Virus record (IMG/VR): IMGVR_UViG_3300021598_000629
Location: 1-36,577 of that record
Direction: 5' to 3' (one strand)
From: a virus
DNA: 36,577 nucleotides
In this document: piece after piece, positions 1 through 36,577 of the stretch
Layout: each line of letters starts with the position of its first letter
Position numbering within the stretch: the stretch's first letter is position 1
Translations under genes and position numbers: made by a program
Notes under the pieces: model-generated
The model's input: the letters and a program-made list of their open reading frames with translations, nothing else
Told to the model about the DNA's origin: nothing
Database searches by the model: none

Positions 1-51
1 TTAAGCATTTTATACAAGAATGCCTGTTCCCCGAAATACGCTAAATATTAG

Positions 52-156
52 CTATGAGAGCATTTGAATTCCTATTAGTTGAAGCCCAAGGCGGAATGTG
101 GGACCGCATGTTAGAGAAAAAATACTCGCTTCAGATAGGAATTCAAAAAATCTCAT
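52..156 (-). pseudogene. Truncated start of a virion-type gene (right repeat arm)
   Basis: This 34-residue frame begins MRFFEFLSEASIF, 8 bases after the pcyX stop on the same strand. It is the counterpart of the plus-strand frame at 54-161. Only the first ten or so residues look meaningful; beyond that it reads through the repeat centre. It suggests that the gene downstream of pcyX in the intact genome has a capsid-targeting-like N-terminus. Confidence 0.3.
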
Positions 157-161
157 ACTAA
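54..161 (+). pseudogene. Truncated start of a virion-type gene (left repeat arm)
   Basis: This is a 35-codon frame starting MRAFEFLLVEAQGG, 11 bases after the duplicate pcyX stop. The N-terminus resembles T4 capsid-targeting sequences (M-K/R-x-x-x-E-F-x-x-E), cleaved by the prohead protease after a L/I-x-E motif. Residues up to about 23 (WDRMLEKK) look like real coding. The rest is probably sequence folded back across the repeat junction, so the true gene continues elsewhere. Confidence 0.35.
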
Positions 162-164
162 TAT

Positions 165-848
165 TTAGCGTATTTCTGGGAACAGGCATTCTTGTATAAA
201 ATGCTTAACATCCTCTTCTGAAAGCCCTAAACTCACCATTACACGCGGTGTATGCGGGTTTTGCTTCTGATTTTCACAGTAGTAATTCTGTGCTTCTGTG
301 GTGTTATTTGCTGTATTGTTAGTCTCGCCCACTGACTCTAAATAATGTGTTAGAGTAGTACGAGCCATAGCAAATATCTGTTCTAGTTCTGCTTCATCTT
401 GTACGTTACCCGCAGCTACCATACTAGGGCTAAAAATACGTTCTGCCCAGTCTGGAAGTTTACGAGTACGATTCCAATCTAGTTTATTAACTTCGTCAGC
501 AAACCAATCCATCATAGGATGCTCTGGATCTCCAGCATTGCTGTAATCATGGAAACAGCCGGTGATCTTGTTCTTGCCAGCTACTACATCAAAACCGTAA
601 ATCGGTGCAGGGTTATGTATATGTGGAAAGATGCAACAATGCATCATCCAAAGACCTTTAGATTCTCTTGCATCGACTACATCAACATGAGCCCGGCGAT
701 AGTGTTCGCTACTCCATACCCTATTGACCCAGCCAGGCTGATTAAAGCGATCCATTCCAGGCTCGTTAATTTCTTTACCGGTTTTGTCGAATGAGTCTTC
801 CAGTAAGTGTTGTATCTCAATTAGTTTGTCCCAAACCTTACTCTCCAC
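165..848 (-). CDS. Ferredoxin-dependent bilin reductase, PcyX type
   Basis: This enzyme reduces biliverdin IX-alpha with electrons from ferredoxin. At 227 residues it has the usual family length. The block HVDVVD (54-59), then MMHCCIFP (68-75) and PIYGFDVVAG (82-91) matches PcyA. His70 and Asp87 are 17 residues apart, exactly like the catalytic His88/Asp105 of PcyA. The PcyA triad Glu76 corresponds to Asp56 here, the replacement reported for oceanic-phage PcyX, which makes phycoerythrobilin by a four-electron reduction. I therefore call PcyX rather than PcyA or PebS, which lacks this His. The GTG start lies inside the end of the heme oxygenase gene (11-base overlap), so translation is coupled to the enzyme that makes its substrate. 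No ferredoxin gene is visible in this window. Confidence 0.88.
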   Translation of the reverse strand: MESKVWDKLIEIQHLLEDSFDKTGKEINEPGMDRFNQPGWVNRVWSSEHYRRAHVDVVDARESKGLWMMHCCIFPHIHNPAPIYGFDVVAGKNKITGCFHDYSNAGDPEHPMMDWFADEVNKLDWNRTRKLPDWAERIFSPSMVAAGNVQDEAELEQIFAMARTTLTHYLESVGETNNTANNTTEAQNYYCENQKQNPHTPRVMVSLGLSEEDVKHFIQECLFPEIR

Positions 849-1383
849 GATACAAATCTCTCATCATCTTAATAGCATATTCAAACGCTACACGAGCCTC
901 GTCTCCGAGGTCGTCTGTGAGTAATTCTCTAATCGCCATCTTCATAGCATCAGCATTATCAAACTCATAGAACTTGCCGCTTGAAATGTGTGCTACTTGT
1001 TTCTTAATGATTTGACCACCGAATAGGTCGCCCATATGACGGCAGTATAAATGCGCCTTAACCAAATGTTTACGGTATTCATCGTTTCCTAGTTTATGTA
1101 AGTATGCCTGATACTCCAATGTAGCAGGTGTTAGATAACAATAGCTGCCATCATCTAATTCTGTGAAGTCTGCGTGAATTGCTTTGAGTCTAGGAAGATC
1201 GTGCATATTGGCGAAAAATCCTTGACGCTTGCTGTACCACTCAATTGGGTCGTAGACTGCCAAAAGATTATAGAGATAATTTCTATAATCTTGTTTCTCA
1301 ATCTTGCCGCTGAGTAGCATCTTGGCAAACTTTGTGGTTTCTGCTTCGTGATGCAGATCTTTGGTAATCTCTCTTAGACTCAT
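838..1383 (-). CDS. Heme oxygenase
   Basis: This enzyme cleaves heme to biliverdin, CO and Fe2+. At 181 residues it is shorter than cyanobacterial HO1 (about 240) and lacks a C-terminal extension. The N-terminal LREITKDLHHEAE block gives the proximal heme ligand, most likely His11, and HMGDLFGGQ (116-124) is the distal-helix GDLxGGQ motif. The ATG overlaps the clpS stop (ATGA), and its own stop overlaps the bilin reductase start. The three genes therefore form one translationally coupled unit, with clpS first. HO next to a bilin reductase is the arrangement known from marine phages with ho1-pcyX or ho1-pebS. The freed iron could also supply the phage Fe-S genes elsewhere in this window (inference). 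Confidence 0.9.
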   Translation of the reverse strand: MSLREITKDLHHEAETTKFAKMLLSGKIEKQDYRNYLYNLLAVYDPIEWYSKRQGFFANMHDLPRLKAIHADFTELDDGSYCYLTPATLEYQAYLHKLGNDEYRKHLVKAHLYCRHMGDLFGGQIIKKQVAHISSGKFYEFDNADAMKMAIRELLTDDLGDEARVAFEYAIKMMRDLYRGE

Positions 1384-1679
1384 TCTGGATCCACTAATAC
1401 CCGCAAAGGTGATCCATTCTGTCTGGCCACTGCTGTGGCTTCCATGCCTTTTTGTTCGGCGATTTCAAAACTGTAAACACCTGCTACTCCGCTGCCGGTT
1501 TCATGTATTTCTAGAGTAACTTCTTTAGCAGAAGATTCTGAGTGTTTGAAAATTCCTGTGAGCAGTTCTATAACCAATTCCATTGGAGTGGAATCGTCAT
1601 TGAGCAATACCACTTTCCATAGGCTGGGTGGTTGAAGTGCTACAACTACTGATTCTTCTACTGCGGTATCTGTCGACAT
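1380..1679 (-). CDS. ClpS adaptor protein
   Basis: ClpS delivers N-degron substrates to ClpA-ClpP and modulates ClpAP. The core starts at LWKVVLLNDD: Asn27, Asp28 and Asp29 match the E. coli Asn34-Asp-Asp that binds the substrate alpha-amino group, and His59 (EIHETG) matches His66. The conserved STPME and GVYSFEIAEQK segments are present. At 99 residues it is full length, and the flexible N-terminus is kept. A good SD (AGGAAA) precedes the ATG. The heme oxygenase start overlaps its stop. In a phage it may redirect host ClpAP. No phage ClpA or ClpP is seen here, so host protease is presumably used. Confidence 0.9.
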   Translation of the reverse strand: MSTDTAVEESVVVALQPPSLWKVVLLNDDSTPMELVIELLTGIFKHSESSAKEVTLEIHETGSGVAGVYSFEIAEQKGMEATAVARQNGSPLRVLVDPE

Positions 1680-1704
1680 ATGTTTCCTATGGTTGAGTAT
1701 TTAA

Positions 1705-1726
1705 TAAGGGAGGTTCCCCTCCCTTA
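1705..1726 (-). terminator. Stem-loop between hsp20 and clpS
   Basis: The stem is TAAGGGAGG / CCTCCCTTA (9 bp) with a 4-base loop. It lies 8 bases after the hsp20 stop. On the minus strand it is followed by TTATTAAATA rather than a clean U-run, so it may be a weak terminator, a processing site or a stabilising 3' hairpin that separates the chaperone genes from clpS-ho-pcyX. Confidence 0.55.
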
Positions 1727-1733
1727 TATTGTA

Positions 1734-2177
1734 CTATTTAATATCAACGATGTCAATGACCTTGGGCTTGGCGCTTTCTGGTACATTGCGTATCAGTTTT
1801 ACTGTTAGCATACCGTTACGGATTTCTGCACCAGCGACTTCAATGTGTTCGGCCAGAGGAAATTCCTTGGCAAAATCACGAGTAGCTAGGCCTCTATGCA
1901 AGTAAACAATTTCCGGATTTTCGTGGCGAATAGATTCTGCTCCTTCGCCGGTAACTGTGAGAACATTAGATTCTACAGTTACAGAAATTTCCGATTTTTC
2001 AAATCCTGTCACAGCAATTTGAATCTCATACTGATTCTCACCAGTCTTGAGGATATTGTGTGGAGGATAGTTGTTGGGTACGCTGTTAGCGTACCGACGT
2101 TCCATTTGGTCGAACATGGTGTCAAACCCAATGAGTGCTCTGCTTAGAGCATCTAATTTTGTTAATTGATTGTTCAT
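1734..2177 (-). CDS. Hsp20/IbpA-type small heat shock protein
   Basis: This holdase chaperone binds unfolding proteins and passes them to DnaK. From the ATG at 2177, which follows a strong TATAAGGAGA SD, the protein has 147 residues: an IbpA-like N-terminus (MNNQLTKLDALSRALIGFD), a central alpha-crystallin domain with the conserved strand ENQYEIQIAVTGFEKSEI and LTVTGE, and the IbpA-like HRGLATRDFAKEFPLAEH segment followed by GMLTVKLIRNVPE. Starting at 2204 instead would need a non-optimal start and would cross the SD. It sits directly downstream of dnaK, and its leader repeats the dnaK leader. Small Hsps are known in T4-like phages, but pairing with a full DnaK is unusual. Confidence 0.9.
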   Translation of the reverse strand: MNNQLTKLDALSRALIGFDTMFDQMERRYANSVPNNYPPHNILKTGENQYEIQIAVTGFEKSEISVTVESNVLTVTGEGAESIRHENPEIVYLHRGLATRDFAKEFPLAEHIEVAGAEIRNGMLTVKLIRNVPESAKPKVIDIVDIK

Positions 2178-2233
2178 AATAGTCTCCTTATAAAGTAAGA
2201 ACAATTGAGGCCTCGAAAGTACCTCGGTTATGA

Positions 2234-4132
2234 TTAGTCTGCCTTCTTCTCTGTGAAGCTGGCATCAACTACATCATCTGGTCCAGGTTGTGTAGGCTGC
2301 GGCTGTGCTGCCTGCTCTTTGGCCTGTTTTTTATCTAACAGTGTTTTCATTGCTGGGAAAACTTTGTTAAGTGCTTCGACAATTTTTTCTTTGTCGTCAC
2401 CTTTCATTACTGATTCTACTTCAGTGATCACCGTTTCAATTTCTGTGACTTCTGCTTCTGTAAGCTCTGCACGGAATTCTTCAAGGTCTTTCTTGACTTC
2501 GTGTACCTGTGCTTCTGCTGAATTTTTAGTTTCAATCAGTTCACGTGCTTTTTTATCAGCGTCTGCATTCAGTTCAGCATCTTTGATCATAGCTTCAATC
2601 TCAGCTTCTGATAGTCCGCTATTAGATTTAATAGTGATCTTGTTTTCTTTGCCTGTTGATTTATCTTTGGCAGAGATGTGCATAATACCGTTGGCGTCAA
2701 TGTCAAAGGTAACTTCAACTTGCGGTTGCCCTCTACGTGCAGGAGCAATGCCGTCTAGTTTGAATTCACCTAGCAGCTTGTTATATTGCACAAGCTCACG
2801 CTCACCTTGAAACACTTTGATATCCACTGCTGGTTGATTGTCTTCTGCTGTGGAGAATGTCTGCTGCCCCTTGGTCGGGATAGTAGTATTCTTTTGAATG
2901 ATCTTTGACATCACACCGCCCATGGTCTCAATGCCCAAGGAGAGTGGAGTAACGTCTAACAACAGTACGTCATTGCGATCACCACCTAGAACGGCACCCT
3001 GGATGGCAGCACCGACTGCTACGGCTTCGTCTGGGTTTACATCTTTACGTGGTTGTTTGCCAAACAGCTTTTCAACTTCTTCTTGTACCTTAGGCATACG
3101 TGTTTGACCACCAACTAAGATAACTTCGTCGATGTCTGCGGCACTCACGCCTGCATCCTTGAGAGCGATACGGCATGGCTCTAATGAACGTGTGATCAGT
3201 TCGTCGACAAGTTGTTCTAACTTGCTACGTGTGATCTTAATATTCATGTGTTTAGGACCTGTGGCATCTGCTGTGATGTAAGGAAGGTTGACATCTGTTT
3301 GAGCTGAACTTGACAATTCAATTTTGGCCTTCTCAGCCGAGTCTTTCAAACGTTGCAGAGCCAACATGTCTTTGCTGAGATCGATGCCTTGATCTTTCTT
3401 GAACTCGTCAACCAAGTAGTCCATGATACGCTGATCAAAGTCTTCACCGCCAAGGAATGTATCTCCGTTAGTGCTTAAAACTTCAATTTGTTTATCACCG
3501 TCGACATTCGCGATCTCAATGATCGATACATCGAAAGTACCGCCACCAAGGTCATAAACAGCAATTTTCCTGTCAGCTTTGTCAGCTTTATCAACACCAT
3601 AAGCAAGAGCTGCCGCAGTAGGCTCGTTAATAATACGCAGTACTTCCAGGCCTGCGATTTTTCCAGCATCCTTAGTTGCCTGTCTTTGGCTGTCGTTAAA
3701 GTACGCAGGAACTGTGATAACTGCTTGTGTAACTTCATGACCTAGATAATCCTCCGCAGTCTGTTTCATCTTACGCAACACTTCAGCACTGATCTGAGGT
3801 GGTGCTAATTCTTTGCCTTGTGCTCGGACCCACGCATCGCCATTGCTGTTTTCGTAGATCTCATAAGGCATCAAGTCCAGATCTTTCTGAACTGCTTGTT
3901 CTTTAAACTTACGACCAATCAATCGCTTGCTGGCGTAAATTGTATTTTTTGGGTTTGTTACTGCTTGGCGTTTCGCTGAAGCACCAACAATGATTTCTTC
4001 AGGTGTATAGGCAACGATACTAGGTGTGGTTCTAGCACCTTCTGAATTTTCAATAACTTTGGAAGTTCCGTTCTCGATAACAGCCACGCATGAGTTGGTG
4101 GTGCCGAGGTCAATACCGATGATCTTTGACAT
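2234..4132 (-). CDS. dnaK: Hsp70 chaperone DnaK
   Basis: A full-length Hsp70 of 632 residues. The nucleotide-binding domain starts [15 protein letters not shown] and carries [29 protein letters not shown] and [11 protein letters not shown]. The interdomain linker [13 protein letters not shown] is followed by the substrate-binding domain with [15 protein letters not shown]. The C-terminal tail ends [14 protein letters not shown], like bacterial DnaK. Sequence and length are those of a proteobacterial housekeeping DnaK, so recent acquisition from a host is likely. No dnaJ or grpE is in the window, so host co-chaperones are presumably used. An exact late promoter octamer and a small hairpin precede it. 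It could support virion-protein folding or work with the phage-encoded IscU. Confidence 0.97.
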
Positions 4133-4164
4133 ATTGTCATCTCCTTATAAAGTAAGATCTATTT

Positions 4165-4177
4165 GAGCACTATGCTC
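4165..4177 (-). promoter_or_regulatory. dnaK leader hairpin
   Basis: GAGCA-TAG-TGCTC forms a 5-bp stem with a 3-base loop in the dnaK leader, between the late promoter and the SD. Similar short hairpins sit in the leaders of other late genes in this window. Confidence 0.4.
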
Positions 4178-4211
4178 TATGAACTGCCCTTAACGGTACA
4201 ATTCACAGTTT

Positions 4212-4219
4212 TATTTATA
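4212..4219 (-). promoter_or_regulatory. T4-type late promoter (TATAAATA) for dnaK
   Basis: An exact TATAAATA octamer on the minus strand lies 80 bases before the dnaK start codon and directly after the stop of the MazG-like gene. T4 late promoters consist of just this element, read by RNA polymerase with gp55 and gp33. It implies late expression of the dnaK-hsp20 group. Confidence 0.65.
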
Positions 4220-4549
4220 TCAGATATTCTCTAAATTCTGAATATTTGACCACTTTTTTAGCTTTTCAATTTTAGCAGTTTGAGCTCGCTCAATATTAGT
4301 ATATGACACAATATCCATGCTGTGTAGGATATCAATCATTGCCATCATATCACCTAGCTCTTCTTCTAAATGTTCGCGGTTAGTTTTAGGCTTGCCGGGC
4401 TTGAAATTATCTAGTCCGAAGCGACTGATTTTGCTAACTGCTTGAATTACTTCTGCACATTCCTCTTGCAGAATATCCATAACTTCTTTAGTCTGTGAAT
4501 CCATTGATTTAGGAAAATCAATAGGATTATCTGTGTTTGTATAATGCAT
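4220..4549 (-). CDS. MazG-like nucleotide pyrophosphohydrolase
   Basis: This is a 109-residue all-alpha NTP-PPase-type protein. EECAEVIQAVSK and, later, HLEEELGDMMAMID give the paired ExxE/ExxD Mg2+-binding motifs of the MazG/dUTPase superfamily, which hydrolyse (d)NTPs to the monophosphate. The ATG at 4549 follows AAAGG at a good distance and is preferred over the longer frame beginning at 4570. It follows the exonuclease gene by 4 bases. Phage MazG proteins have been proposed to alter nucleotide or ppGpp pools; the substrate here is unknown. Confidence 0.75.
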   Translation of the reverse strand: MHYTNTDNPIDFPKSMDSQTKEVMDILQEECAEVIQAVSKISRFGLDNFKPGKPKTNREHLEEELGDMMAMIDILHSMDIVSYTNIERAQTAKIEKLKKWSNIQNLENI

Positions 4550-4553
4550 ATTA

Positions 4554-5135
4554 TTACCTTTGATTTGCAAATGGTGCGATGTAATTGCCGTTGCTCATTG
4601 TACTGGTACGCAGAGCTTTGTAGACATTCTGTACGCCTACTGCTTGATTCCAAGCGTCTTCCAGTGCATGATGTTTAAGTACTGGAGGACGATTAGGATT
4701 GATACCCACATCAAAGATTGTGCGGGTGTCTCGTACTTCCCAGAACTGCCAAGGAATAGCTTTGCCGATTTTACGGAAGTACCATTCTAAAATGGTAACG
4801 TCAAAACCAGCACCGTGACTCCATACCCGTTTAGCACCCCAGCAAAATTTGTAAAGTTGTGCTATTGCATCTTCTACTGGGATTCTATTGGTGGGATCAA
4901 AGGCTTCGTCTTGCGCACTTTGACTTTGATTAGCCCACCAATCCAACGTGGCCTGTGAAACTGTGGCTCCGATACGATCACAGCTGTCAACATCCACACG
5001 AACATAGAATTTTTCACAATTCTTTTCGTTTACATCGTCGCCGAATGGGTCAAATTTAACAGCACCAATAGTTAAAATAGTTGCTGTAGGGAGAACGTCT
5101 AGCGTTTCCAAGTCGATCATAATATCTGTGTTCAT
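4554..5135 (-). CDS. DEDDh 3'-5' exonuclease
   Basis: This 193-residue protein resembles T4 DexA and the ExoVIII/RNase T-type exonucleases. Asp8-x-Glu10 (IMIDLET) forms ExoI, Asp112 in SHGAGFDVTILEW forms ExoII, and LKHHALEDA (153-161) provides the catalytic His and the ExoIII Asp160. Such enzymes act on single-stranded DNA or RNA ends in recombination, repair or host nucleic-acid breakdown. It is first in a transcription unit headed by a consensus sigma70-type promoter, and the MazG-like gene follows. Confidence 0.87.
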   Translation of the reverse strand: MNTDIMIDLETLDVLPTATILTIGAVKFDPFGDDVNEKNCEKFYVRVDVDSCDRIGATVSQATLDWWANQSQSAQDEAFDPTNRIPVEDAIAQLYKFCWGAKRVWSHGAGFDVTILEWYFRKIGKAIPWQFWEVRDTRTIFDVGINPNRPPVLKHHALEDAWNQAVGVQNVYKALRTSTMSNGNYIAPFANQR

Positions 5136-5141
5136 ACAGCT

Positions 5142-5170
5142 ATTATACTACCTTTCTGACAGAATGTCAA
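5142..5170 (-). promoter_or_regulatory. Consensus sigma70 promoter for the exonuclease gene
   Basis: TTGACA (5170-5165), a 17-base spacer and TATAAT (5147-5142) on the minus strand: a perfect consensus promoter. The -10 is 7 bases from the exonuclease start codon, so transcripts would have almost no leader. The tail of the spacer, AAAGGTAGTA, recurs before erpA-like/UGDH (32944-32971), suggesting a family of early promoters. Confidence 0.8.
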
Positions 5171-5174
5171 TGAT

Positions 5175-5411
5175 TTAAAAAAGTTTAGGTGGGAGTTGTT
5201 GATCGCGAAGTTTCTTACGCCAGCGAGCTTTGGCAGCGCCTTTCTTGCGTTTGCGTTCAGTGGTTGGTTTTTCGTAGAATTCTTTTGAGCGAAGAACATC
5301 TAGTGTTCCAGCTTCTTCGATTTTTTTCTTGAAACGGCGCAGTGCTTGATTGATGTTTTCGTTTTCTTTAAGAACAACGCCGGTGCCTTTTGATTTTGTA
5401 AATCTATTCAT
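5175..5411 (-). CDS. rpsU: Ribosomal protein bS21
   Basis: This 78-residue protein matches the small-subunit protein bS21: ENENINQALRRFKKKIEEAG, then the hallmark EFYEKPTTERKRKKGAAKAR and a basic C-terminus. bS21 sits near the anti-SD end of 16S rRNA and is needed for initiation on most mRNAs. Phage-encoded bS21 is known from several aquatic phages and is thought to join host ribosomes and favour phage messages. The N-terminal MNRFTKSKGTGVVLK replaces the usual short MPxIxV start. It overlaps the upstream unknown gene by 8 bases. Confidence 0.93.
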   Translation of the reverse strand: MNRFTKSKGTGVVLKENENINQALRRFKKKIEEAGTLDVLRSKEFYEKPTTERKRKKGAAKARWRKKLRDQQLPPKLF

Positions 5412-5799
5412 GATGATTTGAGACCGTCTCCAATAAGGTTAAAATTTCCCCAACACTATATATAGCACGATCATTGACCATATGTAAATCTTTTAGATTA
5501 CCAAAATAGTAGGATTGCGGTTGGGCAGCTACCCAGCCTATAATTAGTTCGATAGCACCGTTATTCTCAGGAGAAGCATTGAATATAACTAAATCAGCCT
5601 TGACAATCTTGTCCATTAACCATGCAACTGAATCTCCCATTCTCCAAACATAGTTAATGATTGTATGGGGCAATGTAGTTTGCATCAATGCATTAGAAAC
5701 AATAGCACTATGTTCTTCTGTTAGTTCTACGTGAACAATTCGAATACCCTGTAACAAGGTGTCATCTGGAGGAGTAACAACTAGAATGCGATCACTCAC
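5404..5799 (-). CDS. Unknown protein, possible Rossmann-like fold
   Basis: About 131 residues from a GTG at 5799 that overlaps the upstream stop (GTGA) and follows AGGA; this start is preferred to the TTG at 5826. It begins with a beta strand (RILVVTPP). Its middle ADLVIFNASPENNGAIELIIGW resembles the D-L-V-I...N-x-x-E-L-G loop of nucleoside 2-deoxyribosyltransferase-like folds, but the match is weak. It lies between a membrane protein gene and rpsU with overlapping ends. No function is assigned. Confidence 0.6.
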   Translation of the reverse strand: MSDRILVVTPPDDTLLQGIRIVHVELTEEHSAIVSNALMQTTLPHTIINYVWRMGDSVAWLMDKIVKADLVIFNASPENNGAIELIIGWVAAQPQSYYFGNLKDLHMVNDRAIYSVGEILTLLETVSNHHE

Positions 5800-7265
5800 T
5801 TTTTGGCATCCTGGATGCGTTGCCAAATTGTACGTTCGTTCTGTTCAGCATTCTGTTGATAATTTTCTTTGATACGTTTGATCTGATTGCCCTGTTCGTC
5901 ATGTTCCATCCATGACACATCAGAAACACCACGTTCTTCAGCCCACTCTTTGGCCTTTGCTGATTCTTCTGTGTTGGGATTTTCTTCAGCCCATTTCTTA
6001 GCTTCGACAGCTGCTTCGTCTACGAAGTCTGCTTGAGGCTTGAGATAATTCTGCCAGGGCAACTGATCTATGATACCCTTTTCTAACAGCTGCCTTTGAA
6101 ACTTAAGGCTAGAATTTGGATTATCATGTTTCCATGCTGTCATAGCTTGTGCTTCAGTGTCTGGCGCAGATGCTAAAATTTCTGTGTCTTCTAGCTCACG
6201 CTCTTGATTTACAGCCTTTTCGGCTTCGGCGAGCATGGTGTTCCATTCTTCCAACTTGGACGTTTCTTCTTGCATGCCAGCATCGTCTTTGACTGTGACA
6301 TCTTCGTATCCTGGCTGATAGGGAGCTTCCTGCACTATTTCGTTGTGTTTGATTACATCAAAAATGTTTTCTTCTCTGGTCATGTAAGCCGCTGATGGAA
6401 ACGGCCATAATGGATTGGGTTCTGGCCAAGACTGAGTTAGTTCTGGCTCAGCTTCAGGTTCTTCGGGAACTGATTCTGCCTCGACAATTTCTGGAGTTTC
6501 TTCTTCCTGCTTTCGGAACCATTGGAAACTGTATTGGCTGGCCAACAATAGAATCACAGCCAGCGGATCAAATACCACAACAATAATAATGATTACCCAT
6601 GTAACTGCTTTCTCTAAAATATTAGCGTCAGGATTGTCACCGTAGATAAAGTTAGCAATATACTTGATCGGACCTACTTCAGCTTCGACCTTGCGTACCT
6701 CTGCGGCGATCGGCGCTCTTTCTGCGCTAAGGGCGGTAATAGTTTTCTGTTCGGCCGCAATCTCAGATTGAAGGCGGACACGTTCTTTTTGTTGTGCTCT
6801 TCGGATTGCAACAGCTTTGTCGGCACCTTTTTCATCATTGCTTCGACCCATAACTTGGTCCACAGCTTCATCCATCTGTCTAAGCGCCTTCCGGTTCGCA
6901 TCTATATTGTCCTTTGCCGTTTTGATTTTTTCATCGTAAATAGCTATCTTGCTTTGGACATCGCCACTTACAATATTTTGATCCAAATGTGCTTTGCTTA
7001 AGAAACCAAATATTCCCATGCTAGTAATGACCATGAGTACTATTACTGCGGCACTCATGTACACTTTCATTCCTAAAGGTATCTTAGTCCAATATGCTTT
7101 GAGCCAACTTGCGGCAACTAACTTAGATATTTCTAATGTAGTGCCCATAACAACAATGGGCCAAAATGCCGCGGCAAATACTGCGGTAAGACCTATAACG
7201 CTGTAGTATATGGCCACTGCTGATAGAGTTAGGCCGGATAGTGCAAGTAAGATAGCAAATATCAT
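5796..7265 (-). CDS. Membrane protein with coiled coil
   Basis: A 489-residue protein with three hydrophobic segments at about 2-23, 27-47 and 69-90, a long charged helical stretch (about 95-200, probable coiled coil), a fourth transmembrane segment at about 222-246 (TWVIIIIVVVFDPLAVILLL), and an acidic Glu/Pro-rich C-terminal half containing a KWAEENPN / KEWAEERG near-repeat. Similar architecture occurs in unassigned membrane/coiled-coil proteins of T4-like aquatic phages. It probably sits in the inner membrane with the tail in the cytoplasm. Role unknown; remodelling of the host envelope is a guess. Confidence 0.75.
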   Translation of the reverse strand: MIFAILLALSGLTLSAVAIYYSVIGLTAVFAAAFWPIVVMGTTLEISKLVAASWLKAYWTKIPLGMKVYMSAAVIVLMVITSMGIFGFLSKAHLDQNIVSGDVQSKIAIYDEKIKTAKDNIDANRKALRQMDEAVDQVMGRSNDEKGADKAVAIRRAQQKERVRLQSEIAAEQKTITALSAERAPIAAEVRKVEAEVGPIKYIANFIYGDNPDANILEKAVTWVIIIIVVVFDPLAVILLLASQYSFQWFRKQEEETPEIVEAESVPEEPEAEPELTQSWPEPNPLWPFPSAAYMTREENIFDVIKHNEIVQEAPYQPGYEDVTVKDDAGMQEETSKLEEWNTMLAEAEKAVNQERELEDTEILASAPDTEAQAMTAWKHDNPNSSLKFQRQLLEKGIIDQLPWQNYLKPQADFVDEAAVEAKKWAEENPNTEESAKAKEWAEERGVSDVSWMEHDEQGNQIKRIKENYQQNAEQNERTIWQRIQDAKK

Positions 7266-7281
7266 AAGTAGTATTTATCGC

Positions 7282-7704
7282 TTATCCATGCACGAATTTC
7301 CAAGTCTTACCTTGTAGGCAGGCCTCTTCTCTAAAACTTTTTGGATTGCCTTTGTACCAGATAGTAGAATGTAATACTGTACATGTGTTTGGTTTTATAA
7401 TGGATACTCGAACTTCACCTCTTGCCGAACTAGTCTTGCTAAACCATTTGCAAGATTCGCCCACAGAAATTTCATCAAGTGCGAAATATACGCAACGTTC
7501 ATGTTCTGCTCGATCTTCTGTTGGGACAGAATAAGCTGTGTACTTGCCCCAGTTATAAAGAATGTTAATAGAGCTTCCTGGATTTGAATAAGTCCGAGCT
7601 GTACTAACATCTCCGTAATACGGAGTTGATGAACAGGCTGTTAAACTAATTAAACTCAGGATGCCAAGAACCATCCGGATGTTGGCAAAGGATGCCTTGA
7701 ACAT
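7282..7704 (-). CDS. Lipoprotein, unknown function
   Basis: A signal peptide ends in the lipobox LTAC-SS (cleavage before Cys24), leaving a mature part of about 117 residues with several Cys (CVYF, CKWF, CTVL, CLQG). The ATG at 7704 has an AAAGGA SD inside the upstream lipoprotein gene (59-base overlap); an inner ATG at 7674 would also leave a full signal peptide. It is the last of three consecutive lipoprotein genes. Confidence 0.7.
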   Translation of the reverse strand: MFKASFANIRMVLGILSLISLTACSSTPYYGDVSTARTYSNPGSSINILYNWGKYTAYSVPTEDRAEHERCVYFALDEISVGESCKWFSKTSSARGEVRVSIIKPNTCTVLHSTIWYKGNPKSFREEACLQGKTWKFVHG

Positions 7705-7954
7705 TTTTATCTCGTCCTTTAATGTTAACTACAGTTTGGTAAGGGCGGCATTGTTTTGCAACACCTGCTTGTTTACGCCAATGCCCTGGCTTGTCAGAAC
7801 ATTCGACCTGTGTCTGGCTTTCTACTCGCTCACCATTCTTTGTTTGAATGTTCTGAGTAGTATAACAGTACTGAGGTCCTTGATCAGCAACTTTGGTTGC
7901 TGAGGAGCAGCCAGATAGTATTACAATTGCTCCTAGTAGGACTAGAGTTTTCAT
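7646..7954 (-). CDS. Small Cys-containing lipoprotein
   Basis: A 102-residue protein with the clear signal MKTLVLLGAIVILSGC-SS. The mature part holds C-Y, E-C-S, Q-C-R and L-C-Q cysteines that could form disulphides in the periplasm. Its start overlaps the stop of the upstream lipoprotein. Family not recognised. It lies downstream of the lysis-type genes, and an outer-spanin role is possible, but no coiled coil is evident. Confidence 0.72.
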   Translation of the reverse strand: MKTLVLLGAIVILSGCSSATKVADQGPQYCYTTQNIQTKNGERVESQTQVECSDKPGHWRKQAGVAKQCRPYQTVVNIKGRDKNVQGILCQHPDGSWHPEFN

Positions 7955-8430
7955 TACTGCTTCCTAGCACTAGCTTCAGCTATGAGTTGATCGAATACGT
8001 TCTTTTTCATTTCAAGTCGAACAAATGTATAGTGACGACCGTTCATTGTAAAATGACCTTTTTCGCTTTTTACATGCCTGCGAATTGCTGTGTCAGTAAC
8101 CTTGTAAGAAATCATAGTACGAGTAGTCTTTACATCGTCTTTGATATCAATCACAGTTTCTGAATTAACAGAACCATTGATACGTTTGGCAAAGTTATTC
8201 ATAGCGATTGCATCCATTTGTTCTTCAGATGCTTGAGAGTATTTTGACTCGCCTGCACCGCAAGCATAAACATAATCCTCTTTCCACCAGAACCAACCCT
8301 TAACACCTTCTTGCACACATTCCTGATACCAGGTTGGTTGTGCGTAAGTCTTGCGTTCTGGAACGTCCTTCATTGAAGAACAAGCAGAAAGAACTGCAAT
8401 AATTGGTAAAACTAAAAATGCCTTTTTCAT
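7954..8430 (-). CDS. LPP20-like lipoprotein
   Basis: A 158-residue protein with the signal MKKAFLVLPIIAVLSAC-SS. The mature sequence has PTWYQECV, then YACGAGESKYSQASEEQMDAIAMNNFAKRI, resembling the W...AxG.....A...A..A pattern of LPP20-family lipoproteins, and a beta-rich C-terminal half. It is the first gene behind a near-consensus promoter at 8463-8491. LPP20 proteins are bacterial surface or periplasmic lipoproteins of uncertain role; a phage copy may alter the envelope of the infected cell. Confidence 0.72.
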   Translation of the reverse strand: MKKAFLVLPIIAVLSACSSMKDVPERKTYAQPTWYQECVQEGVKGWFWWKEDYVYACGAGESKYSQASEEQMDAIAMNNFAKRINGSVNSETVIDIKDDVKTTRTMISYKVTDTAIRRHVKSEKGHFTMNGRHYTFVRLEMKKNVFDQLIAEASARKQ

Positions 8431-8462
8431 GTGTGCCTCTGTGGGTTGTTAATACAGTCTAT

Positions 8463-8491
8463 AGTATAACAGGACCCGTAGGTCCTGTCAA
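8463..8491 (-). promoter_or_regulatory. Sigma70 promoter with palindromic spacer
   Basis: TTGACA (8491-8486), a 17-base spacer and TATACT (8468-8463) on the minus strand, driving the lipoprotein genes. The spacer and flanks hold an inverted repeat, ACAGGACC-TAC-GGGTCCTGT, lying exactly between the two promoter boxes, a position suited to a repressor or other regulator. Confidence 0.75.
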
Positions 8492-8508
8492 GATTGAATT
8501 TTACCAAA

Positions 8509-8814
8509 TTACTTAAAGAATATTAAAGCCATCATCATAGCTTGGACAATAAATCCAATACCAATAGTGACTAAATTTAACATGTCTTTCTGTACTGCGG
8601 CTTTAATAAACATCAGTACCAATCCAGTCCAAACTAACAGTACTAGATCCACAGGTGGTAAACTGTCTGTTAATCCACTCATCACAGCCAGTAAACTAGG
8701 AATAGTTGAAGCATGTAATATTACAATACCTAGCCACCCAAAAGTTTCTGCTGATACTTTAGAGATTGAAGCAGAGATTGTTTCTTTAAATTGTTCAATA
8801 TTAAAATTTTGCAT
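8509..8814 (-). CDS. Small membrane protein, holin candidate
   Basis: From the ATG at 8814 (the longer frame would need a TTG) the protein has 101 residues. A charged amphipathic N-terminus (MQNFNIEQFKETISASISK) is followed by three hydrophobic segments: FGWLGIVILHASTIPSLLAVM, VDLVLLVWTGLVLMFIKAA and LVTIGIGFIVQAMMMALIFF. It overlaps the end of the cell wall hydrolase gene by 14 bases. Size, three membrane segments and position next to an endolysin-type gene suit a holin, but no family is recognised. Confidence 0.6.
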   Translation of the reverse strand: MQNFNIEQFKETISASISKVSAETFGWLGIVILHASTIPSLLAVMSGLTDSLPPVDLVLLVWTGLVLMFIKAAVQKDMLNLVTIGIGFIVQAMMMALIFFK

Positions 8815-9373
8815 ATATTCTTTCAATCGTTCTAGGTTTTTCGTTATAAAAGATGTGAGTTCCAATTTTTCCAATTTTTTCTAACTTCCATTGTGGGTTA
8901 ACATAATCTGCATGATAATACAGGGCTGTTTTTAATACGTCAAGTTTAAAATTTTCCAATAATACTTTTTTGGCTACAGCATAGCTTTCTTTGTAAGCTT
9001 CTGAGTTTATTGGTCTGTTACGATGTGTTGAATCACAATACCATGAGAACTGGCATATGGTTCTTATTGTTGTAGTCTTTTGATAAACTACACCGCAAAC
9101 GTCTTTTGGAAACGCTGGGTGCGCAACACGGTTTAGGGTAACTTGTGCTACGGCTACCTTTCCTTCAAAAGGCTCATAACCTGCTTCTCGATAAATGTTA
9201 AGTGCTAAACATTCGAGTTCTTTTTCTCTAGTCTTAATTGTTACAACATCTGGGAAACTTACTCCCGCTGACATTTTGAGAGCTTGAAACTTATTGCTTG
9301 TGATGTGTTGCAGAATAACTACTGCAAACAACAAACCTACTGCAAGGGCTAATGCCCTGATTGTCTTTTCCAT
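8801..9373 (-). CDS. SleB/CwlJ-type cell wall hydrolase (probable endolysin)
   Basis: The ATG at 9373 follows a strong AAAGGAGGACTT SD, giving 190 residues. An N-terminal hydrophobic segment (IRALALAVGLLFAVVILQ) looks like a signal anchor. The Hydrolase_2 domain runs from about residue 60: ECLALNIYREAGYEPFEGK with the presumed catalytic Glu, AVAQVTLNRV, then CQFSWYCD and later ALYYHADYVNPQW and GTHIFY. SleB/CwlJ enzymes are lytic transglycosylases or glucosaminidases acting on peptidoglycan. Signal-anchor-release export is plausible. The membrane and lipoprotein genes follow. Confidence 0.85.
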   Translation of the reverse strand: MEKTIRALALAVGLLFAVVILQHITSNKFQALKMSAGVSFPDVVTIKTREKELECLALNIYREAGYEPFEGKVAVAQVTLNRVAHPAFPKDVCGVVYQKTTTIRTICQFSWYCDSTHRNRPINSEAYKESYAVAKKVLLENFKLDVLKTALYYHADYVNPQWKLEKIGKIGTHIFYNEKPRTIERIYAKF

Positions 9374-9525
9374 AAGTCCTCCTTTGACTTGGTGTGATAC
9401 AAAATTCATATCACATTACATAAAGGGAGTTAACTTCACGAGGCTCTGAAAGAACCCTACTTTCGTGTAGTTGTCTCCATTGGACGCACAATCTCATACT
9501 GTGCGAAACGTTTAATATATATCCT
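9374..9525 (-). promoter_or_regulatory. Structured leader of the cell wall hydrolase gene
   Basis: About 150 bases of untranslated leader lie between the promoter and the start codon. CGCACA/TGTGCG (9485-9506) forms one hairpin. Further on, CACGA...TCGTG encloses GGTTCT-TTC-AGAGCC, giving a two-layer stem. Most leaders in this window are much shorter. I recognise no known riboswitch class; the leader could delay or tune lysis gene translation. Confidence 0.45.
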
Positions 9526-9554
9526 ATTGTACGACATTCCATAAAGAAATGCAA
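9526..9554 (-). promoter_or_regulatory. Sigma70-type promoter for the lysis/lipoprotein unit
   Basis: TTGCAT (9554-9549), a 17-base spacer and TACAAT (9531-9526) on the minus strand, upstream of the structured leader of the cell wall hydrolase gene. The -10 differs from consensus at one base and the -35 at two. Confidence 0.6.
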
Positions 9555-9589
9555 GGTTTTTGACATCTTTTGACAAAATTACTTGTTAA

Positions 9590-11527
9590 TCAAACAATTT
9601 GGGTTATGTTAGCCTGTCCAAATCGGAGGCGGCGTCTCCAAAATACTCTCTCAACAAATTGAGCATCGCTCATAGTAGATTCGTTAAAGTCAAACTTTAG
9701 CGTAGTAGGTACTTTGTGTAACTCACTGGAGTGATCGTTTAAATATTGCCAAACATTGTGTTGGTATTGTTGAGTTCGTGGATAAGAATTGCGTTCTTTG
9801 AGTGGCACGGTAAGATGTCGTTGTAGATCCATAAGGTCCTGATGCAACTCTTGCCCAAGTTCAAATTCTTTTACAAATTCATCTAACAAGTCATACCATT
9901 TGGCAACAACCTCAGGTTGAAGTGTTAGTATCATGCGAGTATGAAATATAATACTGTTGCCATAAAGTTTGATTCCAGGTATTCCGCTGTCAAGTGTGCA
10001 ACGCCCGTGTTTGAACCAATCACATAGTACATCAATCTGTTGTTGTTTCAGTATACGATACCATTCATGCTGTTGTGCCTGTTTAAATAATTTGGTATAC
10101 ATTTCCTCATAGGAAACATTTTTGTAACGATTTAAGAATCTAGTAACTAAGTTGCTGTAACCGCCCACGTGCCAAGTAAACAAATTCCAGTTGAATATAC
10201 TAGCTTCAATGATGTCATCAAAAGACATATGGGCAGTACTAATTACAACATCTATGCTCTCAGCTGTAACCCCAGTATTTTCATGAGCCGACGGACTAAA
10301 ATAATCATAAATTTTTGTAGTCTTGATGTCGTAGACTTCTTTTTGGACTCGATTTAATTCTGCATTTTCTAGTACTTGGCAGTAGTAGATATCGATATCG
10401 TTGTGCATACCTAGGTCTAACAGTTTCCAAAGATTGTTTTGCCAAGACTCAAGTGTTTCTCGCGGCAACCCCATGATCAATTCGGTACCAATGGGTACAC
10501 CTTTTGCTCGTCCAATTTCTAGTATTTCAGCAATGTTGTTGCTTTTAAGATTTTTGCGTTTGATAGCATCAAGAGTATTATCGTCAAAAGTTTGTAAGCT
10601 AATCTTAAGACCTGTTGTAGGTCGTAGAGTTTTTTTGACCAGCAGTTCTACAATGTCAATTACTTCTTGATTTTGATTTTTAGCAAACGATTGAGAGATA
10701 CCAGTTGGAGCACCATACTGACGCTGTAGTTCAATAAATCGCTCTACAATTGATCGATCTCGCTCAGGAAAAATACCAAAATTAGCATCAGCAACGTGTA
10801 CAAAATCTATGCGGTTACGACTCATCCATTCAAGTTCAGCATATACACGCTCTATAGTAAACTTTTTAATTTTGCTTAGTGTTAAACTACCCCAGTCACA
10901 AAATGTACACTGATACGGACAACCACGATTGGTTTCCAGTGTAGCTGACCAGTTAACCTTGGGATTATCTATTAACAGTTGATCAAAGGTGCCTGTTAGA
11001 TAAGGACTGGATAAAATTGATAAATCATCAACTCGTGCTGCCTGACCAGTATCTAGTACGCTACCATTTTGATTTATTAGCACACCTGGCACATGATCAA
11101 AGTTCTCAATGTTACGCAGGATTTCAGTAAAAGTAATTTCACCTTCGTTTTTAATAATAGCATCAATCCAAGGATACTTAGAAAATATTGCAGGGTCTGA
11201 CACAGCCGGCTCTGGTCCTCCAAAAATAATTAAACAATTAGGATTGCGTAATTTAAGAGCCTCAGCTAAGTGTAAATTATATTGTAGATTCCAAACGTAG
11301 GTACTAAAGCCAACTACTGAATCGTTTTTTAATTGTTCAACTACTTGCTCTATTGGGTCACGTCGCCAGATTAATTGATTTAATTCAAACTGCGAATCAA
11401 TGTCTGGTTGAGATTGAGCGTGTGCCCAAAGACATCCAACTGTGTATGGTAAATGAAACGAATTGAGTTCTTCTGGACCTACTTGGAAATTTACTTGTAC
11501 AAAACTAACTTTATGTTTTTCATTCAT
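9590..11527 (-). CDS. Radical SAM protein with B12-binding-like N-terminal domain
   Basis: A 645-residue protein. Residues 1-140 have the layout of the cobalamin-binding domain of class B radical SAM enzymes (VGFSTYVWN, CLIIFGGPEPAVSDP, IDAIIKNEGE), although the DxHxxG cobalamin motif is not seen. The radical SAM core has RGCPYQCTFCDWG with Cys203, Cys207 and Cys210 for the 4Fe-4S cluster, then AELEWM, VADANFGIF, KISLQTFDDNTLDAIKRKN and ELIMGLPRET. A long C-terminal region (about 400-645) has no recognised fold. Radical chemistry on a peptide, lipid or nucleic acid is likely; the substrate is unknown. It would depend on Fe-S assembly, which this phage also encodes in part. Confidence 0.85.
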   Translation of the reverse strand: MNEKHKVSFVQVNFQVGPEELNSFHLPYTVGCLWAHAQSQPDIDSQFELNQLIWRRDPIEQVVEQLKNDSVVGFSTYVWNLQYNLHLAEALKLRNPNCLIIFGGPEPAVSDPAIFSKYPWIDAIIKNEGEITFTEILRNIENFDHVPGVLINQNGSVLDTGQAARVDDLSILSSPYLTGTFDQLLIDNPKVNWSATLETNRGCPYQCTFCDWGSLTLSKIKKFTIERVYAELEWMSRNRIDFVHVADANFGIFPERDRSIVERFIELQRQYGAPTGISQSFAKNQNQEVIDIVELLVKKTLRPTTGLKISLQTFDDNTLDAIKRKNLKSNNIAEILEIGRAKGVPIGTELIMGLPRETLESWQNNLWKLLDLGMHNDIDIYYCQVLENAELNRVQKEVYDIKTTKIYDYFSPSAHENTGVTAESIDVVISTAHMSFDDIIEASIFNWNLFTWHVGGYSNLVTRFLNRYKNVSYEEMYTKLFKQAQQHEWYRILKQQQIDVLCDWFKHGRCTLDSGIPGIKLYGNSIIFHTRMILTLQPEVVAKWYDLLDEFVKEFELGQELHQDLMDLQRHLTVPLKERNSYPRTQQYQHNVWQYLNDHSSELHKVPTTLKFDFNESTMSDAQFVERVFWRRRLRFGQANITQIV

Positions 11528-11536
11528 AGAGAGTAT

Positions 11537-11926
11537 TTACCTACGCATACTAGAGATGTCCACTGCTTCTTGATCACTGAAGACAGGAACCGCATTACTC
11601 TTGTGCATAGTGGCAATACCTTTTACCATAGTGCCAGTATACACTTTGGCTGGCTTAAGAGTAGCAGTGCCCAATCCGCTGTTCAAACTTTTGATATGTG
11701 CAGTTGTATTGCGACCTTCTGGAATTTTTAAACTGTATGTCGAGCTTAGGCTAGACGCCTTTGGTAAAGGCTTGCTGGGAGATTGGATTTCCCATTTCTT
11801 TTGAAAAGCCTTCCAACTTTCTTCTTGCTCACGTGCTTTTCTAGCATGTTCTGCCGAAGCGAATTTCTTCTTACCTTTTTTCTTACCGGTGGTACTGAGC
11901 CACGGGCCTTCCAAATGCATAGACAT
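11537..11926 (-). CDS. Conserved phage protein of unknown function
   Basis: The ATG at 11926 follows AAGG and gives 129 residues beginning MSMHLEGPWLSTTGKKKGK; the hydrophobic extension upstream is unlikely to be translated. The N-terminal Lys-rich part, the HARKAREQEESWKAFQKKW helix and the C-terminal VYTGTMVKGIATMHKSNAVP / EAVDISSMRR blocks are, from memory, widely conserved among T4-like aquatic phages. No function is known to me. It ends 9 bases before the radical SAM start. Confidence 0.75.
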   Translation of the reverse strand: MSMHLEGPWLSTTGKKKGKKKFASAEHARKAREQEESWKAFQKKWEIQSPSKPLPKASSLSSTYSLKIPEGRNTTAHIKSLNSGLGTATLKPAKVYTGTMVKGIATMHKSNAVPVFSDQEAVDISSMRR

Positions 11927-12004
11927 AATAACCCTTGCAAAGTTGAATACAAATATAACTATAACAGATATCAAAAAATAAATCAAATAAAATGGTAACA
12001 CTCA

Positions 12005-12029
12005 AATAAAAAGCACCCAAAGGTGCTTT
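12005..12029 (-). terminator. Intrinsic terminator after the outer-membrane protein gene
   Basis: AAAGCACC-TTTG-GGTGCTTTTTATT on the minus strand: an 8-bp stem, 4-base loop and U-rich tail, 20 bases after the stop. It is nearly identical in sequence to the terminator at 13006-13025. Confidence 0.85.
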
Positions 12030-12049
12030 CTATCTGTGATTGTCTAAGT

Positions 12050-12499
12050 TTAGAACTTGTAACGAACACCGGCAGTAACACGATTACCGTCGAATGTATT
12101 AACACGGTCTTGACCATATTGACGTGCAAGATCGAGACCAACACTAACTTGTTTAGTAACTGGCAAACTTGCGCCAATACCAACAGTCATTGCATAACCG
12201 TCAGACCCAGTCTGGTTGTCCAAATATGCGACACCAACTTTAGGAGTTACAGTTACAACACCTAGGTTAGCAACATCGTAGCCAGTAACAATGCTGTAAC
12301 GATTTTGATCGTTAGTACCAGAAGTGAAACGATCAAACCCGGCTGTGACACCAACCTTGCCAAAAGATTGACCAACAGTCAAACCATAACCATCACGGTC
12401 AGTACCTGCATAATCACGAGTACCTGTTACACCTACTTCTAAAGCAGATACCGACATTGCGGTTACTGCTAAGATTGTTGCTATTGCAATTTTCTTCAT
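12050..12499 (-). CDS. Outer-membrane beta-barrel protein
   Basis: From the ATG at 12499 (SD AAAGGA) there are 149 residues: a signal peptide MKKIAIATILAVTAMSVSA, then about 130 residues of alternating short beta strands and polar loops (VGVTGTRDYAG, YGLTVGQSFGKVGVTAGF, VTPKVGVAYLD, VTAGVRYKF). The C-terminal Tyr-Lys-Phe matches the aromatic C-terminal signal recognised by the BAM complex. It resembles small OmpA/OmpX- or Lom-like barrels. Its own sigma70 promoter and terminator make it a separate unit. Receptor masking or superinfection exclusion is plausible but inferred. Confidence 0.8.
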   Translation of the reverse strand: MKKIAIATILAVTAMSVSALEVGVTGTRDYAGTDRDGYGLTVGQSFGKVGVTAGFDRFTSGTNDQNRYSIVTGYDVANLGVVTVTPKVGVAYLDNQTGSDGYAMTVGIGASLPVTKQVSVGLDLARQYGQDRVNTFDGNRVTAGVRYKF

Positions 12500-12540
12500 T
12501 TTTAATTCCTTTAAATGTATGACTAATCTAGTCATGTGCA

Positions 12541-12569
12541 ATTATATAGTATCTTTACTTAGAAGTCAA
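12541..12569 (-). promoter_or_regulatory. Sigma70 promoter for the outer-membrane protein gene
   Basis: TTGACT (12569-12564), a 17-base spacer and TATAAT (12546-12541) on the minus strand, about 40 bases before the start codon. Only one base departs from consensus. Confidence 0.8.
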
Positions 12570-12581
12570 GCACAAAAAAGG

Positions 12582-12589
12582 CATAAATA
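12582..12589 (+). promoter_or_regulatory. Late promoter (CATAAATA) on the plus strand
   Basis: CATAAATA, one base from the T4 late octamer, lies 45 bases before the ATG at 12634. It supports the interrupted plus-strand frame being, or having been, a late gene. Confidence 0.5.
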
Positions 12590-12633
12590 TATTTGAGACT
12601 TCTTAAAGCAATTCTTTCGCTGTTAAGCCTTAT

Positions 12634-13002
12634 ATGCCAATATTATATTGGGAGTAAGTTGATCTACGATACAAAGCATTAGAAGCTATTGCCAATTCAG
12701 GTGATACTACAGCTCGAGTAGCCGCGGTAATTGCACTACAACAAGGTTCTCCACAAAACAACAGTCCTAGAGTTGAACAACCCACTAGCACCGGTGACAC
12801 GGCTTTACGTTGGGCTAGTGTAATTGTGCCCAGCCTTACTCAAATTTACGGTATTGGAAAAAGCACTGATCTTGCCATAGTCAACAGTAACAATAATAAA
12901 GACATTTCTATTAACACTAACCAAACTATGTTAGGGTTTGGTAAACTTATTGTTGATCCAATTGTTGGCACAGGCGACGACGTCCTTCTGTACCCACAAT
13001 AA
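12634..13002 (+). pseudogene. Plus-strand frame of 122 codons with an in-frame TAA
   Basis: ATG at 12634 reads MPILYWE, then TAA (12655-12657), then continues open in the same frame for 114 codons (VDLRYKALEAIANSGDTTA ... TGDDVLLYPQ) to a TAA at 13000. The downstream part has normal protein composition and a repetitive, Asn/Thr-rich character resembling C-terminal modules of phage fibre proteins. A late promoter precedes it and a terminator hairpin follows. No ATG, GTG or TTG restarts translation near the stop. It is either a nonsense-disabled gene, a sequence error, or a readthrough case. Confidence 0.5.
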
Positions 13003-13005
13003 AGA

Positions 13006-13025
13006 AAAGCACCCGAGGGTGCTTT
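13006..13025 (-). terminator. Intrinsic terminator of the tmRNA gene
   Basis: AAAGCACC-CTCG-GGTGCTTTTCTTT on the minus strand. It follows the coding piece of the tmRNA. The inverted form could also stop plus-strand transcription from the frame at 12634, so it may be bidirectional. Confidence 0.8.
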
Positions 13026-13027
13026 CT

Positions 13028-13186
13028 GGTAATTTCTGTTACGAGGTATTTCCTACCCTAAGCAGTGTTTAGGCTGCTAATGCGTATTCGCTTGAATTTG
13101 CGTTTACTTGATTTGCTTGATTTACGGTCATCGCCTACCGTGTTGCCGTCTCCATTATCTCACCCTGTCGAAACCATGTCAGGCCC
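13028..13186 (-). ncRNA. ssrA: tmRNA coding piece with tag ANSSEYALAA
   Basis: It starts GGGCCTGACATGGTTTCGAC, the tmRNA 5' end with its D-loop-like GGTTTCGAC. ACGGT/ACCGT forms a pseudoknot-1 stem. The tag frame runs 13101-13069: GCA AAT TCA AGC GAA TAC GCA TTA GCA GCC TAA, preceded by AGTAAAC as in bacterial tmRNAs. The stop lies in a CCTAA/TTAGG helix, as in helix 5 of E. coli. With the tRNA-borne Ala, the full tag would be AANSSEYALAA. The 3' end is approximate. Confidence 0.9.
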
Positions 13187-13198
13187 ATCATAAGAATA

Positions 13199-13306
13199 CT
13201 ATTTTTCAATTTTGTGATAAACACGAACATTATTATTGTACATATAAACAACCCAGCATACGCTTACAATTATCGTTATAGTAGCAAAAATTAATCCTTT
13301 AATCAT
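13199..13306 (-). CDS. 35-residue membrane microprotein inside the tmRNA intervening segment
   Basis: The ATG at 13306 follows AGGA with 7 bases of spacing. The product, MIKGLIFATITIIVSVCWVV followed by a short polar tail ending HKIEK, is a single transmembrane segment with a charged C-terminus. The frame fills almost exactly the segment between the CCA end of the acceptor piece and the start of the coding piece, ending 12 bases before the latter. I know of no homologue. Good SD and composition favour a real gene, but short frames can arise by chance. Confidence 0.5.
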   Translation of the reverse strand: MIKGLIFATITIIVSVCWVVYMYNNNVRVYHKIEK

Positions 13307-13319
13307 TTTAATTTCCTTA

Positions 13320-13387
13320 TGGTGGACCTGGCGGGAGTCGAACCCGCGTCCAGAATGCCTTCACTTTGAAGGGATTACAACAATTCC
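13320..13387 (-). ncRNA. ssrA: tmRNA acceptor piece
   Basis: It ends in GCGGG-TTCGACT-CCCGC (T arm with canonical T loop), CAGGTCC, A and CCA at 13322-13320. Upstream, CCTTC...GAAGG forms a hairpin, and CATTCTG pairs with CAGGGTG of the coding piece. The 5' end is not fixed by the sequence; the piece begins right after the cspA stop at 13388, so cspA and the tmRNA precursor may share a transcript. Confidence 0.9.
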
Positions 13388-13591
13388 TTAAGCAGGCTGA
13401 ATATTGCTAGCCTGTTGTCCTTTCATACCCATTGTGACTTCAAATCTTACGCTCTGACCTTCTTGTAGACTTTTGAAGCCACCTGAATTAATCTGAGAGA
13501 AATGAGCAAAAAGGTCTGCTCCGCCGCTATCCGGTGTAATGAATCCAAAACCTTTGGCGTCGTTAAACCATTTTACTTTTCCTGTTACCAT
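13388..13591 (-). CDS. CspA-family cold shock protein
   Basis: A 67-residue single OB-fold RNA chaperone. [15 protein letters not shown] holds RNP1 (KGFGFI, 13-18), and DLFAHF (26-31) is RNP2. The rest ([23 protein letters not shown]) is typical. CspA proteins melt mRNA structure and assist translation. A TTAGGA SD precedes it. It lies directly upstream of the tmRNA acceptor piece and downstream of four tiny genes behind an exact late promoter. Confidence 0.95.
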
Positions 13592-13615
13592 TGTTACTTT
13601 TTCCTAATTTAAAAT

Positions 13616-13634
13616 ACCTCATTTACGTTGAGGT
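13616..13634 (-). promoter_or_regulatory. Hairpin in the cspA leader
   Basis: ACCTCA-ACGTAAA-TGAGGT forms a 6-bp stem with a 7-base loop about 25 bases before the cspA start. A second small stem, GGTTG-TATT-CAACC, lies just upstream. Either could influence cspA translation; host cspA leaders are also structured. Confidence 0.35.
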
Positions 13635-13657
13635 GTTAACGGGTTGAATACAACCAT

Positions 13658-13726
13658 TTACATAAGAAAGTGTATAGCTAAAAGAATAGTAACAAGAATT
13701 ACTACAATTACGTCACACACTTTCAT
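13658..13726 (-). CDS. 22-residue hydrophobic peptide
   Basis: The ATG at 13726 gives MKVCDVIVVILVTILLAIHF and LM: a single transmembrane stretch after four polar residues. It starts 4 bases after the 34-residue basic gene. No strong SD is seen, though coupling to the upstream stop is possible. Too short for any family call. Confidence 0.35.
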   Translation of the reverse strand: MKVCDVIVVILVTILLAIHFLM

Positions 13727-13729
13727 TAA

Positions 13730-13834
13730 TTATTTCTTACGTGTTGAAGCCCGTTTAGCCATAGCTTTAACTGTCTTTGGCTTTGGTGGCTTTTTGCCTT
13801 TTAAGATTTGACTAACTCGTCTAGGGCTTGGCAT
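13730..13834 (-). CDS. 34-residue basic peptide
   Basis: The ATG at 13834 encodes MPSPRRVSQILKGKKPPKPK, then TVKAMAKRASTRKK. Thirteen of 34 residues are Lys or Arg. It starts 4 bases after the upstream 24-residue gene ends. The charge suggests binding to nucleic acid or ribosomes, or packaging with DNA, but no family is recognised. Confidence 0.5.
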   Translation of the reverse strand: MPSPRRVSQILKGKKPPKPKTVKAMAKRASTRKK

Positions 13835-13837
13835 ATC

Positions 13838-13912
13838 TTACTTGCGCTTTTTAATAATTCTACGTGCAGTAGCTTTGATACTGCGTGGATGATGAGCTCT
13901 AAATTTAGCCAT
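13838..13912 (-). CDS. 24-residue basic peptide
   Basis: The ATG at 13912 overlaps the upstream stop (TAATG) and follows GGAG. The product MAKFRAHHPRSIKATARRII ends KKRK. It is Arg/Lys-rich and resembles the tail of a ribosomal or nucleoid protein in composition only. Confidence 0.5.
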   Translation of the reverse strand: MAKFRAHHPRSIKATARRIIKKRK

Positions 13913-13983
13913 TATTTGCTCCTTTTAAGGGCACGTTTTGCCGCACGAACTGCACGGACTTTTTGAGAGTATTGTCTTGCCAT
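13912..13983 (-). CDS. 23-residue basic peptide, first of the mini-gene cluster
   Basis: The ATG at 13983 follows AAAGGAATTAAA, a strong SD. The product is MARQYSQKVRAVRAAKRALK then RSK. It is the first gene behind the exact late promoter at 14026-14019 and is coupled to the next tiny gene. Good SDs and tight coupling support real translation. Confidence 0.55.
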   Translation of the reverse strand: MARQYSQKVRAVRAAKRALKRSK

Positions 13984-14018
13984 TTTAATTCCTTTATTAA
14001 AAGTTGCTTACATATCTA

Positions 14019-14026
14019 TATTTATA
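14019..14026 (-). promoter_or_regulatory. T4-type late promoter for the mini-gene/cspA/tmRNA group
   Basis: Exact TATAAATA on the minus strand, 36 bases before the first tiny gene. It could drive the four tiny genes, cspA and the tmRNA precursor down to the terminator at 13006-13025. Confidence 0.7.
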
Positions 14027-14032
14027 ACAGAT

Positions 14033-14332
14033 CTAAGCAAAGATGTCAACCTCTGATTTGCTTGTTTCTTTGGTTTTTTCTGGGCGAATTGGTTCTAACC
14101 AAGTATCGGGTATGTAGGCCTGCGGAGATACACCAAGCAATGTAGATAAGTCTTCTGCTTCTATCCACCAATAATGATCTGTTACTGCACACTTACAGGG
14201 CATAGTTCTAAATTCAAACAGTTCACCTTGCTCAAACTTTCCAATATATTCTTTTACCTTAACAACACGCCCTATGTTTTCAGGCCGTATAGAATATATA
14301 ATACGAGCTAGATCACCTTGCTTACATTTCAT
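14033..14332 (-). CDS. Unknown protein, 99 residues
   Basis: The ATG overlaps the stop of the upstream gene by 11 bases. The start (MKCKQGDLARIIYSIRPENIGRVVKVKEYIG) looks like a small beta-barrel of the SH3/KOW type; it contains CKC and DHYWWIEAEDLS further on. The C-terminus is Lys/Glu-rich. Similar GDLARI...G..V.V proteins occur as small unknown phage proteins. No function assigned. Confidence 0.65.
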   Translation of the reverse strand: MKCKQGDLARIIYSIRPENIGRVVKVKEYIGKFEQGELFEFRTMPCKCAVTDHYWWIEAEDLSTLLGVSPQAYIPDTWLEPIRPEKTKETSKSEVDIFA

Positions 14333-14552
14333 CTTTTGCCTTGTTCATTTCGTATTTCATTACCAGAGCAGTAACATCTTCTACTTTGCACAACCAACCA
14401 TTTGCGTTTACAATAAACACATCCCCTGGTTTGTATAAGTGACTGCTCTTAGGCGTGCCGTCACGGCTTACACCCATAACTTCACCTTCCCATTCACCTT
14501 CGACTCTAAAGTTGTCGCCTACTTGATTTATGTTATATTCAACCCAAAGCAT
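14322..14552 (-). CDS. Unknown protein, 76 residues
   Basis: A small, probably beta-rich protein (MLWVEYNINQVGDNFRVEGEWEGEVMGVSRDG...YKPGDVFIVNANGWLCKVEDV). The YKPGDVF...W pattern recalls its downstream neighbour, so the two may be distant paralogues. Both ends overlap neighbouring genes (14 and 11 bases), which supports translation. Confidence 0.65.
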   Translation of the reverse strand: MLWVEYNINQVGDNFRVEGEWEGEVMGVSRDGTPKSSHLYKPGDVFIVNANGWLCKVEDVTALVMKYEMNKAKDEM

Positions 14553-15321
14553 TTATTCCGTCCAATATGTTATTAATGTTCCAGTACAGTGACTTTTCTA
14601 TGTTAATGTTTAATCCGCTGTGCATCTTATAATATATAGCAAGTTTGTTCTGATACTCTAATTTATTCTTATCGTATCTATCTTTGTTATAAAAATGAAC
14701 TCCGGGTATCAAGGATCCACCCCATGCTCTATAATTTATTACAGCAGCATGACCAAATTGTGTTTCAATGTCGTTTAGTGATTTAAAAGTCTTAGTCCAT
14801 TCGATATTTTCAGAACACTGTTCTGTTTTAAATCGTATAACTTGTAGCGTAGGTTTATGGTGAAATAATCTTAAGGGTGCTATCCTAGCATTGCCCACAA
14901 CTACTTCCCAAGTATTGTAGTATCTGTTCCATGCTTGTGTTAACGGAAACTCTATAGTTCCGTTATTTCTTAAATGGTCACTTAACCAAAATATCTTTGC
15001 AACTGCATCAATAAACGGATAAGAGGATTGTGCCTCTGTCCAATCACTTTCTGAATATACATTTGAAAAACGTTGTTCCCAATCGTGTAACCTTGCAAGC
15101 TCAAACTCGTCACAGCTTCTAACATTAATAGATTGACTTATTTGTTCTACTACTGTAGATCTATCTGCTTCTACTAGTCCTAAAATTTCATTTTGATTTA
15201 ATGACTGAAAAAAGATATCAGCCATCCTAATCTTATCAACATCATGCCCGTGTCTAAGATAGGGTAACGGTTTTACTGAATTGATAAGTTTAATATCTTC
15301 AGTACGATATAAAAAAGACAT
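14539..15321 (-). CDS. Unknown protein, 260 residues
   Basis: Soluble, without signal or membrane segment, and fairly rich in Trp, Tyr, Asn and Asp. Its ATG overlaps the aldolase stop (TAATG), so the two are translationally coupled and may act together. The late part (YRAWGGSLIPGVHFYNKDRYDKNK) stands out but I cannot place the family. Confidence 0.65.
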   Translation of the reverse strand: MSFLYRTEDIKLINSVKPLPYLRHGHDVDKIRMADIFFQSLNQNEILGLVEADRSTVVEQISQSINVRSCDEFELARLHDWEQRFSNVYSESDWTEAQSSYPFIDAVAKIFWLSDHLRNNGTIEFPLTQAWNRYYNTWEVVVGNARIAPLRLFHHKPTLQVIRFKTEQCSENIEWTKTFKSLNDIETQFGHAAVINYRAWGGSLIPGVHFYNKDRYDKNKLEYQNKLAIYYKMHSGLNINIEKSLYWNINNILDGINALG

Positions 15322-15974
15322 TAGACTCCGCTGGCTAATACAATTTTACAAATGTGTTCTAAACGCTCAATATGTTCGTAAGCACGCCATGGAGTACTGT
15401 CAATAGCAACTACACCATGTCCTTTAATACCTACAATGTCGTAAGCAATATTTCCATCTTTGTCTAATTTTAAATTGCGATGACAAGCGTCACCTAGTTC
15501 CTGACTGATAGGAGGCACATCACCAACATTAGGTGCTACCTTTGTATATCTGCTAAGTTCTGGAAAGTCATCTACAATAGTGCTTAAATCAATTCCGGCA
15601 TGCATGGCAGCAACACAATAAGTAGGATGAACGTGTACAACAACTCTAACATCGTTTTTATGCTGTCCTAGTTCTTTTTGCAGTCCAAAATGTAAAGGCA
15701 TCTCGCCGCTAGGTTCAAGATTGCCGCTTAGGTCAGTTTGCTCAATAACTTCCCAATTATAATTAAAAACAGCAGAACCTACTCCACTGTTAATTGTGCG
15801 CCAGATTTTAATTTTTTTAAACATTTCTGGCTGCATGTTTTGTTTGCGTACACCACTAGGTGTGACATAAAAATGATCACGATCGTGATGACGAATAGAA
15901 ATGTTACCATCTCTACTGGTAATCCAATTACGCTTGTAAGCGTCTACTAAAATATCGCAACAAGTTTCTAACAT
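15321..15974 (-). CDS. Class II aldolase/adducin-family protein
   Basis: A 217-residue zinc-dependent lyase or epimerase fold. DGNISIR (22-28), YVTPSGV (36-42), EPSGEMPLH (87-95, with catalytic-type Glu91) and VVHVHPTYCVA (112-122) are family motifs. His114, His116 and His186 (IKGHGVVA) are the likely Zn ligands. Relatives include fuculose-1-phosphate aldolase, ribulose-5-phosphate 4-epimerase and methylthioribulose-1-phosphate dehydratase; which reaction applies is unclear. Class II aldolases are not standard T4-like genes (the cyanophage transaldolase is unrelated), so this is an auxiliary metabolic candidate. Confidence 0.85.
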   Translation of the reverse strand: MLETCCDILVDAYKRNWITSRDGNISIRHHDRDHFYVTPSGVRKQNMQPEMFKKIKIWRTINSGVGSAVFNYNWEVIEQTDLSGNLEPSGEMPLHFGLQKELGQHKNDVRVVVHVHPTYCVAAMHAGIDLSTIVDDFPELSRYTKVAPNVGDVPPISQELGDACHRNLKLDKDGNIAYDIVGIKGHGVVAIDSTPWRAYEHIERLEHICKIVLASGV

Positions 15975-15983
15975 GTTTTTCCT

Positions 15984-16133
15984 TTACCAATGTCTTACAA
16001 CACCTGCTATAATAAATGCGTTAGTGATAAGATAGGCAAGTACGATTAAAGTTCGTATGACAGCAATTCTGTCTGCTTCTTTATCGCTCTTGCCTGTTTT
16101 CTCACCTAGAGCTTTTGCCCAAAGACGCCACAT
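15984..16133 (-). CDS. 49-residue membrane protein
   Basis: The ATG at 16133 lies 1 base after the upstream stop. The product starts MWRLWAKALGEKTGKSDKEA, then has one transmembrane segment (TLIVLAYLITNAFIIAGVV) and ends RHW. From memory, similar MWRLWAKALGEKTGK proteins occur in T4-like aquatic phages. Function unknown. Confidence 0.7.
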   Translation of the reverse strand: MWRLWAKALGEKTGKSDKEADRIAVIRTLIVLAYLITNAFIIAGVVRHW

Positions 16134-16134
16134 A

Positions 16135-16326
16135 TTACATTGCGTTTTTCTTCTCTTGTATTTCCATACGTCGAGACTTAGTTAGTTTACCTAATTCGCC
16201 AAGTGCTTTACGAGCCCGTGCTGCCGCAGCTTTTACATTTTTATTTTCAAAAGCTTCTGCTTCTTTAATGTATACGTTAAATGCTAATACAATTTCGTCA
16301 TGAATTGTGTTTGTTACTTCTGTCAT
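16135..16326 (-). CDS. Small helical, basic protein
   Basis: A 63-residue protein with a strong SD (TATAAGGAGA). It is almost entirely helical, with an Ala/Lys/Arg-rich middle (NKNVKAAAARARKALGELGKLTKSRR). It is reminiscent of small histone-like phage proteins, which suggests nucleic-acid binding, but no motif is diagnostic. Confidence 0.7.
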   Translation of the reverse strand: MTEVTNTIHDEIVLAFNVYIKEAEAFENKNVKAAAARARKALGELGKLTKSRRMEIQEKKNAM

Positions 16327-16338
16327 GGCCTTTTCTCC

Positions 16339-16626
16339 TTATATATGAATGCCTGTTGTTTGTGCTGTGTATTGTTTTGCAATATCGTCTTGAGTTTTTG
16401 CAACACAGCTTACTGAACCTTTGCGAAGTGTGAACTTTGCATCAGGTGATACTGAGAACATAAATGGTGCTAGTCCCAGTCCTTGTTGTCCCATGATAAG
16501 AACCATTGGTTTTAGTACTGTGAAAGTTTTGTCACCTTCGGCCTCTAGTCTACCAAGAATTTCTTCTCCTGAGCTTAATTTAAAACTTACAATGTCGCCT
16601 GTTCTGTAGGGTATTTCTATTAACAT
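16339..16626 (-). CDS. Conserved phage protein with Sm-like N-terminal pattern
   Basis: A 95-residue protein. The segment YRTGDIVSFKLSSGEEILGRLEAEGDKTFTVLKPMVL resembles the Sm1 motif (strand-SGEEVxGxL-strand) of Sm/Hfq-like barrels, followed by a hydrophobic loop and a C-terminal helix. From memory it is conserved in T4-like aquatic phages next to RNR genes. RNA binding is a guess from the fold pattern. Confidence 0.65.
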   Translation of the reverse strand: MLIEIPYRTGDIVSFKLSSGEEILGRLEAEGDKTFTVLKPMVLIMGQQGLGLAPFMFSVSPDAKFTLRKGSVSCVAKTQDDIAKQYTAQTTGIHI

Positions 16627-16628
16627 GT

Positions 16629-16853
16629 TTATCCTTTAAGTACCTGTTTTAATTCTGTAAATCCGCCTATTAATTTTTCGTCTAAAAAAATCTGTGGAAC
16701 TGTTCTAGCTGTTGGAACAGCTTCAAGCAAATCTTCTTTTGTGAAGCCATACCCAATTTTTTTCTCTTCAAACTCAATGCCTTTCATCTTGAGCAAGTTT
16801 TTAGCTTGATCACAAAATGGACAATGGTCTTTACTCCATACTATCGCTTTCAT
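16629..16853 (-). CDS. Glutaredoxin
   Basis: A 74-residue glutaredoxin. CPFC at 11-14 is the redox-active dithiol, TVPQIFLDEKLIGGFTEL gives the cis-Pro and the glutathione-binding GGF loop. The natural partner is the adjacent class I ribonucleotide reductase, whose C-terminal CxxC it would reduce, as T4 NrdC does. It follows the 54-residue gene with a TAATATG junction. Confidence 0.93.
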   Translation of the reverse strand: MKAIVWSKDHCPFCDQAKNLLKMKGIEFEEKKIGYGFTKEDLLEAVPTARTVPQIFLDEKLIGGFTELKQVLKG

Positions 16854-16854
16854 A

Positions 16855-17019
16855 TTACGCTCTTTCTATTTCTACTAATGTACCTGCACCTGCAAGCTCT
16901 TCTACTACTGATTCAAGACTATGCAATATATCGTTGCTGATAATCTCTGTTATGTTCTCACTGTCTTTTAATAGTTTACTAACTTTAATTACTAATACTT
17001 CTTCTTGTAGCTTTGCCAT
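16855..17019 (-). CDS. 54-residue helical protein between nrdB and glutaredoxin
   Basis: The ATG at 17019 follows AAGGAG. The product MAKLQEEVLVIKVSKLLKDS continues acidic and helical (ENITEIISNDILHSLESVVEELAGAG) and ends EIERA. Position inside the RNR group and the good SD support it. Family not recognised. Confidence 0.7.
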   Translation of the reverse strand: MAKLQEEVLVIKVSKLLKDSENITEIISNDILHSLESVVEELAGAGTLVEIERA

Positions 17020-17028
17020 AGTGTCTCC

Positions 17029-18129
17029 TTATATCGCGGGTAGCTCATCATAGTTAATAGAATCGCCCATTATCCCAATAACATAATTAGTTGATTCACT
17101 TTCTTGTAGTGCTGTCTGTTTCTTACTAGTATCACTGTGTTTGTTAAACCACGGGATAGGAGTAGATCTAGGAGCAGGATTCCAATACTTGATCCCAACA
17201 TTCTTTAGTGCATCAGTTGCAGTGAAGTCTACAAAGTCTTTAAGGATATTTGCATTAAGACCAATCACAGGCCCTAACTTAAACAAGTAATCTGCCCATT
17301 CTTTTTCTTCTCTAATAACATCTTTATATATCTGTATCACTTCTGATTCACAATCTTTAGCGGCTTGGGCAAAGCGACTGTCTTCTTTAACTACTTGATT
17401 AATCAAGTAAGCAGTCCAACCTTTGTGTAATAACTCGTCTTGTAAAATCAAACTAATAATATTACCATTACCAATAAAGATCTTATTCTCTACCATTGCT
17501 AGACTTGTAGCAAAGCTAACCATAAAGCGAAACGCCTCTAAACCATAGCTTGCATGTAGGGCTAGATAGATTGCTTTAACATGTTCGTACTCATCAACTG
17601 CTTCGCCTAATTCTTTGCGACAGTTAATAATATGGAGCCTATCATAATATAGACCAATACTTGATGCCATTTCTACAATTTCTTTAGTGTCATGGATTGT
17701 GTTGAACACATCCTTGGGCACGTTGTAGATGTTGCGAATAATATGACTATAGCTCTTGCTATGAATATTAGTTTCAAAGAAACCCCAGTTGTACATTAAT
17801 GCTTCTACTTCTGGAAGACTGCATACAGGCGTAAATACCTGTGTTGGGCCTCTACCCTGCAAGCTATCCAAAGCAGTTTGACGAAGTAGGTTACTAGTAA
17901 AAATATGCTTGACAGCATCGCTGGCTTCCTTAAAATCATTAGAGTCTTTACTTAAACTGATCTCTTCAGGTTGCCAAAAGAATCCTCGTGCTGTCGCATC
18001 GTAGTCGGCAATTTTTTTATACTTTACTTCTTCAAACCGTTGAATAGTTACTGGGCCTGCAGGATCAAGAAACATTTTACGACCAAGGTAATCTGTTTTT
18101 GTATTTAGGTTATACTGTGCTTTACTCAT
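17029..18129 (-). CDS. nrdB: Ribonucleotide reductase class I, small (radical) subunit
   Basis: A 366-residue R2 protein providing the radical for NrdA. Asp88 (ALDSLQGR), Glu119, His123 (FFETNIHSKSY), the GLEAFRF Glu and QDELLH Glu/His are the metal ligands; Tyr127 is the radical tyrosine position. The C-terminal tail (NYVIGIMGDSINYDELPAI) carries tyrosines for radical transfer and the NrdA-docking end. One oddity: Glu119 and His123 are 4 residues apart (E-T-N-I-H), whereas E. coli has E-T-I-H with a spacing of 3. The start overlaps the nrdA stop (ATGA). Confidence 0.96.
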   Translation of the reverse strand: MSKAQYNLNTKTDYLGRKMFLDPAGPVTIQRFEEVKYKKIADYDATARGFFWQPEEISLSKDSNDFKEASDAVKHIFTSNLLRQTALDSLQGRGPTQVFTPVCSLPEVEALMYNWGFFETNIHSKSYSHIIRNIYNVPKDVFNTIHDTKEIVEMASSIGLYYDRLHIINCRKELGEAVDEYEHVKAIYLALHASYGLEAFRFMVSFATSLAMVENKIFIGNGNIISLILQDELLHKGWTAYLINQVVKEDSRFAQAAKDCESEVIQIYKDVIREEKEWADYLFKLGPVIGLNANILKDFVDFTATDALKNVGIKYWNPAPRSTPIPWFNKHSDTSKKQTALQESESTNYVIGIMGDSINYDELPAI

Positions 18130-20462
18130 AATTTACATGCCTCGCAATCATCGTCATTCATTAGTTCCATTTCAAATTTAGTTTCTTCTATGTGGAAACC
18201 ATTTATCTTTTCTTCTACTTGTTTTGATCCCGCTTTGTTAATTAAACTATAGTAGAATGTTTTGATTCCCCACATCTGTGCCTGCATTAAGTTTTTAGCA
18301 ATTAATGTAGTTGGCACCTTTCGGTCTTGAAAATGTGCAGGATTATAAAAAGTATTTGTTGAAATACTTTGGTCCACATATGCTTGTAGCACAGCCGCTG
18401 TTTTCAAATAATTAATGCAGTCTTTTTGTTCCCACATCATTTGATACTTGTTTTTTAACTTAGCATACTCTGGAACAACTTGTGTAAATGATCCTGCTTT
18501 TGATTCTTTGGTACTAATCAAACTCATTGGCATTTCGATACCATTAGTACTGTTAATAACAACACTAGAACTTTCTACAGGTGCAATAGCCATTTGTGTT
18601 GCATTACGCACACCATGCTCTTTCATTTGAACACGTAGGCTTTCCCAGTCAAGCTCAGGAGCAAAATCAGCTAATTCGTTAACACCGTTAGCACGTAGTT
18701 CCCATGGAAACTTACCTTGTCCATAACGTGTTTTGTCGCTGTGAGCACATGGTCCACGTTCCTTAGCCAACTCCACAGTAGCTTCTGTAAGATAGTATGA
18801 CTGATGTTCCATCCATGTCTTAACTTCTTGCAGTGCATCTTTGTCTCCGTACTTAAGACTGCGCTTGGCGTGCCAGTAAGCTAGATTAGTAACTCCAATA
18901 CCTAATGGACGGATTTCGTCATTGCTTAGTTTACTTTGAATACTTAGAAAGTCTTGGTAATCCAGAATGTTGTTAAGACTGCGATGTAAAATCCGGCAAG
19001 CACGGCGCATATCTTCTGGGTTACGGAATGCTCCCCAGTTGATACTGCCCAACGTACATAAAGCAATACGACCATCAGCGTCATCGAGACGCTTAAAAGA
19101 TTTAGTAGGTAATAAAATTTCACAACATAAATTTGACTGATAGATAGTGTGGTATTCAGGATCGAACGGGCCTTGATTCATCACGTTATCGATAAAGACT
19201 AGATAGATTCGTCCTGTATCAGTTCTCTCCTTTAAAATACCACTTTTGAATACTTCCTCGGCACTCATAGTCTTCTTACGAAGGCCTTTTTGTTTTTCGT
19301 ATTTAACATATAATTCTTCAAACAACTTTGTATTAGAGTAAAACGCTTCGTACAAATCAGGTACTTCATTGGGATCAAAAAATGTTATGTTTTCTTTGTT
19401 CTTGAATCGTCTCCAGAAGAAACTACTAAGCACAACCCCATAATCCATATGACGGACTCGGGTTTCCTCTGTTCCTTGGTTGTTCTTAAGTACAATAAGA
19501 TCATCAAACTGATGATGCCAAATAGGATAAAATACAGTAGCACTTGCATTGCGGATACCTCCTTGTGAACATGATCGCAAATCTCCAAACCACTTCTTTA
19601 AGAAAGGTATCATGCCAGTGTGCATGATTTCGCCACCGCGAATAGGACTGCCTAGCGGACGCAACCTACCAATCTCTAAACCAATACCAGCACGTTTGCT
19701 GGCATACTTGGCCATCATCTCCCCACTAGCAAATATGCTATCCAAATCATCGTCACTGCGGATAAGAACACAACTACTAAACTGTTTAGTAGGAGTCCCA
19801 AGCCCTGCCAACACAGGAGTAGCAAGAGTAAACAAACCATCTGAAGCACAGTTGTAGTACTCTTTGATGTAACGCATACGGGCCGTGTTAGGTTCTTCTT
19901 TATGAAATACAGTCGCGGCCGCAACCATATAACGAACTTGTGGTGTTTCATAGATTTCCTTTGTCGCACGATTGCGTACCAAATACTTTTCAATTAACTG
20001 TTCAATGGCAGCATAACTGTATTGTTCATCTTTGTCATGATCTAGCATATCATTCATTTTATTCCAATCTTCTTCAGTGTACCACTCAAGAAGTTCTGGA
20101 GTATATAGACCAGTAGCTACATTAGTCTTTACAATCTCATAAAGGTGGGGAGGCGTGTAATCACCATACACATCTTTTCTCAACATGCTAAGTCGTTGCT
20201 TACCTGCAACGTGTTGATAGTTAGTGTGTCCTAAATCTGGATTTGATTCAACGTCAATAAGATCTACAATGGCTCTTAGAGTTACTTCGTCAATCTCTCT
20301 AGTTGTCATGCCGTCGTAAAAATGTGGCTGAGCTTTGATCTCTATCATACTCTGACTTACATCAGCTATGCCCGAACAAACCTTAGCTACTTGTGCCTGC
20401 CACTTTTCTACAGCTAGTGGCTCCCTGTTACCCGATCTTTTTATTACCGTAATTTTTGTCAT
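18126..20462 (-). CDS. nrdA: Ribonucleotide reductase class I, large (catalytic) subunit
   Basis: A 778-residue protein that reduces ribonucleoside diphosphates. The N-terminus (ITVIKRSGNREPLAVEKW) is an ATP-cone for activity control. Active-site residues visible: SSCV (redox Cys), NLCCEI with Asn444, Cys446 and Glu448, LCTLGSINW (second redox Cys), and FYYS near the C-terminus for radical transfer. The tail ends CEACKL, the shuttle dithiol reduced by glutaredoxin. Full length with no intron or split. nrdB follows with a 4-base overlap, then the 54-residue gene and glutaredoxin. Confidence 0.97.
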   Translation of the reverse strand: MTKITVIKRSGNREPLAVEKWQAQVAKVCSGIADVSQSMIEIKAQPHFYDGMTTREIDEVTLRAIVDLIDVESNPDLGHTNYQHVAGKQRLSMLRKDVYGDYTPPHLYEIVKTNVATGLYTPELLEWYTEEDWNKMNDMLDHDKDEQYSYAAIEQLIEKYLVRNRATKEIYETPQVRYMVAAATVFHKEEPNTARMRYIKEYYNCASDGLFTLATPVLAGLGTPTKQFSSCVLIRSDDDLDSIFASGEMMAKYASKRAGIGLEIGRLRPLGSPIRGGEIMHTGMIPFLKKWFGDLRSCSQGGIRNASATVFYPIWHHQFDDLIVLKNNQGTEETRVRHMDYGVVLSSFFWRRFKNKENITFFDPNEVPDLYEAFYSNTKLFEELYVKYEKQKGLRKKTMSAEEVFKSGILKERTDTGRIYLVFIDNVMNQGPFDPEYHTIYQSNLCCEILLPTKSFKRLDDADGRIALCTLGSINWGAFRNPEDMRRACRILHRSLNNILDYQDFLSIQSKLSNDEIRPLGIGVTNLAYWHAKRSLKYGDKDALQEVKTWMEHQSYYLTEATVELAKERGPCAHSDKTRYGQGKFPWELRANGVNELADFAPELDWESLRVQMKEHGVRNATQMAIAPVESSSVVINSTNGIEMPMSLISTKESKAGSFTQVVPEYAKLKNKYQMMWEQKDCINYLKTAAVLQAYVDQSISTNTFYNPAHFQDRKVPTTLIAKNLMQAQMWGIKTFYYSLINKAGSKQVEEKINGFHIEETKFEMELMNDDDCEACKL

Positions 20463-20496
20463 TTATTTTGCTCGTTGAATTATTTGTATTCGATAT

Positions 20497-20922
20497 TTAG
20501 TGAAGCGGATGCATCACATATATTCTTTGTGATACCAGATAGTCTGGTAAGGAATTTTGCTTAACTGGGTTATCCTCATCGTAACCAATTACATAATCGT
20601 TAACGCAGAGTAGGTAGTGTGTTTGAGATTTAGAATGATCCATAGCAATATGTATCTCAAACATTTTATCTTTAAAACGTTCAGTTAATTGTAATGAATA
20701 GCACATTCCTAGTACACGAGAAAACTCACAATATTGATTTTCATAAAGAAGTTCCCAAGGTCCTAACCAGCTAGATTTATCCCAAGGATCTGTTAATATG
20801 CTTACATAGGGTGCTAATTTATAAAATACAATAACATCCTTTAGCGGAGATAGCGACAGTTCTAATTGGTCTCTAAAATTTCGCCAGGTGGCAAGGCGCT
20901 CTTCATAAATTTGATCAAACAT
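20497..20922 (-). CDS. Unknown protein, 141 residues
   Basis: Soluble, aromatic-rich, without motifs I recognise (LSPLKDVIVFYKLAPYVSILTDPWDKSSW, HYLLCVNDYVIGYDED). Its start overlaps the tail-fibre stop (TAATG), so it may be a fibre chaperone or assembly factor, a common position for such genes; this is inference from context only. Confidence 0.65.
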   Translation of the reverse strand: MFDQIYEERLATWRNFRDQLELSLSPLKDVIVFYKLAPYVSILTDPWDKSSWLGPWELLYENQYCEFSRVLGMCYSLQLTERFKDKMFEIHIAMDHSKSQTHYLLCVNDYVIGYDEDNPVKQNSLPDYLVSQRIYVMHPLH

Positions 20923-22655
20923 TAAGATAGGTCAGTTTGTTTCGTTTCGACTCTAAACTTAAATTGTGTTCTGTCATCGCTGATCATTAAACTATTGCTT
21001 CTAATTACTAATGTATCAAAATTACCGTCAGTGTTAATATCTCTTAGTATAGCATCTAAATAGATACTGTCAAGATATGTTGAGTCGCCAACGTAGTGGT
21101 AGTCATCCGAAACCTCTACTCGAGGAGTTCCGGCGCTGACATCAGTCCTACCATTTAACATTATAGTTAATTTTCCAGTCCTCATTGCATTGTATGTTTC
21201 ACTTACCATTGAATAAGATATTTCAAATGCTTGATTAATTGCTTGGGGTAGGCGAAACAATGTAAGCTGTTGTCCACTTAAAATTGTGAGCTGATGCTCA
21301 AAACCCCAACTGTAGTTTGTTGGTCCTTGTACTTCGGCTATGTATGGTACATTGCCTAAGATGTTTGGAGTCACTAAAGGATTAATTGTCTGTGTGTAAG
21401 ATAATACTCGTGTACGTGTAAAAAAGTCATTAACGGATGTATTGCCTAGTCTTGAATATTTAATGATACTGTATACTGGCTGATCGTCTGACCCACCGTC
21501 ATTACCGCAGGTTATGAACTTGTTATTTCGACTTACGTTGTAAGTACCTTCATTAATTAAAATTGCCTGACGTTCTATGTTGGTAAACACACAGTCAGAC
21601 CAAATATTGTTTGTAGGACCTGTAGCTGTACCATTAGCAACTGAGCCGTCAATGGTCATATCTTTACCAAATACAGCACCAAATCCACTTTCAGAAAAAT
21701 TACAAATACTAAACACATTATCGTTAATGTCCCAGTTTGAAACAATATCATATGCCCAATTTTTAATTGAGCAATTTATAAATTTATTTCGAACAGTTTC
21801 AACACCGCCATTCTTACTGTTTAAGGTTAACCCAATATTTGAAGTTATGTTAGTTGAGTTAACACCGTTCTCAAGAGAGTCAGTGCCAAGAGGCAAAATA
21901 GTTCCTAGAGACCATGTACCAACTATTTCAACATCTTCAAATATGCTGTCTCTACAACTTTGTAAAACTAAACCTTTGCTAGTACCTACTGCTTTTAATG
22001 TTAGACCATACAAGGTAATGTTTCTTGCTTGGTTATTAAATGTGCTAGTTGAGTCAGCAGCAGGTGTACCTGCTGTACTAGAATCGTTTACTGTTTGGAA
22101 AACTGCTTTATTATTTCCTATTTGTCTAATTACGGTTTTGCCAGATCCAGCGCCTCGTATCGTAGCGTGTGGCGGGATATAAATCGTGTTACTGATAGTG
22201 TATACTCCAGGCTCCATTTCAAGGACTACTCTGTTACTTGTAGTAACTTCTAGTCCACCGTTTAGAAACAACTGATCAATAGCTCTTTGTAGAGCTACAG
22301 TACAATCAACTGCTTCAATTCCTTGTACACCAAATGCTTTAACGCTGACTTCGTCATCTAGTCTTTCTTGCAGTGTTCTTCTAACAGGATTTGAAGCATC
22401 TACACCAGTAACAACTACGCCGCTGTTTTCTTTGTAGATATAACTATCTGCTAGGGTAAAAAGATCATCGTGTTCGGTAATGATCTTAGTATTACCTACT
22501 GTAGGAGCACCTTCCGCTACACTACCGTTGCCTATGTATAGTGCTTGTGTGTCAATTGCCCAGCCTAATTCGCCGCTGGCCAGCTGTGGGAGTCCGGAAC
22601 CTTGATTCTCCTGCCCTCTTCTAATTTGTATCTTGCTTATTTGTACGACAGCCAC
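20922..22655 (-). CDS. Tail fibre/spike with right-handed beta-helix
   Basis: A 577-residue virion protein. Residues 1-55 (VVQISKIQIRRGQ...LASGELGWAIDTQALYIGNGS) form the attachment domain seen at the start of many T4-like fibre and spike proteins. After a linker, VSVKAFGVQGIEAVDCTVALQRAID is the typical entry of a pectate-lyase-like beta-helix, and repeated Asn/Ile/Ser-rich rungs run to about residue 400. The C-terminal part (about 420-577) is beta-rich and may trimerise or bind receptor. It could be a depolymerase. A late promoter (CATAAATA) lies just upstream. Confidence 0.85.
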   Translation of the reverse strand: MAVVQISKIQIRRGQENQGSGLPQLASGELGWAIDTQALYIGNGSVAEGAPTVGNTKIITEHDDLFTLADSYIYKENSGVVVTGVDASNPVRRTLQERLDDEVSVKAFGVQGIEAVDCTVALQRAIDQLFLNGGLEVTTSNRVVLEMEPGVYTISNTIYIPPHATIRGAGSGKTVIRQIGNNKAVFQTVNDSSTAGTPAADSTSTFNNQARNITLYGLTLKAVGTSKGLVLQSCRDSIFEDVEIVGTWSLGTILPLGTDSLENGVNSTNITSNIGLTLNSKNGGVETVRNKFINCSIKNWAYDIVSNWDINDNVFSICNFSESGFGAVFGKDMTIDGSVANGTATGPTNNIWSDCVFTNIERQAILINEGTYNVSRNNKFITCGNDGGSDDQPVYSIIKYSRLGNTSVNDFFTRTRVLSYTQTINPLVTPNILGNVPYIAEVQGPTNYSWGFEHQLTILSGQQLTLFRLPQAINQAFEISYSMVSETYNAMRTGKLTIMLNGRTDVSAGTPRVEVSDDYHYVGDSTYLDSIYLDAILRDINTDGNFDTLVIRSNSLMISDDRTQFKFRVETKQTDLS

Positions 22656-22682
22656 TAGATTCTCCTACACAGTTATTTTATA

Positions 22683-22690
22683 TATTTATG
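22683..22690 (-). promoter_or_regulatory. Late promoter (CATAAATA) for the tail fibre
   Basis: CATAAATA on the minus strand, 28 bases before the fibre start, overlapping the stop of the nuclease gene. Confidence 0.55.
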
Positions 22691-23366
22691 CGTAGGACTC
22701 GTAATACTTGTAGACTCTATCGTACCATTCTTTGCGCCATTCTTCGTATTCAGCAGGCCATATGTCAAACTGCTGATATTCACAATCTCTAGTACAAATA
22801 AACACATGCCCTTCACAAATATTTGTACCGTGCATTTCATTATGTGCTTCTGCATAAGCTACGAGCTGTAGAAAATAATCTTCAATCCACTCAACTTTCT
22901 TAGGTTTATTGCTTTGTTTAAAATCCATAATAGATGGATTGCCTTTGTAAACTCCTACTAGATCAGTAGTTCCAGCGTACATTTGTGGCACATATAAGTT
23001 TACTTCGCTGCCCCATATTTCGTCAACGTTTGAAAGAGCATGTTGTTTAATCTGTTCTGCCATCTTATGTGCTTGTTGTGCGTAGGGATTTGAACCCGGA
23101 CTAGGCCATACGGCAGTGTCTATGTAATCTTCAAGATATTTGTGCATGCGGGTTCCAACACCTGCTGCTTCTGTGGTAATTTCAGTAGCTTTTTGTTCGC
23201 CTATTCTTTTCCGCCAGGCGTGTAGATGTGTTTTATCTTTGGTAGCATCTAGTATTGTAGTTACTGAGGCTACAGCAAATCCGTCGGGCGTCAAATATTT
23301 TCTTTTTCCCTCTACTGACGTTCTTTCTATTTTTTCATACTTGTAACGCTCAACAATTAAAGTCAT
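22686..23366 (-). CDS. PD-(D/E)XK nuclease
   Basis: A 226-residue RecB/Cas4/MGME1-type exonuclease fold. GVGTRMHKYLEDYI holds the early H...E motif; EVNLYVPQMYAGTTDLVGVYKG and SIMDFKQSNK give the D...(D/E)xK core (Asp in TTDLVG, Asp and Lys in DFK); DYFLQLVAYA is the downstream Q-x-x-x-Y helix. T4-like aquatic phages carry such proteins for recombination or genome processing. It has its own sigma70-type promoter at 23390-23418, apart from the late fibre gene. Confidence 0.85.
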   Translation of the reverse strand: MTLIVERYKYEKIERTSVEGKRKYLTPDGFAVASVTTILDATKDKTHLHAWRKRIGEQKATEITTEAAGVGTRMHKYLEDYIDTAVWPSPGSNPYAQQAHKMAEQIKQHALSNVDEIWGSEVNLYVPQMYAGTTDLVGVYKGNPSIMDFKQSNKPKKVEWIEDYFLQLVAYAEAHNEMHGTNICEGHVFICTRDCEYQQFDIWPAEYEEWRKEWYDRVYKYYESYA

Positions 23367-23389
23367 TATAATTATACTCCTAGTTAACT

Positions 23390-23418
23390 ATACTACACTA
23401 GAAATAACTTTTTGTCAA
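23390..23418 (-). promoter_or_regulatory. Sigma70-type promoter for the nuclease gene
   Basis: TTGACA (23418-23413), a 17-base spacer and TAGTAT (23395-23390) on the minus strand, about 25 bases before the start codon. Confidence 0.55.
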
Positions 23419-23422
23419 GCAA

Positions 23423-24043
23423 TTAAAATGCTTTTTCAAGAGATTCTGATTTAGACCAGCCTATCAAAAAGTTAGCCTTCCAATGGTTTTGTTCAAAGCC
23501 TTTTAGATCTTTCCATTGATCACGTTTGTTCCAAACACGTTGCGCCGCATCTTTCCAGTCCATGTGTCTAATTGTGTATTCTATACATATGAGTTGATTT
23601 TTAAACATTTCATAATTAACATTGTCGTGTTCTATGTGTAATACTTCAAACACTTCTCCACTAGGTGCTGTTGCATTTAGATCAAAGTCATAGCCCCATT
23701 TCTGTTTTGCTTGCAGTAGCATACGTGCTTGTGGAATTTCTTTAGAAATTTTAGTTAGTTGTTCAAATGCATATTCTGCATAAGAGCACCGATGTAGTAT
23801 TAGTGAATGATCTAAAAATAAATTATCATCTTCTAATTCAAACCAAGGTTCTTGCCAACACACATGATTTAATATAGGATGATTGATAGGATATTGCATA
23901 GCGGAATAAAATTTGCGCTCTGCTTGATTTAACTCAAACCCGTCTTTGTCAAAATACTGAAAATCTTCTTTGTCTAGATTTTCAACTGCTCTAAGACACA
24001 ACGGATTTGAAATTAACAAATAGTCCTGTCTGGCTAGTCGCAT
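23423..24043 (-). CDS. Unknown protein, 206 residues
   Basis: Soluble and rich in Trp, Phe and Tyr. No signal, membrane segment or recognised motif (segments such as FEVLHIEHDNVNYEMFK and DAAQRVWNKRDQW stand out). It starts 2 bases after the previous frame ends. Probably a late virion-associated or assembly protein by position. Confidence 0.65.
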   Translation of the reverse strand: MRLARQDYLLISNPLCLRAVENLDKEDFQYFDKDGFELNQAERKFYSAMQYPINHPILNHVCWQEPWFELEDDNLFLDHSLILHRCSYAEYAFEQLTKISKEIPQARMLLQAKQKWGYDFDLNATAPSGEVFEVLHIEHDNVNYEMFKNQLICIEYTIRHMDWKDAAQRVWNKRDQWKDLKGFEQNHWKANFLIGWSKSESLEKAF

Positions 24044-24044
24044 G

Positions 24045-24431
24045 TTACAATTTGTCGTCTAAGTTAGTTGCTCGTTTAGCCATAGCGCCTACAGATGCTC
24101 CAGCATTTGATCTGTCACCTTGAGGTACATCTGATGGTGCTTTTTTAGTCTTAGGTTCTATTCCTCGTTCACTGAAGTTTGCTATTAGAGCTTTTATTCT
24201 AGGATCTGTGTCATAGGCTGCTTTGAAAGTATCGTAATGAAACTCTTCAGAATCTACATTCTGCATTAATTTATTAAGATCAAGATTCATCGCACCTGAT
24301 TTAATTTCATTTGGTCTGGGCTTATTAAAATGCAAATAGGCAGTAGTACCTTTACGGTCTGCACTGCCTATTACTGTTCTTAAAACTTGTATTAGTTTTG
24401 TTGAGTCAATTGATGTTTCAGCTTCAGTTAC
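24045..24431 (-). CDS. Virion-type protein, possibly expressed by -1 frameshift
   Basis: This frame is open for 128 codons starting exactly at the end of an A9 run: VTEAETSIDSTKLIQVLRTV..., GSADRKGTTAYLHFNKPRPN..., then MNLDLNKLMQNV to the C-terminus. The whole stretch reads as protein, yet there is no ATG or GTG before residue 48 (ATG at 24290, weak SD CAGG); only a TTG at 24335 lies in between. It is in the -1 frame relative to the upstream 277-residue gene, which stops right after the A9 run. Fusion by slippage, an unusual start, or a missing base in the homopolymer are the alternatives. Confidence 0.6.
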   Translation of the reverse strand, partial: VTEAETSIDSTKLIQVLRTVIGSADRKGTTAYLHFNKPRPNEIKSGAMNLDLNKLMQNVDSEEFHYDTFKAAYDTDPRIKALIANFSERGIEPKTKKAPSDVPQGDRSNAGASVGAMAKRATNLDDKL

Positions 24432-25261
24432 TTTTTTTTTGAACTTAGTAATGTGCCTAATCTGCGGGAAAACTGTATTGATTCGCGCTTTGCACGACCA
24501 GCTTCTTCAGCACCACCTGCTGCTGGAGCGGCTGTTGCAAATTCATCTTCATCATCTAGAGTTGGTTCCATGTCATCGCCTATATCTCCGCCCATGTCTG
24601 GCAATGGCTCTTCATCGCCTACGTCTGCGCCCATTGTGTCTGTCGGCTCAGCTTCACCTGTTAGTTGTCCAACACCTTGTGTTAGTGCAACACGAGTAGT
24701 TTCCATTGCAGCATACAATGATTCTAGTGCAGGCTTAACTGAGTTAACAAATGCGTCTGCCTGTTCTTGGCCCATTTCATCACGCACTGCGTCAGCTAGG
24801 TCAAGCATAGATTCTGTCTGCATTTCTGCTGTGTCTTCCATCCAACCAGTAAGACGATCAACCATATCTTTAGCTGCCATTACTAGCTCTGCATGATCTT
24901 CTGCGCCTTCAACTATTCTAGAATCTTCGTCTACAATTTTAGCAATTTTCTTTTTCTTTTCTTCTTTTTTACGCTTTTCATCAGCAGTCTTTTTAGGATC
25001 AGCTACATCTTCGCGCTCTAAAATAGCAGCATTTAAAACGTCTAGGAATAGTTTTGATTTTTGGTAGCTTTCGTTCTTAAGTACAGAACCAAAACTTTCA
25101 TTTGTTTCTACTTGCGAAATCTTTGTGCGCAGTCTGTTTCGAGCATCCTGTAGTTGCTCAAGCGTAAAAGCACCGATATCGATTCTAGTGCCGAATCTTT
25201 TAGCTAAACTTTCGTTTAGGCTTTTAGCTGTCATTGGTTTAGATATTTCTCTAATATTCAT
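24428..25261 (-). CDS. Probable virion/prohead structural protein
   Basis: A 277-residue protein: N-terminal MNIREISKPMTAKSLNESLAKRFG, a Lys/Glu-rich coil (EKRKKEEKKKKIAKIVDEDS), a helical middle, a highly acidic low-complexity region (about 205-250, Asp/Glu/Gly/Pro/Met) and a C-terminal AGRAKRESIQFSRRLGTLLSS. Acidic, helical, low-complexity composition recalls T4-like prohead scaffold or core proteins, and related proteins are annotated as structural in aquatic T4-like phages from memory. It ends in an A9 run at a possible -1 slippery site (A AAA AAG). Confidence 0.65.
   Translation of the reverse strand: MNIREISKPMTAKSLNESLAKRFGTRIDIGAFTLEQLQDARNRLRTKISQVETNESFGSVLKNESYQKSKLFLDVLNAAILEREDVADPKKTADEKRKKEEKKKKIAKIVDEDSRIVEGAEDHAELVMAAKDMVDRLTGWMEDTAEMQTESMLDLADAVRDEMGQEQADAFVNSVKPALESLYAAMETTRVALTQGVGQLTGEAEPTDTMGADVGDEEPLPDMGGDIGDDMEPTLDDEDEFATAAPAAGGAEEAGRAKRESIQFSRRLGTLLSSKKK
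24432..24440 (-). other. A9 slippery run at the end of the structural gene
   Basis: In the zero frame the mRNA reads TCA AAA AAA AAG TAA; A AAA AAG is the classic -1 slippery heptamer (E. coli dnaX). A -1 slip, or insertion of one A by transcriptional slippage, would enter the 128-codon frame at 24431. No clear stimulatory stem-loop follows. Confidence 0.45.
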
Positions 25262-25293
25262 ATTAACTCTTCCTAGTTTGAATAGCGTACACT

Positions 25294-25301
25294 TTATTTA
25301 G
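25294..25301 (-). promoter_or_regulatory. Late-promoter-like CTAAATAA
   Basis: CTAAATAA on the minus strand, 33 bases before the structural gene at 25261. The same octamer recurs before 28021 and 31097 and, on the plus strand, before 34130. Confidence 0.45.
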
Positions 25302-25306
25302 TCTTT

Positions 25307-25732
25307 TCATCCTAAGATGATTCGATCTAGCTGTTGTTTAGCTTCTGCAGTTCTGGATCTTGCTATGTCGTAACGCATTTCAAGTATGTCTTTCCTGTTA
25401 TAATCTTTGGTAGTTTTAATGTTGTGCTTGTAAAATACACAATCATTATACCATTTTTGTATGTCTTGATCAAGGCTCATTATTCGTGTTTTATGATCAG
25501 TCCCAGAAGCCATTGATTTTGCTAGGGCTATTGCTGAAGTTTTGCAAAAAGTTTCAGCAATCTGCGCATTGTACTCGCAATCAAAAATCCTAAAAAAACC
25601 TCGTTTGTTTTCTCTAACAACATATTTTCCTATGCGGATACTGTTTCCTTTTTGATATGGAAACTTAGCAGGATCAATCTTTACATCCAACAGTTCTTCT
25701 AGGTCTTGTATTAGTTTAATTTTGTTAATCAT
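25307..25732 (-). CDS. Unknown virion-region protein, 141 residues
   Basis: Basic and mixed alpha/beta, beginning MINKIKLIQDLEELLDVKID. RIGKYVVRENKRGFFRIFDC and a long C-terminal helix (RYDIARSRTAEAKQQLDRI) stand out. No diagnostic motif. It overlaps the upstream gene by 8 bases, in a run of small overlapping genes typical of a virion cluster. Confidence 0.65.
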   Translation of the reverse strand: MINKIKLIQDLEELLDVKIDPAKFPYQKGNSIRIGKYVVRENKRGFFRIFDCEYNAQIAETFCKTSAIALAKSMASGTDHKTRIMSLDQDIQKWYNDCVFYKHNIKTTKDYNRKDILEMRYDIARSRTAEAKQQLDRIILG

Positions 25733-25925
25733 TTTTAATCACCATAACAGAACCGTCGCTCCTTACTTTACTTATAAGACTTTTGCGCACTAGGTTTTCT
25801 ATTATGAAACGATCACGTTCGTTGAATTCGTGTAGATAGGTTGCAGCTTGGATGCTGTTGTATACACGAGCTTCGTCGTTGCTCATATGTATTGTAAACG
25901 AACTGATCAGTTGGTTGATTTTCAT
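25725..25925 (-). CDS. Conserved small virion-region protein
   Basis: A 66-residue protein (MKINQLISSFTIHMSNDEARVYNS...FNERDRFIIENLVRKSLISKV). The winged-helix-like ERDRxxIENLVRKSLISKV segment is, from memory, conserved in T4-like aquatic phages. Overlaps both neighbours. Function unknown. Confidence 0.7.
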   Translation of the reverse strand: MKINQLISSFTIHMSNDEARVYNSIQAATYLHEFNERDRFIIENLVRKSLISKVRSDGSVMVIKND

Positions 25926-26179
25926 ATTTCGTCGTCAAGCTCTACTTTATCGCCCGGTTTAATTGTTGTGTTTGGTTTAGACATAGTTGCTTGCCCGGGC
26001 TTCTGCTGTGCATTTGTACTTAATTTAACTTTTCCAGTAGCAGGATCTTTAGCTAGAGCTTGCGGATTTTTCTTTAGATCAATCACAGTTTTAGTACCGT
26101 CGCCATTATCAATTTCTGCACTTTGATTAGGCATCACTTTAGTAACTTTTGAGGGCTGCATTACTTCTGAAATTTTCAT
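25922..26179 (-). CDS. Unknown virion-region protein, 85 residues
   Basis: Starts MKISEVMQPSKVTKV, followed by a Lys/Thr/Pro/Gln-rich, probably disordered body and an acidic end (GDKVELDDEI). The first and last bases overlap neighbouring genes. Possibly a minor structural or head-internal protein. Confidence 0.6.
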   Translation of the reverse strand: MKISEVMQPSKVTKVMPNQSAEIDNGDGTKTVIDLKKNPQALAKDPATGKVKLSTNAQQKPGQATMSKPNTTIKPGDKVELDDEI

Positions 26180-26478
26180 TATATTTTCCTTGCTCTGTTT
26201 GTTGAATGTCTTGGTTTATTTAACTTCTTAAGTCTAAGAGATGCAGAATTTGATCGTTTTGTAAGTTTAGATTTAACCTTCATCGATCCGCCCTTTTTCT
26301 GTTTTGTTTGTTTTAGGGTAACACTCTTTTGTATGTCTATGGGCTTGTTGCATGCTGCTGGAGAACTCATAACTCTGCCCTTGCGAGGACCATATGTGCA
26401 GCGATACTTACGAACAGTTTTATTTCCCTTGCGGCCCCAAGTGTTTCCACCAGCTTCAAATAGTTCTCTAATAAACAT
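26179..26478 (-). CDS. Very basic protein with capsid-targeting-like N-terminus
   Basis: A 99-residue protein starting MFIRELFEAGGNTWGRKG. L-F-E|A fits the L/I-x-E prohead protease cleavage motif at the end of a short leader, as in T4 internal proteins. The remainder (KTVRKYRCTYGPRKGRVMSS..., ending TNRARKI) is rich in Lys and Arg, with KYRC and a second Cys. It is a tandem paralogue of the next gene. Likely packaged with DNA inside the head; this is inference. Confidence 0.7.
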   Translation of the reverse strand: MFIRELFEAGGNTWGRKGNKTVRKYRCTYGPRKGRVMSSPAACNKPIDIQKSVTLKQTKQKKGGSMKVKSKLTKRSNSASLRLKKLNKPRHSTNRARKI

Positions 26479-26479
26479 A

Positions 26480-26767
26480 TCAGTGTTTCCTAGTTGATTT
26501 ATTAAGCTGTTGAACTCTCTTGCTAGCTGAATTTACTCGCTTAGTTCTATTTGACTTTCTTGACAATCTAGCACCCATACGTGCTTTTGTAACTTTTAAT
26601 CTTTTGCTTTTCTTAAGATCCGGTGGTGCAAAACATTGACTCATGTTGGCTACAATACGCCCGTGCCGACGACCGCCCATGCATCTATATTTGCGAACGA
26701 CCTTTTTTCCGCTACGTGCCCAGACTTGTTTCTCGTCAAGGCTTATGGTAAGTTCTCTTAATAACAT
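26480..26767 (-). CDS. Very basic protein, paralogue of its downstream neighbour
   Basis: A 95-residue protein sharing with the 26179-26478 product a Trp-x-Arg-x-Gly-x-Lys-x-Val-Arg-Lys-Tyr-Arg-Cys block, a xGRxxxxxxxC segment and a KSNRTKRVNSASKR / TKRSNSASLR tail. The N-terminus (MLLRELTISLDEKQ) ends in a possible L-D-E cleavage motif. Strongly positive charge suggests DNA binding inside the capsid. It starts after a hairpin at 26779-26794. Confidence 0.7.
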   Translation of the reverse strand: MLLRELTISLDEKQVWARSGKKVVRKYRCMGGRRHGRIVANMSQCFAPPDLKKSKRLKVTKARMGARLSRKSNRTKRVNSASKRVQQLNKSTRKH

Positions 26768-26778
26768 GCAGTTATTTA

Positions 26779-26794
26779 TCGGGATAGGTCCCGA
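26779..26794 (-). terminator. Perfect hairpin between 26804 and 26767 genes
   Basis: TCGGGA-CCTA-TCCCGA, a 6-bp GC-rich stem, immediately followed by TAAATAA on the minus strand. It may be a weak terminator or a 5' stabilising hairpin for the basic-protein genes. Confidence 0.45.
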
Positions 26795-26803
26795 CTAAAG
26801 ATT

Positions 26804-27124
26804 TCAGATTCCGAAGAATTTAAAAACAGTTTGAATAGTGAGATTGCCGGTCCATCCAAGACCTGCGATGAATGCTAGAGATACCAAGCCGTATTTTAAC
26901 AACTTGTCTTTGGCTTTTTCCATCTCTGCTATTTTAGCGGATAACTGTTTGTGTTGTTGGCAGCTGTCTTCATGCATACTGTGAAGCTGTGCTTTGAGCT
27001 CATCGCCTGTTCTGTCTAGACAATCGTGAATGTCCCTAACATCGATCTTGAGATCATCTATTTTTTCGTCTAAGTTTATTACCTTAGTTTCTACTATACC
27101 AAGTCGTTCTACTGTTGTAGCCAT
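26804..27124 (-). CDS. Coiled-coil protein with C-terminal membrane segment
   Basis: A 106-residue protein. Residues 1-75 form a heptad-rich helix (VERLGIVETKVINLDEKIDDLKIDVRDI...), followed by one hydrophobic segment (YGLVSLAFIAGLGWTGNLTIQTVF) at the C-terminus. C-tail-anchored coiled coils of this size occur in many phages, sometimes near lysis genes; here the role is unknown. A late promoter (GATAAATA) and a GNRA hairpin lie upstream. Confidence 0.7.
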   Translation of the reverse strand: MATTVERLGIVETKVINLDEKIDDLKIDVRDIHDCLDRTGDELKAQLHSMHEDSCQQHKQLSAKIAEMEKAKDKLLKYGLVSLAFIAGLGWTGNLTIQTVFKFFGI

Positions 27125-27155
27125 TTTAGGCGTTCTCCGTGTATATTAAGTCAAG

Positions 27156-27167
27156 GTCCTTTCGGAC
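27156..27167 (-). promoter_or_regulatory. GNRA hairpin in the leader of the coiled-coil gene
   Basis: GTCC-GAAA-GGAC on the minus strand: a GAAA tetraloop, a very stable RNA fold, between the late promoter at 27209 and the start at 27124. Confidence 0.5.
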
Positions 27168-27207
27168 ATGTGTTTAAGTTGAAATCGCCTGTTGTGTGCC
27201 TTGTGTA

Positions 27208-27594
27208 TTATTTATCTAGTTGTTCAAAAATAATGTTTGTGTGATTAGGGTCTTGCGTTCTAAATACGTTGGAGTCAAACTTTGCATCTTCTGTAAGGTC
27301 TGCAATAAATGGTACTAAATCAAAATCGTTAAGCATCATGTCTACTGATAAACTAGCTTCAGCTTCTACATAAAACTCCGCAGTCCACACAGTTTTTTTG
27401 CCCTTAAAACTAGATCCAAATATCTTTGCATCTTCTTTAGAAACTTTTATATAAAAGTCAGTAGCGTTGGTGCGTAACCCTATGGTATTATAAAGGGTCA
27501 TAAAGTTTGCTTGTTGTCTAGTAAGCTGGGGATCATCACCTTTTCTAGCTCGTGTTTCTGTTATATCAACAAGTGTCTTGATTTTAAATTTCAT
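27208..27594 (-). CDS. Conserved virion-region protein, 128 residues
   Basis: Begins MKFKIKTLVDITETRARKGDDPQLTRQQANFMTLYNTIGLRTNATDF. From memory, MKFxVKTLVDITET...ARKG proteins recur in T4-like aquatic phages. Beta-rich, soluble, no catalytic motif. It is separated from the upstream virion gene by a strong terminator at 27613-27637. Confidence 0.7.
   Translation of the reverse strand: MKFKIKTLVDITETRARKGDDPQLTRQQANFMTLYNTIGLRTNATDFYIKVSKEDAKIFGSSFKGKKTVWTAEFYVEAEASLSVDMMLNDFDLVPFIADLTEDAKFDSNVFRTQDPNHTNIIFEQLDK
27209..27216 (-). promoter_or_regulatory. Late promoter-like GATAAATA
   Basis: GATAAATA on the minus strand, about 85 bases before the coiled-coil gene at 27124, overlapping the stop of the previous gene. 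Confidence 0.45.
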
Positions 27595-27612
27595 CTAGTA
27601 TTTAACAGCCGT

Positions 27613-27637
27613 AAAAAAGCCCACTGTAAAAGTGGGC
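27613..27637 (-). terminator. Strong intrinsic terminator
   Basis: GCCCACT-TTTAC-AGTGGGC followed by TTTTTT on the minus strand, 25 bases after the stop of the 119-residue virion gene. Best terminator in the window. Confidence 0.9.
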
Positions 27638-27661
27638 TTAGTCTTCCCATCCCGGGGAATA

Positions 27662-28021
27662 TTACATTGCGTACAATGAACTTGGCTCTGTTACAGTTAG
27701 TGTACCACCTGCTGTGAATGTCCAAACACCGCTTGATGTTAGGGAACCAGCACCAATGATACGACCAGCACGGATTGCTAGTGCATCAACATCCAATGCA
27801 TGACGATCACCAAATGCAAGGATAGCAAGGCCATCACTCTTAACTTGGAATACTGCTGAAGTTGTACCAATTTCGTCGGTTACTGGTGTTGCTGAAGTTG
27901 CTGTTAGAGCAACTGCGCCATCGGAACCGCTCAATACATATTTGTATACGGTTTGTTGGAATGTACGTTGTACTGTACCTAATGCTACTGCTGTTGGGTT
28001 AACTCTTGTTACTGAAGGCAT
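27662..28021 (-). CDS. Putative virion decoration or coat-associated protein
   Basis: A 119-residue, Ala/Thr/Val/Gly-rich beta protein (MPSVTRVNPTAVALGTVQRTFQQTVYKYVLSGSDGAVALT...) with almost no charged patches, as expected for an abundant structural protein. It has its own late-promoter-like element, a hairpin leader, a strong AAAGGAG SD and a strong terminator, so it is probably expressed at high level as a single gene. No family recognised. Confidence 0.6.
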   Translation of the reverse strand: MPSVTRVNPTAVALGTVQRTFQQTVYKYVLSGSDGAVALTATSATPVTDEIGTTSAVFQVKSDGLAILAFGDRHALDVDALAIRAGRIIGAGSLTSSGVWTFTAGGTLTVTEPSSLYAM

Positions 28022-28050
28022 TTTATTTCTCCTTTATCAAAAATGCACAT

Positions 28051-28067
28051 CTTCTCGCTCCGAGAAG
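28051..28067 (-). promoter_or_regulatory. Leader hairpin of the 119-residue virion gene
   Basis: CTTCTCG-GAG-CGAGAAG: a perfect 7-bp stem with a 3-base loop, just downstream of the promoter element and upstream of the SD. Likely a 5' mRNA-stabilising stem. Confidence 0.55.
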
Positions 28068-28076
28068 TTGTTATAA

Positions 28077-28084
28077 TTATTTAG
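28077..28084 (-). promoter_or_regulatory. Late-promoter-like CTAAATAA
   Basis: GCTAAATAATTAT on the minus strand, 56 bases before the virion gene at 28021. The same 13 bases occur on the plus strand at 34079-34091. Confidence 0.5.
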
Positions 28085-28107
28085 CACTTTGATTAAAAAG
28101 AGGCGAA

Positions 28108-28440
28108 TTAGCTCTTGTTTTTGGCTCTTTTATGCAGTAACTTGAGCTGTTGAATGTAGGCTGTACCAGAATTTACTATGTCTTCTACCATTTCAATGAT
28201 AGGCATGTATCCTTCTACGAATGTACTAGGTACACTTTTACCTTCTTCTGCAAGCTCAACAAACTTTGTAGCTTTCATAGCGTTTTCTAATCCAACTAGG
28301 TAACCATAAAGAGCAACACGGCGTTGTTTAGAGAGACGCTCAACACGCCTACCTCGTATTCTGTCTAGGGCGTCTTCGTCAAGGTGTTGTTCAACAAGTC
28401 CTTCTTCGTACAGACCCTTAATGAAATTCATGTCTTTCAT
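28108..28440 (-). CDS. Unknown virion-region protein, 110 residues
   Basis: Helical and charged (MKDMNFIKGLYEEGLVEQHLDEDALDRIRGRRVERLSKQRR...), ending in a basic stretch (LLHKRAKNKS). No motif recognised. It follows the next upstream gene by 1 base. Confidence 0.65.
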   Translation of the reverse strand: MKDMNFIKGLYEEGLVEQHLDEDALDRIRGRRVERLSKQRRVALYGYLVGLENAMKATKFVELAEEGKSVPSTFVEGYMPIIEMVEDIVNSGTAYIQQLKLLHKRAKNKS

Positions 28441-28441
28441 A

Positions 28442-28828
28442 TTATAGATATTTCTTTACAAACAATGCTGGAATTTCGTGATAGTCTTTGATGTCAAGAA
28501 AATCAGTTAAACCATTTGATGTTTGAATATCCTTAGTAAACTGCATTCTTACCTGCGGTTTTACTTTGTCAGTGGTTGCTAGCATACGTAATATTTGAGC
28601 TTGGTCTGCTGTAACTTTAAAAGTTTTGCCGTCGTCGGTAGTAACAGTGTTTAGAGGCTTAGGATTTTCTTGACTATCTAATACTTTTCCTAGTTGATTA
28701 AACATTGTTTCATTTTTAAAGCCGGGTGCATCTGCACCATCATCTTCTGGTCTAGCATCAAAGTCATCTAGTACTTCTGCTGTGATTTGATTTAGGTGAT
28801 TTTCAAATTCTTTTAGATAACTATTCAT
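28442..28828 (-). CDS. Unknown virion-region protein, 128 residues
   Basis: N-terminal helix (MNSYLKEFENHLNQITAEVLDDFD), an acidic linker, then a compact domain (TTDDGKTFKVTADQAQILRMLATTDKVKPQVRMQFTKDIQTSNGL). Its start overlaps the stop of the upstream frame. No function assigned. Confidence 0.65.
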   Translation of the reverse strand: MNSYLKEFENHLNQITAEVLDDFDARPEDDGADAPGFKNETMFNQLGKVLDSQENPKPLNTVTTDDGKTFKVTADQAQILRMLATTDKVKPQVRMQFTKDIQTSNGLTDFLDIKDYHEIPALFVKKYL

Positions 28829-29175
28829 TAATCTCTCTCCACTGCTCTGTTAGCTTTTGTAAAAAATTCCCTTGGAACAAGTTTGATATCGCCTTCAGGA
28901 TGAGCTAGAACGTAACCTTCACCGCCGGCTTGTCCGTTAATACTTGCTTCTATGTCAGCACCGTGTTGATCTAGCTGTCCAATGATATCATCTTTAACAC
29001 GCATAATTCCATCAACTACTTGCCATAGAGCATTAAAGCCTGATACATTCTTGTTGATCCACTCAATCACTTTACGTTTCTTTGCTTCGCTAACTTTGCT
29101 AGATGCAAGCCAGCCTGCAAAGTCTTGTGCTAGATTGTTAATGCCTGTATCTACTTTTGAGTTTAGGTATGTGTA
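28828..29175 (-). CDS. C-terminal part of the ligase-like protein, in the -1 frame
   Basis: Open for 115 codons with no start codon before a GTG at 29070; the part upstream of that GTG (YLNSKVDTGINNLAQDFAGWLASSKVSEAKKRK) clearly reads as protein and joins, by a -1 shift at GCTTTTAC, to the end of the 29163-30062 frame. Together they would make one protein of about 410 residues. Later parts (ALWQVVDGIMRVKDDIIGQLD and GYVLAHPEGDIKLVPREFF) look like a conserved accessory domain. Either a frameshift error or mutation, or ribosomal slippage, separates them. Confidence 0.6.
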   Translation of the reverse strand, partial: YTYLNSKVDTGINNLAQDFAGWLASSKVSEAKKRKVIEWINKNVSGFNALWQVVDGIMRVKDDIIGQLDQHGADIEASINGQAGGEGYVLAHPEGDIKLVPREFFTKANRAVERD

Positions 29176-30062
29176 AAAGCTGCTTTGAGTTGTTCTGCAT
29201 TTAACAGAGTATCCATAGCTTTAGCGTTTTTATTGATTAATTGTCTTAGCTGTTTTAAACTAGAGTCGTCAACTTCTGGAGGACGTTGTGCTGTTACAGA
29301 AGGTACTACTAATACTTCAGGACCGTTAACTATACTGTCAATCTCGCCCGGCTTTAATGCACGTTCATTACCAATCTCATCAACGAATCTATGTACTACA
29401 ATTCCTGTAGTACTTGCGCCAATGCGCTTGCCTATATCAGAATTCTTATCTACAGCATATTGTACAACGTTAGGTTTGAATACATAGCGGCCGTCTTGTT
29501 CTGGAGGTGTTGTAAAATACAACAGGTCTCCTTTAAAGTAGCCTCTAAAGTTTTCGTCTGTAGCTCTTTCAAACTTATCAAATATATTTTTCATGTTACC
29601 TGCAAACTTTACGTATCCAGGATTTTCTCTGTTCTTGCCGCCTGAACGATTCAAGAACATGTCTTCTAATTCTTCTGCACTCTTTGATTTTCCGTCGTAA
29701 CCTTTAGCAGTGAAACCACTCTTGTCCGTAAGGATAAAATTACCTTCTTCATCACGTCCAAAAATAACTGCCGGACTACCATCCCACTTAATGGTAACAT
29801 TCTTATGACCTCCGGTCTCTAATTTCTTTAGACTTTCTAATGCGCGAACTGCGCCTGCACTACCTTCCCAAAATATTAAATCTTCTGCGTGTTGTATGCG
29901 AGCACCTTCATCTAATTGCAACGACTCGTTGGTCTTTTCACCTACAAGTTTTCCATGCAAGGGATGATCAGTACGCCCCGCTTTGGCTTTTGGCATTTTA
30001 TCTTTGCCTTTGGCCTGACCCTTAGAGCCAGTAGCATATTCTTTAAATTCGTAGAATCTCAT
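29163..30062 (-). CDS. KxDG nucleotidyltransferase (DNA/RNA ligase-like)
   Basis: A 299-residue frame. VTIKWDGSPAVIFG (89-102) is ligase motif I, with Lys92 as the likely adenylated lysine. YFKGDLLYF resembles motif III and TGIVVHRF motif IV, as in polynucleotide ligases. The N-terminus (MRFYEFKEYATGSKG) looks like a capsid-targeting leader. The frame ends at THT-stop, but the -1 frame continues with a plausible C-terminal domain (see 28828-29175). It is coupled to an upstream polymerase-beta-type nucleotidyltransferase, so the pair may seal or modify nucleic-acid ends. Activity is inferred. Confidence 0.72.
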   Translation of the reverse strand: MRFYEFKEYATGSKGQAKGKDKMPKAKAGRTDHPLHGKLVGEKTNESLQLDEGARIQHAEDLIFWEGSAGAVRALESLKKLETGGHKNVTIKWDGSPAVIFGRDEEGNFILTDKSGFTAKGYDGKSKSAEELEDMFLNRSGGKNRENPGYVKFAGNMKNIFDKFERATDENFRGYFKGDLLYFTTPPEQDGRYVFKPNVVQYAVDKNSDIGKRIGASTTGIVVHRFVDEIGNERALKPGEIDSIVNGPEVLVVPSVTAQRPPEVDDSSLKQLRQLINKNAKAMDTLLNAEQLKAAFTHT

Positions 30063-30847
30063 TAGCGCATCCTAATGCCGTTGCCTAGCATAACAGTACT
30101 GTTTAGATTGATGCCAGCTAATTGTTTTAGCCGTGCAATGTCTGTACTTTCAGGCAATGTTAAATTATCTCTAGCAAATGTTTCTTTTGCATCTGCTACT
30201 AATTGTTCGTAGTTAGGCAAGCTCTTAGCCTTGCCAATAATAGTTTCAACACTGTCAAGGTCTTCGACATGTGCTGTGGGACCTAACAGCTTAACAGCAA
30301 TCTCAGCAGGGACTTTAGAAATAAGTTCATTAGTGTCTCTGTCAAGTAGTCCTACATTAGCACTCCATTTGAATCCGTTTGCTTTTGCAATACTTGCCAT
30401 CAGTATCTGTTTATGTACACCCTTGTAAGGACTCTGCTCATCACTGGATCCACGTAGACTCCAGGTCATCCATTGTGGGTCACCAAACATTAGATCTGTT
30501 TGTACAAATCCGCTTGCTTCATTGCCACTAATAGGTGTTAGGAAGTGTACAGAGATACCGCTTTTCTTGATGTATACTTTAGGATCTTTACCGTTGGCCT
30601 TACACCAAGCTGCTAATTTTTGTACTAGTTCTTCTTTGGTTACTTCTTCTTGATTAACTGCAATGTCTAGGTCTCCAGAAGTTTCTTTGCGACCAGTGCT
30701 ACCTAATTTAAAATCCTTGTGTGGAATGCCTGTAATTTTTTCAAGCCAAGCTAGAGTAGGATCAACATCGGCTCTGTTGATGCGCTGTGTTAAAGGTTCC
30801 TTAGTCTGTGGATCCTTAAAGATGTTACCGCCTTCATTCAATCTCAT
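30062..30847 (-). CDS. Polymerase-beta-type nucleotidyltransferase
   Basis: From the ATG at 30847 the protein has 261 residues (MRLNEGGNIFKDPQ...). FKLGSTGRKETSGDLDIAV (47-63 region) is the GS-x(n)-DxD signature of the polymerase beta superfamily: Gly49-Ser50 and Asp59-x-Asp61 for metal binding. A possible third acidic residue lies in GFVQTDLMFGD. The C-terminal part is helical. Substrate unknown: tRNA, DNA ends or protein are all possible. It overlaps its neighbours at both ends and directly precedes the KxDG ligase-like gene. Confidence 0.78.
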   Translation of the reverse strand: MRLNEGGNIFKDPQTKEPLTQRINRADVDPTLAWLEKITGIPHKDFKLGSTGRKETSGDLDIAVNQEEVTKEELVQKLAAWCKANGKDPKVYIKKSGISVHFLTPISGNEASGFVQTDLMFGDPQWMTWSLRGSSDEQSPYKGVHKQILMASIAKANGFKWSANVGLLDRDTNELISKVPAEIAVKLLGPTAHVEDLDSVETIIGKAKSLPNYEQLVADAKETFARDNLTLPESTDIARLKQLAGINLNSTVMLGNGIRMR

Positions 30848-31097
30848 TTTGTTTACTCTCAATAACTTTTTGAATGCCACGCTTAAATTTACGAGGGTCG
30901 CCGCTCTTAATTGCATTAATGAATCGACGTTCTAGTTCTCCAGCAGTTTCAGCTTCGTAGGTGTTTGATATGCGATTAAGTAAGTTAATAGCACTTTCTA
31001 TGATATTGCTGCCTGATGTTTCTATTAGAAGATCGTTATCCTTGGTACGACCAAGATTATTAAGTTCTTCTAATATGCTTCTAGTTCGCTTTCTCAT
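30834..31097 (-). CDS. Unknown helical protein, 87 residues
   Basis: All-helical and charged (MRKRTRSILEELNNLGRTKDND..., FINAIKSGDPRKFKRGIQKVIE). It is the first gene of the nucleotidyltransferase group, with a 14-base overlap to the next. Its start lies inside an inverted-repeat leader. Confidence 0.65.
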   Translation of the reverse strand: MRKRTRSILEELNNLGRTKDNDLLIETSGSNIIESAINLLNRISNTYEAETAGELERRFINAIKSGDPRKFKRGIQKVIESKQNEIE

Positions 31098-31098
31098 T

Positions 31099-31130
31099 TG
31101 TTACACTCCAGTGTATTATTTAGTGTAACA
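31099..31130 (-). promoter_or_regulatory. Inverted repeat enclosing a late-promoter-like element
   Basis: TGTTACACT (31130-31122) and AGTGTAACA (31107-31099) on the minus strand form perfect 9-base arms. Between them lie the end of CTAAATAA (31123-31116) and the TGGAG SD of the gene at 31097. As DNA this could be an operator; as RNA the stem would hide the SD. Confidence 0.5.
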
Positions 31131-31161
31131 TGCACAGAAAGAATATGTACATATGACAGAC

Positions 31162-31431
31162 TCAAACTCCTGTAATAACATTTTCGGACCCTGTTGCAAT
31201 TATGTGTCCACAGGATGCAGCATCACCTTGACGTGCAACTGGTCGATCTTCTGCTATAACTGTAGGCTCGTATCCTACTATCACAGCACCGTTATGCGGG
31301 CCTCCGGGTATGTGCGGAGTAATTACATCACCCAGAGTTACTACAGGTGTATCGTTAACAATAACAGTTAACCGTCCAGAAATAATAGTTGATCCAGCGA
31401 CATCTTTGCCTCGTCTTGCGGTCTTTGGCAT
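31162..31431 (-). CDS. PAAR-motif spike-tip protein
   Basis: An 89-residue protein made of short beta strands with PAAR-type repeats: PKTARRGKD, GSTIISGRLTVIVNDTPVVTLGD, PHIPGGPHNG, RPVARQGDAASCGHII, ATGSENVITG. PAAR proteins cap the baseplate spike (as T4 gp5.4 caps gp5) and bind metal with His and Cys; His and Cys residues are present at GDxxxxHxxGxxH-like positions. Upstream gene overlap is 1 base. Confidence 0.88.
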   Translation of the reverse strand: MPKTARRGKDVAGSTIISGRLTVIVNDTPVVTLGDVITPHIPGGPHNGAVIVGYEPTVIAEDRPVARQGDAASCGHIIATGSENVITGV

Positions 31432-32150
31432 TAAAATATTCCGTCTTCGCCTGTTTGTACTGTAGCCTCAGGCGGAGTTCCGCCTGCTTTTTGTATAGCA
31501 TTAGCTGACACTGCAACGCTAAAGTCGTCCAGCACATTTTTAAGAATTAGCGCACCTGCTACCGCATCAATAGAGTTTCTTAAAAGAGATGTTATGTACT
31601 GCAACGCAATGGTTTTCATAGTTATTGCGGCACTCATTATATTTAAGGGTAATGAATAGCTAGGAAAAGCACCAGCTACTTCTGTTAAAATTGGCAAACC
31701 TACTCCTCCGCTAAAGGTTATGCCGCCAAGGCCTGGCCCACCTGGAGGTAACAAAGACAATTGTGGAGGGACTGGTTCTTTATTTTCTATTAGAGCATTT
31801 CTTACAATATTGTAATGATAAGGATCGAGTGCATCTTTAATTTTTATTCCGCCTTCGGGGTCCGTTATAGTTTGTAGTGCAACAGCAAGTTCAATTGTTA
31901 CAAGTGCTTCTTGCGCCATCTGTATTGCAAGGTCACCAAACTCTGCAGAATGATTAGGAATATTAAGAAAAAATCCGCCGGTATGATTTGCAGGGCCTGT
32001 GGAACCTATGCCATTGTTTAGTTCTGGAACTTGCAGACCAACATATATTGGAGCTGGAGGGACTAACGGTATATTACCAGTTAAAAAATTGAAACCTAAC
32101 TTATTAGCAACACCTGATAATCCGGAAACGGCACCTTCAAAAATAGACAT
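31431..32150 (-). CDS. Probable structural protein, 239 residues
   Basis: Gly/Pro/Ala-rich with few charges (GFNFLTGNIPLVPPAPIYVGLQVPE, LSLLPPGGPGLGGITFSGGVGLP), typical of baseplate or virion proteins. Two hydrophobic helices occur in the second half (PLNIMSAAITMKTIALQYI; IDAVAGALILKNVL). It is coupled to the PAAR gene, so a baseplate role is likely. A late element precedes it. Confidence 0.6.
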   Translation of the reverse strand: MSIFEGAVSGLSGVANKLGFNFLTGNIPLVPPAPIYVGLQVPELNNGIGSTGPANHTGGFFLNIPNHSAEFGDLAIQMAQEALVTIELAVALQTITDPEGGIKIKDALDPYHYNIVRNALIENKEPVPPQLSLLPPGGPGLGGITFSGGVGLPILTEVAGAFPSYSLPLNIMSAAITMKTIALQYITSLLRNSIDAVAGALILKNVLDDFSVAVSANAIQKAGGTPPEATVQTGEDGIF

Positions 32151-32169
32151 AGTAATTTCTCCTGTACAC

Positions 32170-32177
32170 TATTTATT
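32170..32177 (-). promoter_or_regulatory. Late promoter-like AATAAATA
   Basis: AATAAATA on the minus strand, 20 bases before the start at 32150, overlapping the dehydrogenase stop. Confidence 0.45.
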
Positions 32178-32937
32178 CAGGAGTTTTCCGTACTTTGTTG
32201 TTGTATTCTACTGCTTGTTTGAGTACACTTAAATCTACATTATCGCGTTCAGCTGAATGAATAATTGCAGATGTATCTTTAGGGAAACAATGTCCGCCCC
32301 AACCACGTTCATCTGTGATCGCTGTGTGACTTCCACCAATCCTTGGGTCAACTCCCACCAGCTGTGCTACTAGATTATAGTCTATATCTTTTGCTTTACA
32401 AAAATCAAATATTTGATTAAAGAAACTAACCTTTGTAGCAAGGAATGCATTTCTAAAATATTTTCCTGCTATTAAAAGTTTTGGATCCATACGGCCCACA
32501 CTAAGATTTAGAATTGCTTTGGAATATACATCATGCCAAAACTCGACTCCACTGCCGCCCATAAAAAGTACGTTCTCGCTCCACATGTCTTTTTCAGCAT
32601 GATCGGATCTTAAAAACTCTGGACAAAATGTTAAGTTATGCTCAGGAAATGATTCTGTTAGCATTTCCCAACCTTCTATCGAAATAGTGCTGCGAATGAT
32701 AATTGGTGTAGATTTGTTTGTTTGACTTATTACATCATAAACATTGGCCATTTCACATGCACCATTGTGTCTTGCAGGAGTAGACACGCAACAAATTACT
32801 CCGTCTGTGTCGTCTGCAAAGTCCTGTACAGTCTTTCCTAACACCAATGGGTCAGCTAGTCTGAGTTCGTGTTTGTGGCCTAATATAGCTTTGTGTGCTT
32901 GGCCAAGCACACCGTAACCTGCGATTGTGATTTTCAT
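32173..32937 (-). CDS. Short UDP-glucose/GDP-mannose dehydrogenase-like protein
   Basis: A 254-residue protein. GYGVLG (7-12) is the NAD-binding loop, CVSTPARHNG and FCPEFLR (104-110) are family motifs, Lys169 and Asn174 in ATKVSFFNQ are catalytic, and GWGGHCFPKD (212-221) holds the nucleophile Cys217. The family is usually about 400-450 residues; the C-terminal UDP-binding domain is missing, so specificity may differ or a partner may be needed. Phage versions are thought to act in sugar-nucleotide supply for surface polysaccharide or glycosylation. Confidence 0.85.
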   Translation of the reverse strand: MKITIAGYGVLGQAHKAILGHKHELRLADPLVLGKTVQDFADDTDGVICCVSTPARHNGACEMANVYDVISQTNKSTPIIIRSTISIEGWEMLTESFPEHNLTFCPEFLRSDHAEKDMWSENVLFMGGSGVEFWHDVYSKAILNLSVGRMDPKLLIAGKYFRNAFLATKVSFFNQIFDFCKAKDIDYNLVAQLVGVDPRIGGSHTAITDERGWGGHCFPKDTSAIIHSAERDNVDLSVLKQAVEYNNKVRKTPE

Positions 32938-32943
32938 ACGCTT

Positions 32944-32971
32944 ATTTTACTACCTTTTTGTATAATGTCAA
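32944..32971 (-). promoter_or_regulatory. Sigma70-type promoter for the dehydrogenase gene
   Basis: TTGACA (32971-32966), a 16-base spacer and TAAAAT (32949-32944) on the minus strand. The spacer ends AAAGGTAG, as in the promoter at 5142-5170. Confidence 0.6.
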
Positions 32972-32991
32972 CAGAATTATCTGCCAAATAA

Positions 32992-33315
32992 TTATACTGA
33001 GAAACTACTTCCGCAACCGCAAGATGTTTGTGCATTAGGATTTTGTATACTGAATGAAGCACCCATTATATCTTCTTTGTAGTCTATGACAGCACCAGAC
33101 AGGTACTGCATGCTCATTGCATCAACTAGCACTTTGAATTCTCCTACTGGAATTTCAAAGTCGTCTTCGTTTTTTTCTTCGTCAAATGTAAATCCGTATT
33201 GGAAGCCCGAACAGCCCCCGCCTTGAACAAACGTTCTCAAAGATAGTTTATCGTTGTTTTCTTCTAATAGAAGATCTGTTATTTTGTGTTGTGCTGATTC
33301 TGTTATTGTTATCAT
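32992..33315 (-). CDS. erpA: ErpA-like A-type Fe-S carrier
   Basis: A 107-residue carrier that delivers Fe-S clusters to apo-proteins. [16 protein letters not shown] and [16 protein letters not shown] give the three conserved cysteines in the ErpA pattern rather than the IscA one. [13 protein letters not shown] is also ErpA-like. The ATG overlaps the iscA stop (ATGA). In bacteria ErpA feeds respiratory and isoprenoid enzymes; in the phage the targets may include the radical SAM protein or ferredoxin (inference). Confidence 0.88.
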
Positions 33316-33638
33316 ACTCTAAAACTTTCTCCACATCCGCAACGATCTCGTTCGTTGGGGTTAATAAAATCAAAGCCTTCATTTAGGCCGTTGCGAACCC
33401 AATCCATAGTTAGTCCGTTTAGGTAAGCTAGACTTTTAGCATCTACCAAAACAACAAATCCATCATGAGCAAAATTAGTTACTCCAACTTCAGCTTCGTA
33501 GTTGTCCACGTATTCTAACACATAAGCAAGTCCACTGCAACCTGTGGTCTTAACGCCTATACGAATGCCTACACCTTTACCTCGGCGTTCTAAGGTTTGC
33601 TTAATACGCTTACTTGCTGTTTCGGTTACGGTAATCAT
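33312..33638 (-). CDS. iscA: IscA-like A-type Fe-S carrier
   Basis: A 108-residue protein. [17 protein letters not shown] and [16 protein letters not shown] match IscA, with the three cluster-binding cysteines; [13 protein letters not shown] is the usual lead-in. It starts inside the 3' end of iscU (29-base overlap) and overlaps the erpA-like gene by 4 bases, so all three are translated as one unit. Confidence 0.9.
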
Positions 33639-33996
33639 TTACGGCCGCCTTAATAGCATCTTCTGCTAGAATTGAACAATGGATCTTTACTGGGGGTAAT
33701 GCTAGTTCTGTGGCGATTTCGGAGTTTTTGATTGCTCCTGCTTCGTCGAGGGTTTTACCTTTGAGCCATTCTGTAACGAGGCTCGAACTTGCGATAGCCG
33801 ATCCGCAGCCATACGTTTTAAATTTTGCATCTGTAATAATACCTGTATCATGATCCACCTTTATCTGTAGTTTCATAACATCACCGCAAGCAGGTGCGCC
33901 AACCATGCCTGTACCAATGTCAGCATCGTTCTTATCAAAGCTACCTACGTTGCGAGGATTTTCGTAATGATCAATAACTTTGTTACTGTAAGCCAT
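33610..33996 (-). CDS. iscU: IscU Fe-S cluster scaffold
   Basis: The ATG at 33996 follows AAGGAGA, giving 128 residues, the length of E. coli IscU. MAYSNKVIDHYENPRNVGSFD, GAPACGDVMKLQI (Cys37, Asp39), FKTYGCGSAIASSS (Cys64) and LPPVKIHCSILAEDAI (His106, Cys107) show a complete active site. LPPVK is the motif bound by the HscA chaperone. It needs a cysteine desulfurase (IscS), which is not in this window, so host IscS is presumably used. The sequence is of gamma/betaproteobacterial type. Confidence 0.96.
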   Translation of the reverse strand: MAYSNKVIDHYENPRNVGSFDKNDADIGTGMVGAPACGDVMKLQIKVDHDTGIITDAKFKTYGCGSAIASSSLVTEWLKGKTLDEAGAIKNSEIATELALPPVKIHCSILAEDAIKAAVNDYRNRNSK

Positions 33997-34015
33997 GTGT
34001 TTCTCCTTGAGCATA

Positions 34016-34023
34016 TATTTATG
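34016..34023 (-). promoter_or_regulatory. Late promoter (CATAAATA) for iscU-iscA-erpA
   Basis: CATAAATA on the minus strand, 20 bases before the iscU start and just upstream of its SD. It implies late transcription of the Fe-S operon. Confidence 0.55.
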
Positions 34024-34079
34024 CCCTAATATTTTACTCAAAATATTTCTAATATATATTATGGTTTCTACTGAGCATG

Positions 34080-34087
34080 CTAAATAA
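34080..34087 (+). promoter_or_regulatory. Late-promoter-like CTAAATAA on the plus strand
   Basis: GCTAAATAATTATG, 43 bases before the ATG at 34130, sharing 13 bases with the minus-strand element at 28077-28084. It lies back to back with the iscU promoter. Confidence 0.45.
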
Positions 34088-34129
34088 TTATGTTGCAAAG
34101 CAACACTACACACTTACAGAGGAAAGAAA

Positions 34130-34306
34130 ATGAAAACCTTATCAAAAACTATGTTAGCCCTAGTGGAACGGCTAGCAGAAATGTTTCCCGATTCCACGTA
34201 TCAAGATCGCTTAGATACATATCTAAGCACCAAAGGCATTACCGATGCCGCACAATTGGAAATTTACATTCAACAATTTACTTCTCAAAAGGAAAAATAT
34301 CTATGA
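34130..34306 (+). CDS. 58-residue helical protein
   Basis: The ATG at 34130 follows GAGGAAAG. The product begins MKTLSKTMLALVERLAEMFP, then DSTYQDRLDTYLSTKGITDA and ends YIQQFTSQKEKYL. Helical and soluble; no family recognised. It ends in an ATGA overlap with the next small gene. Confidence 0.65.
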   Translation: MKTLSKTMLALVERLAEMFPDSTYQDRLDTYLSTKGITDAAQLEIYIQQFTSQKEKYL

Positions 34307-34425
34307 AAAAATTACTCAACTTTCTATATGAAGTTGGTATCAGTATTGGGCAAGCCCGTGCTGCCGCTGCTTTAGCTAGACAAGGACTTCACCAAGAAGC
34401 TAGAGATCTAATGTTAGCCAAATAA
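34303..34425 (+). CDS. 40-residue helical protein
   Basis: The ATG at 34303 overlaps the upstream stop and has AAAAGGA before it. The product MKKLLNFLYEVGISIGQARA continues AAALARQGLHQEARDLMLAK. The Gly-Gln-Ala-Arg-Ala-Ala-Ala stretch recalls short amphipathic helices; from memory similar small peptides occur in T4-like phages. Function unknown. Confidence 0.6.
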   Translation: MKKLLNFLYEVGISIGQARAAAALARQGLHQEARDLMLAK

Positions 34426-34432
34426 ATACTGC

Positions 34433-35008
34433 ATGAACCTAGTATATATTCACGGTGCTAATGCAACTAGCGAAAGTTTTAATTATATTAGAAAGAAGCT
34501 AGGACCAGGCATAAACATTGATTATGACAGTCGTAATGGATTTGAAAATAATCTAAAAGATATGTTGCTCAAATTGTCAACTACCGAAAACATGGCATTT
34601 GTAGCGCATAGTTTGGGTGGTATATATGCACTGCATATTGCCAATGCTATGCCTGATCAAGTACTGGGTGCTGTTACGTTGAGTACTCCGTATGGAGGAG
34701 CAGCCGTAGCAGACTATGCCCAATATTTTTTGCCGTTCAGTAGACTCATGCGTGATATAGGACCTAGTTCATGGGTAATGAAACAAGCCAATTCTATTAA
34801 GATTCAACATCCTTGGACCAACATTGTTACTGTGAAAGGCCAAAGTCCTTTCTTACTAGAACGCAATGATGGTGTTGTTACTATTGCTAGTCAACGACAT
34901 CACGATGACATGGAATTGATTGAGGCGGAGTGCAATCATTACGAAGTGGTTCTCAATAATCAAGTGCTAGAGATTATCAAAGAACGAGTAAAAAAGTTCA
35001 AAAAATAG
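34433..35008 (+). CDS. Alpha/beta hydrolase
   Basis: A 191-residue small lipase/esterase-like hydrolase. NLVYIHGANATSESF holds the oxyanion HG; FVAHSLGGIYALHIA has the nucleophile elbow (A-H-S-L-G-G); VTLSTPYGG follows. Asp in ERNDGVVTIASQ and His in CNHYEVV complete the triad. No signal peptide is present, so it acts in the cytoplasm unless carried in the virion. Substrate unknown; a PGAP1/lipase-type esterase is the nearest group. Confidence 0.82.
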   Translation: MNLVYIHGANATSESFNYIRKKLGPGINIDYDSRNGFENNLKDMLLKLSTTENMAFVAHSLGGIYALHIANAMPDQVLGAVTLSTPYGGAAVADYAQYFLPFSRLMRDIGPSSWVMKQANSIKIQHPWTNIVTVKGQSPFLLERNDGVVTIASQRHHDDMELIEAECNHYEVVLNNQVLEIIKERVKKFKK

Positions 35009-35037
35009 TTGCTTTTTTATTGAAAGGCATATATAAT
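35009..35037 (+). promoter_or_regulatory. Sigma70 promoter for the 99-residue gene
   Basis: TTGCTT, a 17-base spacer and TATAAT on the plus strand, one base after the hydrolase stop and about 57 bases before the next start. Confidence 0.72.
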
Positions 35038-35093
35038 AGCATATAGGAAAAACATACCTATATGTAAGACATACACACACAAGGAGAAATGAA

Positions 35094-35393
35094 ATGTCAG
35101 ATTTAACTAAACAAGCGGAACAGATGGCAGAGCAGTTTAAGGCAGCGATGCCCAAAGTAACATTCAACAAGAACGGTTACGAAATTAGAACACAAGTTCT
35201 TGATATGGCAAAACAAATGGCAGAGTTTGAATATTCTGCAAAGTTTGCACAAGTAGAAATGACTGCAAAGCGTGATCCAAAGACCAACGAAGTTATTAGT
35301 ACAGTTGCGTTTCCTGAGATCCCAGGAACTGAAAAAGTATTAGAAGCCGCACAAAAGTTTTACAACTTTGTGAACCAAGGCGTGCATAAGTAA
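35094..35393 (+). CDS. Conserved small phage protein, 99 residues
   Basis: A strong SD (AAGGAGAAATGAA) precedes the ATG. MSDLTKQAEQMAEQFKAAMP, NGYEIRTQVLDMAKQMAEFEYSAKF and a Pro-rich end with FYNFVNQ. From memory it is conserved in T4-like aquatic phages. Its dedicated promoter and terminator suggest high early expression. Function unknown. Confidence 0.72.
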   Translation: MSDLTKQAEQMAEQFKAAMPKVTFNKNGYEIRTQVLDMAKQMAEFEYSAKFAQVEMTAKRDPKTNEVISTVAFPEIPGTEKVLEAAQKFYNFVNQGVHK

Positions 35394-35448
35394 AAATATA
35401 AAATATACTAAGGGCGTAGCCCAATATAATAAAATATTATAGAAAAGA

Positions 35449-35488
35449 AACCCCGGTTAGTAGAAATACTTTCCGGGGTTAATCTTTT
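35449..35488. terminator. Bidirectional terminator between convergent genes
   Basis: AACCCCGG and CCGGGGTT arms (35449-35456, 35473-35480) with a 16-base loop; U-rich tails follow on both strands (AATCTTTT on plus, TCTTTTC on minus). It lies between the plus-strand 99-residue gene and the end of the minus-strand 48-residue gene. Confidence 0.82.
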
Positions 35489-35633
35489 AATGTTGACTGT
35501 ATGGATTTTGTTTTGAATCAGAGCCGTCGTCTTCAGGATTAACTACATACTGCTCTGGTTGAGGTTGTTGATTTTTGTTCTCTTGTTTTTCAAAAGTTCT
35601 TTTGATGTAATCTGCTAGAGTTTTATCTTGCAT
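35487..35633 (-). CDS. 48-residue acidic/Gln-rich protein
   Basis: The ATG at 35633 follows GAGGG and starts MQDKTLADYIKRTFEKQENK; the rest is disordered and Gln/Pro/Asp-rich (PQPEQYVVNPEDDGSDSKQN). The longer frame to 35774 would run through the Cys-rich gene in another frame and is unlikely. It starts 1 base after the Cys-rich gene ends. Confidence 0.6.
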   Translation of the reverse strand: MQDKTLADYIKRTFEKQENKNQQPQPEQYVVNPEDDGSDSKQNPYSQH

Positions 35634-35634
35634 T

Positions 35635-35793
35635 TTAATTGTACCCTCTTTCAATTTGTTCCTGTTCTGCTTGACAATGTACGCAAGCACATTCTGGGCA
35701 GTGATCGCAGGCTTCGTCTGAGCATCCATGTCCGCAATGTGCAGGATGTCTACAGTGGTTGCACAAAAATTCATTCTGTTCTGTCTTTGTCAT
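35635..35793 (-). CDS. Cys/His-rich 52-residue metal-binding protein
   Basis: The ATG at 35793 follows GGAGGAGCGATAG, a strong SD. After MTKTEQNEFL come nine Cys (11, 14, 20, 24, 29, 32, 35, 37, 40) and six His (13, 16, 19, 22, 31, 39) within 30 residues. This density implies binding of two or more Zn2+ or other metal ions, as in metallothionein-like or zinc-ribbon-like proteins; no exact family is recognised. It overlaps the end of the upstream Cys-containing gene by 23 bases. Confidence 0.7.
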   Translation of the reverse strand: MTKTEQNEFLCNHCRHPAHCGHGCSDEACDHCPECACVHCQAEQEQIERGYN

Positions 35794-36193
35794 CTATCGC
35801 TCCTCCTGTTACCCACGCTGTACAGCTACGTGTGCCAGCGCATTTAAAATGTAAGAAATTACAGTAGCCTAGATCTGCTTTGTGTATAGTAGCCATAGTA
35901 TCAGCACTGGGCTCATCGCCCTTAGCACCATCTTCAATACACTTCCACATCTTGTCTGATACATCAAATGCAGCACAGTTACCACACAGCATTGTCTTGG
36001 CAGTTTTCTCTGTGATGTTCCAACGCCGGGCAGCTTGTTTCCAATAACTTTCAGGCTCGTCTGGATTAGCAGGACCATAGTGATACTCATCTATAGCTTT
36101 CTGACGATTCTTTAGATTAACATCTATGTCATAAGTCGCTATAGGACAGCCCTTGTTGGCTGCTTCTACTATGTTTATGTATTTTCTATACAT
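35771..36193 (-). CDS. Conserved Cys-containing phage protein
   Basis: A 140-residue protein with GCPIATYDIDVNLKNRQKAIDEYHYGP at the start and a Cys cluster: CGNC (70-73), Cys85, YC (111), FKC (118), SC (124), the last three in LGYCNFLHFKCAGTRSCTAW. From memory this family recurs in T4-like aquatic phages without known function. The spacing could hold an Fe-S cluster or zinc; a high-potential-iron-protein-like pattern is one possibility. It follows the partial virion gene by 1 base. Confidence 0.75.
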   Translation of the reverse strand: MYRKYINIVEAANKGCPIATYDIDVNLKNRQKAIDEYHYGPANPDEPESYWKQAARRWNITEKTAKTMLCGNCAAFDVSDKMWKCIEDGAKGDEPSADTMATIHKADLGYCNFLHFKCAGTRSCTAWVTGGAIDDKDRTE

Positions 36194-36194
36194 T

Positions 36195-36577
36195 TCAATT
36201 CCCTACCAATAATAAATCAAAGGCTGCGGTGTATCTGCCGTTGTTGGTTCTACCTGATACTCGCACATCAATATCCGACTTTTCTGGGATGGGTGGCGGG
36301 AATGCAAAGTCATAAGTGTATTGACCACCGGTGCCGCCCACTTCAAAGGTGTGCTGTGTTCTAAAACTTTCTTCGCCAAAATATCTCACAAACATATTGC
36401 CTGTGGCATCAGACCCGCTTTGTGCTGAAGCAGTGCCTTTGTAAAGATAGCCAGTATATCCAGCAGGTACAGTGTACACAGCCATTAGTGTCTGTCCTTT
36501 GGTAGCAGTGATACGAGCCACTGTGGTTGAATTTCGTTGTATGTCAATGTTGCCTACATTTGTAGTGCCGTCTGCTA
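36195..36577 (-). CDS. Partial virion structural protein (runs off the window)
   Basis: The frame is open to the window edge; the visible GTG at 36521 is internal, because the codons upstream (ADGTTNVGNIDIQRNSTTVA) read as protein. The visible 127 residues are beta-rich (TATKGQTLMAVYTVPAGYTGYLYKG, FRTQHTFEVGGTGGQYTYDF, PPPIPEKSDIDVRVSG), typical of the C-terminal domain of a T4-like virion or fibre-associated protein. N-terminus lies beyond the window. Confidence 0.65.
   Translation of the reverse strand, partial: ADGTTNVGNIDIQRNSTTVARITATKGQTLMAVYTVPAGYTGYLYKGTASAQSGSDATGNMFVRYFGEESFRTQHTFEVGGTGGQYTYDFAFPPPIPEKSDIDVRVSGRTNNGRYTAAFDLLLVGN

Follow-up and report, generated by a model that had tools for sequence, protein, structure and literature searches.

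The window, by which we mean the whole 36,577-nt stretch of viral DNA analysed here, carries on its minus strand a complete circularly permuted (two-piece) tmRNA gene of the betaproteobacterial type. The Rfam model beta_tmRNA (RF01850) matches positions 13439-13003 with 166.9 bits (gathering score 84; E 5.2e-52), and tmRNA_permuted (RF04321) matches 13382-13069 with 144.1 bits (gathering score 47). ARAGORN calls a permuted tmRNA (tmRNA*) at 12978-13412, with the tag ANSSEYALAA. A preliminary description of this DNA had read both pieces from the letters, acceptor piece first and coding piece second, and had named Infernal with Rfam models and ARAGORN as a check; both call a permuted tmRNA, and our own reading of the minus strand agrees. 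In this RNA family, tRNA-processing enzymes cut the precursor and the two pieces remain paired.

The acceptor (3′) piece (13382-13320, the 5′ limit being provisional) comprises the T arm, the acceptor 3′ strand CAGGTCC (13330-13324), A73 (13323) and an encoded CCA (13322-13320). The coding (5′) piece (13186-13069) runs from the acceptor 5′ strand GGGCCTG (13186-13180) to the end of the tag. The acceptor stem forms seven of seven pairs, including G3-U70, and both stem and T arm can be read in the letters as first described. The tag reading frame (13101-13072) ends in ALAA and is followed by a TAA stop codon (13071-13069); ARAGORN and the letters return the same tag as was originally proposed. 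Between the two pieces lies an intervening sequence (IVS) of 133 nt (13319-13187), a segment delimited as in PMC11915505 and expected to be removed in maturation. A terminator-like stem-loop (13026-13005), at the end of the beta_tmRNA match, marks the 3′ end of the gene. Directly upstream is the cspA neighbour of the preliminary description, a gene for a cold-shock protein of 67 residues (13591-13388, minus strand; Pfam CSD, 6.6e-29). The late promoter placed ahead of the locus did not hold up: the nearest exact copy of TATAAATA lies at 14019-14026, about 430 nt upstream of cspA, and is one of exactly two in the window (the other at 4212-4219, both on the minus strand), while copies with at most one mismatch number 67, against 76 expected by chance.

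A join of the two pieces during assembly was ruled out, with contigs L050, L133 and L158, from three metagenomes, 99.98-100% identical to the window from 12667 to at least 14967. At 12666/12667, about 340 bases downstream of the tmRNA, these near-identical contigs hold 167 extra bases; the window has a deletion or an assembly gap there, in the start of a small plus-strand gene. No SmpB was found in nine phage records.

A 111.6-kb contig belongs to the same phage species as the window (98-100% identity in the pieces compared). It encodes the clamp loader of DNA polymerase (phrog_168, 9.5e-78), PhoH and a weak match to a baseplate wedge connector (phrog_677, 2.2e-8 over 35 residues only), a set that would fit a T4-superfamily myophage. 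T4 gp23 (major capsid) and gp20 (portal) gave no match in the window or in this contig, which may be incomplete, and the earlier label of a T4-like phage is partly supported. Five of 30 records searched with gp23, the window included, scored above the cut-off (G010, G011, G015, G016 and G026), all of them other contigs whose tmRNA genes carry the cargo described below. The same phage encodes ClpS (a Clp protease adaptor), Hsp20 and a full-length DnaK (1380-2204 and 2234-4132, minus strand), genes for protein quality control alongside a phage tmRNA that would mark proteins for the Clp proteases; ClpS shifts ClpAP away from ssrA-tagged substrates. Also on the minus strand are a heme oxygenase followed by a ferredoxin-dependent bilin reductase (165-1383; Pfam), a bilin pathway in a phage with a betaproteobacterial-type tmRNA, and a radical SAM protein with a B12-binding domain (9590-11527), which among named phages is matched in just three records, at 23-26% identity.

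Reading frames in the intervening sequence

The most unusual feature of the locus, absent from the preliminary description, is a gene within the IVS. Its 35 codons (13306-13199, minus strand) encode MIKGLIFATITIIVSVCWVVYMYNNNVRVYHKIEK, a single-span membrane peptide by hydropathy, with one hydrophobic stretch of membrane-spanning length (computed on L050, which has the identical peptide). A Shine-Dalgarno sequence, AAGGA (13318-13314), lies 7 nt ahead of the ATG, and the stop codon ends 12 nt before the coding piece. In phage contig L243 the order of cspA and tmRNA is as in the window and the coding-piece region is 95.5% identical over 176 bases; its IVS holds two tandem genes, the second homologous to the nested gene of the window and equal in length. 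The homologues differ at 43 of 105 bases without an indel (pS 0.65, pN 0.35), and when the same substitutions were placed at random 20,000 times, no stop-free ORF with a BLOSUM62 score as high arose. Differences at the three codon positions (15/10/18), from this one diverged homologue, show no clear third-position excess. Taken together, the homology, the pS and pN values and the random placements indicate that the window's own ORF is very probably coding, and we hold with considerable confidence, from these comparisons, that a coding gene is nested in the IVS. Searches of named phages by tblastn with the window peptide, a 61-aa cargo, the YICINNYS peptide and the MFDRL peptide gave no match, these short queries being weak tests.

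The idea of a cargo unique to this window was rejected, because pattern scans of viral contigs found many others. For the beta type, the scans gave 162 loci including the window, with 113 unique IVSs among the matches listed; the loci retained are fits to a specific pattern, and the fractions refer to the matches listed rather than to prevalence. For the alpha type, 121 records (120 contigs and the phage Melnitz) yielded 120 parsed matches and 93 unique IVSs, again among the matches listed. We counted as cargo any ORF that starts 4-21 nt after the CCA and fills at least 65% of the IVS. Among the matches listed, such an ORF is present in 69 of 113 unique beta-type IVSs and 56 of 93 alpha-type IVSs (Melnitz included), leaving 44 and 37, respectively, with no filling ORF. 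ARAGORN called a permuted tmRNA in 37 of the 43 loci given to it, missing L107, L236, L240, L246, L247 and L248; most loci lie beyond those called by ARAGORN and were recognised by the pattern and acceptor pairing alone. In six of the 43 loci (L309, L246, L210, L209, L211 and L192) tRNAs with anticodon CTA, called as tRNA-Pyl, lie near the permuted tmRNA, and TAG suppression in those phages is possible.

A stricter count admitted only ATG starts, up to 25 nt after the CCA, and compared the IVSs with interior shuffles that keep 12 nt at each end. Among the matches listed, ORFs filling at least 65% occur in 61 of 113 beta-type IVSs against a shuffle mean of 4.7 (maximum 10), and in 46 of 92 alpha-type IVSs, Melnitz excluded, against a mean of 6.0 (maximum 12). 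Under the looser criterion about 13 of 113 beta-type and 15 of 92 alpha-type ORFs are expected by chance, so some of the listed cargo is false. Among IVSs shorter than 110 nt, beta-type ORFs do not exceed chance (4 of 16, shuffle mean 3.1). Of the long beta-type IVSs (at least 175 nt), 26 of 33 unique ones among the matches listed pass; three of the other seven hold tandem ORFs (L240, L243) or a later-starting ORF (L245), and four, of 175-198 nt, have no filling ORF (L216, L223, L232 and L234). In L245 (1519-2060) an IVS leader, TAAGGAAATATCCA, is tandemly repeated ahead of the nested gene, its third copy shortened. Phage IVSs reach 405 nt, and a scan for IVSs of 416-476 nt gave no match.

The cargo shows purifying selection, in comparisons that take no account of relatedness. 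Of 19 beta-type pairs, 13 were pooled (one dropped as identical, one as missing, three for reused members, and L212/L218 as void owing to unaligned starts); they show 111, 77 and 170 differences at codon positions 1, 2 and 3 (p 2e-8, a value that treats related sequences as independent), with single dN/dS ratios from 0.07 to 0.73 and one not computable. Among seven alpha-type families, pN/pS is 0.15-0.22 in five and 0.49 in one, and one has too little variation. Chance ORFs as a general account were rejected by the interior shuffles, dinucleotide shuffles, antisense counts and these selection tests.

The proteins themselves are diverse. Single linkage places 128 of them, chance ORFs included, in 74 families among the matches listed, and most of the 69 beta-type cargo ORFs have 30-80 residues. 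The YICINNYS family has ten alpha-type members and one beta-type member (L196). In a Pfam search of 20 cargo proteins, 14 had no match even at E 0.01; the cargo of L250 is an IscU-like protein (NifU_N, E 3e-55) and that of L236 a thioredoxin (E 4e-21), with the same ORF in L241 and L242. In phage C48C1, whose record gave no permuted tmRNA, an IscU relative is an ordinary free-standing gene among others; the annotations of many phage records list thioredoxin relatives. The window, too, has a free-standing NifU-like gene (33610-34113, minus strand). Closely related tmRNAs often differ in what they carry: L229, with a cargo of 61 aa, and L199, with none under the 65% rule, share the same coding piece throughout the 140 nt compared. 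Of 28 pairs whose coding pieces are at least 85% identical, 26 differ in cargo, seven of these 26 involving L018, L076, L132 or L147, with ORFs possibly due to chance.

The helix that closes the intervening sequence

The ends of the IVS pair with each other, extending the acceptor stem past a conserved C74-A mismatch. Over IVS positions +1 to +10 of 85 unique end pairs, 92.5% of cells are paired, against 63% (maximum 66%) when partners are shuffled among sequences, and the helix covaries, with AT, GC, GT, CG and TA all seen at position +5. Pairing is about equal in genes with cargo (93.3%) and without (91.6%) and is also seen in some bacterial cases; the helix thus belongs to the tmRNA precursor and serves the tmRNA first. 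It is weaker where cargo is present, with medians of -7.9 against -11.1 kcal/mol in the beta type (p 4e-6) and -11.5 against -14.6 kcal/mol in the alpha type (p 1e-4), both tests ignoring kinship.

In the window, the 5′ strand of this helix, TATTCTTATGAT (13198-13187), pairs with 13323-13312, including the Shine-Dalgarno sequence in the 3′ strand, with two mismatches; AAGGA (13318-13314) itself pairs with 13196-13192. At -5.3 kcal/mol this helix is a weak one, with a single mismatch in addition to the conserved one, and the precursor does not fold with unusual stability (z -1.26; equalled by 21 of 200 shuffles). Of the 69 beta-type cargo genes, 48 have a Shine-Dalgarno-like stretch, which in 45 pairs with the 3′ end of the IVS; its place in the helix follows in part from the closeness of the start codon to the CCA (9-14 nt after it in 61 of 69). 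In alpha-type genes, Melnitz included, the Shine-Dalgarno sequence often lies beside the helix rather than in it, so sequestration is not universal.

At the other end of the cargo, a conserved TGAT precedes the coding piece in 90 of 113 beta-type and 78 of 93 alpha-type IVSs among the matches listed and gives a stop codon in one frame. The cargo stop ends 1 nt before the coding piece in 32 of 69 beta-type genes. For 49 of 69 beta-type and 24 of 56 alpha-type ORFs it lies in the final 13 nt of the IVS; for 19 of the former and 32 of the latter it comes after the coding piece's first base.

Relation to known systems

A permuted tmRNA in a phage is already known, and the suggestion that it is little or not described proved mistaken. 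PMC9004378 reports a two-piece tmRNA for Melnitz, a phage of OM43 (Methylophilales), and puts at 53 the two-piece forms among 133 unique tmRNA structures from 18,146 phage genomes; the tmRNA database of PMC11915505 lists 79 bacteriophage sequences of all gene forms. By our searches, Xanthomonas phage XacN1, Pseudomonas phage PA_L9 and Pelagibacter phage HTVC008M have permuted tmRNAs as well. Those of XacN1 (L309:1173-1593) and PA_L9 (L310:1174-1594) are unannotated in their records and, by reading, have no filling IVS ORF.

Melnitz resembles the window in its phage-borne permuted tmRNA and, by our reading, in its IVS ORF and closing helix, and is a myophage with T4-like transcription genes (PMC9004378). 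Unlike the window, its tmRNA is of the alpha type (alpha_tmRNA match) and has a glutamine riboswitch just behind it. The Melnitz ORF (MZ577097, L306:45984-46436), which begins MFKWLSK, starts 19 nt after the CCA and extends 42 nt into the coding piece; it is unannotated in the record and unmentioned in the portion of PMC9004378 seen.

Bacterial permuted tmRNAs (RF01850, RF04321) share with the window the covariance model, G3-U70 acceptor stem, T arm and tag, but their IVSs are short, the median being 42 nt and the longest 126 nt in 38 parsed cases at 37 distinct places, against up to 405 nt in phages. This sample comprised 50 loci (the 30 best-scoring and 20 long matches) from a list in which 158 of 398 genomes scored above the cut-off; 12 could not be parsed, L281 and L286 are the same place, and the parses of L258, L271 and L272 are doubtful. 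Eight of the 38 pass the 65% rule, all with IVSs of 33-75 nt. In L292 and L293 (55-nt IVS) AGGA stands 5 nt ahead of an ATG, and the short reading frames there are related in their first codons; this may be a minimal bacterial counterpart of the nested gene. A long-IVS pattern (171-231 nt) gave three matches in the genomes of 84,980 species, against 26 viral contigs. ARAGORN called a permuted tmRNA in only one of the three, L252, in whose letters no filling ORF was seen; L251 and L253 look like chance by reading. Pattern scans of 369 genomes of one class gave no match, a result of little weight since bacterial T arms often differ from the pattern. Given the three bacterial places against 26 viral contigs and the short bacterial IVSs, long gene-filled IVSs look, within these patterns, like a phage speciality.

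In a partial literature search we found no report of a protein gene in the IVS of a permuted tmRNA. The nearest case is a nominally archaeal permuted tmRNA whose IVS contains a tRNA-Ala gene (PMC11915505); this too is a gene inside an IVS, but an RNA gene, described as unique to one sequence, and not a recurrent slot for protein genes. Protein genes nested in a removed segment of an RNA gene are also represented by homing endonuclease genes in tmRNA group I introns (PMC11915505) and by the S23p gene in the 23S rRNA IVS of Coxiella (PMC4990558). Neither involves a permuted tmRNA, whereas here the gene lies in the loop of a precursor helix and the cargo searched has no nuclease homology. The arfA message, which lacks a stop codon and reports on trans-translation, offers an idea only for the present case, and the abstract of PMC10107115 does not describe it as part of a tmRNA precursor.

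Proposed competition of translation and maturation on one transcript

We consider it likely that the window holds a phage two-piece tmRNA whose IVS is a slot for a small protein gene, one transcript being both mRNA and tmRNA precursor. Such a transcript would run through cspA, the acceptor piece, the nested gene and the coding piece to the terminator. Ribosomes would load on the nascent or unfolded precursor and translate the nested gene. With the 3′ end of the IVS and the coding piece transcribed, the helix and acceptor stem would form, covering the Shine-Dalgarno sequence and presenting the processing sites; formation of the helix would commit the transcript to tmRNA, with translation and maturation competing on one molecule. 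The precursor would be cut to the two-piece tmRNA, which would rescue ribosomes during infection together with host SmpB. Regulatory coupling between the nested gene and tmRNA maturation is a tentative proposal, to which we would give somewhat less than even weight. We are more doubtful of its broadest form, a widespread slot in which the nested gene would be governed by tmRNA maturation, with folding hiding the Shine-Dalgarno sequence, processing removing or abutting the stop codon, and trans-translation clearing leftover product.

Several other explanations bear on the same observations. One that we take seriously, while judging it not quite probable, is that a gene-dense phage genome simply tolerates insertions in the IVS, with the cargo translated as in any operon and its overlap with the helix devoid of regulatory meaning. 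The diversity of the cargo (74 families among 128 proteins, chance ORFs included) fits this account, as do the free-standing IscU relative in C48C1, the thioredoxin relatives in many phage records, the near-identical tmRNAs with different cargo, and the alpha-type Shine-Dalgarno sequences outside the helix. It sits less easily with the weaker helix of cargo-bearing genes and with the pairing of 45 of 48 beta-type Shine-Dalgarno sequences, and the presence of the YICINNYS family in both alpha-type (10) and beta-type (L196) tmRNAs hints at more than random parking. A feedback like that of ArfA, in which maturation would cut the nested message at or before its stop codon and the product of the non-stop message would be tagged and degraded unless tmRNA were scarce, appears unlikely to us. 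An ORF running past the processing site, as that of Melnitz does by 42 nt, would yield a non-stop message on cutting and so suggests such feedback; the stops situated in the coding piece (19 of 69 beta-type and 32 of 56 alpha-type ORFs) or in the final 13 nt of the IVS (49 and 24) speak for it. For the window the idea does not follow, because its stop codon ends 12 nt ahead of the processing site and would survive a clean cut, the cut sites here being inferred.

The remaining accounts are far less probable. An ordinary permuted tmRNA with a non-coding spacer and an ORF arisen by chance would agree with the 44 of 113 beta-type and 37 of 93 alpha-type IVSs, among the matches listed, that have no filling ORF, and AT-rich spacers do yield short ORFs by chance; the shuffle nulls, the purifying selection, the 0 of 20,000 placements for the window ORF and the recognisable protein domains make it very improbable. 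We give marginally less credence still to selfish elements homing into tmRNA genes. The differing cargo of near-identical tmRNAs and the homing endonuclease genes sometimes carried by tmRNA group I introns (PMC11915505) recall such elements; against them, 20 cargo proteins searched in Pfam, ten of them also in PHROGs, gave no endonuclease match, and most of the 69 beta-type cargo ORFs encode just 30-80 residues.

Precursors of tmRNA are taken as non-coding, the short tag excepted. To judge from the contigs compared, many phages appear to keep different small genes in the IVS of their tmRNA, which we have not found described, the two-piece phage tmRNA itself being known. If phage IVSs often carry protein genes, a class of small phage proteins escapes annotation; even the record of the cultured phage Melnitz shows no gene within the tmRNA. 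Some of these proteins, such as the YICINNYS and KYLSG families, may act on ribosome rescue or host proteolysis, and a slot whose contents change from one phage to the next may supply phages with accessory genes. Because Melnitz is in culture, translation and processing can be tested now. If our reading holds, one RNA must serve as mRNA and also fold into a tmRNA, a direct conflict between translation and RNA maturation. In the broadest form of the proposal, with maturation governing the nested gene, the locus would itself act as a switch from a small protein to a ribosome-rescue RNA.
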